This document shows positions 1-64,000 of a stretch of DNA of 64,000 bases, in pieces (position 1 is the stretch's first letter; each line of letters begins with the position of its first letter). The position numbers were made by a program, and so were the translations under genes. The notes below the pieces were generated by a model. It saw only the letters and a program-made list of their open reading frames with translations, was not told where the DNA came from and searched no databases. The DNA is from Treponema denticola (GTDB lineage: Bacteria > Spirochaetota > Spirochaetia > Treponematales > Breznakiellaceae): positions 1-64,000 of the forward strand of contig DYPP01000007.1 of NCBI GenBank assembly GCA_020719845.1. The letters run 5' to 3'.

Positions 1-1
1 C

Positions 2-595
2 GGGGGCGGCGCATGCGGCGCATGCGGCGCAATCCTTTCCCGTATTTTTATTGTCCTGGTCTTTCCGGGTGCTGGGGCGCTGGTGCTGTTCAGTCTGGCC
101 CGCCTTCCCCCGCAGGCGGTCGATCCCGTCCCGCTCCGGACCGACCGGCCGCTGGACGTCGGCGACGCCCTGGGGGAAGCCTTTCTACGCCAGATCGAGC
201 GGCCCGCTCCGGTGGCCCTTTCGGGGTTGATCCGCGTCCAGGACGAGTCGTTCTCCGCGGCCTAGGACGAATTGAACGATCACCGGGACCGGTATTGCGG
301 CCGGGAGATTGAATGGGGCGGTTATGTCCTCGGCCGGCCGGACCTGGAAGCCGGCTCCTTCCGGGGGGACGGGACCTGCTCTGGTGCTGCGCGGATGATA
401 CGTATTTTATCGGCTTTCTGGTTTTCTGGTCCGGTTCCCGGCCCGCCGAAGGCGCCACCGTGGTGGTCCGGGGCCTTCTGGAGCCCGTCGACTCCCGTAA
501 TTCCGGAAACCGGCAAGACCTTCAAGGTCCCCGGCATACGCGCCGCCTACGCCGGTCCCCTGGAAGGAGTCACCCGGGTCGGGGAACCCGACTAA
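2..595 (+). pseudogene. Broken DUF1980/YcgQ-like membrane protein gene, 5' end outside or at window edge
   Basis: The reading frame that starts with a hydrophobic helix (about 32-85) and runs through LPPQAVDPVPL is stopped by an in-frame TAG at 263-265. It continues in the same frame to REIEWGGYVLGRPDLEAGSF, moves to another frame for LLWCCADDTYFIGFLVFW and VVVRGLLEPVD (about 370-495), then returns for PETGKTFKVPGIRAAYAGPL and ends at 595. A CCADD motif in a small beta-rich C-terminal domain after membrane helices resembles the DUF1980/YcgQ family, which usually accompanies a YraQ-type permease in metal-related loci. One stop and two frame changes within 600 bases point to a decayed gene. The family call is by eye and moderate; sequencing error is the main alternative. 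Confidence 0.45.
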
Positions 596-706
596 AAGTC
601 CGTTGCGTCTGTCCGCCCGGTACCAGCAGCGAGCTCACCCCCAAACCAATCTTTTTTTTGAGGAGGGCATTAAAGTACCCGATCCGGATCGAAGCCCGGG
701 GCGATC

Positions 707-1183
707 CTACTTGACCGCGTAGACCAGGATGACCAGCGCGATCGCCTTCTTCTCGATCCAGCCCAACGCCATCCCGTTGTCGTCCTTGTCCTTGAGCGTG
801 ATCAACGCCTTCTGGTTCAGGTAGAGGTCGCCGTCTTTCTGCAGGTATGCCGAGTACGAACTGCCGCTCCGCCACAGCGTTGTCAAGCCTGAGTCATCTA
901 TGACGGCGTTGGCGTTGAATGTCGACAGGGCGACGAGACCCCCTTTGGCAAAGTCGTAATCCCCCACCCAGCCGCCCTGCTGGTATACGCGGCCGTTCTT
1001 GCGGTTCAGCGAGTACTGGACGCCGTTGACGGTGAACGTGAACAGGACCTTGGGATCTTCCTTCGCCGCGGCTTTGTATTCGTAGCCCGGACCGACGATG
1101 ATGATGTGGACGCTCTTCACGAACGACGGCGCCGTGCCGTCCCGCCACTTGATCGCCGCCCCATCGGCTACGAGTTTTTGCAC
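707..1183 (-). CDS. Hypothetical protein, no family recognised
   Basis: This is an open frame of 158 codons from a GTG at 1183, which lies ten bases after the stop of the DUF1007 gene. The frame stays open to an ATG at 1228, but that would overlap the upstream gene, so the GTG is preferred; no good ribosome-binding site precedes either. The product is soluble-looking and beta-rich (segments such as KVLFTFTVNGVQYSLN and DLYLNQKALITLKDK), with no signal peptide or membrane helix apart from a hydrophobic C-terminal strand ending VILVYAVK. Gly, Tyr and Asn are common. It may be the 3' part of a longer secreted protein that lost its front. I do not recognise it. Confidence 0.5.
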   Translation of the reverse strand: MQKLVADGAAIKWRDGTAPSFVKSVHIIIVGPGYEYKAAAKEDPKVLFTFTVNGVQYSLNRKNGRVYQQGGWVGDYDFAKGGLVALSTFNANAVIDDSGLTTLWRSGSSYSAYLQKDGDLYLNQKALITLKDKDDNGMALGWIEKKAIALVILVYAVK

Positions 1184-1193
1184 GGCCGCGGCG

Positions 1194-1958
1194 CTAGTAG
1201 AATCCGATGAAGGGGTTGTCCGGGGCAAAGCCGCCGAAAAAATCCGGGTCCGTCAGGAAGGGGTCGACGTTGACGACCTCCCGAAGCGGGCGGTCCGGAT
1301 CCACCCGGTCGAGGTACGGATAGTCGTCGCCGTTTTCCCCGATGCCGGCGGGGTACAGGGACCGCATTTCGATTTCGATCCGGCGTTGACCCCCGGGCTG
1401 GGCCGCGCTGTAGGTTTCCGTATCCACCCTGACGCTGGTCAGGTATTCCACGTCCCCCGCCCCCCGGGGATCCGTCACGTTGCGCAGGGCAAAGGCGACG
1501 TAGTTGGTCTCGTCGGCCACCGAGAATTCCACCGTTCCCGCGGTGACGGGAAGGTCAAGGGGCAGAAAGAAACGGTACAAAACCCGGTTATCCTGGATGG
1601 AGGCGGAAAACCGTTCGATCCGCTGCGGCTCATAGCGGGCTTCCCCGATCCGGATATGGTTGAAGTACCCGTAGTCGGCCAGATTGGCAAAAGCTTCGGC
1701 ATAGAGCCGCTCCCCCTCGGCCGTGGAGAACCGGCCGTCCCGGTCGGCATCGAACAGGGCGATCAGCCGCCCGCTGTAGTTGGTGTTCAGTTTCCATTCC
1801 TGGACGACGCCGGACAGTCCCTCCTGATAGGTCTGGAACTCAAGGGCGAAGTCCACGTACAGATGGGGGTGGGCGCCGAGCAGGGTCGCCAGGTGCACCA
1901 AAAAGAGCAGCGGAAAGAACGCTTTTTTTCCGGTGGGCATGCGCGTAGCCTGGCTCAT
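1194..1958 (-). CDS. DUF1007 family periplasmic protein
   Basis: The protein has an N-terminal signal sequence with a PLLFLVHLATLLGA core. The mature part begins with HPHLYVDFALEF, followed by a calcium-loop-like DADRDGRFSTAE and then FANLADYGYFNHIRIG. This order (AHPHxxI/VD, D-x-D-x-D-G, F-x-N-L-x-x-Y-x-Y-F) is characteristic of DUF1007, a family annotated as an uncharacterised transport substrate-binding protein and usually found next to NicO-type nickel/cobalt permeases. Here the next gene upstream is only a stump of such a permease. The frame opens as far as a TTG at 1994; ATG codons at 1958 and 1940 are both possible starts and none has a clear ribosome-binding site. His-rich mature N-terminus plus the neighbour suggest Ni/Co handling, which is inference. 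Confidence 0.75.
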   Translation of the reverse strand: MSQATRMPTGKKAFFPLLFLVHLATLLGAHPHLYVDFALEFQTYQEGLSGVVQEWKLNTNYSGRLIALFDADRDGRFSTAEGERLYAEAFANLADYGYFNHIRIGEARYEPQRIERFSASIQDNRVLYRFFLPLDLPVTAGTVEFSVADETNYVAFALRNVTDPRGAGDVEYLTSVRVDTETYSAAQPGGQRRIEIEMRSLYPAGIGENGDDYPYLDRVDPDRPLREVVNVDPFLTDPDFFGGFAPDNPFIGFY

Positions 1959-2000
1959 GCGGGTTAGTCTATGATGAATCCGCTTTAAAAACAACCGATC

Positions 2001-2174
2001 TCAGAAGAGCAGGGCTACCGCAAAAACAAGCACCAGGAGGCTGCCGCCGATTTCGAAGGCCGACCGAATCCCGGCGGCGGCGCGGGCGTTCTTCCGGTCC
2101 GCCCGGCGGTCCCCGGCTTGACGGACCAGAAGGGCGGGCACCAAGGCCACGAGGACGCGGGCTTTACCGGTCAT
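2001..2174 (-). pseudogene. C-terminal remnant of a probable NicO/RcnA-type permease
   Basis: This is a short frame of 57 codons starting with ATG at 2174, inside the last codons of the ABC ATPase gene. Its end, GIRSAFEIGGSLLVLVFAVALLF, looks like the last membrane helix of NicO (RcnA-like) nickel/cobalt exporters, where a positively charged stretch leads into a final Leu/Val-rich helix at the very C-terminus. The rest of the permease is absent, although the DUF1007 gene that normally accompanies it follows directly. It could instead be a genuine single-helix small protein translated by coupling from the ATPase gene. Remnant is preferred because of the DUF1007 neighbour. Confidence 0.4.
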
Positions 2175-2892
2175 GGCCCTTTCCGATGATCGCCACAATC
2201 CGCTCTTCAAAGTGCGCCAGGGCGCCGGGGTGGTTCAAGCGGTTCGGCCGGGCGATGGGGTGGTCCAGCATGGCCACGATCTTGCCGGGATGTCCGCCCA
2301 GGACCAGCACGCGGTCGCACAGCTGGGTGATCTCCCGCACGTCGTGGCTGACGAAGACGGTGGCCATGGCCCGCTGGGCTAGTTCCGCCCGGATCAGGTT
2401 CAGCAGTTCCAGCCGGTTGAAATAATCCAGGGCGGCCAGGGGTTCGTCCATCAACAGCAGGTCCGGCTTGGTCACCAGCGCCCGGGCGATGCCCACCCGT
2501 TGGCGCATGCCGCCGGACAGCTGGGCCGGGTAGTGGGTCCCGGCGGCGGCCAGTCCGACCTCGGCCAGGATCTGCCGCGTTTCGTCCTGGTCCCCGTCCT
2601 TGAGCACCAGGCGCACGTTGGATTCCGCGTCCAGCCAGGGCAAGAGGTGGGGATCCTGAAAAACCATGGCCAGGCGGCGTTCCCGGTGGCGTATGTCGCC
2701 CGAATCGGGAACCACAATGCCCGCGATGGTCCGCAGCAGGGTGGATTTTCCGCAACCGCTGGCCCCGCAGATGCCCAGGATTTCTCCCGGGCGCAGGTCC
2801 AGGTCGATTCCCTGGATCCCTCCGCCGGCGGCGAAAACCCGGGATACCCGGGCCAGGGAGAGCAGGGGGAGCTTCTCTTCATTTTCAGCCAC
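2164..2892 (-). CDS. ABC importer ATPase (SsuB/TauB/ThiY-system type)
   Basis: A 242-residue nucleotide-binding subunit. Walker A GASGCGKST is at residues 43-51, the Q-loop is in MVFQDPHLLPW, the signature is LSGGMRQRVGIARAL, Walker B is LLLMDEPLAALD, and the switch His is in VFVSHDVRE. The short length and Q-loop wording match the nitrate/sulfonate/taurine importer class. It overlaps the permease gene by eight bases and is the third gene of a substrate-binding protein, permease, ATPase operon, so it should energise that importer at the inner membrane. The substrate cannot be told from the sequence; sulfonates, thiamine precursors or a metal chelate are all open. Confidence 0.88.
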   Translation of the reverse strand: MAENEEKLPLLSLARVSRVFAAGGGIQGIDLDLRPGEILGICGASGCGKSTLLRTIAGIVVPDSGDIRHRERRLAMVFQDPHLLPWLDAESNVRLVLKDGDQDETRQILAEVGLAAAGTHYPAQLSGGMRQRVGIARALVTKPDLLLMDEPLAALDYFNRLELLNLIRAELAQRAMATVFVSHDVREITQLCDRVLVLGGHPGKIVAMLDHPIARPNRLNHPGALAHFEERIVAIIGKGHDR

Positions 2893-3658
2893 CAGCCAGC
2901 CTCCGGTAAACGATGCGCCGCAGCGGATGGATCAGCAGATATTCCAGGCCCAGGCCCAGGGCGACGATCCACAGGATCAGAGCGTAGACCTTATCGATGT
3001 TGCCGTACAGGTACTCGCCCCAGAGCAGGGGACCCAGCCCGGCGCTGGAAGAAAAAGCTTCCGCCATGATGATGCCCCGCCAGGCGACGGAAAGCGCCCC
3101 CGAAGCGGTCCCCGCCAGGGAGATCGCCAGGGACGGCAGGATCAGGCGGGTCAATTTTTTCCAGCGGGAAAGCTCGTATACCTGGGCCATTTCAAAATAG
3201 CCCCGGTCCAGCTGATGGAGCGAGGCTACGGTGTTCAGGTAAAAAAGCGGCAGCGCCATGCTGATCGCCACCAGCACCGGCGGCCCCGACCCCAGCCCCA
3301 GCCAGAGTATGGCCAGCACCAGCCAGGCGATGGTGGGGGCGGATTCGATGAATACCGTAGCCGGATGCAGGACCTTCTCGACCAGGGGGAACTTGAAGGC
3401 CAGGATGCCCAGCGCCACCCCGCCGGACAAGGACAGCGCGAAGGATACCAGCAGGGTCCGCAGGGTAAGGGCGCTGTCGATCCAGACCTGCGGGGCCAAT
3501 AGCTCCACCCCAAGCCGCGCCAAAACGTCCGCCGGCGGCGGCAGGATGTAGGCGGGTACGACGGCGCCGACCAGCTGCCACAGGGCCAGAAAAATCGGCA
3601 ACAGCGCCGCCGACGCCCAGGGCGAGGCGGCGAAAGCGCCGCGGCGCTTAGCGTTCAT
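2885..3658 (-). CDS. ABC importer permease (SsuC/TauC type)
   Basis: A 257-residue inner-membrane protein with about six helices, beginning with a basic N-terminus and a helix in LLPIFLALWQLVGAVVP. The cytoplasmic coupling region EMAQVYELSRWKKLTRLILPSLAISLAGTASGALSVAWRGIIMAE carries the conserved binding-protein-dependent transport (BPD) pattern seen in SsuC/TauC proteins. Its ATG overlaps the stop of the binding-protein gene (ATGA type), and its 3' end overlaps the ATPase gene. It should form the homodimeric channel of the importer. Confidence 0.88.
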   Translation of the reverse strand: MNAKRRGAFAASPWASAALLPIFLALWQLVGAVVPAYILPPPADVLARLGVELLAPQVWIDSALTLRTLLVSFALSLSGGVALGILAFKFPLVEKVLHPATVFIESAPTIAWLVLAILWLGLGSGPPVLVAISMALPLFYLNTVASLHQLDRGYFEMAQVYELSRWKKLTRLILPSLAISLAGTASGALSVAWRGIIMAEAFSSSAGLGPLLWGEYLYGNIDKVYALILWIVALGLGLEYLLIHPLRRIVYRRLAGG

Positions 3659-4614
3659 TCGGTATAGCCGGACCTCGGGAACAGGATGCCGAAAACGTCC
3701 TTGAGGTAGACTTCAACCCGTTTCTTGGCGCCCTCGCTCAGGTCAAGGCGCCACTGTACCCGGGAGTTTTCCAGGATGGCGACGAACACCGGCGCCGGGA
3801 TGGGGGTCTTGAACAGGGTCGCGTACCCCTTGGCGCCGATGGCGGCGACTTCGGCGCGGTTGGCCGGGTCGGTCGTGTAGGCCGCCGCCGCCGTCAGGGC
3901 CGCGGACAGCCGGTTCCGTCCGGCGGCGGAAACGCCCGCGTGGACCTGCCAGAGCGCGCCCAGGGGGATGTCCCCGCCCAGGGTTTCCGTGGGATCAAAG
4001 GCAATCCGCCACTGCTGGCGCCAGGCTTCGGCCTTCTGCTTGGTCAGGATCATGCTGATCATCGGTTCCGGAGCCGCGACCCCTGCGGGGGCCCGGCCGG
4101 GATCGGCCAGTTGGCTGAACAGCGCCATGCCCGAGCCGCCGGCCAGGAATTTCGGCGCGATGCCCCGCTTGGCCAGGGCTTTCTGGTTGATGATGTGCGG
4201 CGGGGTGGACAGGCTGGGCGCCACCAGCACGTTCTTCCCGTTCAAACCCGTGATGTCCGCGCTTTCCACGGGCATCAGCAGGTAGACGCCCCGCCAGACC
4301 CAGGGGCCCACCAGCTTGAGCTGGGGCATCCCGTTGACGATGAAGTTGGCTCCCCCGACGATGTTGAAGAAGGCAAAATCCATTTTTTTGGCCTGGATCA
4401 TGGCCCGCATGGCCGAGGGATCCCCCGCCGGCGATTCGATCAGTTCGATCTGGTCATCCGGAAGAAACCGGGCCTGCTTTTCCATCAGCACGAAGACCGG
4501 CAAGGCGTTGGGGTCCGCCGGGACGGTGATGGTGAAGGTGTCCGCAAAGGCACCGCCGACCAGAAGCAGCATCAGGGCGATGCCGGACAAGAAACCGCAG
4601 GTATTCTTTCTCAT
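3655..4614 (-). CDS. ABC importer substrate-binding protein (NMT1/SsuA-like)
   Basis: A 319-residue exported protein. The signal peptide ends near GGAFA, and no lipobox Cys is seen. The mature start TFTITVPADPNALPVFVLMEK and the pattern DPSAMRAMIQAKKMDFAFFNIVGGANFIVNG fit the periplasmic NMT1/SsuA-like class 2 binding fold, as do the paired lobes later in the chain. AAGGAG precedes the ATG at good spacing. It is the first gene of the importer operon, 114 bases downstream of feoB on the same strand, with a hairpin in the gap. The ligand is unknown; the metal-flavoured neighbourhood is only a hint. Confidence 0.85.
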   Translation of the reverse strand: MRKNTCGFLSGIALMLLLVGGAFADTFTITVPADPNALPVFVLMEKQARFLPDDQIELIESPAGDPSAMRAMIQAKKMDFAFFNIVGGANFIVNGMPQLKLVGPWVWRGVYLLMPVESADITGLNGKNVLVAPSLSTPPHIINQKALAKRGIAPKFLAGGSGMALFSQLADPGRAPAGVAAPEPMISMILTKQKAEAWRQQWRIAFDPTETLGGDIPLGALWQVHAGVSAAGRNRLSAALTAAAAYTTDPANRAEVAAIGAKGYATLFKTPIPAPVFVAILENSRVQWRLDLSEGAKKRVEVYLKDVFGILFPRSGYTE

Positions 4615-4684
4615 AAACGCTCCTTATGGATGGGCTAGCCCCCGGGAATTTCATTCCCCGGGGCCGCTGAAAAACTTGACCTTG

Positions 4685-4720
4685 AAAAGGGGGCACCGCC
4701 CGCGGCCGGCCGGCGGCGCC
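4685..4720 (-). terminator. Probable terminator after feoB
   Basis: On the minus strand a 9-bp stem (GGCGCCGCC with GGCGGTGCC, one G-U pair) lies just after the feoB stop and is followed after a few C residues by TTTT. The T-run is short and not directly joined to the stem, so termination may be weak. A second hairpin-like stretch lies at about 4643-4667, close to the start of the importer operon. Confidence 0.4.
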
Positions 4721-4728
4721 AAATTCGC

Positions 4729-7074
4729 TCAGACCGTAACCACCCGCCTGCGCATCAGGGCAAAGGCGGTGACGGTCAAAGCCAGCAGGACCAGCGCCAC
4801 GGCGATCCAGAGGATTTGTCCTCCCTCCGCCAGCTGGTAGTAGAGGGTAGCCGTGATCCAGGCCAGTACGGTCAGGTAGATGACCGAAACCCAGCCGAAG
4901 AAGGGGCCGATCTCCCGCACCAAGGCGCCCAGCGCGGCCAGGCAGGGGAAGTAGATCAGGACGAACAGCAGGTAGGCGTAGGCCGCGTGGGGGCTGTCGT
5001 GGAAGTGGCCGCGCATGGCGGAAAAGATGCCCTCGTCCGCTCCGATGCCTTCCGCCACCGCCGCTTCGTCCCCGCTGATCAGGGACAGGCCCAGGGGGTC
5101 CAGGATCGATTCCGCCAGACCGGAGAAGGCGTCGCCGATGGAGGCGAAGGCGGCGCCGAACTCGGCGAACAGGCTCCATTCCTCGGTTTCCGTTTCATCA
5201 TCGGTGGCCGGCGCTTCGGCTTCCTGCGCCGCTGTCTGCGCCGCGTCGAGCTGGCCGTACAGGCCGTTCAGGGTGCCCACTACCGCTTCCTTGGCGAACA
5301 GGCCGGTAAAAAGGCCCACCGTGGCGGGCCAGTTGTCCCGCTGGATGCCCATGGGGGTGAATACCGGGGTAATCGCCTGGCCCACGGCCGCCAGGACCGA
5401 GGTCTCCGAATCTTCGTTGCCGAAGCTGCCGTCGGTGCCGACGGAATTGAACAGGCCCAGCACGGCGACGGTGATAACGATGACCGTTCCGGCCCGGACG
5501 GCAAAAGCCTTGAGCCGGATCCAGGAGTACTTGAGCAGGTCGATGAAGCGGGGGAAGTGGTAGGACGGCAGCTCCATGACGAAGGGCGAGGTTTCGCCCC
5601 GGAACAATGTGGTCTTGAGCATGAATCCCGTGGCCACGGCCAGCAGGATGCCCACCAGGTACAGGCTGAGCACCACGGCGCCGGCGTTGCGGGCAAAGAA
5701 GGCTGCGCCGAACAGGGCGTAGACCGGGAGCCGGGCGCCGCAGGACATGAAGGGCACCATGAAGACCGTCAGGTAGCGGTCCCGCTTGTTCTCCAGCGTC
5801 CGGGTGGCCATGATCGCCGGTACGGAACAGCCGAAGCCGACGATCATGGGAATGAACGCCTTGCCGGGCAAGCCGATGGCCCGCAGCAGGCGGTCCATGA
5901 CGAAGGCCGCCCGGGCCATGTAGCCCGAGTCTTCCAGAAAGGCGAGCATGAAGAACATGGCGAACATGATGGGCACGAAGGTGGCCATGGTCTGGATGCC
6001 CGCGCCGATGCCGCCGGCCAGGAACGCCGTAAGCCAGACCGGCGATCCCAGGCCCTCCAGCAGCCGGCCGAAGCCGTCCACAAAGACCGCGCCGAAGGCG
6101 ATGTCGAAGAAATCGATGAAGGATCCGCCGACGTTGATGACGATCCAGAACAGCAGGTACATGATGCCCAGGAAAATGGGGAGCCCCAGGAAGCGGTTGA
6201 GCACCACCCGGTCCAGCTGTTGACCCGCGCCGGCCTGTCCGCCGCGGACGGCTCTGGCGGTGCGGCAACGACGGACCGCGTCGGCGATGTAGGCGTACTT
6301 GGCGGAAGCGATCACGCTGTCCGGAGCGTCCTTTTCGGCGGCTTCGATGTCCTTGACCGCAGCCGCCCGTTCCGCCTCGTCCAGGGCATTCAGCTTGCCG
6401 ACCTTTTTCGTCAGGTATTCGTCCCCTTCCAGGACCTTGATCCCCAGCCAGCGCTGATCCGTGCCCAGCTCGACGGCCACGTCCCGGAGGCGGCCCGACC
6501 AGCGGTCCAGGCACGCCTCGACGGACGCGGGGTAGGAGACGGAAACCGGGGAGGGGGCAACTTTGCCGATCAGTTTGGCCAGTTCGCCTTTCAGGCGCCG
6601 GATATCCGCGGGTTTGACGGCGCTGACCGCCAGCACCGGCACGCCCAGGGTCCGGGACAAGGTATCCGGATCGATGGTCAGGCCCCGCTTTTCCGCCAGG
6701 TCCATCATGTTCAGCACCACGACCAGGGGTACGCGCATTTCCACCAGGTTGAGGGTCAGAAATAGGTTGCGCTCCAGGTTGGAAGCGTCGACGACGTTGA
6801 GGACCAGGTCGGCTTCCCGGGAAAGCAGGTAGTCCCGGGCGATGCGCTCGTCCTCGGAATGGGACGACAGGGAATAGATGCCCGGCAGGTCGACGGCTTC
6901 GATCGACAGCTGGGGAGCGCCCCCCAGGACGGAGGATCCGATCTTCTTCTCCACGGTTACGCCCGGCCAGTTCCCGACCCGCTGCCGGGAGCCCGTAAGC
7001 CCGTTGAACAGCGTGGTCTTGCCCGAATTCGGATTCCCCGCTACGGCGATGACGGTCTTGGTTTCTCCGCTCAT
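4729..7074 (-). CDS. feoB: Ferrous iron transport protein B (FeoB)
   Basis: FeoB imports Fe2+ across the inner membrane. The 781-residue chain starts with a GTPase domain: G1 GNPNSGKTT at residues 13-21, switch Thr in GVTVEK near 40, G3 DLPG at 62-65 and G4 NMMD at 122-125. A helical spacer follows, then the polytopic Gate/Core region (about residue 285 on), including MIVGFGCSVPAIMATRTLENKRDR and FMVPFMSCGARLPVYALF, both conserved Cys-containing FeoB motifs. An acidic insert, APATDDETETEEW, lies near residue 610 between transmembrane segments. It overlaps feoA by four bases and starts after GGAGGG. The upstream operator at 7339-7356 suggests control by the neighbouring DtxR-type regulator. 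Confidence 0.97.
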   Translation of the reverse strand: MSGETKTVIAVAGNPNSGKTTLFNGLTGSRQRVGNWPGVTVEKKIGSSVLGGAPQLSIEAVDLPGIYSLSSHSEDERIARDYLLSREADLVLNVVDASNLERNLFLTLNLVEMRVPLVVVLNMMDLAEKRGLTIDPDTLSRTLGVPVLAVSAVKPADIRRLKGELAKLIGKVAPSPVSVSYPASVEACLDRWSGRLRDVAVELGTDQRWLGIKVLEGDEYLTKKVGKLNALDEAERAAAVKDIEAAEKDAPDSVIASAKYAYIADAVRRCRTARAVRGGQAGAGQQLDRVVLNRFLGLPIFLGIMYLLFWIVINVGGSFIDFFDIAFGAVFVDGFGRLLEGLGSPVWLTAFLAGGIGAGIQTMATFVPIMFAMFFMLAFLEDSGYMARAAFVMDRLLRAIGLPGKAFIPMIVGFGCSVPAIMATRTLENKRDRYLTVFMVPFMSCGARLPVYALFGAAFFARNAGAVVLSLYLVGILLAVATGFMLKTTLFRGETSPFVMELPSYHFPRFIDLLKYSWIRLKAFAVRAGTVIVITVAVLGLFNSVGTDGSFGNEDSETSVLAAVGQAITPVFTPMGIQRDNWPATVGLFTGLFAKEAVVGTLNGLYGQLDAAQTAAQEAEAPATDDETETEEWSLFAEFGAAFASIGDAFSGLAESILDPLGLSLISGDEAAVAEGIGADEGIFSAMRGHFHDSPHAAYAYLLFVLIYFPCLAALGALVREIGPFFGWVSVIYLTVLAWITATLYYQLAEGGQILWIAVALVLLALTVTAFALMRRRVVTV

Positions 7075-7319
7075 TCCGCTACCCTCCGGACCAGCAGGAC
7101 GTCGGCTTCCGCCTTGCGCAGGCTGAGCTTGAATCCCCGCAGTTCGATTTCCACCGGATCCCCGAGGGGGGCGACCCGGAGCAGGGTGAAGCGCACGCCC
7201 TTGGTCAGGCCCATGGACAACAGCCTGTCCCGATACGACTGTTCGGACCGGTCGAATCCGACCAGCTCCCCGGTGTTTCCCGGCGCGAGGTCGCGCAATT
7301 TCATAGTCTCGGCTGCCAT
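7071..7319 (-). CDS. feoA: FeoA, SH3-like partner of FeoB (first copy)
   Basis: An 82-residue FeoA-domain protein with the typical order: LAPGNTGELVGF, DRLLSMGLTKGVRFTLLRVAPLGDPVEIELRGFKLSLRKAEADVLLV. FeoA proteins are small cytosolic beta-barrels that assist FeoB. The start is set at ATG 7319 because a perfect AGGAGG lies eight bases upstream; an in-frame ATG at 7334 would sit before this site. It overlaps feoB by four bases. Its promoter region carries the palindrome at 7339-7356. Confidence 0.93.
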   Translation of the reverse strand: MAAETMKLRDLAPGNTGELVGFDRSEQSYRDRLLSMGLTKGVRFTLLRVAPLGDPVEIELRGFKLSLRKAEADVLLVRRVAE

Positions 7320-7338
7320 AGTTATCCTCCTCAAGATA

Positions 7339-7356
7339 TATTAGGTACGTCTAATA
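7339..7356 (-). promoter_or_regulatory. Putative DtxR-family operator in front of feoA-feoB
   Basis: A TATTAG half-site, six-base spacer (GTACGT) and CTAATA half-site form a perfect 6-bp inverted repeat. The core TTAG-N6-CTAA resembles DtxR/IdeR-type boxes. It recurs, sharing CGTCTAA, at the promoter of the adjacent dtxR gene. It lies about 20 bases upstream of the feoA start and overlaps an AT-rich -10-like TAATAT on the minus strand, so bound repressor would block transcription. Confidence 0.7.
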
Positions 7357-7372
7357 CCAGGAATAAAAAAAC

Positions 7373-7588
7373 TCACCCGACTTCGATGGCTTCCGCCATT
7401 CCCCGGCCGATCATGACGCTCGTGCCCAGGACGTCCAGCACCAGGGGACCCCGATCCCCACCCTGCACTTTGCGCACCCGCACCCCGGGCACGATGCCCA
7501 GCCGCAGCAGATGATCCCGCAGACCCCGTCCGCCCTGAATGCGGACGACCACGCCGCCGCCGCCGTCCTCAAGCATGCCCACGCTCAT
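7373..7588 (-). CDS. feoA: FeoA-domain protein (second copy)
   Basis: A 71-residue FeoA-like protein: GGGGVVVRIQGGRGLRDHLLRLGIVPGVRVRKVQGGDRGPLVLDVLGTSVMIGRGMAEAIEV, i.e. the G-x-x-x-x-L-x-x-L-G-I-x-P-G core and the terminal GRGMAEAI. GGAGGG precedes ATG 7588 by five bases. The gene starts inside the last 20 bases of dtxR, so it is probably translationally coupled to the regulator, while the other feoA is coupled to feoB. Two FeoA proteins with one FeoB are common in some lineages. The role of this copy, next to the regulator, is unknown. Confidence 0.88.
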   Translation of the reverse strand: MSVGMLEDGGGGVVVRIQGGRGLRDHLLRLGIVPGVRVRKVQGGDRGPLVLDVLGTSVMIGRGMAEAIEVG

Positions 7589-8105
7589 GCGTTCCCTCCG
7601 GTAGATTGAATCCCGTGCCTTCAAAATAGTCGTCCAGGGACACCGGCACGTCGGTGTCCTGGTTTCCCGTCGCCTTGAATGCGTTGAAGCCGCCCATGAG
7701 GTCCGCGCCGCAGGTGTCGGTGGTGTACAGGTACTTGACGAACTGCAGCAGCCGGACGTAGACGGGCCGGGGAATGATGTGCTCCATCCGGCAGGCGGTG
7801 GCATCCGCCGTGGCCTGATCGATGCCCAGGATATTCATGAAGAAATATTTGAAGAGCCGGTGCTTCTCGGTTACCCGCAGGGCGACCTCCAACCCGGCTT
7901 TGGTCAGGCTGATGATCCCGTAGGGTTCATAGTTGATCAGGTTGCGTTTTTCAAGGCTTTTCAGGGCGGAAGTCACCGACGGATTGCGGACTTTCAAGGC
8001 TTCGGCGATGTCCTTGACCCGGACGCCGTTCTTTTTGACGATGATCCGGTAGATCGCCTCCAAGTAGTCTTCCAGGGCTTCGGTGAGTTCCGTGGTATTC
8101 CGCAT
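7569..8105 (-). CDS. DtxR/MntR-family metal-dependent repressor
   Basis: A 178-residue regulator. Residues 10-75 form the winged helix-turn-helix (VRVKDIAEALKVRNPSVTSALKSLEKRNLI), followed by the metal-binding dimerisation domain. Putative metal ligands are Asp13, Glu16, His82, Cys105, Glu108 and His109 (LEDYLEAIY, EKHRLF, ACRMEH). Asp13 is the MntR-type choice, whereas Cys105 is the DtxR/IdeR-type choice. The C-terminal tail of about 40 residues is not a clear SH3 domain. Its own promoter carries the same palindrome as feoA-feoB, so autorepression plus control of iron uptake is likely. No ribosome-binding site precedes the ATG, and the predicted transcription start falls on it. Confidence 0.9.
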   Translation of the reverse strand: MRNTTELTEALEDYLEAIYRIIVKKNGVRVKDIAEALKVRNPSVTSALKSLEKRNLINYEPYGIISLTKAGLEVALRVTEKHRLFKYFFMNILGIDQATADATACRMEHIIPRPVYVRLLQFVKYLYTTDTCGADLMGGFNAFKATGNQDTDVPVSLDDYFEGTGFNLPEGTHERGHA

Positions 8106-8111
8106 GGCATA

Positions 8112-8140
8112 TTAATATTAGTATCGTCTAACTTTGTCAA
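8112..8140 (-). promoter_or_regulatory. dtxR promoter with embedded operator
   Basis: On the minus strand TTGACA (8140-8135), a 17-base spacer and TATTAA (8117-8112) form a strong sigma-70-type promoter. The inverted repeat TATTAG-N6-CTAA (8116-8131, plus-strand reading) fills the spacer. Transcription starting about seven bases after the -10 would begin at the A of the ATG at 8105, so the mRNA is predicted to be leaderless. Placement of the operator between -35 and -10 fits repression. Confidence 0.75.
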
Positions 8141-8163
8141 TCCCCGGAACGGGGCGACGGCGT

Positions 8164-9459
8164 TCAGCGCAAAAAGACGCGCAATTCCAGGGTGCCGTCC
8201 CAAAGCGCGGGACCGGCGCCGAATTCGGAACGGTCCGGGCCGTAGTAGGCCCGGGTCCGGAAGGAAACGATCAGGGCGTCGAAGGTTTTGGCCGTCCGCA
8301 CCGAGGCGACGCCGCTGCCGTCCTGCAGGTTGTGGGCGTTTACGGCCTCCACGGTAAGGCCGTCGCCCAGATCCTGGGTGTACCGCTCCATCAGGTAGTG
8401 CCGGGCCAGGCCGAAGGCCCCATAGGCCGCGGCGGGACTGAAGGCGACGCTCCCGGTTTGGTTGTTCAACCGTTCCAGGTCCAGGGCCCGGTCCAGGTCG
8501 TCGCCGGAAAGCCCCTGCCGGTTGTAGTAGTATTCGGCCATCAGCGTGATTGAGTCCGTGGGGTCGTACTCCAGGTTGACCGAAACCCGGGGGAACCAGC
8601 GCAGCTCTTCCTCCCGGAGCGTCAGGGGCTCGACGGATTCCACGACCGCAAGCGTCGCGGTCTGGGTCAGCGCGGCGTCCAGCCGCAGCACCCAGGCGTC
8701 GGCGGGCAGCCAGGACGCGTTGGCGCCGAAGCGCCAGTCCCCGGCTTCGCCCTTTTCCCCCGCCCGGGAAGCCAGCAGGGCAAAATCCGCCGGGCCCAGC
8801 CGGGACCCGAACATCAGCGTGTGGCCCCAGCTGGTCTGGGGCGAGCCGAGGGCGGTTGAAAGATCGTCGTCAGGGTCGAAAACGGGAGCGTAGAAATAGC
8901 GCAGACCGCCGAAGGCGGTCAGCCATTTCAGGTCGACGCCGATGAGGCCCTCCCGGATCAAGCTGTCGTTGTCGTCGGCGGCGCTCTCCCGGAATCCGAA
9001 CAGGTCGCTGGGGGCCATGAACAGGCCGGCCCCGGCTTCGATCTTCTTTTTACCCAGGTCGATGAACAGGCCCGGAAAGGCCTGCCAGGCCAGGCCCAGC
9101 TCTTCGGCCTTGCCCTGGAAGTCCACCTTGTCCGGATCCGGCGCGTCCGGCCGCCCCGCGGGCGAGGTGGTCGCCGCGGCGGCGTAGACGCCGTGGAACG
9201 AAAGGCCCAGGGGCAGGTGCTCGCCGTCCCAGGACAGCCTGGTCAGGCCTTCGCCCCACGAATGGTCCTGGGCCAGCTCGACTCCGGGACCGGGGCTGGC
9301 GCGGTAGGACAGCGTCGTCGTCCGCAAGACGGTTTCCAGGTTTAGCCGGCCCTGGAAGACCACAGGCGGCGCGTCCGGCATAGCAACTTCCTGCGTCCGG
9401 GCCGCGGCGGCGGAAAGAAGCAGCAGGGCCGGCAGGGTGATTCTAGCCCAGGGGGACAT
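8164..9459 (-). CDS. Predicted outer-membrane beta-barrel protein
   Basis: A 431-residue exported protein with signal peptide (ARITLPALLLLSAAAARTQ). The mature part consists of repeated amphipathic strands rich in aromatic and Gly residues (GLRYFYAPVF, SVNLEYDPTDSITLMAEYYYNRQ, ALIVSFRTRAYYG) and ends in the strand GTLELRVFLR, in keeping with an outer-membrane barrel. The start at ATG 9459 overlaps the end of the LolA-like gene by 17 bases; the longer upstream frame has no secretion signal. Being last in an exporter, LolA-like and Omp85 operon, it may be the exported cargo or the outer-membrane acceptor. No named porin family is recognised. Confidence 0.65.
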   Translation of the reverse strand: MSPWARITLPALLLLSAAAARTQEVAMPDAPPVVFQGRLNLETVLRTTTLSYRASPGPGVELAQDHSWGEGLTRLSWDGEHLPLGLSFHGVYAAAATTSPAGRPDAPDPDKVDFQGKAEELGLAWQAFPGLFIDLGKKKIEAGAGLFMAPSDLFGFRESAADDNDSLIREGLIGVDLKWLTAFGGLRYFYAPVFDPDDDLSTALGSPQTSWGHTLMFGSRLGPADFALLASRAGEKGEAGDWRFGANASWLPADAWVLRLDAALTQTATLAVVESVEPLTLREEELRWFPRVSVNLEYDPTDSITLMAEYYYNRQGLSGDDLDRALDLERLNNQTGSVAFSPAAAYGAFGLARHYLMERYTQDLGDGLTVEAVNAHNLQDGSGVASVRTAKTFDALIVSFRTRAYYGPDRSEFGAGPALWDGTLELRVFLR

Positions 9460-10216
9460 ACTTGAACTCCTCCAGGTATTCCTTGCGGTAATACAGCTCG
9501 GGCAGCTGCTTGTCCGCCAGTTTGAGGTAGCGCATGATGGTCCGTTTGGACTGGTCCAGGGCATCCTGTATTTCAAGGGTCAGCGGAATTTGGTAGCCCT
9601 TCCAGTCGGTGTAGTCCCGGTAGCGCACCTTCTTCATCAGCTTGCCGCTCTCGGCATAGAAGTCGCCGCTCAGGGCGCGCAGGCCGGCCTTTTCGACGAT
9701 CAGGACGATGCGGCTGTAGGTGCTGCCCCGCTTGGCGGCCTTGACCTTCAAGTCCAGTTCGTACACTTCGACCCCTTCCCGCTGCTTGACCGCACTGGTG
9801 ACGACGTCGTAGTCCCAGGAAAAATTGGTCCGCGCCACGTCGCCGTTGGCCGCTTCGCCCAGCAGCACCTGCATGGGCGAAAGCCGGATGGGATTCCGGG
9901 TATTGGGAAACAGCATCCAGATAAAATTGCCGTCCATGAGCATTTTCCGGCCCCGGATGGCGGCGGGTTCGTTGAAGTAGAGCAGCGACGTGTTGCCCCG
10001 GGGGGTATTGCGGATATAGCCGGTCAGCTGGTAGGAATCCTTCAGCTCATCGCCTACGGTGGCGTCGATCTGCATCAGGAAGGCAAAGCTGTCCAGACCC
10101 CGGTTGGCGTCCATGCGCTTGAGGATGTCGTCCCCCTCGGCCGCAAAGACGGCCGGCCGGGCAAGCAGGCACAATAGGGTCAGCGCAAAGGCAGGTCGTC
10201 CGACGATTCGTTTCAT
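9443..10216 (-). CDS. LolA-like outer-membrane lipoprotein-sorting protein (periplasmic)
   Basis: A 257-residue exported protein with signal peptide FALTLLCLLARPAVFA. The mature chain, DDILKRMDANRGLDSFAFLMQIDATVG, TPRGNTSLLYFNEPAAIRGRKMLMDGNFIWMLFP and YELDLKVKAAKRGSTYSRIVLIVEK, follows the LolA-like fold described for the outer-membrane lipoprotein-sorting family that often accompanies ABC or RND exporters. The start is ATG 10216, five bases after GGAGG. It directly follows two FtsX-type permeases and probably carries a lipid-modified or hydrophobic cargo from them to the outer membrane. Confidence 0.8.
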   Translation of the reverse strand: MKRIVGRPAFALTLLCLLARPAVFAAEGDDILKRMDANRGLDSFAFLMQIDATVGDELKDSYQLTGYIRNTPRGNTSLLYFNEPAAIRGRKMLMDGNFIWMLFPNTRNPIRLSPMQVLLGEAANGDVARTNFSWDYDVVTSAVKQREGVEVYELDLKVKAAKRGSTYSRIVLIVEKAGLRALSGDFYAESGKLMKKVRYRDYTDWKGYQIPLTLEIQDALDQSKRTIMRYLKLADKQLPELYYRKEYLEEFKYVPLG

Positions 10217-10238
10217 ATAACCTCCGTTCAATCGCGGT

Positions 10239-11492
10239 TCAGACGGCTCGGAGAGCCTCGGTGATCGAAATTCTTACGCCCCGGGCGGCGGGGAACAATG
10301 TTCCCGCCAGGGTTGCGGGCAGGGTAACCAGGGGATACCGGGCGATCCGGGCCAGGTCGGGGGCAAAGTACATGGTCAGGGGATTGTCCATCCCCGGCTG
10401 GGCCGGAAAGGTGATGCCCCCGGCCAGGTTGATCGCCTGGCAGCTCAGGAGACCCAGGGCGATGCCGAGGGCCGAACCCAGCAGGCCCAGGTAGAACCCT
10501 TCGGCCATGAAAACCGCCAGCAACCGCCCGCGGGTGGTGCCCAGGGTCCGCAGGGTCCCGATTTCCCGGCTGCGCTCGAACACCGACATGGACACGGTGT
10601 TGGCGATGATGAAGGCCGACACCAGCAGGATGATGGCCAGGGCGACGCCGAGGATCAGGCCGTAGGCGCCGCTGGCCTGGCGGTAGTATTCGGAAAGTTC
10701 CGACCAGGTCCGGATGGCGGCCCGGCCGCCTGAAAGGGGCAATACTTCGTCCGCCAGCTCGCGGCGGACCGCCTCCGTGTCTTCGGTCCGTTCCAGAAAA
10801 ACGAGCAGCTGGGGCACGTCGGTGACCAGCAACAGGCTGCGGGCGGTCTCCAGGGGCAGGTAGGCTACGGCGGCGTCGTAGGCGGCGATGCCGCTGGACG
10901 AAACGCCGACCAGCTCCAGGTCGATCAGGTTGACGCCTCCCCCGGCCATGGCGGACATCAGGTGCAGCGGGTCGCCGACCCGGGCGCCGACCTTGGCCGC
11001 CAGACCGACGCCCAGCACGACGGCGCCGGCGTCGCCGGGCCGGATATCCCGACCTTGGACGATGGACCGGAAGTCAAGGGCGGCCGTAAAGGCTTCCGGC
11101 GGCAGGGCGACGGCCTGCACGGTCTGGGAGACGCTGTCCCGCCGGAGTACGGCCTGAAAACTGAGGGAAGGGAATACGGAGCGCACCTCCGGATTGGCCC
11201 GCAGCGTCTGGATCAGCCGGTCCGAGTCGGGCAGCAGGTAGGAAAAGGGGTCCGCCGAACCTTCGTTGAAAAAGCCTTCGCCGCCTGCGATCTGCAGGTG
11301 CCCGGTGCCGCTGTGGATCACCGTTTCGCCCAGACCCCACATGGAATAGGTGACGAAGCCGTCGATCAGCAGCACCCCCCACAGGCCGATCACCAGCGAC
11401 AGCAGCGTCAGCAGGGTCCGGCGCTTGTTGCGCAGCAAGTTGCGCAACGCCAAGGTGCTGACGGCGCCGATGCTTTCAAATAACGCGTACAT
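10239..11492 (-). CDS. FtsX/MacB/LolC-type ABC permease 1
   Basis: A 417-residue inner-membrane protein with the MacB/LolE layout: helix 1 near residues 25-45 (NKRRTLLTLLSLVIGLWGVLLIDGF), a large periplasmic domain of about 210 residues, then three C-terminal helices (GLILGVALAIILLVSAFIIANTVSMSVFERSREIGTLRTLGTT, a typical FtsX signature). It starts after GGAGG and follows permease 2 by nine bases. With permease 2 and the ATPase it should form a heterodimeric mechanotransmitting exporter like LolCDE. Confidence 0.88.
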   Translation of the reverse strand: MYALFESIGAVSTLALRNLLRNKRRTLLTLLSLVIGLWGVLLIDGFVTYSMWGLGETVIHSGTGHLQIAGGEGFFNEGSADPFSYLLPDSDRLIQTLRANPEVRSVFPSLSFQAVLRRDSVSQTVQAVALPPEAFTAALDFRSIVQGRDIRPGDAGAVVLGVGLAAKVGARVGDPLHLMSAMAGGGVNLIDLELVGVSSSGIAAYDAAVAYLPLETARSLLLVTDVPQLLVFLERTEDTEAVRRELADEVLPLSGGRAAIRTWSELSEYYRQASGAYGLILGVALAIILLVSAFIIANTVSMSVFERSREIGTLRTLGTTRGRLLAVFMAEGFYLGLLGSALGIALGLLSCQAINLAGGITFPAQPGMDNPLTMYFAPDLARIARYPLVTLPATLAGTLFPAARGVRISITEALRAV

Positions 11493-11501
11493 TCTGGCCT
11501 C

Positions 11502-12722
11502 CTACACGGACCGCAGGGTTTCGGCCACGGTCAACCGGGCCGCCTTCCAGGCGGGAACGATGGCTCCGAAAAAGGCAAAGACCGTGACCACCGCCATGGT
11601 GGACAGGCTGTGGTCCAGGGTAGGCCGGAAGGCGATGCGCACCCATTCCTTTTCGTACAGAAAAGAGACGCCGCCGAAGACGTTGAACAGGGCGCTGAGG
11701 CCGTAGCCGGCCAGCACCCCCGCCAGGCTGCCGGCCAGTCCGATGACGCCGCCTTCCAAAAAGATCAGGGCGAACAGCCCGATTCTGGTCGTGCCCACCG
11801 CCCGGAGGGTGCCGATTTCGCGCATCCGTTCAAAAACGGCCATGGTCAGGGCGTTGGCGGTCACAAACAGGGTAATCAGCAATAAAATGGTCCGGATCAC
11901 CTGCAAAAAGGCGGCGTACATGGCCTCAACCTGGCCGAAATAGACGGCCAGCTCCTTCCAGGTCTTGATCGCAACACCGTCGTCGAAGGCCCGGACGGCA
12001 GCGGCGACCCGGTCTGCAGCCTCCAGGCTATCACAGATTACCGTCAGCGCCGGCGGGGAGACGGTGCCGTTCAGGGCCAGGGCCGTCGGATAGTCCAGGT
12101 AGGCAAAGAGGGCATCGTTGGCGCCTTCAAAAACGCCGCTGACCGTGACGTCCAGGCCGTTCAGTCCGTTCTCGCCGGCTACGCCCATCAGGGTAAGCAC
12201 CGAACCGGGCTGGACGCCCAGGGCGGCGGCGCTGCCCGCGCCGAGCACGATTTCCGGATTCCGCGTATAGGACTTGCCGGCGACCAGCCTGCCCAGCCGG
12301 TAGGGCGTATCCGGGTCCGCGGTCTCGGCCGACGAGAAGGACACCTTGCCCGACGGGTAGCCCTTGACCAGCAGGGTGATCGTCTTGTCGCCATACGCCG
12401 CCAGCGCGGTCAGTCCGGTAACCGGAATAAGTTCCTTTACCTCCGGCAAGGCCGCGATTTTGCGGGCCAGCGCATCGGCGTCGGCTATTTGGTAGGCTCC
12501 GGGGTTGAATTCGCCGTCGGAAAAATACGCCGCCTTCGCGGCGACCTGCAGGTGGCCGATGCCGGACTTGATCACCGACTCCCGGAAGCCCCGCATCTGG
12601 TCGGCGATGAAGCCCTGAAAGACGACCAGGGCGGCGATGCCGACCACGATGGCCAGCAGGGTATGCAGGCTGCGGCGGCGGTTGCGGAACACGTTGCGCA
12701 CCGCCAGCGATAGGGTCATCAT
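11502..12722 (-). CDS. FtsX/MacB/LolC-type ABC permease 2
   Basis: A 406-residue paralogue of the next gene: NRRRSLHTLLAIVVGIAALVVFQGF at the first helix, a periplasmic domain with SGIGHLQVAAKAAYFSDGEFNPGAYQ, then NALTMAVFERMREIGTLRAVGTTRIGLF at the FtsX core. Both permeases share the GIGHLQ/GTGHLQ stretch after helix 1. It overlaps the ATPase gene by four bases. Either ATG of the initial ATGATG pair may be used. Confidence 0.88.
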   Translation of the reverse strand: MMTLSLAVRNVFRNRRRSLHTLLAIVVGIAALVVFQGFIADQMRGFRESVIKSGIGHLQVAAKAAYFSDGEFNPGAYQIADADALARKIAALPEVKELIPVTGLTALAAYGDKTITLLVKGYPSGKVSFSSAETADPDTPYRLGRLVAGKSYTRNPEIVLGAGSAAALGVQPGSVLTLMGVAGENGLNGLDVTVSGVFEGANDALFAYLDYPTALALNGTVSPPALTVICDSLEAADRVAAAVRAFDDGVAIKTWKELAVYFGQVEAMYAAFLQVIRTILLLITLFVTANALTMAVFERMREIGTLRAVGTTRIGLFALIFLEGGVIGLAGSLAGVLAGYGLSALFNVFGGVSFLYEKEWVRIAFRPTLDHSLSTMAVVTVFAFFGAIVPAWKAARLTVAETLRSV

Positions 12723-13417
12723 GACGCCGGCTCCTGCCGGGCGATTTCGGCGATGATCCCATCTTCCATGCGCACCAGGGTCCGGGCGTAGCGGGATACC
12801 CGGGGGTCATGGGTGGCAAAGACCAGGGTGGTCCCGTATTCCCGGTTGAGCTGGAGCATCAGCGCCATGATGCCCTCGCCGGTGGCGTGGTCCAGGCTGG
12901 CCGTGGGTTCGTCGGCGATGACGAAGAGGGGCCGGGTGATCAGCGCCCGGGCCACGGCGACGCGCTGCCGTTGTCCGCCGGACAGTTCGTCCGGCCGGCG
13001 CCGTTCGTAGCCCTCCAGCCCCACCCGGCCGAGCAGATCCCGGACCCGCCGTCGCCGTTCCTTCCGGGGAACGTGCTGCAGAATCAGCGGGTATTCGATG
13101 TTTTCCGCCAGGGACAGGACGGGCACCAGGTTGAAGGACTGAAAAATGAACCCCAGGGTACGATTCCGGAACGCCGACAGTCGGGCATCGCCCATGGAGG
13201 CCGTGTCTTCTCCGTTCACCAGCACTCGTCCGCTGCTGGGGTTGTCGATGGCGCCCATCAGATTGAGCACCGTGCTCTTGCCGCTGCCCGAAGGCCCCAT
13301 CAGGCACAGGATGTCGCCCTGTTCGACCACCAGGTCGACGCCCCGGAGAGCCGGAATTTCCGTCTTTCCCAGGCGGTACTGTTTGGTCACCCGCTCAAAG
13401 CGTACCGATTCGCCCAT
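12719..13417 (-). CDS. LolD/MacB-type ABC ATPase
   Basis: A 232-residue ATPase with Walker A GPSGSGKST, Q-loop IFQSFNLVPVLS, signature LSGGQRQRVAVARAL, Walker B FVIADEPTASLD and switch His in FATHDPRVSRYA. Q-loop wording SFNL and length match the LolD/MacB/FtsE family. AGGAG precedes the ATG. It sits before its two permeases and after the gene for a periplasmic helical protein, which gives an exporter rather than importer arrangement. Confidence 0.92.
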   Translation of the reverse strand: MGESVRFERVTKQYRLGKTEIPALRGVDLVVEQGDILCLMGPSGSGKSTVLNLMGAIDNPSSGRVLVNGEDTASMGDARLSAFRNRTLGFIFQSFNLVPVLSLAENIEYPLILQHVPRKERRRRVRDLLGRVGLEGYERRRPDELSGGQRQRVAVARALITRPLFVIADEPTASLDHATGEGIMALMLQLNREYGTTLVFATHDPRVSRYARTLVRMEDGIIAEIARQEPAS

Positions 13418-13429
13418 ATTCCGCTCCTT

Positions 13430-14191
13430 TCAGCCGCCATAGACGGACAGCTTTTCTTTGGCCTGTCCGGCGGCCTGGCCGGAAGGATCAACCTCTACCG
13501 CGCGGCGCCAGTAGGCCAGGGCCTGGCTCATCTTTTTGTCCTTTTTGGCGATGTTCCCCAACTCCAGCAGGACCTCGCTCAGCAGGGAGGCTTCCAGGTA
13601 GGCCGGATCGCCCTGGGCCCGGTCTTCCAGATATCTAAGATCGCCCCGGGCTTTATCGAGGGTGTTGAAGAATTCCGGCAAGTTTACGCAGACGCTGGCG
13701 CGCACAAAACTGACGATCGGCGTCGCTTCCCGGTATTTGGAAACCGCCTCGTCCAGGTATTTGAGGCCCTGCTTGACGTAGCTCATCTTGTTGAAGGGAT
13801 TGTTGTCCTCGTTGCCCATCAGGGTCCGGGCCGAACCCAGATAGGCCGTCACCAGGGGGCGGTACCGTTCGGGCAAGCTCCGGTCGTCGTAGAGGGTTTT
13901 AAGCAAATTGTAGCTTTTCTGGGCGTAACCCCGCACCCCCGCGGGAAAAAGCGTCCGGCTGGCGTCGTGGAATACGATTCCGGCGCCTATTTTTTCCGCC
14001 GGCGGGCTCGCTTCCCGCAGCTTCCCCTCGATCCGCGACAGATCCGCCTGCAGCGTCCGCTCGTCCCGGGACCGCATGAATTCCGCCAATTCGGCATCCG
14101 CCGCCTGCGCTTCGGATCTATCCAGCGAAAACGCCGGCATCGCCAGGCAGATCGCCAGCATTCCGGCCATCCCTACCCATTTTCCGTTCAT
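13430..14191 (-). CDS. Exported helical/TPR-like protein
   Basis: A 253-residue protein with signal peptide MAGMLAICLAMPAFS and no lipobox. It is nearly all helical; paired helices around YRPLVTAYLGSARTLMG, QGLKYLDEAVSKYREA and a final unit LELGNIAKKDKKMSQALAYWRRAVEVDPSGQAA form at least one clear tetratricopeptide repeat. ATG 14191 follows GGGAGGAACAGG. It lies between the Omp85-type gene and the exporter ATPase, so a periplasmic scaffold role linking exporter and barrel is plausible, though this is inference. Confidence 0.7.
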   Translation of the reverse strand: MNGKWVGMAGMLAICLAMPAFSLDRSEAQAADAELAEFMRSRDERTLQADLSRIEGKLREASPPAEKIGAGIVFHDASRTLFPAGVRGYAQKSYNLLKTLYDDRSLPERYRPLVTAYLGSARTLMGNEDNNPFNKMSYVKQGLKYLDEAVSKYREATPIVSFVRASVCVNLPEFFNTLDKARGDLRYLEDRAQGDPAYLEASLLSEVLLELGNIAKKDKKMSQALAYWRRAVEVDPSGQAAGQAKEKLSVYGG

Positions 14192-14205
14192 CCTGTTCCT
14201 CCCGA

Positions 14206-15402
14206 TTAAAATGGCGCTTCCACCGCCAAGTAAAAACGCGACGTACTGCCGTCGCCCCAGGCCCATTCCAGCCGGAGGGGGACGTAGATCGGCGCGGCAA
14301 AATAGATCCGCAGCGCGGTGCCGTAGCCGAAAAGGGGCGCGCCGAAGGGCTCCCCAGCCTGGGCCGCAGCCGCTCCGGCGTCGGCAAACAGCGCGGGTTC
14401 CAGGGTCACCGTATCCGCCCACAGGCGCAGCGCCTTCCAGCGGAGCTCCAGGTTGGCCTGCCAGACGCCGGACCCGAAACCGCGGTCGGTAAAATTCCGC
14501 CTGACCCCGTCGATTTCCATCAAACTTAAAGCCAGCAGGTCCCGGTCGGCGTCGGTCTGCAGGGCCCCTCCGATCCGCAAAGCCGCCAGCAGGGCATCGG
14601 ACCGGATGGGCTGGTAGATGCGGGCATCCGCCGTCCCCCGGTAAACGCCGTCGGGCGCAAAATTCCGCAAGCCAAACGACATCCGGTGGCCGGGGGCGGA
14701 AAAAAAGCCGCTGGTCGCCTGCCGGGACAGGGTGGCGTCGATCCAGGCCAGGTTTTCCGCTTCTCCATAGTCCGGGGCGTATCGTTGCGACCGAGCGCCG
14801 CCGACGCCGAATCTCCAGTCCCGGGGAAAATCCCACCCCAGGGTCAAGGCGCCGCCGACGTCCTGATAGGGGCGGTCGGTTCCTGCCTGGTCGACGCGGC
14901 TGCCCGGCCGGTTGCCGCCGTCGATTTCCCAAAACAGCCTGCCGAGACCCGTATGGTGATCCGAATAAGCGACGGCCTGGGCGTTGTAGCCTGCCATCAC
15001 GCCCAGATCCTTCCCCGTGCCCCCAAGGTTGGCGATGCCGAAATAGCCGTACGCCGCGCCGCCGCCGAAACGGTAGCGGAACCCCTCGGTCACTTCGACG
15101 ACGACGTTGACCATATCCGGTCCGGCTGTTCCCGGTTCCGCCGCGATGGGCACGGCGATGGCCAGGGCGTCGTAGAAGTAGCCCGTGGCCATCAGCCGGT
15201 CTTCAAGCCGGCGCAACGCCGCGTCCAGGACCGCCGCTTCCCGGACGTCGCCGTCGCGGAAGTCGGAAATGAAGTCCCGGACCACCCCTTCTTGGGTAAA
15301 GGTGTTGCCGATGATCCGGATCGTCCCGACCCGGACGGGTTCCGCAAAAATGCCCCCGCCGGCCAACAGAAACAAAACCCCGACACTGGCCAAGAATCGC
15401 AT
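14206..15402 (-). CDS. Omp85/BamA-family outer-membrane protein with one POTRA-like domain
   Basis: About 398 residues with a signal peptide (FLASVGVLFLLAGGGIFA). Residues 25-110 look like a single POTRA domain: VRVGTIRIIGNTFTQEGVVRDFI, an AALRRLEDRLMATGYFYDA helix and MVNVVVEVTEGFRYRFGGGAAYGYFG. The rest is a beta barrel with NRPGSRVDQAGTDRPYQ, FGSGVWQANLELRWK and PLFGYGTALRIYFAAPIYVPLRLEWAWG, ending RFYLAVEAPF with C-terminal Phe, as in Omp85 proteins. The length is well under BamA (five POTRAs). ATG 15402 after AAGAGG is preferred over ATGs at 15426 and 15423. It is the first gene of the exporter operon. Confidence 0.8.
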   Translation of the reverse strand: MRFLASVGVLFLLAGGGIFAEPVRVGTIRIIGNTFTQEGVVRDFISDFRDGDVREAAVLDAALRRLEDRLMATGYFYDALAIAVPIAAEPGTAGPDMVNVVVEVTEGFRYRFGGGAAYGYFGIANLGGTGKDLGVMAGYNAQAVAYSDHHTGLGRLFWEIDGGNRPGSRVDQAGTDRPYQDVGGALTLGWDFPRDWRFGVGGARSQRYAPDYGEAENLAWIDATLSRQATSGFFSAPGHRMSFGLRNFAPDGVYRGTADARIYQPIRSDALLAALRIGGALQTDADRDLLALSLMEIDGVRRNFTDRGFGSGVWQANLELRWKALRLWADTVTLEPALFADAGAAAAQAGEPFGAPLFGYGTALRIYFAAPIYVPLRLEWAWGDGSTSRFYLAVEAPF

Positions 15403-15414
15403 TGGTATCCTCTT

Positions 15415-15454
15415 AAAGTACATCAACTATATTATGTACTTTATAATATAAAGT
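15415..15454. promoter_or_regulatory. Two overlapping palindromes in front of the Omp85/exporter operon
   Basis: Positions 15438-15454 read ACTTTAT-AAT-ATAAAGT, a perfect 7+3+7 palindrome (8+1+8 if the centre is counted differently). Positions 15415-15442 hold AAAGTACAT-N10-ATGTACTTT, a perfect 9-bp inverted repeat overlapping it. On the minus strand, -10-like TATAAA/TATTAT and a -35-like TTGTTA lie within or next to these. The 17-bp element is repeated at 17008-17024 in front of the operon that encodes a winged-helix regulator, so it is a likely operator. Confidence 0.7.
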
Positions 15455-15525
15455 ATTTTAGCATAACAAAAGAAAGATTTCAAGAGAATAATTATGAATT
15501 CGCCAAGAAATACGCGAATCCGGCC

Positions 15526-16101
15526 CTAATCGGCCCGGGTTTTTTCCCGATTGCTGAGCATGCCCATCAGGCCGAAGGAGAAAAGCATGGCGCCGACGTT
15601 GAGCGCCAGACGCAGAGCGCCCTGTTCCCTGACTTGCGGGATGGCCAGGACCAAGCCCGTAATCAGAAACCATACCCCGCCAAGGCGCAGGGTCCGACGG
15701 TTTTTCATGATCCCCGAACCGTACAGTCCGGCGCCCAGGATAAAAGATATGATCGGGTCGGCTTTGTCCGGCGGTATGAGCGGCACGGCAAGGATGAAAA
15801 AGAAGGGAAAGACCACCAGGAGCAGTACGATGCCGATCCAGAGCAGGTTGAGCTGCTTGCCCCAGTAGGAATTGGTGTTTTCCTTCCGTTTTAAGCAGCG
15901 AACGTACCCCATCTGCCCGGCCAGGCCGACTAACATAAAGCCTGCGTAGACCGCGTAGGAATGGGCCAGCAGGGCTTCCGTCAGCATGCCCAGGGAGATG
16001 AGCGCCCCCCACCAGGCAAAGACTTCGCCGCCTGAGTACTGTTCCCGCTCCTGCCGGTCCTGCATCACCACCTTCAGGGTTTCCAACAACTTCTGTTCCA
16101 T
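15526..16101 (-). CDS. Six-helix membrane protein, paralogue flanking the regulator (downstream copy)
   Basis: A 191-residue protein. A charged N-terminus (EQKLLETLKVVMQDRQEREQ) leads into YSGGEVFAWWGALISLG and then about six hydrophobic helices, with the basic loop MKNRRTLRLGG in the middle and SNREKTRAD at the end. The protein on the other side of the regulator has the same plan, including GEIFIFWG after a similar charged N-terminus. ATG 16101 overlaps the regulator stop (TGATG); an in-frame TTG at 16104 is the alternative. No enzymatic motif is visible. A membrane sensor or partner of the regulator is an inference from gene order. Confidence 0.7.
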   Translation of the reverse strand: MEQKLLETLKVVMQDRQEREQYSGGEVFAWWGALISLGMLTEALLAHSYAVYAGFMLVGLAGQMGYVRCLKRKENTNSYWGKQLNLLWIGIVLLLVVFPFFFILAVPLIPPDKADPIISFILGAGLYGSGIMKNRRTLRLGGVWFLITGLVLAIPQVREQGALRLALNVGAMLFSFGLMGMLSNREKTRAD

Positions 16102-16457
16102 CAATCTGCCCCTTTCCCGGAAGAATCGATCAAGGATTTTACCTGTTCCATCTTGCGCAGATGGGTCTGCAGATTTTCAAAGCCCCGGGAACTGATCCGA
16201 TACGTAGTATGGGGCCGCTTGCCGACGAATTCCTTCTTGGAAACCAGGTAGCCTGCGTCCTCCAGCTTGGTCAGGTTGGCGCTCAGGTTGCCGTCGCTGA
16301 CCTCAAGTTCCTTTTTTAAAAAGTTGAAGTCGACCTCCCGGTACATGGCCAGGATGGCCATGATGAAAAAACGCAGTTCCGAGGTCAGGATCGAATCCAG
16401 GCTATAGTCGCTCGGTGACTCCTCCGGCGCGGTTTCAGGCGCGGCTTTTTTCGTCAT
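16101..16457 (-). CDS. Small winged-helix transcriptional regulator
   Basis: A 118-residue protein. After a charged N-terminus come LTSELRFFIMAILAMYREVDFNFLKKELEVSDGNLSANLTKLEDAGYLVSKKEFVGKRPHTTYRISSRGFENLQTHL: helix-turn-helix, recognition helix SDGNLSANLTKLEDAGYL and wing with RPHTTYRIS. This resembles the winged-helix DNA-binding family often described as MarR/ArsR-like with a GNLSxHLxKLExxGY core. There is no separate ligand domain. It overlaps the upstream membrane-protein gene by 23 bases and touches the downstream one, so the three are surely one operon. The palindrome before the operon and before the Omp85 operon is its likely target. Confidence 0.88.
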   Translation of the reverse strand: MTKKAAPETAPEESPSDYSLDSILTSELRFFIMAILAMYREVDFNFLKKELEVSDGNLSANLTKLEDAGYLVSKKEFVGKRPHTTYRISSRGFENLQTHLRKMEQVKSLIDSSGKGAD

Positions 16458-16983
16458 GCCTGCTCCATATTCCCGGAACGATCAAGCCGAATACCACCGC
16501 GCCCATGAAGATCAGCGGCATGCGGTCGGGAAAGAAGGCGATCAGGACGCTGGCCGCCAGCATCGGCGCCGCCCCCGCGGCGATGCCGGCGCTGCGGGTC
16601 AGCAGGCCGGACATAAACAAGGCCAGGGCCAGCCAGAGCGTCACCATGCTCATGATCGCCCGCGGCGCGTACAGCCCGAACCAGAACGGAAAGACATAAA
16701 ACAAAACCGGGAGCAGGATCAGCATGAAAAGCCAGAGTTCGGTCATCGCCTTTTCATAAAAGATAAGATATCCCGAGCTGCGGCGCAGATGATGAACGTA
16801 CAGACTCTGCGCCAGAATGCCCAAGGGCACCAGCACCAGCCATACCGCCGCGCCGCTGATGACCATGCTGAGCGCGATGCCGACCAGATTCAGGATGCCC
16901 CAGAAGATAAAGATTTCGCCCCAGCTGATTTTTTCCCGCTTCAACCGTTTGGATACGATGGATTCCAGCTTGTCCGTCGACAT
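16435..16983 (-). CDS. Six-helix membrane protein, paralogue flanking the regulator (upstream copy)
   Basis: A 182-residue protein. N-terminus MSTDKLESIVSKRLKREKISWGEIFIFWGILN, then about six helices, with LYVHHLRRSSGYLIFYEKAM as a basic loop after helix 2 and a short basic tail. The GE-[IV]-F-x-x-WG motif after a coiled, charged N-terminus is shared with the protein encoded at 15526-16101. A GGGGGGAA stretch precedes ATG 16983. It is the first gene of the regulator operon, whose promoter holds the 17-bp palindrome. Function unknown; a role in sensing an envelope or lipid signal is speculative. Confidence 0.72.
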   Translation of the reverse strand: MSTDKLESIVSKRLKREKISWGEIFIFWGILNLVGIALSMVISGAAVWLVLVPLGILAQSLYVHHLRRSSGYLIFYEKAMTELWLFMLILLPVLFYVFPFWFGLYAPRAIMSMVTLWLALALFMSGLLTRSAGIAAGAAPMLAASVLIAFFPDRMPLIFMGAVVFGLIVPGIWSRHDEKSRA

Positions 16984-17007
16984 GGTTCCCCCCGTCCTGT
17001 GGGATTC

Positions 17008-17024
17008 ACTTTATTTTATAAAGT
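17008..17024. promoter_or_regulatory. 17-bp palindrome in front of the regulator operon
   Basis: ACTTTAT-TTT-ATAAAGT, the same half-sites and spacing as at 15438-15454. It lies 25 bases upstream of the start codon at 16983 and covers the likely -10 region (TATAAA on the minus strand), which fits autorepression by the winged-helix protein encoded in this operon. Confidence 0.7.
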
Positions 17025-17177
17025 TGATTCATGCAATACCGCGCCGGCCGCCACCACCGGGATGATTCCCGCCAGGCAATCCCAATCCGGTGGCGCACGG
17101 ACACGTTTATCATCGCCCTTGACGGTAGAAGACGGGTAAACCGCAGGCAGAACTTGAAAGGGATTTTCTACAGCCCG

Positions 17178-18221
17178 CTACGGTTGTCCGGCAAAGGTAT
17201 TGATTGTGTTGAGTTTGCGGTCCGACCGTGCCGCGTAGGGCAGGTAGCCTGCGGCTGTGACGGTCGTAATCCAGTCGGAAACTGTCCCGTTGTGGGATCC
17301 CGTATCCAGGTAGTCCACCACCAGCACTTTTTTGGCATTGTTCTCCGGTGCCCTGATTTGATCGAGATAGGCCCTTCTGTAGGCAGTCTCCCCGGCGGCG
17401 ATGGGCGTGGTTTCGTTGTAGTAGAGGCTTTCGATCCCTATGGCGCTGAGGGTTTTCTTGTAGTCGTCCGGGCCCAGAGAGTCGATGCCCGTGTCGTGGT
17501 CCAGGATGTTTACACCGTTCTGGGGTACGATCAGAAAATCCGTTTTGCCTCTTTCTACCCGGGCATGATGGGCGATGCGCTTGACGAGGTTGATCATGCG
17601 CGCCGCCGCCGCGTCTTCACTAAGGGCAAAGCCTTCTCCGTTTTCGCCGTCGCTCCAGTATTGGAAGGCATCGATTATATCCAGGTAAACCCCGTCGAAG
17701 CCCTGGTCGATGATTTTGTCCAGGTAGCCGAGAACGATCAGCTGCCAGGCGTTCGACCAATACTGGACCTTGTAGTTTCCCTCCCAGTCGGGATTGGTCC
17801 GGTTGAGCCAGCAGGGCGCGCCCGGGCCGGGCTGATCACCGTCCAGCCAGAGCGGATCGAAATAGTACCGGTACGCTTCGGCTTCACCGATGCTCAGGTA
17901 GGCCAGTACCTGTTTCCCGGTACCTCGTATTGCGGCGATATTCTCGGTCGAATACGCGCCCGAATCTGACCCGTCGGCGGAATAGTCCATGACGACGGTG
18001 TCGAAAGCCGAAACCTTCACGTCCTCCGGGTCAGCGCCCTGCAGGATAATGAGCCAATCATCCCCGTCGATCGTCGCGGTGGTGAAGGCGTCGCCTGCGG
18101 CGGCGGCGGTGTCGGCGCAAGGCGTAAAGGAATAGGAATCGGTGCCGCCGCCGGCCGAACACGAGTCGGCGGGCGCCATGGCCAGAACCGCAATCAGAAA
18201 GTAAAACAAAGGTCCTTTCAT
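17178..18221 (-). CDS. Secreted GH114/TM1410-like TIM-barrel protein
   Basis: A 347-residue exported protein with a hydrophobic signal followed by ADSCSAGGG, so a relaxed spirochaetal lipobox at Cys21 is possible. The mature chain matches the glycoside hydrolase 114 / TM1410 pattern: DDWLIILQGAD, FDTVVMDYSADG, GKQVLAYLSIGEAEAYR, ...GFDGVYLDIIDAFQYW, KTDFLIVPQNGVNIL and GIESLYYNETT. GH114 enzymes include endo-alpha-1,4-polygalactosaminidases. Acidic residues in MDYS, YLDIIDAF and GIESL are candidates for the catalytic site. AGGAG precedes the ATG. It is a stand-alone gene between the purL terminator and the regulator operon, probably degrading or remodelling an amino-sugar polymer outside the inner membrane. 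Confidence 0.82.
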   Translation of the reverse strand: MKGPLFYFLIAVLAMAPADSCSAGGGTDSYSFTPCADTAAAAGDAFTTATIDGDDWLIILQGADPEDVKVSAFDTVVMDYSADGSDSGAYSTENIAAIRGTGKQVLAYLSIGEAEAYRYYFDPLWLDGDQPGPGAPCWLNRTNPDWEGNYKVQYWSNAWQLIVLGYLDKIIDQGFDGVYLDIIDAFQYWSDGENGEGFALSEDAAAARMINLVKRIAHHARVERGKTDFLIVPQNGVNILDHDTGIDSLGPDDYKKTLSAIGIESLYYNETTPIAAGETAYRRAYLDQIRAPENNAKKVLVVDYLDTGSHNGTVSDWITTVTAAGYLPYAARSDRKLNTINTFAGQP

Positions 18222-18270
18222 CTTTCAACTCCTGGATCGCCAAAGGCCATGCGTGCCTGCGATCCGTCAA

Positions 18271-18293
18271 GGGTAAAACCGGCATAAAGCCGG
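18271..18293 (-). terminator. Rho-independent terminator after purL
   Basis: On the minus strand, CCGGC-TTTAT-GCCGG is followed by TTTTA. A second, longer stem with centre TCTCCCGGGAGA lies immediately before it (about 18295-18316). Together they separate purL from the GH114-like gene. Confidence 0.65.
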
Positions 18294-18325
18294 CGCTGGT
18301 CTCCCGGGAGATCAGCCCGATGGCT

Positions 18326-21300
18326 TTACCTAAAATACCCCACGCCGGCCTCGAAGATCCGCTGGCACTTGTTGCCCGGTATGTTGACGTGCACGTAGTC
18401 GCCGCAGCGCTCCGAATGGGCCATCTTGCCCAGGATGCGGCCGTCCGGGCTGGTCAGGCCTTCGATGGCCCAGGCCGAACCGTTGGGGTTGTCCGGTTCG
18501 CCCCGGGTGGGGCGGCCTGCGGCGTCGACGTAGCAGAAGGGCACCTGCCCGGCGGCGAACAGGTCCCGGGCCAGGTCGTCCCGCAGCGCGATCCGGCCTT
18601 CGCCGTGGCTGACCGGCAGGGTGTGCACGACGCCGACGCCGTCCAGCGCCAGCCAGGGCGAACGGTCGGACATGACGGTCGTGCGCACCATGCGGGATAC
18701 GTGTCGGCCGATAGCGTTGTAGGTCAGGGTGGGCTGGGTTTCGTCCGCCTCCCGGTACTCGCCGTAGGGCACCAGGCCCAGCTTGATCAGGGCCTGGAAG
18801 CCGTTGCAGACGCCGAGGACCAGGCCGTCCCGCTTATCCATGAGCTTGGTGACACTGGTGTGCACCCTGGCGGCCCGCAGGGCGTTGGCGATGAATTTCC
18901 CCGATCCCTCGGGTTCGTCGCCAGCGCTGAAGCCCCCGGACAGGGCCAGAATCTGGGCCTCGTCGACGGCGGCGGCCAGTTCGGCCACCGAGGCGCGCAC
19001 GTCTGCCCGGTCGCGGTTGCGGAATACGACGATTTTTGTCCGCGCGCCGGCCCGGCGGAAGGCGCGCTCCAGGTCCCATTCGCAGTTGGTGCCCGGGAAG
19101 ACGGGCAGCACGACCAGGGGTTTGGCGCCCGAAGTCGCCGTAGCCCGACGCCGGACGCGGGTTGCAGCGGCGGGTTCGGAAACCCGCCGCCACCGCGGCA
19201 AATCCAGAGCGTCCGCGTCCTCCGGGGCTTCCACCACCGTGGCGCCGCCTGAAGTCTGCGGGTATACCCGGATCAGCGGGTATTCGTAGGCTCGGCGGAG
19301 CACCGCCAGGGGCGTTTCGGCGGTCCGCTGGTCCGGGGCTTCGTCGTCCCGCAGGGAACGCAGGTCCCCGTCGTCGTTGATCAGCCGGAACAGGGGCGCC
19401 GCGAGGGTCCGGGCGGCGATGGTCCAGGCGGAAGCTTCGGCCAGGATGGCTTCGGCTTCTCCGGCGCCGGCGGCAAAGGCGGAGGCGTCCAGTTCCACCA
19501 TGACCGAACCTTGCCGGGTTTCGTCGCCGACGAGGGCGCAGGCCGCCGCGTCGGCTTCGACCCCCACGGTATTGCCGAAGGCCATCAGGGCCAGGGTGGA
19601 GGCAACGCCGCCGACGGCCACCGGGTAGGCCGCCCGGACCAGACTGCGGGCGCCGAGGGCCTTAAGGGCGTTCAGGTTGGCCCGGAACGCGTCCCATTCG
19701 CCCTCCGGTCCCGCTGCGGCGGGGTAGAGCAGGACGATCGGGTTGCCCGCGTCGCCGCAGAGGGCCCCGGAACGGACCGCCGCCGCCGGGGCGACGCCGG
19801 CGGCAAAGGCCACCAGGGTAGGCGGCACGGCCAGGTCGACGTGGTTTACCGGATCGCGGTACGTGCCGGACATGGAATCCTTGCCGCCGACGGCGGCGGT
19901 TCCCAGGGCCAGCTGGGCTTCCAGCGCGCCCAGCAGGGCCGCCAGGGGCTGGCCCCAGGCTTCCGGCGTGTCGGCGCGGCCGAAGTATTCCTGCAGGGAA
20001 AGCCGCGCCGACCAGGGGTCGCCCCCCAGACAGGCGAATTTGGCCAGCGCTTCCCGGACGGCGCCCTTGGCGGCCCGGTAGGGCGAACGGAGCGCCAGAT
20101 CCGGATCGTAGCCGAAGCTCATCAGGCTGGCGGTGCGGCTTTCCCGATCCCGGTCGGGGAGCAGGGCGGCCAGGCCGCATTCCGGCGTGCCCTGGTCCGC
20201 GCCGCCCCAGGGGTACAGGACCGAAGCCGCGCCGATGGAACCGTCGAAGCGTTCCTGCAGGCCCCGCCGGCTGCCGGACCGCAGGCTGCGCAGCTCCCGT
20301 TCCAGCCGGTCCAGCAGGACCGACGCGGGGAGGCCGGCCAGGTTAGTCGCGTCCGCCGAAGCGGGCACTGTGGCCGCCGCCGCGGCTTCCGCTAACCCCG
20401 GCACGACCCGCGCCGTTGCGGAGCGCGCCGCGCCGTTGCTGTCCAGAAAGGCCCGGTCCAGGTCGACGATGGCCGCGCCCCGCCAGCTCATGCGCAGCCG
20501 GGGGGGGATCGCGGCGCCGTCCTCCCTTCCGCTGCCCGAGCCGACCCGGGCGATGACCGTGGCGTCCAGGTTTTCCGCCGCCGCGGCGCGGATCAGGGCT
20601 TCCGCGTCCGCTGCGGCGCAGACTACGGCCATGCGTTCCTGGGACTCGGAAACCGCCAGTTCGATTCCGTCGAGGCCCGAGTACTTCCTGGGCACCGCGT
20701 CCAGGTCGATGGCCAGACCCGGCGCCAGCTCGCCCACCGCCACGGCGACGCCGCCGGCGCCGAAGTCGTTGCAGCGCTTGATCAGGGCGCTGACCCCGGG
20801 GTCGCGGAAGAGCCGCTGGATCTTCCGTTCCTCCACGGCGTTGCCTTTCTGCACCTCCGCGCCGGCTTTGGCCACGGATTCGCCGGAGTGCGCCTTGGAC
20901 GAACCCGTGGCGCCGCCGACGCCGTCCCGGCCGGTCTTGCCGCCCACCAGCAGGACCAGGTCGCCGGCGGCCGGCTCTTCCCGGCGCACCCAGGCGGCGG
21001 GCACCGCGCCGACGACGGCGCCCAGCTCCAGCCGTTTGGCCAAAAAGCCGGGGTGGTAGAATTCGGCCACCTGGCCGGTGGCCAGGCCGATCTGGTTGCC
21101 GTAGGAAGCATAGCCCGCCGCCGCTTCCCGGGCGATTTTGACCTGGGGCAGTTTGCCCGGCAGCGTCGTCGGCAGGGGCGCCCGGGGATCGCCGCCGCCG
21201 CTGACGCGCAGCGCCTGGTGCACGTAGGCCCGGCCGGAAAGGGGATCGCGGATGGCGCCCCCCAGGCAGGTGGCGGCGCCGCCGAAGGGCTCGATTTCCG

Positions 21301-22348
21301 TCGGGTGGTTGTGGGTTTCGTTTTTGAACATCAGCAACCAGGGCTCCGCCGCGGCGGTTCCGGCGGCGCCGTCGGTGCCGAGGGGCGCAAACTCGGCGTT
21401 GACCCGGATCGAACAGGCGTTGATTTCCGCCGATTCTTCCAGATCTTCCAGCAGGCCCCGTTTTTTCAGCGCCCTGGCGCCGATCACCGCCAGGTCCATC
21501 AGCGTGCGCGGCCGGGTGCGGGCGCCGTCCTCGCCGTATACTTCCCGCCGCGTGGCTTCGTAAAGATCCAGGGCCGCCCGGAGCGCCCCGGCGTCCGGGC
21601 CGTCGGCGACGCTGATCTCCGCCAGCTCGGTGGTGAAGGTGGTGTGCCGGCAGTGGTCGGACCAGTAGGTGTCCAGGACGCGCAGTTCCGCCAGGCTGGG
21701 GTCCCGGCGCAGGGCGGCAAAATGGTCGCGGCAAAAAGCCAGGTCCGCCGCCGACATGGCCAAGCCGTATTCCGTCGCCAGGTCCCGGAGGCGGTCGGCG
21801 TCGGCGGCGGAAAAACCGCTCAGGATCGGCACCGGCGCGGCTTCCATTGCGTCGCTTTCCAGGGTTTCCGGCAGCGCCGCGCCGGCTTCCCGGGAGTCCA
21901 CCGGGTTGATCAGGTATTTCTTGATCGCTTCCAGCGTGGCGTCCGGAACCGGACCGTTCGGCCCGGCGACAACGAAGACCCGGGCGGTCCGCACCAGCGG
22001 ACGGGTGCCGACGGCCAGCTCGACGCACTGTTCCGCCGAATCCGCGCGCTGGTCGAACTGGCCGGGCAGGTATTCGACGGCAAAAAAGCTCTCCCCCGCG
22101 GCGGCGGGCACGGCCGACGTCCGGTGGATGCGGTCGCACTGGGGTTCGGAAAAGACCAGCCGCGTCGCCGCTTCGAACTGGCTCCGGTCCAGATGCGCCG
22201 CGTCGTAGCGGTGCAGGATGCGCAGTCCCGCCAACGAAATTCCAAGGAATTCGGCCAGGTCGGCCTGCAGCCGGCGGGCTTCAACGTCGAAACCGGGCAA
22301 CTTTTCTATATATACCCGGCGGATGGGGGCGTCGGCGGTGGACGGCAT
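18326..22348 (-). CDS. purL: Phosphoribosylformylglycinamidine synthase, single-chain (PurL)
   Basis: Purine biosynthesis enzyme converting FGAR, glutamine and ATP to FGAM. The 1340-residue single chain matches the proteobacterial/eukaryotic full-length form. It has an N-terminal PurS-like domain (RRVYIEKLPGFDVEA), the ATPase core with LDTYWSDHCRHTTFTTEL and MFKNETHNHPTEIEPFGGAATCLGGAIRDPLSGR, a second synthetase half (DSMSGTYRDP), and a C-terminal class I glutamine amidotransferase (VLPVFPGTNCEWDLERAF, nucleophile Cys in GVCNGFQAL, His/Glu in MAHSER). The start is ATG 22348 with AAGGAG upstream; ATG 22456 would lack a site and overlap the tRNA promoter. It is a single gene read away from tRNA-Arg. 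Confidence 0.96.
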   Translation of the reverse strand: MPSTADAPIRRVYIEKLPGFDVEARRLQADLAEFLGISLAGLRILHRYDAAHLDRSQFEAATRLVFSEPQCDRIHRTSAVPAAAGESFFAVEYLPGQFDQRADSAEQCVELAVGTRPLVRTARVFVVAGPNGPVPDATLEAIKKYLINPVDSREAGAALPETLESDAMEAAPVPILSGFSAADADRLRDLATEYGLAMSAADLAFCRDHFAALRRDPSLAELRVLDTYWSDHCRHTTFTTELAEISVADGPDAGALRAALDLYEATRREVYGEDGARTRPRTLMDLAVIGARALKKRGLLEDLEESAEINACSIRVNAEFAPLGTDGAAGTAAAEPWLLMFKNETHNHPTEIEPFGGAATCLGGAIRDPLSGRAYVHQALRVSGGGDPRAPLPTTLPGKLPQVKIAREAAAGYASYGNQIGLATGQVAEFYHPGFLAKRLELGAVVGAVPAAWVRREEPAAGDLVLLVGGKTGRDGVGGATGSSKAHSGESVAKAGAEVQKGNAVEERKIQRLFRDPGVSALIKRCNDFGAGGVAVAVGELAPGLAIDLDAVPRKYSGLDGIELAVSESQERMAVVCAAADAEALIRAAAAENLDATVIARVGSGSGREDGAAIPPRLRMSWRGAAIVDLDRAFLDSNGAARSATARVVPGLAEAAAAATVPASADATNLAGLPASVLLDRLERELRSLRSGSRRGLQERFDGSIGAASVLYPWGGADQGTPECGLAALLPDRDRESRTASLMSFGYDPDLALRSPYRAAKGAVREALAKFACLGGDPWSARLSLQEYFGRADTPEAWGQPLAALLGALEAQLALGTAAVGGKDSMSGTYRDPVNHVDLAVPPTLVAFAAGVAPAAAVRSGALCGDAGNPIVLLYPAAAGPEGEWDAFRANLNALKALGARSLVRAAYPVAVGGVASTLALMAFGNTVGVEADAAACALVGDETRQGSVMVELDASAFAAGAGEAEAILAEASAWTIAARTLAAPLFRLINDDGDLRSLRDDEAPDQRTAETPLAVLRRAYEYPLIRVYPQTSGGATVVEAPEDADALDLPRWRRVSEPAAATRVRRRATATSGAKPLVVLPVFPGTNCEWDLERAFRRAGARTKIVVFRNRDRADVRASVAELAAAVDEAQILALSGGFSAGDEPEGSGKFIANALRAARVHTSVTKLMDKRDGLVLGVCNGFQALIKLGLVPYGEYREADETQPTLTYNAIGRHVSRMVRTTVMSDRSPWLALDGVGVVHTLPVSHGEGRIALRDDLARDLFAAGQVPFCYVDAAGRPTRGEPDNPNGSAWAIEGLTSPDGRILGKMAHSERCGDYVHVNIPGNKCQRIFEAGVGYFR

Positions 22349-22449
22349 GGGCGCTCCTTGGAATGGGGGCCGTTCCGGCGCCGCGTACATTCCGCCCGGG
22401 AGTGTACCGATTTGGCCCGTTTTCGGCAACCGAGCCGAATCGTCCGTCG

Positions 22450-22478
22450 TTGACAAGGACCGGTCCCCGGGGTATATA
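22450..22478 (+). promoter_or_regulatory. Promoter of tRNA-Arg
   Basis: TTGACA (22450-22455), 17-base spacer and TATATA (22473-22478), nine bases before the tRNA gene. This is a near-consensus sigma-70 promoter, divergent from purL. Confidence 0.85.
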
Positions 22479-22487
22479 TAGGCCTGC

Positions 22488-22561
<74 letters not shown>

Positions 22562-22566
22562 TTGCC

Positions 22567-22605
22567 GCCGGCTCCTCCTCACGGAAGGCGCCGGCCTTTT
22601 ATTTT
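22567..22605 (+). terminator. Terminator after tRNA-Arg
   Basis: GCCGGC repeated in inverse 17 bases apart with an inner CCT/AGG pairing forms a GC-rich stem, followed by CTTTTATTTT. Confidence 0.75.
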
Positions 22606-22654
22606 GCCGATAAACGTTCTACCTCCTTTTAGGTGCTGCTTCGTGGTCGACTTC

Positions 22655-22683
22655 TTGACAGAAGTACGCAATCTTGCTATGTT
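22655..22683 (+). promoter_or_regulatory. Promoter of tRNA-Thr and probably rpmG
   Basis: TTGACA (22655-22660), 17-base spacer, TATGTT (22678-22683), 28 bases before the tRNA-Thr gene. No other good promoter is seen before rpmG, so the tRNA, the repeat array and rpmG may share this transcript. Confidence 0.75.
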
Positions 22684-22711
22684 CTCCGGGCGCTATTGGT
22701 CTTTTTTGTTT

Positions 22712-22784
22712 GCCCTTGTAGCTCAGTCGGTAGAGTACATCCATGGTAAGGATGTGGTCAGCGGTTCGATTCCGCTCGAGGGCT
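22712..22784 (+). tRNA. trnT: tRNA-Thr (anticodon GGU)
   Basis: The cloverleaf folds well: acceptor GCCCTTG/CGAGGGC with one G-U pair, anticodon stem CATCC/GGATG with loop ATGGTAA (anticodon GGU), T stem AGCGG/CCGCT with loop TTCGATT. The discriminator is T and CCA is not encoded. Its 3' end (from the T-stem onward) is copied three times downstream. Confidence 0.94.
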
Positions 22785-22988
22785 TGTCTGTTCCCCTAAC
22801 GGGGAACCAGAATGCAAGGCGGGCGCCGCTTTGCGGCGTCCGCTCGAGGGCTTCTCTGCGCTCCAGAGGAGCGCCATGATGCAAGGCGGTTGGCGCTTCG
22901 CGCCATCCGCTCGAGGGCTTCTCTGCGCCGAATCCGGCGCCAAATTGCAAGGCGGGCGCCGCTTTGCGGCGTCCGCTCGAGGGTTTTT
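22771..22988 (+). repeat. Tandem array of tRNA-Thr 3'-end copies with variable hairpins
   Basis: The tRNA-Thr tail TCCGCTCGAGGGCTT at 22771 recurs at 22839 and 22906, and as TCCGCTCGAGGG at 22972 followed by TTTTT, a period of 68, 67 and 66 bases. Each of the three intervals contains hairpin A (GTTCCCC/GGGGAAC, then GCGCTCC/GGAGCGC, then GCGCCG/CGGCGC), the constant linker TGCAAGGCGG, and hairpin B (GCGCCGC-TTT-GCGGCG or TTGGCGC-TTC-GCGCCA) that runs into the next tRNA tail. Stem sequences change while pairing is kept. The last copy ends in T5 and may terminate some transcripts. No coding frame is convincing here. Confidence 0.85.
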
Positions 22989-23019
22989 GTGTTCAGTTTC
23001 GTTTGTAAGGGGATATAGT

Positions 23020-23193
23020 ATGGCCACTAAAAAGACGGCGGTCGAGTTGATCGCAATGCAGTGCAGCGAGTGCAAGCGCAAGAATTACACCACCACCAAG
23101 AACCGCCGCAACGTGCAGGAAAAGATCGAACTGATGAAGTATTGCAAGTTCGACCACAAGCATACCCTGCATAAAGAGGCCAAGATCAAATAG
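23020..23193 (+). CDS. rpmG: 50S ribosomal protein L33
   Basis: A 57-residue L33 with [25 protein letters not shown] and [19 protein letters not shown]. The first CxxC of the L33 zinc ribbon is present (CSEC), but the second half has a single Cys (YCKFDHKH), where His may complete the site. AAGGGG lies eight bases before the ATG. The gene order rpmG, tRNA-Trp, secE, nusG is the usual bacterial one. Confidence 0.95.
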
Positions 23194-23199
23194 TATTCT

Positions 23200-23272
23200 A
23201 GGCCAGTAGCTCTAATGGTAGAGCGCCGGTCTCCAAAACCGGATGTTGTGGGTTCGAGTCCTACCTGGCCTG
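23200..23272 (+). tRNA. trnW: tRNA-Trp (anticodon CCA)
   Basis: Acceptor AGGCCAG/CTGGCCT pairs fully, anticodon stem CCGGT/ACCGG encloses CTCCAAA (anticodon CCA), T loop TTCGAGT, discriminator G, no encoded CCA. It lies six bases after rpmG, so excision from the rpmG-secE transcript is expected. Confidence 0.94.
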
Positions 23273-23349
23273 TGTTCAAAAGTGAAGGGCGTCGGCGATT
23301 TCGGCCGAGCGGGTGCTTTCGCTGTCAAAGCGCGCCGTGCCCGGCGCGC

Positions 23350-23378
23350 TTGATAGTTTTGCGTTGTTCTGCGATAAT
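23350..23378 (+). promoter_or_regulatory. Candidate promoter of secE-nusG
   Basis: TTGATA (23350-23355), 17-base spacer, GATAAT (23373-23378). A GC-rich hairpin, GCGCGCC with GGCGCGC (about 23334-23353), lies immediately before and overlaps the -35 box, so it may end upstream transcripts or modulate this promoter. Confidence 0.55.
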
Positions 23379-23420
23379 GACGTGTTCGGTGCTGGGCAGA
23401 CGATCGGTAAGAGGGTTTAT

Positions 23421-23600
23421 ATGAACAAGGTAACGCAGTTTGTCAAGGAATCCTACGCGGAGCTTCGCAAGGTTGTTTGGCCGAGCAGGGACGATGTCTT
23501 CGGTTCCGTCAAGGTAGTCATCATTTCCACCGTGGTCTTCGCGCTGGTCCTCGGCCTGGTGGATGCACTGCTCCTCCTCGGCGTGCAGGCTATTTTCTAA
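23421..23600 (+). CDS. secE: Preprotein translocase subunit SecE
   Basis: A 59-residue single-helix SecE: amphipathic QFVKESYAELRKVVWPSRDDVFGSVKVVII followed by the membrane helix VVFALVLGLVDALLLLGVQAIF. The KVxWPS motif that contacts SecY is intact. The start at ATG 23421 gives the normal minimal length; the upstream in-frame extension overlaps the promoter. SecY is encoded at 46515-47834. Confidence 0.95.
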   Translation: MNKVTQFVKESYAELRKVVWPSRDDVFGSVKVVIISTVVFALVLGLVDALLLLGVQAIF

Positions 23601-23613
23601 GTAAAGGTAGCAC

Positions 23614-24171
23614 ATGTCTACGGGCTGGTATGTCCTCCATACGTATTCGGGATACGAGAACAAGATAGAAAAAACCATCCACATGATGATCGCTTCGGGG
23701 GAACTCGAAAAAGAGGTCGTCCGGGACGTCAAGGTGCCTTCCGAAGAGGTGGTGGAAGTAAAAGACGGCAAAAAACGCACGCTGACCAAGAAATTCCTGC
23801 CCGGTTATATCCTGGTTGAAATGGATTTGCCCGAATTGGGCTGGAAGACCGCCTGTTCCCGGATCAAGAAAATTTCCGGCGTCACCGGTTTTGTCGGCAC
23901 GCCCGCCAACCGGCGGCCCCAGCCGCTGACCGGGGATGAAGCCCGGTCCATCCTGCAGAAAGCCGGCGAGATCAAGGGCGAGCGGGTCGTCCGGCCCCGG
24001 CAGTCCTTTTCCCAGGGCGAGCAGGTCAAGATCATCGATGGTCCCTTTGAGTCCTTTACCGGCACCATCGAAGAAGTCAACGTCGAAAAGAGCAAGCTCA
24101 AGGTGATGGTGGGCATCTTCGGACGCTCCACGCCGGTTGAGGTGGATCTGCTGCAAGTCGAGAAGATGTAG
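23614..24171 (+). CDS. nusG: Transcription termination/antitermination protein NusG
   Basis: A 185-residue NusG. The NGN domain has GWYVLHTYSGYENKIEKTI and RKFLPGYILVEM-like KKFLPGYILVEMDL, with VTGFVGTPANRRPQPL closing the domain. The KOW domain SQGEQVKIIDGPFESFTGTIEEVN and MVGIFGRSTPVEVDLLQVEKM is complete. It binds RNA polymerase and couples it to Rho or ribosomes. It lies 13 bases after secE. Confidence 0.96.
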   Translation: MSTGWYVLHTYSGYENKIEKTIHMMIASGELEKEVVRDVKVPSEEVVEVKDGKKRTLTKKFLPGYILVEMDLPELGWKTACSRIKKISGVTGFVGTPANRRPQPLTGDEARSILQKAGEIKGERVVRPRQSFSQGEQVKIIDGPFESFTGTIEEVNVEKSKLKVMVGIFGRSTPVEVDLLQVEKM

Positions 24172-24422
24172 GGGCGCGTCTAAAAGCTCGCCGCGTTTTA
24201 GCGCGGACTCAAGTTTGAAAAGCGGCGCTTCGGATCAGGTATCCGCGGCGCTTCTCATAACCGGCTGTTGCGGACCCGCAGGGTGCGCGCTTCCGGAAGG
24301 CGGAACCCCCGGGTGCCGCCGGCGAGGTGTTACCTCCAAGGATGGGAGTTTCCGACATTGGGCGGAGACGCTACCCCGGCGGGCTGGTTCCCGGCCGGGT
24401 ATACCACAGAAGGAGATTCTGA
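24172..24422 (+). other. Long leader between nusG and rplK
   Basis: 251 bases without a gene. It contains CTAAAA-N10-TTTTAG framed by GCGC/GCGC near 24177-24206, a direct repeat of GCGGCGCTTC (about 24223 and 24248), and the 11-mer GCGGACTCAAG that recurs before livH. The rplK-rplA leader is where L1 autoregulates in other bacteria, but I cannot identify the L1 site by eye. AGAAGGAG precedes rplK. Confidence 0.5.
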
Positions 24423-24854
24423 ATGGCAAAGAAAAAGGTCACCGCGATCGTCAAGCTGCAGTGCCCGGCGGGCAAGGCGACGCCCGCGCCGCCGGTCGGT
24501 CCCGCCCTGGGTCCCCACGGCGTCAGCGCGCCCCAGTTCGTAACGCAGTTCAACGAGCGCACCAAGAGCATGGAGACGGGCCTGATCATTCCCGTGGTCC
24601 TCACCGTCTACAGCGACAAATCGTTCACCTTCATCCTCAAGACGCCCCCGGCGTCGGTGCTGATCAAGAAGGGAGCGGGCATCGACAAGGGCTCCCCCGA
24701 GTCGCACAAGACCAAGGTGGGCAAGCTGCCCCGGGCCAAGCTGGAAGAAATCGCCAAACTGAAGATGCCCGACCTTACCGCCAACGACGTGGAAGCGGGT
24801 ATGCGCATCATCGCCGGGACCGCCCGATCCATGGGCGTTGAGGTGGAGTGGTAG
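24423..24854 (+). CDS. rplK: 50S ribosomal protein L11
   Basis: A 143-residue L11: [30 protein letters not shown] with the Pro-rich linker region targeted by thiostrepton, and the C-terminal RNA-binding domain with [45 protein letters not shown]. It binds the GTPase-associated region of 23S rRNA. First of the rplKAJL group; its stop is one base before the rplA start. Confidence 0.97.
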
Positions 24855-24855
24855 T

Positions 24856-25536
24856 ATGAAGCACGGAAAAAAATACAACGCGAGTCTCAAGAATTATGAT
24901 TCCGCGGCGGTGTTGGACGCGGTTTCCGCGGCGGACGCGGTCAAAAAACTGGCTTTTGCCAAATTCGACGAAACCGTGGACGTTTCGGTCAAGCTCAACC
25001 TGAAAAAGAGCCAGTCCGTGCGGGACACCGTCGTGCTGCCCCACCAGTTCCGGGGCGAAAAGAAGATCCTGGTGTTCTGCAAGGGCGAAAAAGAAAAAGA
25101 AGCCCAGGAAGCCGGGGCAACCTACTTCGGTTCGGACGAAATGATCGAGAAGGTCAAGGGTGGCTGGCTGGATTTCGACATCGCCGTGGCCACCCCGGAC
25201 ATGATGAAGGACGTGGGCAAGCTGGGTATGGTGCTGGGCCGCAAGGGCCTGATGCCCAACCCCAAGACCGGCACGGTCACCTTCGACCTCAAGGCCGCCC
25301 TGGCGGAGCTGCGCAAGGGCCGGGTCGAGTTCCGGGCGGACAAGACCGGCGTCGTGCACCTGCCGGTGGGCAAGGTGTCCATGGAAGGCGCCAAGATCGC
25401 CGACAACGTCCACGCGGTGATGAAAGAAATTCGGCGCAAGAAGCCTGCCGACGCCAAGGGCGACTTTATCGCCTCGATCTCCATCAGTTCCAGCATGGGA
25501 CCGGGAGTATGGGTTTCCGTCAAGGATGAGGAGTAA
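24856..25536 (+). CDS. rplA: 50S ribosomal protein L1
   Basis: A 226-residue L1, with [12 protein letters not shown] at the N-terminus, [27 protein letters not shown], and the second-domain motif [20 protein letters not shown] 24856 follows the rplK stop directly; the longer frame from 24838 lies inside rplK. In other bacteria L1 represses this operon at the leader. Confidence 0.97.
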
Positions 25537-25539
25537 GCC

Positions 25540-26085
25540 ATGGCCATTGTCGCCAAAAAATTGCAGGACGCCAAGATTTCGTCCATCGATGCCCTGAAGA
25601 AGACCTTCGGCGCCGTTCCGGACTTCATCTTTGCCGATTACCGCGGCCTGACGGTGGAGCAGATTTCCAACCTGCGCCGCCAGCTGCGGGCCAAGGAAGC
25701 CCAGTTCAAGGTGGTCAAGAACAATTTTGCCCGCCTGGCCTTCGAGCAGCTTTCCGCGCCGGACGTGCACGACTACCTGGTCGGGCCGACGGCGGTGGCC
25801 ATTTCGCCCCGGGACGCCAACGAAGTAGCCAAGATCATGTTCGATTTTGCCAAGGAAGTGCCCGCCCTCAAGGTCAAGGGCGGTCTGGTCGGCGCCACCG
25901 TCTACGGCGCCCAGCAGATCGAAGCCTTCTCCAGACTGCCGGGCCGGCTGGAACTGATCGCCATGCTGATGTCCGTCATGAACGCTCCGGCGCGCAATCT
26001 GGCCGCGGCGCTCAACGACATCAACGCCCGCCTGGTCCGCACCGTCAAAGCGGTGGCCGACAAGAAGCAGGAAGGCGCGGCCTAA
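25540..26085 (+). CDS. rplJ: 50S ribosomal protein L10
   Basis: A 181-residue L10. [40 protein letters not shown] is the rRNA-binding half; the C-terminal helix carrying L7/L12 dimers is [24 protein letters not shown]. It forms the stalk base with L12. It starts three bases after rplA. Confidence 0.96.
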
Positions 26086-26239
26086 ACCGCAGCGACGCTA
26101 GTCGCCGCTATTGTACGCGATACATGACCTTCAGGCTTCGGAAGGCTGCCGTTCCTGTCGGTCTTATTGAAATTGCCGGTAAACCGGCGGCGCTCCGTAT
26201 GGAGCGTACAAAGCTACTGTCCAAATAGGAGAAGATAAT
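26086..26239 (+). other. rplJ-rplL gap with hairpins
   Basis: 154 bases without a gene. GCTCC-GTAT-GGAGC near 26192-26205 and other GC-rich stems are visible; AGGAGAA precedes rplL. It may allow separate, higher expression of L12, which is needed in several copies per ribosome. Confidence 0.4.
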
Positions 26240-26626
26240 ATGGCAGCGCTTACCAAAGATCAGATTCTCGATGCGATTGCTTCCATGACCGTGCTTGAGG
26301 TTTCGGAACTCGTCAAGGCGATGGAAGAGAAGTTCGGCGTTTCCGCCGCCGCTCCGGTGGCCGTCGCCGCCGCCGCCGGCCCCGGCGCCGCCGCGGCTCC
26401 CGTGGAAGAGCAGACCGAATTCAACGTCATCCTCAAGGCCTATGAGGACACCAAGAAGATCGCGGTCATCAAGGAAGTCCGGGCCGTTACCGGTCTGGGC
26501 CTCAAAGAAGCCAAGGATCTCGTTGAAGGCGCCCCCAAGCCCCTCAAAGAGGCCGTTTCCAAAGAAGAAGCTGCCAAAATCAAGGAGCAGGTTACTGCTG
26601 CCGGCGGTACGGTTGAAATTCAGTAG
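26240..26626 (+). CDS. rplL: 50S ribosomal protein L7/L12
   Basis: A 128-residue L12: N-terminal dimerisation helices ([31 protein letters not shown]), an Ala/Pro-rich hinge ([15 protein letters not shown]), and the factor-binding C-terminal domain ([32 protein letters not shown]). It recruits elongation factors. It is followed by a long hairpin and an intrinsic terminator/attenuator before rpoB. Confidence 0.97.
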
Positions 26627-26662
26627 GAAAACGGATCATCCAGTTTATTTTTCTCAACATGG

Positions 26663-26692
26663 AATAGTGAGAACCTGCGGGTTTTCACTATT
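26663..26692 (+). other. Long perfect hairpin between rplL and rpoB
   Basis: AATAGTGAGAACC and GGTTTTCACTATT pair over 13 positions (one G-U) around a TGCG loop. No T-run follows, so this is probably a processing or stability element rather than a terminator. Confidence 0.75.
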
Positions 26693-26698
26693 CCGTTA

Positions 26699-26727
26699 GG
26701 CTCCCCGCCTTCGGGCGGAGCCTTTTT
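26699..26727 (+). terminator. Intrinsic terminator/attenuator between rplL and rpoB
   Basis: GGCTCC and CCGCC pair with GGCGG and AGCC around a TTCG loop, directly followed by TTTTT. It lies 62 bases before rpoB and should reduce rpoBC transcription relative to the ribosomal genes, as the attenuator at this place does in E. coli. Confidence 0.85.
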
Positions 26728-26789
26728 GTAGTCTACAGGTAAAAATAGAAATTCCGATCTGGTCGGACGGTACCGATAGGGGGTAACGA

Positions 26790-30311
<3,522 letters not shown>

Positions 30312-30315
30312 CATG

Positions 30316-30439
30316 GTGTTGAAAAACCGCGGATGCGGGCTTTTCAACACTACAATATTGTCGCTATTGCGTACCAACCCGCAAGGGTTGGGAGCAATAG
30401 CAAGGGTTGTAGAAATAGCAACCGGCTATTTCTACAACC
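30316..30439 (+). repeat. Three consecutive long hairpins between rpoB and rpoC
   Basis: Hairpin 1 (30316-30350) pairs GTGTTGAAAA with TTTTCAACAC and CCGC with GCGG. Hairpin 2 (30363-30401) pairs GCTATTGC with GCAATAGC and CCAACCC with GGGTTGG around a GCAA loop. Hairpin 3 (30405-30439) pairs GGTTGTAGAAATAGC with its exact complement around a five-base loop. None is followed by a T-run. Together they fill almost the whole 145-base gap. Confidence 0.9.
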
Positions 30440-30456
30440 TCTAAAGGGGTTACAGG

Positions 30457-33400
30457 ATGCGGGATATACAAGACTTCGATTCCATAATGATAAAACTGGC
30501 CTCCCCGGACATGATCCGGGCCTGGTCCTACGGCGAAGTGAAAAAGCCGGAAACCATCAACTACCGGACCCTGCGGCCCGAGAAGGACGGTCTGTTCTGC
30601 GAGCGCATCTTCGGCACCACCAAAGAGTGGGAGTGCTACTGCGGCAAGTTCAAGTCCATCCGCTACAAGGGCGTCATCTGCGACCGTTGCGGCGTCGAAG
30701 TTACCCACTTCAAGGTGCGCCGGGAACGGATGGGACACATCGAACTGGCGGCGCCGGTATCGCACATCTGGTACTACCGCTCCGTGCCCAGCCGCATGGG
30801 CTTGCTGCTGGACCTGCCCATGGCCGCGCTGCGCTCCGTCCTGTACTACGAAAAATACGTGGTCATCGAACCCGGCGACACGGATCTCAAAAAGATGCAG
30901 CTGCTGACGGAAGAAGAATACTACGAAGCCCAGGAGCGCTACGGCGGCGGCTTTACCGCCGGCATGGGCGCCGAAGCGGTGCGCACGCTGCTGGAAAACC
31001 TCAACCTGGACCAGATGGCCATCGACCTGCGGGCCAAAATGATCGAAAAGGGCGCCAAAAGCGACAAGCGCCTGCTCAAGCGCATCGAAATAGTCGAAAA
31101 TTTCCGCAACTCCACCAATAAGCCGGAGTGGATGATCCTGGAGACCATCCCGGTCATCCCGCCGGAGCTGCGCCCCATGGTCCAGCTGGACGGCGGGCGT
31201 TTTGCCACTTCGGACCTGAACGACCTGTACCGCCGGGTGATCAACCGCAACAACCGGCTCAAGCGGCTGCAGACCCTGAACGCCCCGGACATCATCATCC
31301 GCAACGAAAAACGGATGCTCCAGGAGGCGGTGGACGCGCTGTTCGACAATTCCAAAAAGAAGCGGGTGGTCAAGGGCGCCAGCAACCGGCCGCTCAAGTC
31401 GATCAGCGACATGCTCAAGGGCAAGCAGGGGCGTTTCCGCCAGAACCTGCTGGGCAAGCGGGTCGACTATTCGGGCCGGTCGGTCATCACCGTCGGTCCG
31501 GACCTCAAGCTCTGGCAGTGCGGTCTGCCCACCAAAATGGCCCTGGAGCTCTTCAAGCCCTTCATCATGAAGAAGCTGGTGGACAAGGACGTGGTCTACA
31601 ACATCAAGAAAGCCAAGATGCTGGTGGAACAGGAAACGCCGGAAGTCTTCGCCATCCTGGACGAAGTGGTCAAGGAGCATCCGGTGATGCTCAACCGCGC
31701 GCCGACCCTGCACCGCCTGGGCATCCAGGCCTTCGAGCCCGTGCTGGTCGAAGGCAAGGCCATCAAGCTGCATCCCCTGGTCTGCCACGCCTTCAACGCC
31801 GACTTCGACGGCGACCAAATGGCCGTGCACGTCCCGCTGACCCAGGCCGCCCAGATGGAATGCTGGACGCTGATGCTGTCCGCCCGGAACCTGCTGAACC
31901 CGGCCAACGGCAAGACCATCGTCTTCCCTTCCCAGGACATGGTGCTGGGCATCAACTATCTGACCAAGATCAAGTCCGACGGCAAGGGTACGGGTCGGCG
32001 CTATTCTTCCACCGAAGAGATCGTCATGGCCGTGGAATCCAAGGCCCTGGAGTGGGAATCGGTCATCACCGTCCGCGCTCCCCGCTCGGTGGTCTGGACC
32101 AAGCCGGCGCACGAAGTTCCGGTCGGCGCCGACGGCCTGATCCAAACCACCGCCGGGCGCCTGGTCTTCAACGAGGAACTGCCGCCCGAACTGCCGTTCA
32201 TGAACTTTGAGCTGCGGGACAAGGAATTGAAGGTGCTGATCGAGTACGTTTACCGGCACAACGGTCCCTGGACCACGGTGCGGATGCTGGACTCGATCAA
32301 GGCCACGGGCTACAAGTACGCCACCGTCTTCGGCGCCACCATCGGCGTCGACGACATCGTGGTGCCCAAAGAAAAGGTCGAAATGATCGACAAGGCCAAC
32401 AAAGAGGTCGAATCGATCCAGAAGCAGTACCGCCAGGGCCACATCACCCAGGAAGAACGCTACAACCGGGTCGTCGAAGTCTGGTCCAAGACCAACGAAG
32501 ACCTGACCAACATCATGATGAAGACCCTGGAAGCCGATCGTGGCGGGTTCAACTCGGTGTACATGATGGCCAACTCCGGCGCCCGGGGAAGCCGCAACCA
32601 GATCCGCCAGCTGGCGGGCATGCGCGGCCTGATGGCCAAGCCCTCGGGGGACATCATCGAACTGCCCATCCGGTCCAACTTCAAGGACGGCTTGTCGGTC
32701 ATCGAATTCTTCATTTCCACCAACGGCGCCCGCAAGGGTCTGGCGGATACGGCGCTCAAGACCGCCGACGCCGGCTACCTTACCCGCCGGCTGGTGGACA
32801 TCGCCCAGGACGTGGTCATCAACGAAGAAGACTGCGGCACCATCAACGGCATCCCCCACTTCGCCATCAAGGACGGCGAAGACGTGGTCGAGACGCTGCG
32901 GGACCGCATCGTCGGCCGGTACACGCTGGAACGCGTCAAGCACCCGATCACCGGGGAGCTGATCGTGGACGTCAACGAAGAAATCACCGAAGAGATCGGC
33001 ACGGCCATCGAAGAAGCGGGCATCGAGTCGGTGCGCATCCGCACCGTGCTGACCTGCGAAGCCAAGCACGGCGTGTGCCGCAAGTGCTACGGCCGCAACC
33101 TGGCCACCAACCGGCCCGTGGACATCGGCGAGGCGGTGGGCATCATCGCCGCCCAGTCCATCGGCCAGCCGGGTACGCAGCTGACCATGCGGACCTTCCA
33201 CATCGGCGGCGCGGCCACCAAATCCAGCGAAGAGAACCGGACCTTCCTCAAATATCCGGTCTATATCCGGGACATACTGGGCGCCCACGTGCCCATGGCG
33301 GACGGCAAGCTGCTCTTTACCCGCAAAGGCTACACCATCGTCAACAAGGTGATGCGCGAGTTCAAGCTGGAGCCCAAGGACGAGCTGCTGGTCGAAGACG

Positions 33401-34731
33401 GAAAGCGCATCATCCGCGGCGAGGCGGTCATCCGCCGGGGCGGCAAGGACATCCTTTCTTCGGAAATCGCCTATTCCATGGTCCTCAACGGAATGCTCTA
33501 CCTGATCGGACAAGACCAAAAAATCGAAATCCGCAACGGTTCGGACTTTTTGGTCAAAAAGGGCCAGGTGGTAGCCGCGGATCAGACCATCGCCAGCTTC
33601 GACCCCTTCGCCGACCCGATCATCGCCGAGACTTCCGGTTACGTCCGCTATGAGGACATCATTCCCGGCACGACGCTGAAGGAAGAGCTGGACGAGGAAA
33701 CGGGCAACATCGAGAAGCGGATCACCGAGTTCCAGCTGGAAACCAAGCAGCCCCGCATCCTGATCAGCGACGAAGCGGGCAACGAGCTGGCTTCCTACTA
33801 CCTGCCCGGCGGCGCCTACCTGCTGGTCGACGAGGGCGAAAAGCTCAACGCCGGCCGGACCATCGCCAAGACGCTCAAGGAATCGGCCAAGGCCATGGAC
33901 ATCACCGGCGGCTTGCCCCGGGTCAGCGAGCTCTTCGAGGCCCGCAAGCCCAAGGCGCCCACGGTCCTGGCCCAGGTTTCCGGCAAGGTCCTGTTCAAGG
34001 GCATCGTCAAGGGCAAGCGCATCATCCAGGTGCGGGACGACTTCGGCAAGGAATTCAAGCATCTGGTGCCCATGACCAAACGGTTGCTGGTCCGGGACGG
34101 GGATACCGTCGAAGCCGGCGAGCCGCTGTGCGTCGGCGCCGCCAATCCCCACGATATCCTGCATATCATGGGCGAAAACGCGCTGCAGCGCTACCTGATG
34201 GACGAAATCCAGCAGGTGTACCGGCTGCAGGGCGTGACCATCAACGACAAGCACATCGGCGTCATCGTGCGCCAGATGATGCGCAAGGTGGAGATCGTCT
34301 CCGTCGGGGACACCAAGTTCATCTACGGCCAGATGGTGGACAAGTACCGCTTCCACGAAGAGAACAACCGGGTAATCAACGAGGGCGGACAGCCTGCGGT
34401 GGCCCGGCCGATGTTCCAGGGCATCACCAAGGCGTCGCTGAACATCGATTCCTTCCTTTCTGCGGCTTCCTTCCAGGAGACCACCCGGGTGCTGACCAAC
34501 GCGGCCATCGCCGGATCCACCGACTACCTGCGGGGCCTCAAGGAAAACATCATCATCGGGCACCCGATTCCCGCCGGCACGGGCATGAAGCGCTACCGGG
34601 CGGTCAAGCTCTTTGACCAGGACCAGCAGGATATGGACGTCTACATGCAGGAAATCCTGGAAAAACGGAAGCTGGAAAAGGTAGCCGAACCGATCGAGGA
34701 AGACTACGATACGGATGAAGGGGAGGAATGA
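30457..34731 (+). CDS. rpoC: RNA polymerase beta' subunit
   Basis: A 1424-residue beta' subunit. The N-terminal zinc ribbon is [23 protein letters not shown]; the catalytic Mg2+ loop NADFDGD is at residues 447-453; the second zinc site is [16 protein letters not shown]. Bridge/trigger regions include [29 protein letters not shown] and [30 protein letters not shown]. The C-terminus ends in a short acidic tail ([10 protein letters not shown]). Confidence 0.98.
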
Positions 34732-34752
34732 ACCATATTCCGCTCTTGCTCC

Positions 34753-34781
34753 TTGACCAATTTTGAGAAGGGCGCTATAGT
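34753..34781 (+). promoter_or_regulatory. Promoter in front of rpsL
   Basis: TTGACC (34753-34758), 17-base spacer, TATAGT (34776-34781), giving a leader of about 70 bases that contains a small hairpin (ACAC, ACC paired with GGT, GTGT). It would drive the rpsL-rpsG unit separately from rpoBC. Confidence 0.75.
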
Positions 34782-34857
34782 ACACCACCGTTTGGTAGTG
34801 TAGTTACACATACGGGTCGGGTGCTGACGACGCGTAACATAAGGGAGTTTGTATTTA

Positions 34858-35232
34858 ATGCCTACGATTAACCAGCTGGTCCGTTTCGGACGCAAGCAGA
34901 TAGCGGTAAAGACCAAGTCTCCGGCTTTGCAGTCCTGCCCGCAAAAGCGGGGCGTGTGTACCCGCGTCATGACCGTGACGCCGAAAAAGCCCAACTCGGC
35001 GCTCCGGAAGGTAGCCCGCGTGCGCCTTTCCCACGGCACCGAAGTTACCGCCTACATCCCCGGCGTGGGGCACAACCTGCAGGAACACTCGGTCGTGTTG
35101 GTCCGCGGCGGACGCGTCAAGGATCTTCCGGGCGTTCGTTATCACATCATCCGTGGCGCCAAGGACACCCTGGGCGTTGAGGATCGCAAGCGCAGCCGTT
35201 CCAAGTACGGCGCCAAGCGGCCCAAGGCGTAA
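34858..35232 (+). CDS. rpsL: 30S ribosomal protein S12
   Basis: A 124-residue S12: [76 protein letters not shown] and the basic tail [13 protein letters not shown]. The Lys residues of [10 protein letters not shown] and GRVKDLPGV where streptomycin resistance arises are wild type, so this protein does not predict resistance. ATG 34858 is chosen over 34849 from the conserved N-terminus. Confidence 0.97.
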
Positions 35233-35244
35233 GGGAGGAATAAA

Positions 35245-35715
35245 ATGGGTAGAAAAAAGAAGACCATCGATCGCGGCATCCTGCCGGATCCTAAATACAA
35301 CAGCGTAGTCCTGTCCAAGTTCGTCAACCGGATGATGTGGCAGGGTAAGCGCTCCATCACCCTGCGCATCGTGCACGGCGCGATGGAAAAGATTCAGTCC
35401 AAGGTCGAAAAAGAGCCATTGGAAGTTTTCCTGAAGGCCATCGACAACGTCAAACCCCTGGTTGAGGTCAAATCCCGCCGGGTGGGCGGTGCCACGTACC
35501 AGGTTCCGGTCGAAATTCGGGAATCCCGCCGGGAAGCCTTGGGTATGCGTTGGCTGATCAACGCCGCCCGCGCCCGTTCGGGCCACGAGATGAGCGAGCG
35601 CCTGGCTTCGGAATTGCTCGACGCGTTCAACAATACCGGAACCGCTTTCAAGAAGAAGGAAGATACGCACAAGATGGCCGAAGCCAACAAGGCTTTTGCC
35701 CACTATCGCTGGTAA
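35245..35715 (+). CDS. rpsG: 30S ribosomal protein S7
   Basis: A 156-residue S7: [37 protein letters not shown] at the N-terminus, [33 protein letters not shown] and the C-terminal [21 protein letters not shown]. It nucleates assembly of the 30S head. It starts 12 bases after rpsL with GGGAGG in between. Confidence 0.97.
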
Positions 35716-36161
35716 CAAGCCGGATCCTTTTCCGGATGGTCTTTGAAATGAAATGGGGAATCGTCCTTGGGCTTTGAAGGCCGGAGGGTGATTCCACGAT
35801 TGCCCTGTCTGGGGTTGTGTTGAGGAGGTAGAAGGTATCCTAATTCTGCGATCGTCGACCAACCCGGAAAGGGGCGGTCTTGATGATCCAAACCGATCAT
35901 CGCGGGGGCCCGGCGGCAAAAAGCCGGTGTTCCTTTGGCGTAGTCCGCGATGGGATAGGTGGAACGAGGCAAAATGCAACCCGGCGGGAGCCATGCTCCG
36001 CGCCGCGGCAGCACCCACGCACCACTAAACCCCTATTAACGGAATACCCATTTTGGCGCCCGTCCCGGACGGGCAGGTATGTCTTGCGCTCATTTCGGCG
36101 TTTGGATATACTTCCCGGAATTGCATTAAACTTGAGTGCCCATATTCGGAAGGAGGACACA
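35716..36161 (+). other. 446-base gene-free gap between rpsG and tuf
   Basis: Most bacteria have fusA here; no EF-G sequence or remnant is visible in any frame. The gap holds a CCGGC-N8-GCCGG stem near 35911-35928, a perfect GCCCGTCC-C-GGACGGGC palindrome at 36058-36074, and the tuf promoter. No coding frame with family resemblance is seen; frames reading into tuf are extensions without a ribosome-binding site. Confidence 0.7.
36084..36112 (+). promoter_or_regulatory. Promoter in front of tuf and the S10 genes
   Basis: TTGCGC (36084-36089), 17-base spacer, TATACT (36107-36112), with a predicted leader of about 43 bases that includes AAGGAGG. The palindrome at 36058-36074 lies just upstream of the -35 box. 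Confidence 0.65.
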
Positions 36162-37352
36162 ATGGCAAAGGATAAGTTCAACAGAACCAAGATGCACATG
36201 AACGTCGGTACGATCGGCCACGTCGATCATGGTAAAACCACGCTTTCCGCCGCTATTACGATGCACTGCGCAAAGAAATACGGCGACAAGGTCATGAAGT
36301 ACGACGAGATCGACAACGCGCCGGAAGAGAAGGCCCGGGGTATCACCATCAATACCCGGCACCTTGAGTACCAGTCGGACAAGCGGCACTACGCCCACAT
36401 CGACTGCCCCGGCCACGCCGACTACATCAAGAACATGATCACCGGCGCCGCCCAGATGGACGGTTCCATCCTGGTCGTTTCCGCTCCCGACTCGGTCATG
36501 CCCCAGACCCGGGAACACATCATCCTGGCCCGCCAGGTAGGCGTGCCCAACATGATCGTCTTCCTCAACAAGGTCGACCTGGTGGACGATCCGGAACTGA
36601 TCGAACTGGTGGAAGAAGAAATCCGCGACGTGCTGACCCAGAACGGGTTCCCCGGCGCCGAGATCCCCATCATCAAGGGTGCGGCGTTCAAGGCCATGAC
36701 CGAACCGGACAATCCGGAGGCCACCAAGTGCATCGACGAGCTGCTGACCGCCATGGACAGCTACTTCCCCGATCCGGTGCGGGACGAAGCCAAGCCCTTC
36801 CTGATGCCCATCGAAGACGTGTTCACCATTTCCGGCCGCGGCACCGTCGTTACCGGCAAGGTCGACCGGGGTATCGTCAAGCTCAACGAAGAAGTTGAAA
36901 TCGTCGGCATCAAGCCGACGCGCAAGACGGTCGTCACGGGTATTGAAATGTTCAACAAGCTGCTGGAAGAAGGCCAGGCGGGCGACAACATCGGCGCCCT
37001 GCTCCGGGGCGTGGACAAGAAGGACGTCGAGCGCGGCCAGGTTCTGGCCAAGACGGGCACCATCAACCCGCACAGCAAGTTCAAGGGCCAGATCTACTGC
37101 CTGTCCCAGGCTGAGGGCGGACGGCACAGTCCTTTCTTTACCGGCTACCGGCCCCAGTTCTACTTCCGGACCACCGACATCACCGGCACCGTCGCGCTTC
37201 CTGCGGGAAAAGAAATGGTCATGCCCGGCGACAACACCGAGATCCTGGGTGAGCTGATCCACCCGATCGCCATGGAAAAGGGCCTCCGTTTCGCCATTCG
37301 CGAAGGCGGCCGCACCGTAGCGTCCGGTCAGGTTATTGAGATCACCGAATAG
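36162..37352 (+). CDS. tuf: Elongation factor Tu
   Basis: A 396-residue EF-Tu. P-loop GHVDHGKT at 19-26, DCPGH, NKVD and [10 protein letters not shown] are intact, and domain 3 ends [15 protein letters not shown]. The stretch [13 protein letters not shown] differs from the common DGPMPQ; treponemes have DGVMPQ-like forms. Segments such as [28 protein letters not shown] and [13 protein letters not shown] are treponeme-like. It delivers aminoacyl-tRNA to the ribosome. AAGGAGG precedes the ATG. Confidence 0.98.
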
Positions 37353-37368
37353 ATTCGGTGAGACGGAT

Positions 37369-37404
37369 GGCGGTCCAGCGCTGTGAGCCGGGCCGCCTTC
37401 TTTT
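37369..37404 (+). terminator. Weak terminator-like hairpin between tuf and rpsJ
   Basis: GGCGGTCC and GGGCCGCC pair over eight positions (one G-U), followed by TTCTTTT. Partial termination could set a higher tuf level than downstream ribosomal genes; rpsJ starts only ten bases later. Confidence 0.45.
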
Positions 37405-37413
37405 GGAGGAATA

Positions 37414-37722
37414 ATGACTAAGGAACGAATTCGCGTACGATTGCGCGGTTTCGACGTAGAGCTGATCGATCAGAGCGCGAAATCCATCGTTCAGACGGTC
37501 CAGAAGGCGGGCGCCAAGGTTTGCGGTCCGATACCGTTGCCCACCCGCATCAACAAGGTGACCGTACTTCGTTCACCCCATGTGAACAAAAAAGCGCGGG
37601 AGCAGTTCGAGATGCGGACCCACAAGCGCCTGATCGACATAATCGATCCGTCTTCGGAAGTCATGGATTCTTTGATGAAGCTTGAGTTGCCTGCGGGCGT
37701 GGACGTAGAGATTAAGCAATAG
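37414..37722 (+). CDS. rpsJ: 30S ribosomal protein S10
   Basis: A 102-residue S10 (NusE): [71 protein letters not shown]. Also acts with NusB/NusG in transcription antitermination. TTGGAGGAA precedes the ATG. First gene of the S10 group. Confidence 0.97.
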
Positions 37723-37782
37723 CGAATCGGGGCAGACGGTTCCGCGACCACGGAATAACGTGCCCTTACATGGAGCGTTTGG

Positions 37783-38403
37783 ATGTTGGGTCTAATGGCC
37801 AAGAAAGTGGGCATGACGCAGGTCTTCGACGACGAGGGGAATCTTACTCCGGTAACGGTGCTCCGGGTCGATCCGAATATCGTCATCGCCCAAAAGACCG
37901 AAGAGAAGCACGGGTACACCGCGGTCGTTCTCGGGGTCGACGACAAAAAGAAGAGCCGGGTTACCAAGCCCTACTCCGGACAGTTTCCCGAAGGCATGGC
38001 GCCCAAAAAGCGCATCCGGGAACTTCGCGACTTTGAAAAAGAGTGTGCCGTCGGCGATTCGCTGGGCGCCGACCTTTTGGCGGATTGCCGCTTCGTGGAC
38101 GTAACCGGTACTTCCAAGGGTAAGGGCTTCCAGGGCGTCGTCAAGCGCTGGGGTTTCGGAGGTGGACGCAGCACCCACGGTTCCAAATTTCACCGTGAAG
38201 CGGGCTCCACCGGCCAGTGCACCTCGCCGGGGCGTTCATTCAAAAACATCAAGATGCCCGGCCGCATGGGACGGGACCGGATCACGGTCCTGAATCTGAG
38301 GGTCGTTAAAGTAGACGTCGACAAACAACTGATAATGGTTCGTGGAGCCGTGCCCGGTGTCAACAAGGGTACTGTGCTCGTTCGCGCCGCGGTCAAGAAA
38401 TAG
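37783..38403 (+). CDS. rplC: 50S ribosomal protein L3
   Basis: A 206-residue L3: LGLMAKKVGMTQVFDDEGNLTPVTVLRV, VTGTSKGKGFQGVVKRWGFGGGRSTHGSKFHREAGSTGQCTSPGRSFKNIKMPGRMG. The loop with GSTGQC reaches the peptidyl-transferase centre. Confidence 0.97.
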   Translation: MLGLMAKKVGMTQVFDDEGNLTPVTVLRVDPNIVIAQKTEEKHGYTAVVLGVDDKKKSRVTKPYSGQFPEGMAPKKRIRELRDFEKECAVGDSLGADLLADCRFVDVTGTSKGKGFQGVVKRWGFGGGRSTHGSKFHREAGSTGQCTSPGRSFKNIKMPGRMGRDRITVLNLRVVKVDVDKQLIMVRGAVPGVNKGTVLVRAAVKK

Positions 38404-38414
38404 CGGGGAATGCA

Positions 38415-39080
38415 ATGAAGCGGACAGTCTATTCCACCGACGGAAAAGAGCTTCGCAGCATTGAGCTGGATGATGCCGTGTTCGGTCTTCCGGTCAATGA
38501 AGAAGTCATCTGGTATGCCGTCAACAATGAATTGGCCAACAAGCGCCTCGGCACCGCCAGTACGAAGGATCGTGGCGAGGTTCACGGATCCAACGCCAAG
38601 CCCTACAAGCAGAAGGGTACTGGGCGCGCGCGGCGGGGCGATAAAAAATCGCCCATCATGGTCGGCGGGGGCATCGTTTTCGGGCCCAAGCCCCGGGATT
38701 TTTCCTACGCCATGCCCAAGAAGGCCAAGCGGGTGGCCATGAAGAGCATTCTGAGCCTGAAGGCCCAGAGCGATCTTTTGAAGGTTATCGAGGATTTTTC
38801 CGTCGAATCCGGAAAAACCAAGGATCTGGTAAAAATACTGCAGAATTTCGGCGCCGACGAACGGACGGTCATCGTGCTCAAGGACGACGACGCCCAGGTC
38901 AAGCGGGCGGGGAAGAATATTCCCTGGCTGAGCTTTTTGTCCTACAACCGGCTACGGGCCCATGATCTGTTCTACGGGCGCCGGGTCTTGATGCTGGAAA
39001 GCGCCGCCAAAAATCTGGGCGATTTCTACAAGACCGAAGCCAAGCCGGCTGCCGTCGCCGCCAAGGAGGCCGCGCTGTGA
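38415..39080 (+). CDS. rplD: 50S ribosomal protein L4
   Basis: A 221-residue L4 with the extended-loop signature [52 protein letters not shown]. It lines the exit tunnel and represses the S10 operon in E. coli. The C-terminus is Ala-rich. It overlaps rplW by three bases. Confidence 0.96.
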
Positions 39081-39361
39081 CCTATGAACAAGTGCTCATC
39101 GAGCCGGTGCTCTCCGAAAAGGCCAACGGCCTGCGGGAAGAAGGGAAGTACGTGTTCAAAGTATCTCCCCAGGCGACCAAGATACAGATCAAGGAGGCGG
39201 TGCGCCGCCTCTTCAACGTGCATCCCATTTCCTGCACCGTGATGGTCGTCGGCGGCAAGCCGAAGCGGCTGCGGGGCAGGGCGGGGTATACCGCCAATTG
39301 GAAGAAGGCTATCGTCCGCCTGCCTAAGGATGAAAAGATCGCCCTCTTCGAAGGCGTGTAG
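39077..39361 (+). CDS. rplW: 50S ribosomal protein L23
   Basis: A 94-residue L23: VLIEPVLSEKANGLREEGKYVFKVSPQATKIQIKEAVRRLFNVHP and the tunnel loop GKPKRLRGRAGYTANWKKAIVRL. The GTG start at 39077 (GTGA overlap with the rplD stop) is supported by AAGGAGG seven bases upstream. It is a docking site for trigger factor and SRP. Confidence 0.95.
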   Translation: MTYEQVLIEPVLSEKANGLREEGKYVFKVSPQATKIQIKEAVRRLFNVHPISCTVMVVGGKPKRLRGRAGYTANWKKAIVRLPKDEKIALFEGV

Positions 39362-39385
39362 GCCGGCGGGAATTAGGGGAAAATT

Positions 39386-40210
39386 ATGGGTATAAGAACA
39401 TATAAGCCGATGACTCCGGGCCAACGGCAGCGGGTCAGCTTGGATTTTGCCGAACTGACCACGGATCGTCCCGAAAAATCCCTGACCAGCGGCCGCATGG
39501 AAAAAGCGGGCCGCGGCGCCAAGGGCCGCATCAGCGTCTGGCACAAGGGCGGCGGACACAAGCGCCGCTACCGGGAGATCGACTTCAAGCGCGATAAGCT
39601 GGGTATTCCCGGCAAGGTCGCGACCATCGAGTACGATCCCAACCGCAGCGCCAACATCGCCCTGGTCAACTACGTGGACGGCGAAAAGCGCTACATCATC
39701 GCGCCTAAGGGCTTGACCGTGGGAACGCAGATCATGAGCGGCCCCGGCGCCGCCATCGAGGTGGGCAACACGCTGCCCCTGGAAAACATTCCGCTGGGCT
39801 TCACGGTGCACAACGTAGAGCTCAACCTGGGCCGGGGCGGCCAGTTGGTGCGTTCCGCCGGCGCCGGCGCCCTGATCGCCGCCAAAGAGGGCGACTACGT
39901 CACCGTCAAGCTGCCTTCCGGCGAAATGCGCATGGTGTTCCATAAGTGCTCCGCCACCATCGGCGAAGTGGGCAACGAAGAGCACATGAACGTGCAGCTC
40001 GGCAAAGCCGGCCGCAAGCGCTGGATGGGCGTACGGCCCACGGTCCGCGGTATGGCGATGAACCCGGTCGATCACCCCCATGGTGGCGGCGAGGGTCGCA
40101 ACAAGGGTGTCAATCCGGTAAGCCCCTGGGGTCAACCGGCCAAGGGGTACAAGACCCGCAACAAGCATAAGCCGTCTTCCCGGTTTATCGTCAGCCGCGG
40201 CAAGAAATAG
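39386..40210 (+). CDS. rplB: 50S ribosomal protein L2
   Basis: A 274-residue L2. [45 protein letters not shown] and the C-terminal [27 protein letters not shown] with the conserved His residues near the peptidyl-transferase centre are all present. Confidence 0.98.
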
Positions 40211-40219
40211 GAGCGAGGG

Positions 40220-40501
40220 GTGTCAAGGTCGGTCAAAAAGGGGCCCTTTATTGAAAAGAGCCTGTACAAGAAAATCGTGGAGATGAGCAAGGCCGGGGAT
40301 CGCAAGATGGTTAAAACCTATTCCCGCTGTTCAACGATCATCCCCGAAATGGTTGGTGGGACGATTTCCGTGTATAACGGAAAAACCTGGGTGCCCGTGT
40401 ACATAACGGAAAACCTGGTCGGTCACAAGCTTGGCGAATTCTCGCCCACCCGGATTTTCCGGGGGCACGCGGGTTCGGACAAAAAGGCCGCGAAGAAGTA
40501 G
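40220..40501 (+). CDS. rpsS: 30S ribosomal protein S19
   Basis: A 93-residue S19: [64 protein letters not shown]. The GTG start at 40220 fits the conserved N-terminus and follows GAGGG. Confidence 0.96.
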
Positions 40502-40502
40502 G

Positions 40503-40877
40503 ATGGATATGAAGGACCAAGAAAAGAAGGGTTATCAGGCGATCAGCAAATATCTCATCGCTTCTCCGTTCAAGGTCAGGCCGGTGGCCGACCTGGTGCG
40601 CCGCAAGGCGTACCCGGAAGCCATGTCCATCCTCGACAACATGCCCCACAAGGGGGCGCGCCTGCTCCGGAAAACGGTCAAGTCCGCAGCTTCCAACGCG
40701 CTGGATCTCAACAAGCAGCTGGATGAAGCCATGCTGTACGTCAAGGAGATCCGCATCGACGAGGGTCCGCGGATGAAGCGGGTATGGTTCCGCGCCCGCG
40801 GCCGGGCTGATATGCTGCTCAAGCGGATGTGCCATATCACCGTGGTCATCGACGAAATCGCGAAGGCGGGGGAATAA
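40503..40877 (+). CDS. rplV: 50S ribosomal protein L22
   Basis: A 124-residue L22: [43 protein letters not shown] and the hairpin loop [31 protein letters not shown] that lines the exit tunnel. ATG 40503 directly follows the rpsS stop; ATG 40509 is equally possible. The longer frame into rpsS is rejected. Confidence 0.94.
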
Positions 40878-40878
40878 C

Positions 40879-41583
40879 GTGGGACAAAAAGTAAATCCGA
40901 TAGGACTGCGGATCGGCATCAACAGGACCTGGGCTTCCCATTGGTACGTCGATCCCAAGGAATACGCCGATACGCTGCACGAAGATCTGAAGCTGCGCAA
41001 AATCATCGTCAACCTGCCCGAAACCAAGGGCGCCGATATTGCCGAACTGGAGATCGTCCGGCATCCCCAGCGGATCACGATCGTCATCCATACCGCGCGT
41101 CCCGGCGTCATCATCGGCGTCAAGGGCGCCAATATAGAAAAGATCGGCTCCGAGCTGCAGAAGCTGGTTTCCAAAAAGATCCAGATCAAGATCAAGGAAG
41201 TGCGCAACGCGGACAGCAACGCCCAGCTCATTTCCCAGAACATCGCCCGCCAGCTGCTGGCCCGCGGCTCCTTCCGCAAGGCCATGAAGCAGGCGATCGG
41301 CAACGCCATCAAGAAGGGCAACGCCCAGGGCGTCAAGGTGCGGCTGTCCGGACGCCTCGGCGGCGCGGAAATGTCCCGTACCGAAGAATACAAGGAAGGC
41401 CGCGTGCCCCTGCATACCCTGCGCGCCGATATTGAATACGGTTTTTCCGAAGCCCATACCACCTTCGGCGCCATCGGCGTCAAGGTGTGGGTCTACAACG
41501 GCATGAAGTACGGCAAAGAACAGAAAGAAGATGCGGGCGTACTGGTGCGCAAGCGGCGGGAACGCGCTCCCGCGAGGAGTTGA
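40879..41583 (+). CDS. rpsC: 30S ribosomal protein S3
   Basis: A 234-residue S3: [24 protein letters not shown], a KH domain with [29 protein letters not shown], and the C-terminal domain with [32 protein letters not shown]. The GTG start at 40879 fits the conserved GQKVNP. Part of the mRNA helicase region of the 30S subunit. Confidence 0.97.
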
Positions 41584-41586
41584 GGT

Positions 41587-42012
41587 ATGCTGAGTCCTAA
41601 ACGAGTTAAATACCGGAAAGTGCAGCGCGGGAGCATGCCGGGCAACGCGACCCGGGGAAACCTGGTTTCCTACGGCGATTTCGCCCTTGTTTCCCTGGAT
41701 CGGATGTGGATCACCAATCGCCAGATCGAAGCGGCGCGTATCGCGCTGAACCGGCATATCAAGCGCGGCGGCAAGCTCTGGATCCGCGTCTACCCGGACA
41801 AACCCTACACCAAGAAGCCCGCGGAAACCCGGATGGGCAAGGGCAAGGGAGCTCCGGAATACTGGGTGGCGGTGGTCAAACCGGGTACGATTCTTTTTGA
41901 GCTGGGCGGCGTCGACCGCAGCCTGGCGGAAGAAGCGATGCGTCTGGCGGGAACCAAATTGCCGATCAAGACCAAGTTCGCCGCCCGTGCGGATATGGAA
42001 CTGGGCGCCTGA
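41587..42012 (+). CDS. rplP: 50S ribosomal protein L16
   Basis: A 141-residue L16: [87 protein letters not shown]. The last motif includes the tRNA-contacting loop. Confidence 0.97.
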
Positions 42013-42039
42013 ACCTGGTCGCGGAGAAGGAAATAAGGT

Positions 42040-42237
42040 ATGAAGAATTCGTTCAAGAACATGTCGATGCAGGAACTCGTCGCAAAGCGGGACGAGCTGA
42101 ACAAGAAATATATGGAACTCCGCTTTCAGATGGTCATCGGCCACGTGGAGAATCCGCTCCAGAAGCGCACCATGCGCCGGCAGATCGCGCGGCTCCATAC
42201 CTTGATCCGTCAGAACGAACTGACCGCTAAGGCATAA
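42040..42237 (+). CDS. rpmC: 50S ribosomal protein L29
   Basis: A 65-residue helical hairpin L29: [61 protein letters not shown] precedes the ATG. Confidence 0.94.
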
Positions 42238-42248
42238 AGGAGCGTATC

Positions 42249-42521
42249 GTGGAAGACCAGACCGTTCAGACGGGGAAAGAGAAAAGGGAATTCGTGGGCA
42301 TCGTCAAAAGCGACAAGATGGACAAGACCATCGTCGTCTATATCGAATCCAAGACCTTGCACGCGACGTACAAAAAATACATCATGCGCACCAAGAAGAT
42401 CAAAGCCCACGACGAGCAGAACAGCGCCAAGATCGGCGACCGCGTGCGGGTGGTGGAGTGTCGGCCGCTCAGCAAGGACAAGTGCTGGAACCTGGTTGAG
42501 ATCATCGAGCGCGCGAAATAG
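42249..42521 (+). CDS. rpsQ: 30S ribosomal protein S17
   Basis: A 90-residue S17: [76 protein letters not shown]. The GTG start at 42249 follows AAGGAG. Confidence 0.95.
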
Positions 42522-42539
42522 GCCGGAGGGAACAAGGCA

Positions 42540-42908
42540 ATGATTCAAGTAGAAACATTCCTGAATGTGGCCGATAACTCGGGCGCCAAAATCGTGCAGT
42601 GCATCAAGGTGCTCGGCGGTTCCAAGCGCAAGTACGCGAGTATCGGCGACATCATCGTCGTGGCGGTCAAGGATACCCTGCCCACCTCGGCGATCAAGAA
42701 GGGCACCGTCGAAAAAGCGGTGGTGGTTCGGACTCATAAGGAATATCGTCGACCCGACGGGACCTACATTCGCTTCGACGACAACGCCTGCGTTATCATC
42801 GACGCGAACAAGAATCCCAAGGGCAAACGCATTTTTGGGCCCGTAGCCCGTGAGTTGCGCGAGAAGGACTATATGAAAATAGTATCCCTCGCGCCTGAGG
42901 TTCTGTAA
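42540..42908 (+). CDS. rplN: 50S ribosomal protein L14
   Basis: A 122-residue L14: [84 protein letters not shown]. Confidence 0.97.
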
Positions 42909-42919
42909 GGAGCGGCGGT

Positions 42920-43237
42920 ATGATTGAACACAAGTTCAAGCTGAAAAAAGAAGATACCGTCCAGATCATAGCCGGCAAGGACAAGGGTAAACGCGGAAAG
43001 ATCCTCAAGATCATCCGCGATAAAGACCGGGTTCTCGTTGAGGGCGCCAACATCGTCAAAAAAGCGATGAAGCGCCGCAGCCAGCAGGATCGTGGCGGTA
43101 TTGTAGAGCTGGAAGCGGCGATGCACATTTCCAATGTGATGATCGTTTGTAAAAAATGCGGACCCACCCGTATCGGGTACAAGCTGGAAGGGGACAATAA
43201 AATCCGGGTCTGCAAAAAGTGCGGAGAGGCGTTGTAA
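42920..43237 (+). CDS. rplX: 50S ribosomal protein L24, zinc-ribbon form
   Basis: A 105-residue L24: [23 protein letters not shown] (KOW) and a C-terminal zinc ribbon [25 protein letters not shown]. The stop overlaps the rplE ATG by one base (TAATG). Confidence 0.95.
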
Positions 43238-43788
43238 TGAAGAACTACGAACCGCGGCTCAAGAAGATCTACAAGGAGAATATCGCTCCGGAGATGTTCA
43301 AGGAGTTCGGATACAAATCGACGATGCAGACGCCGAAGGTCGATAAGATCGTCGTCAGCATGGGCGTAGGCGAAGCTCTTCAAAACAAGAAGCTTCTTGA
43401 CGCGGCGATCGACGATTTGACCCACATCACGGGCCAGAAAGCCGTCAAGACCAAGGCGCGCAAGAGCATCGCCAACTTTAAAATTCGTGAGGGCCAGGAA
43501 ATCGGGGCCCGGGTTACCCTGCGGGGAACCATCATGTACGAATTTCTCGACCGCCTCGTGAACGTGGCGCTGCCCCGCGTCAAGGACTTCCGCGGCGTCA
43601 ACCAGAACGCGTTCGACGGTCGCGGGAACTATTCGCTCGGCATCACCGAGCAGATCATTTTCCCGGAAATCGACTTCGACAAGATCGAACGTGTTGCCGG
43701 ACTCAACATCGCCATCGTGACGACGGCGAAGACGGACGCGGAGGGCAAAGCCCTCCTCGCCAAGTTCGGCATGCCATTCAGGAAGTAA
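43237..43788 (+). CDS. rplE: 50S ribosomal protein L5
   Basis: A 183-residue L5: [75 protein letters not shown] and [24 protein letters not shown]. Binds 5S rRNA. ATG 43237, coupled to rplX, is chosen; the extension from 43219 lies in rplX. Confidence 0.96.
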
Positions 43789-43799
43789 GCGAGGAACCA

Positions 43800-43985
43800 A
43801 TGGCCAGAAAAGCAATGATCATCAAGGCCCTGCGGGTGCCGAAATATTCGACCAGAAAGGTTAATCGATGCCGGATCTGCGGGCGCGCCCGGGGCTACCT
43901 GGGCAAATATGAAATGTGCCGTCTATGCTTTCGCAAGCTTGCGAGCGAAGGTCTTATTCCCGGCGTCACCAAATCAAGTTGGTAA
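43800..43985 (+). CDS. rpsN: 30S ribosomal protein S14, zinc form (type Z)
   Basis: A 61-residue S14 with [25 protein letters not shown]: two CxxC pairs define the zinc-binding form, and RGYLGKY is the usual conserved stretch. No zinc-free paralogue is in this window. Confidence 0.96.
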
Positions 43986-43999
43986 GGTAGGAGAGAAGG

Positions 44000-44398
44000 A
44001 TGAGCATTTCAGATCCTATCGCGGATATGCTGACGAAAATCCGGAATGCCGGCATGGCGCGGCATGAAAAAGTTGATATCCCCACCTCCAAGCTGAAGCT
44101 TGAAATCGTCAAGATCTTGAAGACCGAGGGATTCATCAAGAATTTCAAGAAGATCAACCAGGACGGTGCCAATACCATCCGGGTCTTTCTGAAGTACGAT
44201 GAGCTGACCGTACCGGTCATCCACGGCATTCAGAAGGTATCCACCCCTGGTAGACGGGTGTACGCTGGGTATAAGAACCTGCCCCGGGTCTACAACGGAT
44301 ACGGAACGCTGATCGTCTCTACGTCGATCGGCGTCACCACCGGAAAGAAGGCCGCCGAGAAGAAGGTCGGCGGCGAAATCATTTGCACCGTCTGGTAA
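44000..44398 (+). CDS. rpsH: 30S ribosomal protein S8
   Basis: A 132-residue S8: [45 protein letters not shown] and [51 protein letters not shown]. It is the spc operon repressor in E. coli. Confidence 0.96.
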
Positions 44399-44408
44399 GA
44401 GGTAGCCT

Positions 44409-44948
44409 ATGTCGCGTATCGGAAAGATTCCGGTCAAGCTTCCCCAGGGCGTTAAAGTCGCCATCGGCACCGATTCAATCACGGTTGAAGGTCCGAAGGG
44501 AAAGTTGACCCAGAAGTATAATCCCCTGGTGGCGTTCGCCGCCCAAGGGGACGAGATCAACGTCACCCGGAAGAACGAAGAAAAGCAGAGCAAGTCTTTT
44601 CACGGTCTGTACCGCAACCTGTTGAACAACATGGTGATCGGCGTCTCCACCGGCTTTACCCGCTCCCTGGTGGTGACCGGCGTCGGCTACCGGGCCGAGG
44701 TCAAGGGCGAACTTTTGTCCATGAACCTGGGTTATTCCAACGATATCTTCGTGCAGATTCCGAAGGACTTGAAGGTGATCGTGGATCCCTCCGGCAAGGT
44801 GGTGATCAGCGGCATCGACAAGCAGCGGGTCGGCGAATTCGCCTCCCAGGTGCGCAAGCTCCGTCTGCCCGAGCCCTACAAGGGCAAGGGGATTCGGTAC
44901 GACGACGAGACCATCAGAAGGAAAGTCGGCAAGTCCGGCGTTAAATAA
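44409..44948 (+). CDS. rplF: 50S ribosomal protein L6
   Basis: A 179-residue L6: [16 protein letters not shown], the repeated domain with [19 protein letters not shown], and the C-terminal [24 protein letters not shown]. Confidence 0.97.
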
Positions 44949-44959
44949 GGTAGCATGCT

Positions 44960-45322
44960 ATGATACGGAAAATGGTCGAGAAAGACAGAAAGCGTCTTAA
45001 AAGAAAGATTCATATCCGCAAACGCATATCCGGTACGGTGGACAAGCCGCGGATGAGCGTCTTCCGGAGCAATCGTTCCTTGTACGTACAGGTTATCGAC
45101 GACAAGGTCGGCACCACGATCGCGTCCGCCTCTACCCTGGAAAAGGAACTGAAGGCAATCAAGCGTACCGTCGATGGCGCCGCTCAGCTCGGCGAGATCA
45201 TGGGTAAACGTCTTCTGGAGAAGAACATTACCAAAGTGGTCTTTGACCGGAACGGATATCTGTATCACGGCGTCGTCAAAGCGATCGCCGACGGCGCCCG
45301 GAAAGCCGGGATCCAGTTCTAG
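44960..45322 (+). CDS. rplR: 50S ribosomal protein L18
   Basis: A 120-residue L18: [50 protein letters not shown] and [28 protein letters not shown]. Binds 5S rRNA. Begins 11 bases after rplF. Confidence 0.96.
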
Positions 45323-45330
45323 GGGGCAGG

Positions 45331-45852
45331 ATGGACCACTCAAGAGATAGAGATCGTGACAGAGGCTACCAGGAAAAGGAATTCGTCGAAAAGCTGGTCA
45401 AGCTCAACCGGACGGCCAAGGTCGTCAAGGGCGGACGCCGCTTTTCGTTCTCCGCGCTGACCGTCGTGGGCGACCGCAAGGGCAACGTGGGCTACGGATT
45501 CGGCAAGGCCAACGACGTTTCCGAAGCCATCCGCAAGAGCATCGACAAGGCCAAGCGCAACATGATCAAGCTGCCGATCAAGAACGGCACCATACCGCAC
45601 GAGATCATCGGCAGCTTCAAAGCCTCCGCGGTATTGCTGAAGCCGGCTTGTTCCGGCACGGGCATCATCGCCGGCGGACCGATCCGGGCCATCATGGAGG
45701 CCGGCGGCATCAGCGACATACTCAGCAAGTCCCTGGGCGCCAACAGTCCGTACAACGTCGTCAAGGCTACCTTCAAGGGTATCAACTCCATGATGAACGC
45801 CAAGGCGGTGTCCAAGAACCGGGGCAAAACCCTGAAAGATCTGTGGGGATAA
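45331..45852 (+). CDS. rpsE: 30S ribosomal protein S5
   Basis: A 173-residue S5: [91 protein letters not shown]. The N-terminus ([14 protein letters not shown]) is short and charged. Confidence 0.97.
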
Positions 45853-45856
45853 GATT

Positions 45857-46042
45857 ATGGCAAAGAGGATAAGAATCCGGCTGGTGCGCAGCACCATCGG
45901 GACGCTGCCGGCCCAGCGGGCTACGGTGCGTTCCCTGGGTCTGCGGAAAATCGGTTCCGTGACCGAGCAAGACAGTTCCCCCGCCGTACTCGGTATGGTC
46001 AAGGCCGTCGCCCACCTGGTGGCGGTTGAGGAGATTGAATAA
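45857..46042 (+). CDS. rpmD: 50S ribosomal protein L30
   Basis: A 61-residue L30: KRIRIRLVRSTIGTLPAQRATVRSLGLRKIGSVTEQDSSPAVLGMVKAVAHLVAVEE. It ends directly before the rplO ATG. Confidence 0.95.
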   Translation: MAKRIRIRLVRSTIGTLPAQRATVRSLGLRKIGSVTEQDSSPAVLGMVKAVAHLVAVEEIE

Positions 46043-46495
46043 ATGCACGATTTTGATCTGCGCGCCCCCCAGGGGGCCAACAAGAAGAAACGGATCGTCG
46101 GCCGCGGTCAGGGTTCCGGCTTGGGGACTACCTCGGGCAAGGGCAACAACGGTCAGCAGTCCCGCTCGGGCGGCAAAACGTACGTCGGCTTCGAAGGCGG
46201 ACAGATGCCGCTGTACCGCCGCCTGGCGCACCGCGGTTTTTCCAACTATCCCTTCAAAAAGACCTTCCAGGTGGTCAATCTGGGCGAAGTCCAGAAGCGC
46301 TTCAACGACGGCGACACCGTCGACCTGGCCGCGCTGATCCAGAAGGGTCTGGTCAAGGGCGTTTTGCCGGTCAAGATCCTCGGCGATGGGGAATTCACCA
46401 AAAAACTCATGTTCAAGGTGGACGCGATTTCCGCTCCCGCCAAGGAATCGATTGAGAAGGCAGGCGGTTCCGTAGCCGCTTCTGTCGACGCGTAG
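46043..46495 (+). CDS. rplO: 50S ribosomal protein L15
   Basis: A 150-residue L15: KKKRIVGRGQGSGLGTTSGKGNNGQQSRSGGKTYVGFEGGQMPLYRRLAHRGFSN and a C-terminal domain ending in AKESIEKAGGSVAA. It precedes secY by 19 bases. Confidence 0.96.
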   Translation: MHDFDLRAPQGANKKKRIVGRGQGSGLGTTSGKGNNGQQSRSGGKTYVGFEGGQMPLYRRLAHRGFSNYPFKKTFQVVNLGEVQKRFNDGDTVDLAALIQKGLVKGVLPVKILGDGEFTKKLMFKVDAISAPAKESIEKAGGSVAASVDA

Positions 46496-46514
46496 CGCGG
46501 GCGGGGGACGTTTC

Positions 46515-47834
46515 ATGGCCAGTAACCCTTTGTTTGGCATCTTCAGGGTCAAGGAATTACGCGAGCGCGTCCTCTTTACGGCGGCCATGCTCGTCGTCTT
46601 CCGCCTGGGGGCGGTCCTGCCCATACCAGGAATCAACATCAACGCCCTGAAGGCGTATTTTCTGTCCCAGCAGAATTCGGGCAACGCCATCGTCGACTAT
46701 CTTGACTTCTTCGCCGGCGGCGCCTTTTCCAACTTCTCCGTCTTCATGTTGGGCATCATGCCCTACATCTCCATGTCCATCATCATGCAGCTCTTCCTGA
46801 TCATCTTCCCCAGTCTGAAGAAAATCTCCGAAGAAGAAGGCGGGCGGAAAAAGATCCAGAGCTATCAGCGCATGGGTACGGTGCTGGTCTGCGTCATCCA
46901 ATCCTACGCGGTCACCGTGTGGGCGGACCAGATCCCCAACGCCGTCACCATGGCCAAGCTTCCCTATACGCTGATCGCCATGCTGACCGTAACCACGGGC
47001 ACCATGTTCCTGATGTGGGTGGGCGAGCAGATCACCAAGCGCGGCATCGGCAACGGCATTTCGCTGCTTATTTTTGCCGGCATCGTGGCGCGCCTGCCGA
47101 CGGCGGTCTACGAGCTGGTCAGCAAGGTGCGGACCCGGGAACTCAACCCGGTTTTCGTCATCGTCGTGTTCGCCATGTTCGCCGCCATCGTGGCGCTGGT
47201 CGTGTTCGAACAGCAGGGTCAGCGCAAGATTCCGGTGCACTACGCCAAACGCGTCGTCGGACGGAAAATGTACGGTGCCCAGAACACCTACATTCCCTTC
47301 AAGATCAACCCGTCGGGGGTAATTCCGGTCATCTTCGCTTCTTCCATTCTGACTTTCCCCCTGCAGATTGCGTCCGGCATCGGCGCCAACGTCAAGTGGC
47401 TGGCGGATTTCTCCAACTGGCTGAGCCCCCACGGCATCGCCTACAATATCCTGTACGTCGTTTTCATCATCTTCTTTGCCTATTTCTACACCCAGGTGAC
47501 GCTGAATCCGATGGAAATCGCCAAGAACATCCGGGAAAACGGCGGGTCCATACCGGGAATCAGAACCGAGCGTATCGAAGAATACATGATGGGCATCCTC
47601 AACCGCATCATCCTGCCCGGGTCGTTGTATCTGGCGCTGATCGCGGTCATGCCCACCATCATTCAGACGCTGTTCAACTTTCCTTCGTCGATCTCCTACC
47701 TGATGGGCGGCACGTCGCTGTTGATTTTGGTGGGCGTCGATCTGGACACCATGAGCCAGGTGGAAGCCTTGCTCAAAATGCACCACCACGAAGGGTTGAC
47801 CAAGAAGGGTAAGCTGCGGTCCCGGAATCTGTAG
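46515..47834 (+). CDS. secY: Preprotein translocase subunit SecY
   Basis: A 439-residue ten-helix channel. MASNPLFGIFRVKELRERVLFTAAMLVVFRLGAVLPIPGI at the N-terminus, MPYISMSIIMQL, YQRMGT, RGIGNGISLLIFAGIVARLP, YIPFKINPSGVIPVIFASSILTFP and GTSLLILVGVDLDTMSQVEALLKMHHHEG are classic SecY segments. The usual downstream adk, map and infA are not here; rpmJ follows. Confidence 0.98.
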   Translation: MASNPLFGIFRVKELRERVLFTAAMLVVFRLGAVLPIPGININALKAYFLSQQNSGNAIVDYLDFFAGGAFSNFSVFMLGIMPYISMSIIMQLFLIIFPSLKKISEEEGGRKKIQSYQRMGTVLVCVIQSYAVTVWADQIPNAVTMAKLPYTLIAMLTVTTGTMFLMWVGEQITKRGIGNGISLLIFAGIVARLPTAVYELVSKVRTRELNPVFVIVVFAMFAAIVALVVFEQQGQRKIPVHYAKRVVGRKMYGAQNTYIPFKINPSGVIPVIFASSILTFPLQIASGIGANVKWLADFSNWLSPHGIAYNILYVVFIIFFAYFYTQVTLNPMEIAKNIRENGGSIPGIRTERIEEYMMGILNRIILPGSLYLALIAVMPTIIQTLFNFPSSISYLMGGTSLLILVGVDLDTMSQVEALLKMHHHEGLTKKGKLRSRNL

Positions 47835-47877
47835 CGCAAGTACTAGGCGAAACTTGTAAAATTCGCTTTAATAACCA

Positions 47878-47927
47878 GATCGGGTTCGCGCTGCACCCCC
47901 CCAGGTCTACATGGCGCGGTTCCGATC
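47878..47927 (+). other. Hairpin between secY and rpmJ
   Basis: GATCGG pairs with CCGATC at the base and CGCGC with GCGCG further in, with an internal loop between. It lies 27 bases before rpmJ-rpsM-rpsK-rpsD-rpoA, where E. coli has the S4-binding leader of the alpha operon; whether this is the equivalent cannot be told by eye. Confidence 0.45.
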
Positions 47928-47953
47928 AGTGAACAATAGAGGGGAGTAGTAGG

Positions 47954-48067
47954 ATGAAAGTCCGAACAAGCGTAAAGCCCATTTGCGATAAATGCAAGGT
48001 GATCAAACGGAACGGCATCGTCCGCATCATTTGTTCCAATCCGAAGCATAAACAGCGCCAGGGTTAA
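47954..48067 (+). CDS. rpmJ: 50S ribosomal protein L36
   Basis: A 37-residue L36: [36 protein letters not shown], with the Cys-Cys-Cys-His zinc site of the zinc-binding form. AGTAGG precedes the ATG, and rpsM begins 14 bases after the stop. Confidence 0.95.
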
Positions 48068-48081
48068 GGAGGTAGACTGAT

Positions 48082-48447
48082 ATGGCACGTATAGCGGGAG
48101 TCGACCTCCCAAACAAGCACGTAAACATCGCTTTGACGTATATTTACGGCATCGGTCGCTCAAGCGCGGATGAAATCTGCGAAAAAGCGAAAATCGATTC
48201 GCTCCGGTTGATCAACGACCTATCTCAGGAAGAAATAAACGAACTTCGCCAACTTATCGAGAATGAGTACAAGGTGGAAGGCCGTTTACGCACCGAGATC
48301 GCGCTGAACATCAAGCGGCTGATGGATATCGGCTGTTATCGCGGACTGCGGCACCGGAAAGGCCTGCCCGTCCGGGGTCAGCGCACCCGCACCAACGCTC
48401 GAACCCGTAAGGGCAAGAAGAAGACTGTCGCCGGCAAGAAGAAGTAG
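48082..48447 (+). CDS. rpsM: 30S ribosomal protein S13
   Basis: A 121-residue S13: [81 protein letters not shown] precedes the ATG. Confidence 0.97.
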
Positions 48448-48464
48448 GCGGAGGAACATGAACC

Positions 48465-48851
48465 GTGGCTGCTAATACGACCAAGAAGAAGAAAGAGAAG
48501 AAGTCGGTATACGAAGGTAATGTCTACATTCAGGCTACTTTCAACAATACGATCGTCACGATCACCGATCTTATGGGCAATGCCATTTCCTGGGCAAGCT
48601 CCGGAGGTCTGGGTTTCCGGGGCGCCAAGAAGTCCACCCCCTTCGCGGCCCAAACCGTTACCGAGACCGCAGCCCAGAAGGCCATGCAGGTCGGCCTGCG
48701 GGAAGTGCACGTCTTTGTAAAAGGACCGGGCATCGGCCGCGAATCGGCCATCCGCCAGCTGGGCGCCCTGGGCATCAAGGTCAAGTCGATCAACGACGTT
48801 ACGCCGATTCCGCATAACGGTTGCCGGCCCCGCAAGACGCGGCGTATCTAA
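48465..48851 (+). CDS. rpsK: 30S ribosomal protein S11
   Basis: A 128-residue S11: [49 protein letters not shown] and [42 protein letters not shown]. The GTG start at 48465 is set by the frame. An out-of-frame ATG at 48458 stands closer to the GGAGG site and opens a five-codon frame that ends just past the GTG. Confidence 0.95.
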
Positions 48852-48868
48852 GAGGGGGATAGGAGAAT

Positions 48869-49504
48869 ATGGCACGATATACAGGACCCGTTTGCCGACT
48901 CTGCCGAGCCGAGCAAAAGAAACTGTTCCTCAAGGGCAACCGTTGCAAGAGCGACAAATGCCCGATCAACAAAAAGCGGTCCGCTCCGGGCAAAGACCCC
49001 AAGGCGCGGCCGGGGAAGCGTTCGGATTACGGAATCCAGCTGCGCGAGAAGCAGAAGTTGAAGCGGATTTACGGCATGCAGGAAAAACAGTTCAGCCTGT
49101 TCTTTCAGCGCGCCTTGCGCATGCCCGGCATCACCGGCGAAAACCTGTTCTCCCTGCTGGAACGCCGGCTGGACAACGTGGTCTACCGGCTGCGGTTCGC
49201 GGTCAGCCGCACCCAGGCTCGGCAGATCGTGCTGCACGGACACGTTCGGGTCAACGGCCAGAGCGTCAACGTTCCTTCGTTCCTGGTCAAGCCCAACGAC
49301 GTGGTGGAGATCAAGGAAGCCAGCAAAAATCTTATGGTGGTCAAAGAGGCCCTTAAAGAATTTGGTAAAGCCGGCGTAATGCCCTGGATGCACATGGACC
49401 CGGATGCCCTGAAGGGCACCTTCCTTGCGGTACCCCGGCGCAGCGACATCACCGATTTGGCGGACATCAAAGAACAGATGATCGTCGAACTTTATTCTAA
49501 ATAA
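48869..49504 (+). CDS. rpsD: 30S ribosomal protein S4, zinc form
   Basis: A 211-residue S4: ARYTGPVCRLCRAEQKKLFLKGNRCKSDKCPINKK carries a four-Cys zinc site, as in thermophile-type S4 proteins. YGMQEKQFSLFFQRALRMPGITGENLFSLLERRLDNVVYRLRFAVSRTQARQIVLHGHVRVNG is the S4 RNA-binding core. Confidence 0.97.
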   Translation: MARYTGPVCRLCRAEQKKLFLKGNRCKSDKCPINKKRSAPGKDPKARPGKRSDYGIQLREKQKLKRIYGMQEKQFSLFFQRALRMPGITGENLFSLLERRLDNVVYRLRFAVSRTQARQIVLHGHVRVNGQSVNVPSFLVKPNDVVEIKEASKNLMVVKEALKEFGKAGVMPWMHMDPDALKGTFLAVPRRSDITDLADIKEQMIVELYSK

Positions 49505-49513
49505 GGAGTCCCA

Positions 49514-50569
49514 ATGGCCCGTAAGAACCTGCTTAAAGGCTTCAAACGTCCGAAAGGCATTACCTTTGAGCACGGTGAACTGAAACCCAATTACGGGAAG
49601 TTCATCGCTGCCCCCTTCGAACCGGGATTCGGTACGACCGTGGGTAATACCTTGCGGCGAGTGCTTCTGTCTTCCATTCAAGGTTTTGCGATTACGGCCG
49701 TCAAGATCACCTCTTATGACGCCGACGGGGTTCCCCATAACGTCTCCAGCGAGTTCGAGACCATTCCGAATATCGTTGAGGACACCCTGGAGGTCATCAA
49801 CAATCTCAAGCAGATACGCTTGAAGCTTCCCGAGGACGTCGAACAGGACACGCTGCTGTACGAATGGAAGGGAAACGTCGAAGTCAAGAGCGATGATCTG
49901 GGTCGGTCCGGCCAGCTGGAAGTATTGAGCGTCGGACAGCATATCATGACCCTGATGGAAAACGCCCGGGTGGAATTCGAGGTGCAGATTGACCTGAACC
50001 GCGGCTACGTCCCGTCGGAAGTAAACGAGAAGTATATCGAAGTCATCGGTACGATACCGATGGACGCGATATTTTCGCCGGTCAAAAAAGTCAAGTATTC
50101 CGTTGAGCCGACCCGGGTGGGTCAGCGCAGCGACTATGACAAGCTGATCCTTGAAGTCTGGACGGACGGAACCGTGCGGCCCGACGACGCTCTGGCCGAG
50201 GCGGCCAAGATCTCCAAAGACCATTTTTCGGTTTTCATCAACTTCGACGAGAACAACATCGGTTCCGAAGAAGACCTGGACGAGGACGACGAGCGGATCC
50301 GGCAGATTTTGAATACCCCTGTTGAGGAGCTGGAACTGTCCGTACGGTCTTCCAACTGCCTGAAGAACGCCAATATCAAGACGATCGGGGAATTGACCCG
50401 CAAGACTGAGGACGATATCGCCAAGACCAGGAACTTCGGCAAGAAGTCCCTGCAGGAGATCAAGGAAAAACTCAAAGAGTGGAACCTGGGTCTCGGCATG
50501 ACGGATTACAACCTCCTCAAGAACGCGGTCAAGATAAGCCCGGAAAAGGAAGAAGAAGATGAAGCATAA
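49514..50569 (+). CDS. rpoA: RNA polymerase alpha subunit
   Basis: A 351-residue alpha subunit. The N-terminal dimerisation domain has [31 protein letters not shown]; after an acidic linker (EEDLDEDDE), the C-terminal domain has [46 protein letters not shown] with the DNA/UP-element-contacting Arg, Asn and Lys residues intact. It overlaps rplQ by 11 bases. Confidence 0.98.
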
Positions 50570-51110
50570 GATCGGCTTTAACCGGCTTGACCGGCCGTCG
50601 GCGCATCGGAAAGCCCTTCATCGCAATATGGTCCAAGCCCTATTCGAGAATGAACGGATTACGACCACTAAAGCGAAAGCCCTTGAAATCCGCCGGACCG
50701 CCGAAAGGATGATTACCCGGGCCAAGGTGGATTCGGTGCACAACCGCCGCATCGTGTCCCGCCGCATGTACGACCAGGGTATTCTGGCCAAGCTGTTCAC
50801 CAATATTGCCCTGCGCATGAAGGAACGGCCCGGCGGCTACACCCGGATCATCAAGCTCGGCGAACGCGCCGGCGACGCGGCTTCGATGGTCATTCTGGAA
50901 TTGGTGGATTACAAGCTCCCCGAGAAGGTGGAGAAGGCCGACAAGAAGACCCCCCAGGCGGACAAAAAGGCGGATAAGCCCGCCGCCAAGAAAGCGGCGC
51001 CCAAAAAGTCTGCGGCAAGCAAACCTGCGGCGGAAAAATCCGCCGGGCCCAAAGCGGCCAAACCCAAGGCCGCCAAGCCCGCGGAAAAAGAAGGAGCCGA
51101 AAATGTCTAA
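50559..51110 (+). CDS. rplQ: 50S ribosomal protein L17 with long basic tail
   Basis: A 183-residue L17. The first 120 residues are the normal domain: [53 protein letters not shown] and [25 protein letters not shown]. About 60 more residues form a low-complexity Lys/Ala/Pro tail (repeats such as [17 protein letters not shown]), resembling histone H1 or spirochaetal basic tails. The tail is probably disordered and may contact rRNA or nucleic acid. Confidence 0.96.
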
Positions 51111-51279
51111 GGCGCACAGAGGGAAGGGGATCCGGGATCTGGCCGGTCGTGGTCGGGGAGAATGCCCGGTCTGCAGGCGGAATAACGTGAAAGTGCTGTA
51201 TGAGCAAGAAATAAATGGTGCCAAAGTAAAGGTTTGCAAAACCTGCAAGGCGGCCATCAAGCACGGCAAAGCGGTATAG
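51103..51279 (+). CDS. 58-residue zinc-ribbon protein after rplQ
   Basis: A short frame starting at ATG 51103, inside the last codons of rplQ and preceded by AAGGAG. The product begins with a basic stretch ([18 protein letters not shown]), then CPVC, a beta-type segment ([17 protein letters not shown]) and CKTC, and ends KHGKAV. Two CxxC pairs about 23 residues apart define a zinc ribbon. The coupling to rplQ and size suggest a ribosome-associated or rRNA-binding small protein; I do not recognise a named family. The terminator at 51305 follows directly, making it the last gene of the ribosomal cluster. Confidence 0.85.
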
Positions 51280-51304
51280 TACCCGGCTTGGCCCTTGTTT
51301 CCCG

Positions 51305-51346
51305 AAGCTGTCCGATCAGGCTTTTGCCGGTCGGGCAGCTTTTTTA
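51305..51346 (+). terminator. Terminator of the ribosomal protein cluster
   Basis: AAGCTGTCCGA and TCGGGCAGCTT pair over 11 positions (one G-U), followed by a run of seven T. Confidence 0.9.
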
Positions 51347-51396
51347 TTGCGCGAGCCATAGGCTAAATAAATATGCAGTTCTTATGCAATTGGACC

Positions 51397-51425
51397 TAGA
51401 CAAATCGTATAAACATTACTAATAT
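51397..51425 (+). promoter_or_regulatory. Candidate promoter of the liv operon
   Basis: TAGACA (51397-51402), 17-base spacer, TAATAT (51420-51425), 42 bases before livK in an AT-rich stretch. ATGCAGTT and ATGCAATT repeat 11 bases apart just upstream, which might be a regulator site. Confidence 0.5.
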
Positions 51426-51466
51426 CAGGTTGCTATATACGGTTGTTCTGATTTTAGGAGGAACGA

Positions 51467-52588
51467 ATGAAGAGAAGCAAAGTAGTTCTGGCGGTGTTTG
51501 CCATAGCAATGGCGCTCGTAGCCGTCGGCTGTCAAAAAAAGGTGGCCAAGACTATCAAGATCGGTGTCGCCGGCGCCCATACCGGCGACCTGGCTTCCTA
51601 CGGCCTGCCGTCGGTCAACGCCGCCAAACTGGTCGTGGATGAAGTCAACGCCTCCGGCGGCATCAATGGCGCCAAGATTGAGCTGTTTGTCGAAGACGAC
51701 CAGTGCAAGCCCGAACTGGCCACCAATACCGCCTCCAAGCTGGTCAGCTCCGAAGTAGTCGCCGTCATCGGCCACATCTGCTCCGGCGCCACCAAATCCG
51801 CCCTCGGCATCTATAAAGACTCCAAGATCATCACCATTTCCCCTTCCGCCACCAACCCGCCCCTGACCCAGAGCGGCGAGTACCCCAACTTCTTCCGCAC
51901 CATCGCTCCGGACGATGCCCAGGCCAAGTTGGCCACTACCTTCATCAAACAGAAGCTCGGCCTGAAGAAACTGGCCGTTCTGCACGACAAGGGCGATTAC
52001 GGTAAAGGCTTCTCCGAACTGGTGGAAAAGTACGCCAAAGAAGATGGTCTTGAAGTGGTGCTGTTTGAAGGCGTCAATCCCGGCGCTCCCGATTATTCCG
52101 CAGTGGTCAACAAGATCGGCAACTCCGGCGCCGACGGCGTGGTCTGGGGCGGCTATCACCCCGAGGCTTCCAAGCTGGTGCAGCAGATGAAGGAAAAAGG
52201 CATGAACCTGCCCTTCATTTCCGATGACGGCGTCAAAGACAACACCTTCATCGAAGTGGCCGGCAAATATGCCGACGGCGTGTACGCCACCGGCCCGATG
52301 GACACCAGCGCCAACCCGATGGCGGTCAAAGCCGTCGCCGACCACAAAGCCAAGTTCGGCGACGAGCCCGGCGCATTCTTCCTCAACGCCTACGCCGCCA
52401 CCCAGGCCATCGTCAACGCCATCAAAAAGGCGGGCGGCACGGACTACGACGCCGTGTCCAAGGCCCTGCGCAGCGAGTACGTCGAGACTTCCCTGGGCAA
52501 GATCAGCTTCGACGAGCGGGGCGACGTCATCGGCTTCGGCTTCTCCGTCTACCAGGTCCAGTCCGGCAAGTACGTCGAACTGAAGTAG
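51467..52588 (+). CDS. livK: Branched-chain amino-acid binding lipoprotein (LivK type)
   Basis: A 373-residue binding protein with signal peptide and lipobox VAVGC (Cys22), so it is anchored in a membrane rather than free. The mature chain KTIKIGVAGAHTGDLASYGLPSVNAAKLVVDEVNASGGINGAKIELFVEDDQCKP, VVAVIGHICSGATKSALGIY, and AVLHDKGDYGKGFSELVEKY follows the Leu/Ile/Val-binding protein pattern. TAGGAGG precedes the ATG. It is followed by an attenuator and the permease/ATPase genes. Exact ligand (Leu, Ile, Val or other) is not resolved. Confidence 0.93.
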   Translation: MKRSKVVLAVFAIAMALVAVGCQKKVAKTIKIGVAGAHTGDLASYGLPSVNAAKLVVDEVNASGGINGAKIELFVEDDQCKPELATNTASKLVSSEVVAVIGHICSGATKSALGIYKDSKIITISPSATNPPLTQSGEYPNFFRTIAPDDAQAKLATTFIKQKLGLKKLAVLHDKGDYGKGFSELVEKYAKEDGLEVVLFEGVNPGAPDYSAVVNKIGNSGADGVVWGGYHPEASKLVQQMKEKGMNLPFISDDGVKDNTFIEVAGKYADGVYATGPMDTSANPMAVKAVADHKAKFGDEPGAFFLNAYAATQAIVNAIKKAGGTDYDAVSKALRSEYVETSLGKISFDERGDVIGFGFSVYQVQSGKYVELK

Positions 52589-52611
52589 GAATTTCAATTA
52601 TAGTTTCCGCT

Positions 52612-52650
52612 GCCGTTCCGGTCGTCTGTGGCCGGAACGGCTGATTTTTT
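52612..52650 (+). terminator. Attenuator after livK
   Basis: GCCGTTCCGG and CCGGAACGGC pair perfectly over ten positions and are followed by TGA then T6. It should lower expression of livHMGF relative to the binding protein, a common arrangement. Confidence 0.85.
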
Positions 52651-52735
52651 GTCGAGAGTAGGGCAGCCCTTTCAAAAACCCTCCGGAATTGTAAGATTCT
52701 CCGGGGTCTGGTTAATCGGATTTCCAAGGGTGAGT

Positions 52736-52839
52736 CAAATCTAAAAACATCATTTCTTAGATTTGTACCTATAAAAACGCAATTCCTATAAGGAATTGCT
52801 TAAGTCCGCTCTGAAAACAACCGGTTTTTGGAGCGGACT
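52736..52839 (+). repeat. Three perfect inverted repeats before livH
   Basis: CAAATCTAA/TTAGATTTG (52736-52765), GCAATTCCT/AGGAATTGC with a three-base loop (52779-52799) and AGTCCGCTC/GAGCGGACT with inner AAAAC/GTTTT (52803-52839). They follow the livK attenuator and end 15 bases before livH. The GCGGACTCAAG at the last arm also occurs in the rplK leader. Confidence 0.75.
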
Positions 52840-52853
52840 CAAGGATTGGCGAC

Positions 52854-53756
52854 ATGGACTATTTTCTGAAACTTTTTTTGAGCGGTACGGCGAAGGGCAG
52901 CATCTATGCGCTGATCGCCCTCGGGTACACGATGGTCTACGGCATCGTCCAGCTGATCAACTTTGCCCACGGCGAAGTGTACATGATCGGCGGCTTCACC
53001 GCCCTGGTGCTGGGGGGCTACCTTTTTACGCTGGGGTTGCCGGTTCCGGTCGTATTGTTGCTTTCGATTGTCGCCTCGGTGATCTATGCCTCCGCCTACG
53101 GCTTCACCATCGAACAATTAGCCTATCGGCCGCTGCGCAATAAGCCGCGGCTTTCGGCTTTGATCAGCGCCATCGGCATTTCCATGATCCTGCAAAACTT
53201 CGTTCTGCTGGCGCAGACTGAAAAATACCTTTCGTTCCCTTCATATCTGCCGGAACTTCCGTTCTTGCTTCCGGTTCGGGAATATATCAATTCTACCCAG
53301 TTCATCATCCTCGTAACCACGGCGGTCATCATGGTCTTTTTGACCGTGCTGATCAAGTTTACCCGCATGGGCAAAGCCATGCGCGCCACCGCCCAAGACA
53401 AAAACATGGCCCAGTTGGTGGGCGTCAACATCAATCAGGTCATTTCGGTCACCTTCGTGATCGGGTCCGCGCTGGCCGCCATCGGCGGGGTGCTCATCTG
53501 CTCGTACATGGGGCAGATCAACTATTACATCGGCTTCGTGGCGGGCATCAAAGCCTTCGTGGCCGCCGTTCTGGGGGGCATCGGCAGCATTCCCGGCGCG
53601 GTGCTGGGGAGCTTTATACTAGGCTGGACCGAAAGCCTGGGTACGGGCTACATCTCCAGCGACTACGAGGACGCCTTTGCCTTCATCATCCTGATCCTGA
53701 TCCTGATCCTCAAGCCCGACGGTATTCTGGGCAAAAACCAGAAGCAGAAGGTATAG
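52854..53756 (+). CDS. livH: Branched-chain amino-acid ABC permease (LivH)
   Basis: A 300-residue polytopic permease: GTAKGSIYALIALGYTMVYGIVQLINFAHGEVYMIGGF, LAYRPLRNKPRLSALISAIGISMILQNF, GKAMRATAQDKNMAQLVGVNINQVISVTFVIGSALAAIGG and FVAAVLGGIGSIPGAVLGSFILG are LivH landmarks. livM follows after three bases. Confidence 0.95.
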   Translation: MDYFLKLFLSGTAKGSIYALIALGYTMVYGIVQLINFAHGEVYMIGGFTALVLGGYLFTLGLPVPVVLLLSIVASVIYASAYGFTIEQLAYRPLRNKPRLSALISAIGISMILQNFVLLAQTEKYLSFPSYLPELPFLLPVREYINSTQFIILVTTAVIMVFLTVLIKFTRMGKAMRATAQDKNMAQLVGVNINQVISVTFVIGSALAAIGGVLICSYMGQINYYIGFVAGIKAFVAAVLGGIGSIPGAVLGSFILGWTESLGTGYISSDYEDAFAFIILILILILKPDGILGKNQKQKV

Positions 53757-53759
53757 ACG

Positions 53760-55052
53760 ATGACCCGAAAAAAATTGATGGCCGAACTGGTATCCGCGCT
53801 GCTGACCACCTTCTGGTTCGTCGTCCTGCTGTTTCCGATGATGGTCATGAAGGTCAGCGTTTCTTCGGGCATAGCGACGGTCCGCTTCCGCTGGGGCTCC
53901 GTGCCGGTCATCGCCGTCGCCGCCTTCGCGCTGTCCTTTCTCTGGCGGCAGGCGCTGGAATGGAACGAACACCGGGGCGACAAGGAAATCCGGTCGACGT
54001 CCTTTACGCGGTTCAAGGCGGCTTTGACCGCTTCTTTGCAAAACATCGCCATCCGCCGCACCGCCATCGCTGTCCTACTGGTCCTGGTCGTTGCCTACCC
54101 CCTCGCGCTGGGCATGTACCATACCAACATAATGATCACCGCGCTGATCTACGTCATCCTGGCCCTGGGACTGAACATCGTCGTCGGCCTGGGGGGCCTG
54201 CTGAACCTGGGCTACGCGGCGTTCTTTGCCGTCGGCGCCTACACCTACGGCCTGCTCTGGAAATACGCCGGACCGGCGCTGGTCGCCGCGGGCATCAATA
54301 CGGGCTGGCTGTTCTGGATCGCCCTGCCGTCCGCGGGCATCCTGGCGGTCGTCTTCGGCGTGCTGCTGAGCCTGCCGGTGCTGCGGCTGCGGGGCGACTA
54401 CCTGGCCATCATCACCCTGGCCTTCGGCGAAATCGTGCGCATGATCCTGCAGAACTCCGGCAATGTCACCGGCGGGGCCACCGGCATCAGCCTCATACCC
54501 CGTCCGTGGCTGTTGAACATGAAGCTTCCGCCCAAGCAGGCGGCGACCTACATCTACTACATCGTCGTGGTCCTGGTGATCATCACCATCTTTGTGGTGC
54601 GGCGCATCGAGGATTCCCGGGTGGGACGCGCGCTGGAGGCGATGCGGGAGGACGAAATTGCCTGCGAAGCCATGGGCGTCGACCTGGTGCGCAACAAGCT
54701 GAGCACCTTTGCCCTGGGCGCCTTCTGGGCGGGTATCGCCGGCGTCGTCCTGGCCAGCCAGACCACCTACATAAACCCGGACAGTTTTACCCTCTGGGAA
54801 TCCATCATGGTGCTGATGGCCGTGGTCATCGGCGGTACGGGATCCATTCCGGGGTCCATCGGCGGGGCGCTGCTGCTGAAGCTGCTGCCCGAATACTTCC
54901 GGCCCCTGGCGCAGTACCGCATGCTGATCTACGGAATAGCCATGATCATCGTCATCATTTTCAAGCCCGACGGCCTGTTCCCCCGGAATCGCAAAAAATA
55001 CACCTTTGTGGAAAAAGCCGGCGCCGATGCCGCCCGGGGAGGGCAGAAATGA
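53760..55052 (+). CDS. livM: Branched-chain amino-acid ABC permease (LivM)
   Basis: A 430-residue permease with an N-terminal extension (two extra helices and a charged linker, about residues 1-95) like the E. coli protein. The core starts at YHTNIMITALIYVILALGLNIVVGLGGLLNLGYAAFFAVGAYTYGLL, with LRGDYLAIITLAFGEIVRMILQN and GTGSIPGSIGGALLLKLLPEYFRPLAQYRMLIYG later. It overlaps livG by four bases. Confidence 0.94.
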   Translation: MTRKKLMAELVSALLTTFWFVVLLFPMMVMKVSVSSGIATVRFRWGSVPVIAVAAFALSFLWRQALEWNEHRGDKEIRSTSFTRFKAALTASLQNIAIRRTAIAVLLVLVVAYPLALGMYHTNIMITALIYVILALGLNIVVGLGGLLNLGYAAFFAVGAYTYGLLWKYAGPALVAAGINTGWLFWIALPSAGILAVVFGVLLSLPVLRLRGDYLAIITLAFGEIVRMILQNSGNVTGGATGISLIPRPWLLNMKLPPKQAATYIYYIVVVLVIITIFVVRRIEDSRVGRALEAMREDEIACEAMGVDLVRNKLSTFALGAFWAGIAGVVLASQTTYINPDSFTLWESIMVLMAVVIGGTGSIPGSIGGALLLKLLPEYFRPLAQYRMLIYGIAMIIVIIFKPDGLFPRNRKKYTFVEKAGADAARGGQK

Positions 55053-55837
55053 CCGCAGCCAGCGCACCGATCCTGGACATTCAGGACCTTTCCATGGTAT
55101 TCGGCGGCCTCAAGGCCATCGACCAAGTTTCCATGCACATCAAGCAGGGCGAGATCTGCGCCCTGATCGGGCCCAACGGCGCCGGCAAGACGACCATCTT
55201 CAACTGCGTCACCGGCGTGTACAAACCTACCGAAGGCTCGATCTTCATCCAGCACGAAGAGCGCGGCAAAGAAGAAATCAACGGGCTCAAGCCGAACGTG
55301 ATCAACATGAAGGGCCTGGCCCGGACCTTTCAGAATATCCGGCTGTTCAGCAACATGAGCGTGCTGGAAAACGTCATGATCGGCCGGCACAACGCGCTCA
55401 AGGCGGGCATCTTCAAGGCCATCATCCGGGACAAGGCTACCCGGGAAGAAGAGCAGCGCCTGATCGACGACAGCTACGGGATCCTGAAGAAAATGAATCT
55501 GGAAATGTTCGTCAACGAGACGGCCCGCAACCTGCCCTACGGCGCGCAGCGCCGGCTGGAGATGGCCCGCGCCCTGGCCACCGACCCCTTCCTGCTGCTG
55601 CTGGACGAACCCGTGGCGGGCATGAATCCCCACGAAACCAAGGAACTGGAAGAAACCATCAACCTGATCCGGGAGCGGGAAAAGGTGACCATCCTGCTGA
55701 TCGAACACGATATGAGTCTGGTGATGAACGTGTCGGAACGCATCTACGTGCTGGACTACGGTCGTCTGATCGCCGAAGGCAGCCCGGCGGAGATCAAAAA
55801 GAATCCCGACGTCATCAAGGCGTATTTAGGAGAATGA
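55049..55837 (+). CDS. livG: Branched-chain amino-acid ABC ATPase (LivG)
   Basis: A 262-residue ATPase: Walker A GPNGAGKTT, LARTFQNIRLFSNMSVLENVMIGRH, signature-type LPYGAQRRLEMARAL (LivG variant), Walker B LLLLDEPVAGMNPHE, switch His in IEHDMSLVM, and the C-terminal NPDVIKAYLGE typical of LivG. The start ATG 55049 lies in the livM stop; upstream frame extension is a shadow of livM. Confidence 0.96.
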   Translation: MTAASAPILDIQDLSMVFGGLKAIDQVSMHIKQGEICALIGPNGAGKTTIFNCVTGVYKPTEGSIFIQHEERGKEEINGLKPNVINMKGLARTFQNIRLFSNMSVLENVMIGRHNALKAGIFKAIIRDKATREEEQRLIDDSYGILKKMNLEMFVNETARNLPYGAQRRLEMARALATDPFLLLLDEPVAGMNPHETKELEETINLIREREKVTILLIEHDMSLVMNVSERIYVLDYGRLIAEGSPAEIKKNPDVIKAYLGE

Positions 55838-55838
55838 A

Positions 55839-56552
55839 ATGGCTTTGATGGAACTCAAGAACGTCTGCACGTATTACGGAAACATTCAGGCGCTGAGGAA
55901 CATATCCTTGTCCGTGGAAGAGGGCGAAATCGTGACCCTGATCGGCGCCAACGGCGCCGGCAAGACGACTACCCTGATGTCCATCTGCGGCATCACCGCG
56001 GTGCGGAGCGGCGAAATCCTGCTGGACGGCGTCAATATCGCCGCCCACGCGCCGCACCAGATCGTCGCCATGGGGGTGTCCCAGGTGCCCGAGGGGCGAC
56101 GAATTTTTTCCCAGCTGACGGTGGGCGAAAACCTGGACATGGGCGCCTTTCTGCGCACCGACAAAGAACAGATCAAAAAGGACATGGAAGAAGTGTTCGC
56201 CATTTTCCCCCGCCTGGCGGAGCGGCGCAACCAGGCCGGCGGCACGCTGAGCGGCGGCGAACAGCAGATGCTGGCCATTTCCCGGGCGCTCATGGCCCGG
56301 CCGCGTATTCTGCTGCTGGACGAACCCTCCCTGGGCCTGGCGCCGCTGATCGTGCACCACATCTTTGAAATCATCAAGCAGATCAACCAGGAACGGAAAA
56401 CGACGATCTTTTTGGTGGAGCAGAACGCCAACATGGCGCTGAAAATCGCCGACAAGGGCTACGTGCTCCAGAACGGCGTGATCAAGATGGCGGACACTTC
56501 GGCCCATCTTTTAGCCAACGAGGAAGTAAGAAAAGCGTATCTTGGCTTGTAG
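55839..56552 (+). CDS. livF: Branched-chain amino-acid ABC ATPase (LivF)
   Basis: A 237-residue ATPase: Walker A GANGAGKTT, MGVSQVPEGRRIFSQLTVGENLDMGAF, signature LSGGEQQMLAISRALMARPRILLLDEPSLGLAPL, and EEVRKAYLGL at the end. It pairs with LivG on the LivHM permease. AGGAGAATGAA precedes the ATG. Confidence 0.96.
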   Translation: MALMELKNVCTYYGNIQALRNISLSVEEGEIVTLIGANGAGKTTTLMSICGITAVRSGEILLDGVNIAAHAPHQIVAMGVSQVPEGRRIFSQLTVGENLDMGAFLRTDKEQIKKDMEEVFAIFPRLAERRNQAGGTLSGGEQQMLAISRALMARPRILLLDEPSLGLAPLIVHHIFEIIKQINQERKTTIFLVEQNANMALKIADKGYVLQNGVIKMADTSAHLLANEEVRKAYLGL

Positions 56553-56582
56553 ATTGATTATCTTCTCAAGAGGAGGTGACGT

Positions 56583-57233
56583 ATGATTGTTGGACACTAC
56601 ATGACCAAGAATCCGGTGATGGTAAGTCCCGATATTACCGTGCCCGAAGCCCAGGCCCTGATGCGCCGCGAAAAGATAAGCCGTCTGCCGGTGCAGGATA
56701 AAAACGGAAAACTGATCGGTATCGTCACCGCCTCGGATCTGATGCACGCCTCGGCATCGCCCGCCACGTCCTTGGACATCTACGAGCTTCATTACCTGCT
56801 GTCCAAGCTGACGGTGGAAAGCGTCATGACCAAGCCGCCGGTGACGGTTACCGAAGACCTGCCCATCGAGGAAGCCGCCCGGATCATGGCGGATTCCCGG
56901 ATCTCCGGGCTGCCGGTGCTGCGGGGCGACATTACGGTGGGCATCATCACCGAGTCGGATATTTTCCGGTTGTTCATCGAATTGTTCGGCGCCCGCCACG
57001 CCGGGGTGCGCCTGACCGTGCTGTTGCCGGAAAAGCGGGGCGAGCTGGCGGCCCTGGCCGGGGCCATCGCTTCCGCCGGAGGCAATATCGTTTCCCTGGC
57101 CACCTTCGAAGGCGAAGATCCGACCAATTCCTACTGCACCCTGAAGGTTGAAGGCCTGGCCCGAAAGACCCTGCTGGATACGGTGACGCCCCTGGTGGAC
57201 CGGGTGGTGGACGTGCGGGAAAACTTCAGCTGA
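56583..57233 (+). CDS. CBS-CBS-ACT domain protein (AcuB-like)
   Basis: A 216-residue cytosolic protein: two CBS units (MTKNPVMVSPDITVPEAQALMRREKISRLPVQDKNGKLIGIVTASDLM and VMTKPPVTVTEDLPIEEAARIMADSRISGLPVLRGDITVGIITESDIF), then an ACT-like domain (GVRLTVLLPEKRGELAALAGAIASAGGNIVSLATFEG). CBS pairs bind adenine nucleotides and ACT domains bind amino acids. Directly after livF with GAGGAGG, it is likely to sense energy state and amino acid for this importer or for biosynthesis. Its 3' end overlaps that of the convergent rel gene by eight bases. Confidence 0.88.
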   Translation: MIVGHYMTKNPVMVSPDITVPEAQALMRREKISRLPVQDKNGKLIGIVTASDLMHASASPATSLDIYELHYLLSKLTVESVMTKPPVTVTEDLPIEEAARIMADSRISGLPVLRGDITVGIITESDIFRLFIELFGARHAGVRLTVLLPEKRGELAALAGAIASAGGNIVSLATFEGEDPTNSYCTLKVEGLARKTLLDTVTPLVDRVVDVRENFS

Positions 57234-59268
57234 TCGTCTGAATGGCGATGACCGAAGGAATGCTCCGCAGGTTCTTGAGCACCTTCTTCAGGTCGTCCCG
57301 GTGGTCCAGCTCCATGGTGAAGAACCCGGTCAGGTGGCCGGGCGCGCTTTCTTCCAGACGGCCTTCGATCAGGTGGCCCTGGTGTTTCCGCACCGCGCCT
57401 TCGATCCGGGAAAACAGATCCGATGAATGCCGCGCCTCTACCCGAAACCGCTTGATCAGCGCGGTGGCGGCGGTTTCCCACTGCACTTCTACCTTGCGCT
57501 CCTCAAAATCCGGAATGGACGCCACGTTGCGGCAGGTCTTGCGGTGGATGATGATGCCCCGTCCCCGGGACACGTAGCCGATGATCGGATCGCCGGTGAC
57601 CGGGCGGCAGCACTGGGCAAAGCGGATCATCATGTTTTTTTCGTCTTCCACCCGGACGTGCAGAAAGCCGCTTTCCGTGGCCTGGTCCTGCACGACGCTC
57701 TGAAAGTTGTCTTCTTCCTTTACGGCGCTGCCGGAAGCCGTGGCCGGGGCGGCGAGGGGGGCCGGGGGGCCGTCTTTCTTCTTTTTGGCGACGATGTTCT
57801 TTTCGATGATCAGCGTCTCGTCGTGGAGCTGCAGCCAGGCGCGGATCTTGGACCGGGCTTTGGACGTGCGCGCCGCCCGCAGCCAGTTGACGTTGGGGTG
57901 GGCGTTGGTGGCGGTGAGGATTTCCACCACCTGGGTGTTCTTGAGCTCCGAGCTGAGGGGAATGATGGCGCCGTCGGCTTTGGCGCCGACGCAGTGCTCG
58001 CCGATGGCCGAGTGGATGTGGTAGGCAAAGTCGATGGGCGTTGAACCCGCGGGCAGCTCGATCACCTTGCCTTGGGGCGTAAAGACGTAGATGGAATCCT
58101 TGAGGATTTCCCGTTTGATGTCTTCCAGGAAAGACCCGGAGACCGGGACGGCGGCGTCCTGGTTGTCCGGGCTGTTCCAGTCCTTCAGACGGTTGACGAT
58201 GGCCACGTCGTCCAGCTGGACGCCTTCGCCTGAGTGGCCCGTCTTGTACAGCCAGTGGCTGGCCACGCCGTATTCGGCTATGCGGTGCATTTCCTGGGTG
58301 CGGATCTGGATCTCCAGCAGTTTGCCGTCAAAGGACATGACCGTGGTGTGCAGGCTTTGGTACCCGTTGGACTTGGGCATGGCGATGTAGTCTTTGAAAC
58401 GGCCGTCGATGGGCTTCCAGAGGCGATGCACCGTTCCCAGCAGGGTATAGCAGGCTTCGACGTCGTCGCAGAGGATGCGGATGCCGAACAGGTCGAAGAG
58501 CTCTTCTACGCCCTTGTTCCGTTTGCGCATCTTTTGGTAGATGGAATAAAAATGTTTGGCCCGGGCGCTGACGCTGATGCGCAGCCCCGACGCGGAAGCT
58601 TCCTTTTCTATCGATTGTTGAACCTGGGCCAGAAAATCCGCGCGTTCCCCCTTTTTAAGGGACACTATTTTTTTCACCTGATCGTACACATCACGGTTCA
58701 GGTGCTTGAGGGACAGGTCTTCCAGCTCGTCCTTGAGCCAGGAAATGCCCAGCCGGTCCGCCAGGGGCGCGTAGATGTCCAGGCAGTCCTGGGCGATGAC
58801 CTTGCGCCGCTCGGTTGCCAGGAATTCGAGGGTCCGCATGTTGTGCAGCTTGTCCGCCAGCTTGATCAGGATGACCCGGATGTCCTTGACCATGGCGAAC
58901 AGCATTTTGCGGATATTTTCCGCTTCATGGTTGGTCTTGTTCTTGGCGGAAATATCCGCGATCTTGGTGACCCCTTCCACCATGAGCGTAACGGACTTGC
59001 CGAACCGCCCTTCGATCTCCGGAATCGTAGCGATGGTGTCTTCCAGCGAGTCGTGCAGGACGGCGGCGATGATCGTGTCCGCGTCCATCTGCAGATCGAT
59101 CAGGATCGAAGCGACCCCCAGCGGGTGGATCAGGTAGGGCTCGCCGGAAGCGCGCTTCTGGTCCCGGTGCAGCGTGTCCGCCCAGGCTACCGCCTCCAGA
59201 ATCAGAGCCCGCTCCCCGGGGGGGTAGGCGTCGACCTTGTGGTTGAAGTCCTGTATGCAATCGCTCAT
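57226..59268 (-). CDS. rel: Bifunctional (p)ppGpp synthetase/hydrolase (Rel)
   Basis: A 680-residue RSH protein. The HD hydrolase half (HPLGVASILIDLQMDADTIIAAVLHDSLEDT, ADKLHNMRTLEFL) keeps the metal-binding His/Asp residues. The synthetase half has RAKHFYSIYQKMRKRNKG and RFKDYIAMPKSNGYQSLHTTV; the RFKD (RxKD) motif is that of bifunctional Rel/SpoT, not RelA (ExDD). TGS (VFTPQGKVIELPAGSTPIDFAYHIHSAIGEHCVGA), a zinc-finger/CC region with RFAQCCRPVTGDPIIGYVSRGRGIIIHRKTC, and a terminal ACT domain follow. It therefore probably both makes and degrades the alarmone. prmC lies 11 bases upstream. Confidence 0.96.
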   Translation of the reverse strand: MSDCIQDFNHKVDAYPPGERALILEAVAWADTLHRDQKRASGEPYLIHPLGVASILIDLQMDADTIIAAVLHDSLEDTIATIPEIEGRFGKSVTLMVEGVTKIADISAKNKTNHEAENIRKMLFAMVKDIRVILIKLADKLHNMRTLEFLATERRKVIAQDCLDIYAPLADRLGISWLKDELEDLSLKHLNRDVYDQVKKIVSLKKGERADFLAQVQQSIEKEASASGLRISVSARAKHFYSIYQKMRKRNKGVEELFDLFGIRILCDDVEACYTLLGTVHRLWKPIDGRFKDYIAMPKSNGYQSLHTTVMSFDGKLLEIQIRTQEMHRIAEYGVASHWLYKTGHSGEGVQLDDVAIVNRLKDWNSPDNQDAAVPVSGSFLEDIKREILKDSIYVFTPQGKVIELPAGSTPIDFAYHIHSAIGEHCVGAKADGAIIPLSSELKNTQVVEILTATNAHPNVNWLRAARTSKARSKIRAWLQLHDETLIIEKNIVAKKKKDGPPAPLAAPATASGSAVKEEDNFQSVVQDQATESGFLHVRVEDEKNMMIRFAQCCRPVTGDPIIGYVSRGRGIIIHRKTCRNVASIPDFEERKVEVQWETAATALIKRFRVEARHSSDLFSRIEGAVRKHQGHLIEGRLEESAPGHLTGFFTMELDHRDDLKKVLKNLRSIPSVIAIQTIS

Positions 59269-59279
59269 CGTGTCCCCGT

Positions 59280-60125
59280 TTACCCCAGAGTTCCGCCTGA
59301 AACGCGGAGGGTGCCGGAAAGATCCGGGTACTTTTGTATAGCCCTAAAGCCCGAGTCCGCCAAGAGCGCCGCGACGAAATCCGCCTGGTCGTGTCCCGCT
59401 TCGATCAGCAGGCGGCCCCGGGGGGCTAGTTTGGCCGCGCTTTCCTTGATCAGCCGCCGGATGAGGTCCAGGCCGTCGGCGCCGCCGTCCAGGGCCAGCC
59501 GGGGCTCGCGGCGGACTTCCGGCGCCAGCGTGTCGATCACCGCCCGGGGCACGTAGGGAGGATTGGCTACGATCAACCGGAAGGAGCCGGGCACCGTCTG
59601 GAGCAGATCGCTCCGGTAGAAGGCGATGCCCGCGTCGGCGGGCAGCAGGCGGACCGCGTTTTCCCGGGCTACCGCCAGGGCGGCGGGGGAGACGTCGGCG
59701 GCCGCCAGGTCGCAGTCCGGGGCTGCTTTTTTTATGGCCACGGCCACGCAGCCCGAACCGGTACAGACGTCCAGCACCCGGACGGGCCTGGGTTGGTCGG
59801 CCAACCAAGCCAGGGCGGCCTCGACCAGCGTTTCCGTCTCCGGACGGGGCACCAGTACGGTTTCATCCACCATGAAATCCAGGCCGCGGAATTCTTTGCG
59901 GCCCAGGATAACGGCGACGCAGGTTCCGGTTCGGCGGCGGGCGATGCGGCGCCGGAATTCTTCCAAGTCGGCTGAAGACAGGGGCTCCGGGCCGCGGACG
60001 AGCAGCCGGGAACGGTCCACGCCCAGAACTGCGGCCAACAGCAGGCCGGCGTCCAGGCCCGGGGTCTCGATGCCGGAAGCCCGGAGCGTCTCCGTCCCTT
60101 CCGCCCGAGCCTCGGCGATGGTCAT
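59280..60125 (-). CDS. prmC: Release factor glutamine methyltransferase (PrmC/HemK)
   Basis: A 281-residue SAM-dependent enzyme that methylates Gln of the GGQ motif in release factors. [45 protein letters not shown] (SAM site) and the NPPY catalytic motif ([21 protein letters not shown]) are present. It overlaps prfA, its substrate gene, by four bases. Confidence 0.95.
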
Positions 60126-61192
60126 GAAGCCGTGGCCTTGAGCAGCTCTTCCCGGGCCGAAATTTTGAGGGCGTCGAACAATTCCGCCACGTCCCCCTGC
60201 ATGATCAGGTCCAGCTTGTAGAGCGTCAGGTTGATGCGGTGGTCCGTCAGGCGGTTTTGGGGAAAATTGTAGGTGCGGATGCGTTCCGACCGGTCGCCGG
60301 TGCCTACCTGGCTTTTGCGGGCTTCGGCGCGCTCGGACTGGGCTTTGGCTTCTTCCAGATCGTACAAGCGGGCCCGCAGGACGCGCATGGCCTTGGCCTT
60401 GTTCTTGATCTGGCTCTTTTCATCCTGGCACTGGACGACCAGGCCCGAGGGCAGGTGGGTGATGCGCACCGCCGAGTCCGTGGTGTTGACGCACTGGCCG
60501 CCGGGGCCGCCGGCGCGCATGACGTCGATGCGCAGGTCTTCGGTGCGGATATCGATTTCCGTTTCTTCCGCTTCCGGCAGGACGGCGACGGTGACCGTGG
60601 AGGTGTGGATGCGGCCGGAAGCTTCCGTGGCAGGCACCCGCTGCACCCGGTGCACGCCGGATTCGTAGCGCAGGTTTTCGTACACGTTCTTGCCGCTTAC
60701 CGAAAAGATGATTTCTTTCAGGCCCCCCAGTTCGGTCTCGTTGAGGTCCATGACTTCGATTTTCCAGTTCTTGTTTTCCGCAAAGCGGGCGTACATGCGG
60801 TACAGGTCCGCCGCGAACAGGGCGGCTTCGTCCCCGCCGGCGCCGCCGCGGATTTCCATGATGATGTTTTTTTCGTCCAGCGGGTCCTTGGGAATGAGCA
60901 GGAACTTGATCCGGTCCTGGAGCGTCGTCTGGCGGTGCTCCAGTTCCTTCAATTCCTCTTTGGCCATGTCCCGCATCTCAGCGTCTTTTTCGTCCTTCAG
61001 GATGGTCTGGGCGTCGCTGATCTGCTGGGTCAAAATCTCGCTTTCCCGCTGGGTGGCGACCAGCTCGGACAGCTGGGAATGTTCGCGCATCAGGTCCCGG
61101 TAGCGGTGCTGATCCCGGGCCAGGTTGGGATCCTGCAGCATTATTTCCAGTTCGTCGTAGCGGTGCAGAAAGGAGGCCAAGCGCTCGTTCAC
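60122..61192 (-). CDS. prfA: Peptide chain release factor 1
   Basis: A 356-residue RF1 that reads UAA/UAG. The tRNA-mimicking recognition motif [14 protein letters not shown] includes the PAT tripeptide, and [28 protein letters not shown] carries GGQ. The GTG start at 61192 gives [16 protein letters not shown]; the longer frame lies over the upstream small gene. That gene ends one base before the GTG, so coupling is likely. AAGGAG stands 15 bases upstream. Confidence 0.95.
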
Positions 61193-61193
61193 C

Positions 61194-61364
61194 TCAGTCC
61201 TTCTCCTTGAACTGCGGACAGGAATAGACGACGATCTCGATCGGCGCATCCTGATCGGGAAGCGTTCCCAGGGAACCGATGAGCGCCTTCTGGATACGGC
61301 AAGAACCGTTTTGCCGGCAAAGGGGACAGGCACCGTTGCCGCGCGGATTGATATCGATTTGCAT
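61194..61364 (-). CDS. 56-residue Cys-rich small protein upstream of prfA
   Basis: A short frame from ATG 61364 to TGA, one base before prfA. The product is [16 protein letters not shown] followed by [17 protein letters not shown], an acidic middle and [14 protein letters not shown]. Cys at positions 13, 16, 22 and 49 (CPLC-x5-C, then SCPQF) could bind zinc or a cluster. No Shine-Dalgarno site is seen; the promoter TTGTCG-N17-TATTCT predicts a transcript that starts at the A of the ATG. Family not recognised. Confidence 0.75.
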
Positions 61365-61369
61365 ACTTC

Positions 61370-61398
61370 AGAATAGCAAAAAAAACGGCATTCGACAA
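61370..61398 (-). promoter_or_regulatory. Promoter of the small Cys protein-prfA-prmC-rel operon
   Basis: On the minus strand TTGTCG (61398-61393), 17-base spacer and TATTCT (61375-61370). Predicted start at 61364 or 61363, i.e. on the ATG, giving a leaderless mRNA. It lies inside the terminator of the upstream gene. Confidence 0.6.
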
Positions 61399-61413
61399 CA
61401 CGTCGAGCCGCCG
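61378..61413 (-). terminator. Terminator after the TPR/zinc-ribbon gene
   Basis: On the minus strand CGGC, then TCGAC-GTGTT-GTCGA, then GCCG form an interrupted stem directly followed by eight T. Confidence 0.75.
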
Positions 61414-61417
61414 GGGT

Positions 61418-63967
61418 CTACCGGCCGGCCGCCCAGTCGGCCAACAGCTTCTTCAGGCCTTCGTCGAAGAGCTTGAGCCGCTGCCCGCAGTCGGGGCACA
61501 CAAAACGGCCGTCCGGGTCCAGCGCGTTCTTGGCGCAGCCGATGCACCACGTTTTGCCGCAGGTCGGGCAGGTGCCCGCCGGCAGGTCTTCCGGCGGTTC
61601 CGCCACCAGCCGCAGGGGTCCGGTGCCGACCTGATCCCTGGCCACCCGCCAGGAACGGCCGCAGCCGGCGCAGGGAATGACCCGGGTGGTGGCGTCGTCC
61701 AGACGCCGGCGCAGATCCCGGGCGCCGGCGGCTTCGGCGCTGCCCGGCTTTACCGCCCTTTCCAGCCGGTCGATGGTCCCCGCCGCGGCGGCCCAGCGGG
61801 CCATGGTCAGGTAGATCCAGGCCAGGGACGAAAGGATGGCCGTATCCTCCGGCGCGGTTTCCAGCGCCAGCCGACAGGCGGTTTCAGCCCGGGGGTATTC
61901 GCCCTTCTTGGCGGCCACGTAGGCGATGAGTTCCAGGATGCGGGGCGAAGGTTCGATCTCGTAGGCCTTGGCCAGCACCGCGTCGGCTTCGCCGTAGGCC
62001 GCCAGCTCGACCAGGCAGCTGGCCCGGTTGCGCAGGTATTCGATATTGTCGGGAACTTCGGCCAAGGCCTGGCGGTAGGCCGCGTCGGCTTCCTCGAACC
62101 GGCCGGACCTGACCAGCAGGTTGCCCCTCTTGTTGGCCAAGATCCCCTGGGCGTCCTTGAGGCCGGCTTCCACCGTAACCAACGCCAGCGCCGCTTCCTG
62201 GTCGCCCCGCCGGAAGGCCAGCTCGGCCTGATTGGTCCGCACCGCCGGCTCCGGCCCCAGGCGGGCCGCCGCCTGGGCCAGGTATTCCGCCGCCCGGTCC
62301 AGGCGGTTGCCCGCCAGGGCGATCTGGCCGGCCAGATTGGCGGTCCAGCCGTCTTCCGGGCCCAGGCGGAGCGCTGCCGCCAGATCGGCGGCCAAGCGGG
62401 GATCCTCCGGGTCGTTGCCGGCCAGAAAACGGCATTCCGCCGCCTTGAACCGGAAGGGGCCGTAGTCCGGCGCCAGTTCCACGGAGCGTTCCAGAAAGGA
62501 CAGGGCCTTTTTCAAATGGCCGCGGCGCATCTTGAGCAGGCCCAGCAGAAAAGAAATCGCCGGGTCTTCCGCCTCGCCGGCCGTCCGGCGGTCCAGCGCC
62601 AGGTTGAGTTCCTTTTCCGCTTCCGGATAGGCTTCCAGCGCGTAGGCCCGCTTGCCCGCCAGGGCGTGGGTTTCCGCCCGGGCGCCGTCCAGCGCCGCCA
62701 GGCGGGGTATGATCAAGCCGAGATCGGCGTACCGCTCGTCCCGCAAAAACGCCTGGCCGGCGCGCAGGTAACGTTCGACCGCCTGCGCGGGCAGGGCCAG
62801 CTTTTCGTAGGCCTGGGCGGCATTCTGGGCGACCAGTCCGTTGTCCGGGTCCTTCTGGAGCGCCGCGTCGTAGGCCGCGGCGGCGGGGGAAAAAGCCCCC
62901 AGGTGGGAAAAAGCGTGGCCCAAAAGCGTGTGCAGCGTGGCGTCTTCGGGGAAGAAGCGCAGCGCTTCTTCGGCGTAGGTTTTAAGTTCGCCGAACCGCC
63001 CGTCCAGATAGAGCAGTTTGGCCTTCTCCGCCAGCGCCCGGCGGGCTTCCCCGGATTCGCTGTCCGCTTCGACGCAGCGGTCCAGGTAGTCTTCGGCTTC
63101 TTCCAGCAGGGACAATTGCAGCGCGCAGGTCGCGGCCAGCAGCAGTTCCGGTTGGGTGCGCTGCCGTCCCGGGCGCTTCCAGGCCCGTTTCAGCTGCACC
63201 AGCGCCGACATCGGCTGGCCCATGGCGCTGAAGGTGCCGGCCAGGGAGAACCGGGCGGCGGGATCCACCTTGATCAGCGTATTCCAGCGCAGGTGCAGGG
63301 CTTCGACCTGGATCGATCGGGAATCGATGTTCAGCCTTTCAAGAACCGCGCCGCAACAAAAGGCGGATCCTGCGTCGCGGTCCGGATCGGCTTCGTAGGA
63401 AGCCAGGGTAAAGCCAATTTTTCCCGACGGTATGGTGTCGTCCACGATCTCGCCGGACCAACGGTTGTTGATGACCACCGTGATCCGGTCTCCCAGCGCG
63501 ATAAGCCTGAGCCTGATCGGCGGTTTGCCGTAGGGTTCAAAGTCCGGAATCTCCGTCCAGCCGATCAGATGCATCGGGCTGCCGTTGAAGATTACGTCCA
63601 GCCGGAAATAGCCCCGGACGGAAACCAGAAGGGAATAATAACTGTGCTCGTCGGCCCGGCGGAATTGAAACCCCGCGGCGGCGTAGCCCGAACCCGCTTC
63701 AAACCGCAGCTCGCCTTCCAGCGCCAGATCGGCGTAGCGGTACAGCGGATCTTCGACCCAGGCGATCCGGCCGGCCTGGGTAAGGCGCAGGACCAGCGCC
63801 TTATGGGCAAAAAAGGCGCTGTAGGTGGGCTGGGTCTCTTCCTCAAAGCGTCTGAGCCGGGGACGGGCAAAATCAAAGGTCCATTTTTCTTCCACCAGCG
63901 CGTCCGGGTCCGGGGAAACCCGCTCCAACCGACGGAGGAAGGGTAGTTGTTTTATGAATTCGAGCAT
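61418..63967 (-). CDS. Large protein: concanavalin-like domain, TPR array, C-terminal zinc ribbons
   Basis: An 849-residue protein with no signal peptide. Residues about 25-220 look like a lectin/LamG-type beta sandwich (EGELRFEAGSGYAAAGFQFRRADEHSYYSLLVSVRGYFRLDVIFNG, IRLRLIALGDRITVVINNRWSGEIVDDTIPSGKIGFTLASYEAD). Residues about 230-740 are tandem TPR units, e.g. EEALRFFPEDATLHTLLGHAFSHLGAFSPAAAAYDAALQKDPDN and GRFEEADAAYRQALAEVPDNIEYLRNRASCLVELAAYGEAD. The end holds Cys pairs CAGC, CPTC, CIGC and CPDC, giving two probable zinc sites. No Shine-Dalgarno site precedes the ATG; TACAAA seven bases before it could be a -10 box. Function unknown; a cytosolic scaffold is a guess. Confidence 0.8.
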   Translation of the reverse strand: MLEFIKQLPFLRRLERVSPDPDALVEEKWTFDFARPRLRRFEEETQPTYSAFFAHKALVLRLTQAGRIAWVEDPLYRYADLALEGELRFEAGSGYAAAGFQFRRADEHSYYSLLVSVRGYFRLDVIFNGSPMHLIGWTEIPDFEPYGKPPIRLRLIALGDRITVVINNRWSGEIVDDTIPSGKIGFTLASYEADPDRDAGSAFCCGAVLERLNIDSRSIQVEALHLRWNTLIKVDPAARFSLAGTFSAMGQPMSALVQLKRAWKRPGRQRTQPELLLAATCALQLSLLEEAEDYLDRCVEADSESGEARRALAEKAKLLYLDGRFGELKTYAEEALRFFPEDATLHTLLGHAFSHLGAFSPAAAAYDAALQKDPDNGLVAQNAAQAYEKLALPAQAVERYLRAGQAFLRDERYADLGLIIPRLAALDGARAETHALAGKRAYALEAYPEAEKELNLALDRRTAGEAEDPAISFLLGLLKMRRGHLKKALSFLERSVELAPDYGPFRFKAAECRFLAGNDPEDPRLAADLAAALRLGPEDGWTANLAGQIALAGNRLDRAAEYLAQAAARLGPEPAVRTNQAELAFRRGDQEAALALVTVEAGLKDAQGILANKRGNLLVRSGRFEEADAAYRQALAEVPDNIEYLRNRASCLVELAAYGEADAVLAKAYEIEPSPRILELIAYVAAKKGEYPRAETACRLALETAPEDTAILSSLAWIYLTMARWAAAAGTIDRLERAVKPGSAEAAGARDLRRRLDDATTRVIPCAGCGRSWRVARDQVGTGPLRLVAEPPEDLPAGTCPTCGKTWCIGCAKNALDPDGRFVCPDCGQRLKLFDEGLKKLLADWAAGR

Positions 63968-64000
63968 AGTATATTTTGTATCCCAAAAAAGCGCTAAAGT

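Follow-up and report, generated by a model that had tools for sequence, protein, structure and literature searches.

A small cassette that encodes a winged-helix regulator of the HTH_34 family together with two membrane proteins is, with a probability of about 0.7 as judged from sequence comparison, a membrane-paired autorepressor module that acts on one further target as well, the neighbouring exporter operon. A 17-bp palindrome, very probably the regulator's own operator, marks both the cassette operon (site O1) and the exporter operon (site O2), and very probably the regulator binds these two identical sites, upstream of its own operon and of the export genes, respectively. The pair of regulator and membrane protein is part of a widespread regulatory module, no description of which was found; comparison of related loci leaves little doubt about the identity of the module and of its operator. 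Positions in the window, that is, in the whole analysed stretch of 64,000 nucleotides, are collected in Table 1.

Table 1. Genes, operators and promoter-like sequence of the two operons, and examples of the A7 barrel family (positions refer to the window unless a locus is named)
Feature	Position	Strand	Basis
TMu, 182 aa, motif GEIFIFWG	16435-16983	-	ORF list, AF2 model
HTH_34 (PF13601) winged-helix regulator, 118 aa	16101-16457	-	Pfam profile, fold match 1UB9
TMd, 192 aa, motif GEVFAWWG, extra paralogue 3' of regulator	15526-16104	-	ORF list, hhalign
Operator O1, ACTTTATTTTATAAAGT, before the cassette operon	17008-17024	.	pattern search; related loci have palindromes in the corresponding position
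Operator O2, ACTTTATAATATAAAGT, over predicted transcription start of exporter operon	15438-15454	.	pattern search
Promoter-like TTGAAA-17-TAAAAT, TG before -10, abutting O2	15455-15483	-	promoter consensus match
Omp85-superfamily barrel, one POTRA	14206-15402	-	profile match
TPR-like protein	13430-14194	-	profile match
LolD-like ABC ATPase	12719-13417	-	Pfam/NCBIfam
LolC/E-like (MacB_PCD-FtsX) permease	11502-12722	-	Pfam/NCBIfam
Second LolC/E-like (MacB_PCD-FtsX) permease	10239-11492	-	Pfam/NCBIfam
LolA_like (PF17131) protein, start uncertain	9443-10231	-	Pfam
Putative outer-membrane barrel protein, last of conserved operon, start uncertain	8164-9576	-	ORF list
A7 barrel, example	L017:902-1489	-	
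A7 barrel, example	L018:1821-2375		
A7 barrel, example	L114:1904-2491		
A7 barrel, example	L174:5733-6209		
A7 barrel, example	L176, gene before 6TM		

The first-pass annotation of this DNA had described a winged-helix regulator between two paralogous six-helix proteins with the motif GE-[IV]-F-x-x-WG, and sequence, open reading frames and a pattern search confirm this arrangement. A comparison by hhalign shows TMu and TMd to be paralogues (probability 98, E 1.5e-13), and the AF2 model of TMu (pLDDT 87.6) contains six membrane helices and an N-terminal amphipathic helix. The cassette genes overlap by 23 bp and 4 bp. Since all genes of the cassette and of the exporter operon lie on the minus strand, O2 is located in the 123-bp interval that separates TMd from the Omp85 gene, for which the likely ATG start lies behind AAGAGG (the reading frame itself opens at 15426). 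TMu occupies the family-conserved position directly upstream of the regulator. Most relatives have a single 6TM protein, and the flanking pair is therefore attributed to a local duplication; in a search of 296 Spirochaetota genomes with the 6TM profile no copy other than TMd was found downstream of a regulator. The 3.3 Mb genome, assigned to Spirochaetota from its closest named relatives (L033 and L034), yielded one HTH_34 regulator of the cassette type. Just upstream of the cassette a homologue of GH114 glycoside hydrolases with a signal-peptide-like start is encoded (17178-18221, minus strand).

Both places of the perfect palindrome, given earlier as belonging to the exporter operon and to the regulator's own operon, proved correct, and the genome scan proposed at that time found exact ACTTTAT-N3-ATAAAGT at these two sites and nowhere else in 3,306,793 bases, while the reversed pattern, used as a control, had 0 exact places. 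With up to 3 mismatches allowed, 34 places were registered in the whole genome versus 53 for the control, which argues against a wider set of weak sites; a graded series of weaker genomic sites was accordingly rejected, none rising above the control. Outside the 17 bp, O1 and O2 have no common flanking sequence, so duplication of one segment does not account for the pair of sites.

In related loci the palindrome is found near the start of the membrane gene in 54 of 75 cases, versus about 0.6 expected (0.008 per locus), when searched as the strict pattern xSTTTR-N5-YAAASx with matched second pair at -200 to +80 of this gene; the remainder of the same loci contains 18 such patterns in 638 kb, many of them near the module themselves. 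Many D-class loci among the 21 of 75 that have no strict site in this interval carry it further upstream or have a near match, and in Treponema-type loci the site stands before a preceding gene of the operon. The possibility that the palindrome occurs widely without relation to the regulator, raised in the first-pass annotation, was not borne out: in 21 Spirochaetota genomes that carry the regulator, 23 exact ACTTTRN5YAAAGT sites were counted, 18 of them at a regulator locus, other Spirochaetota with the module typically have the exact pattern once per genome, at the module, and among 59 relatives palindromes with a matched sixth pair occur only at regulator loci.

The regulator is assigned to PF13601 with 84.2 bits (curated cut-off 27), remaining below the cut-offs of the PadR family PF03551 (21.4 bits, cut-off 27) and of ArsR-type HTH_5 (16.8 bits, cut-off 22); only HTH_34 passes its Pfam cut-off, and the weaker matches are to other winged-helix families. 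A PADLOC match to Csa3 (E 3e-5) was read as generic winged-helix similarity and the Csa3-like assignment rejected. PH1061 (1UB9), a solved relative belonging to the same PF13601 DNA-binding family, gave the fold match, with PadR Rv3488 second best. In the model (pLDDT 89.6) D55-G56-N57 opens the recognition helix 55-67, D55 being its first residue. Across the family this residue varies together with base 2 of the operator: D, W or E before Gly-Asn goes with C (CTTT) in 19 of 19 cases, and A, S, Q or R with G (GTTT) in 34 of 35, the exception being L071 (Bombiscardovia), with Ser and a CTTT operator. Fisher's test gives 1e-13 for this covariation and 1.5e-8 after thinning to 65% identity, and the regulator of this genome (D55, CTTT) obeys the rule. 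A tree built with the code residue masked contains 5 changes of residue class and 6 of operator class; independent pairs on supported branches were all concordant in most pairings and none was discordant, their number being too small to reach significance (p 0.125). Two D-class regulators (L139, L143) have ACTCTG-N5-TAGAGT sites. Taken together, covariation, conservation and site specificity are good evidence that the regulator itself reads the palindrome, and conservation, residue-base match and the two genomic sites support the earlier proposal of an operator that the regulator's operon shares with the exporter operon.

The position of the sites points to the direction of control. O2 lies directly downstream of the promoter-like sequence and abuts its -10 element. 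Considering the 14 loci with a best promoter-like match of at least 10 of 12, the -10 element starts 11-28 nt before the palindrome centre in 11; the cassette's own promoter at O1 was not recognisable by consensus. A palindrome on or near the start site, and in the case of O2 after the -10 element, corresponds to repressor geometry, and repression of both operons by the regulator appears rather likely on these grounds.

The regulator and its membrane partner are closely associated over a wide range of genomes. From GTDB genomes and Spirochaetota 81 distinct regulators were gathered, and 75 of them have a directly upstream gene for a protein with at least 3 predicted membrane helices (mostly five or six), which usually overlaps or abuts the regulator gene. 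The module was found in Spirochaetota, Bacteroidota, Chloroflexota, Actinomycetota, Myxococcota, Planctomycetota, Pseudomonadota and one Lokiarchaeota genome. The profile search and co-occurrence check suggested in the first-pass annotation placed the 6TM family beside the regulator in 21 of 21 genomes: out of 296 Spirochaetota genomes the 6TM profile matches 21, the regulator is present in 42, and these 42 include all 21 (hypergeometric 7e-21). No 6TM family member without the regulator was found in the 296 genomes, while other operon members change. These sequence data support a near-obligate genetic partnership of the membrane protein with the regulator.

Of the three sequence groups of partners, two can be shown to be homologous (A6-type to A2, probability 96); homology of the A5 partners, of Chloroflexota/Pseudomonadota/archaeal type, to A2 could not be demonstrated (probability 12.7). 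Membrane-gene duplication seems to be recurrent. Three consecutive membrane-protein genes precede the regulator at L044:6024-7969 and L050:6140-7981, L044 having also a GTTT-type palindrome far upstream (about 4695), and the second membrane protein of L033/L034 (178 aa) was not supported as a 6TM homologue (probability 12.6). Nothing in Pfam, NCBIfam, PHROG or PADLOC matches TMu or TMd above cut-off; in Pfam neither TMu nor ten relatives are matched, and TMd has only chance matches below the cut-off. The best fold matches, to acetate/succinate permease SatP (Foldseek E 0.6) and TMEM45A (VIA-align Z 10.3), are within the range of unrelated helical bundles and were not used; thus the 6TM fold, as compared by these two methods, gives no hint of function.

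Distant Spirochaetota share with this genome a conserved operon of the order Omp85-TPR-LolD-permease(-LolA-barrel) (L100, L101 and L103, in genomes G072, G108 and G314, respectively), with a relative of the last barrel protein in G072, which suggests a spirochaetal machine for outer-membrane export or lipid trafficking. Absence of the palindrome before orthologous operons had been named in the first-pass annotation as an outcome that would refute its reading, and for the exporter operon this outcome was observed: neither the palindrome nor the cassette was found at the exporter operons of these three genomes. In G072 and G108 the HTH_34 regulators that turned up all belong to the other specificity class, with Ser before Gly-Asn; the site in G108 is of the GTTT class, no regulator site was found in G072, and G314 has a single weak, partial HTH_34 match only. 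Since the orthologues have no site and the regulators are of another class, control of export through O2 would be lineage-specific rather than ancestral, apparently gained within this lineage. No match to the exporter Omp85 was found on plasmids. After a gap of 58 bp the exporter operon is followed by genes for a DtxR-type regulator and a FeoB-like ferrous iron transporter (4729-8105, minus strand), which by reason of this short gap may be in or next to the exporter transcription unit.

Based on these data one can propose that a dimer of the HTH_34 protein binds the palindrome ACTTT-N7-AAAGT at O1 and O2 and that on O2 it covers the predicted start site, turning the exporter operon off; the regulator would thus repress its own operon and the adjacent Omp85-TPR-LolCDE-like-LolA operon. 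Across the family the regulators, about 95-118 aa long, are winged helices and nothing more, and their alignment contains neither a ligand domain nor conserved Cys/His. Because of this, and of the near-invariant membrane partner, the 6TM protein is the natural source of the signal: most likely the regulator would be taken up or released at the inner membrane depending on the envelope state, coupling the export of outer-membrane material to envelope condition. We infer dimeric binding, repression (from the position of the sites), membrane sequestration, the nature of the signal and the role of the duplicated TMd; for uptake and release of an autorepressor the models are SdpI-SdpR and the LytTR systems. 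The chances that the membrane protein controls the regulator directly are about even.

A simpler scheme, in which the regulator represses its own and the exporter operons and the 6TM proteins are mere effectors with no physical link to it, demands attention, as adjacency and a common operator need no protein contact, and the PadR-type LltR of Listeria represses a DUF1700 membrane protein, effector-like, whose overproduction is harmful at low temperature (PMC6624303). We nevertheless consider it unlikely, because it leaves the winged helix without any sensor domain, and because the membrane gene lies directly upstream, at or near translational overlap, in 75 of 81 loci and the 6TM family was never found without the regulator in 296 genomes, however the rest of the operon changes. 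Improbable, to a clearly greater degree, is a regulator acting as an activator inhibited by its membrane protein: LytTR systems do combine the same two-gene layout with positive autoregulation (PMC6193735), but their sites are direct repeats upstream of -35, while the palindrome here usually lies at or downstream of -10. It is also conceivable that O2 arose by chance as an AT-rich palindrome or was left behind by cassette duplication, the exporter operon then being outside the regulator's control; the site adjoins a duplicated gene and is missing at the orthologous exporter operons. Yet the density of sites away from the module loci gives about 1e-5 for one site within the 123-bp gap, the flanks of O1 and O2 are unrelated, and O2, situated on the 3' side of the duplicated gene, borders on a good promoter, so that we regard this explanation as very improbable.

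The membrane-paired autorepressor favoured here is akin, in its supposed working, to three known systems and is a member of none. LytTR Regulatory Systems (HdrRM, BrsRM) consist of a regulator with a polytopic membrane partner, are autoregulatory and occur in many bacteria and some archaea (PMC6193735); for HdrRM membrane sequestration is reported, according to a title cited in PMC13384398. The present cassette likewise unites a regulator and a transmembrane protein in one operon, but its regulator is HTH_34, with no LytTR DNA-binding domain among the matches, its palindrome is at the -10/start region instead of direct repeats upstream of -35, and repression is predicted instead of activation. 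SdpR is an ArsR-type repressor. In Bacillus subtilis it is sequestered at the membrane by SdpI, autorepressor and polytopic membrane protein being encoded in one operon (PMC1626106). The same composition is predicted here; unlike it, TMu and TMd match no Pfam family above cut-off, that of SdpI included, the regulator stays below the HTH_5 cut-off, and the cassette has no visible toxin gene. For a winged helix, the proposal in print that comes closest is the HAAS-PadR-like wHTH dyad, put forward as an alternative to two-component systems and marked by obligate neighbourhood pairing of a membrane-linked helical protein with a stand-alone winged helix (PMC11237479). Such strict pairing with a stand-alone winged helix was observed here in 21 of 21 genomes; the differences are that the 6TM proteins match none of the DUF1700, DUF1129 and DUF1048 profiles of Pfam, that the HTH_34 regulator is below the PadR cut-off, and that an operator and a residue code were not found described in the passages of PMC11237479 consulted.

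A literature search with PF13601, HTH_34, PH1061 and the operator sequences found nothing relevant, and the membrane partner and operator of HTH_34 proteins appear undescribed in the literature searched. For this common family no described regulon was found; it now has a proposed partner and operator, together with a residue proposed to set specificity. If the proposal is true, a large family is added to the known systems of a membrane protein and a DNA-binding protein, HTH_34 targets become predictable from sequence alone, and envelope information reaches DNA via two or three small proteins. This genome would be a direct test case for envelope state setting the expression of a LolCDE/Omp85-type export operon.

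Targets of the module elsewhere can be compared with the exporter. The O2 arrangement is not an isolated case, as L035 (Myxococcota), L036, L038, L040 and L043 (Bacteroidales) and L045 each have a second operator placed between the regulator and the operon that follows, which in L038 encodes TPR and TonB-plug proteins. The module operon of other Spirochaetota includes A7, a small secreted barrel-like protein that was not found in this genome; of the 15 genomes among 296 that have it, 14 have it beside the regulator. Considering the A7 barrel and the TPR/TonB-plug second operators of Bacteroidales, targets in both groups tend to be outer-membrane proteins. The most general reading, that of a phosphorylation-free membrane-to-DNA module with a 6TM sensor, an HTH_34 protein and a one-residue/one-base code, wired to outer-membrane barrels and export in Spirochaetota and Bacteroidota, would have slightly less than an even chance of being right. 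A7 proteins have an outer-membrane-type C-terminus, G-[LF]-R-F-Y-P, and gene orders barrel-6TM-HTH or 6TM-HTH-barrel; in G093 A7 occurs alone, the stretch of its contig that was read containing neither regulator nor 6TM gene nor palindrome. HTH_34 modules L023-L032, L117 and L120, with A or S before Gly-Asn and GTTT operators, are followed by an ABC ATPase and in many cases by a MacB-like permease, and at L035 a DUF4097 Toastrack protein is encoded beside the module.
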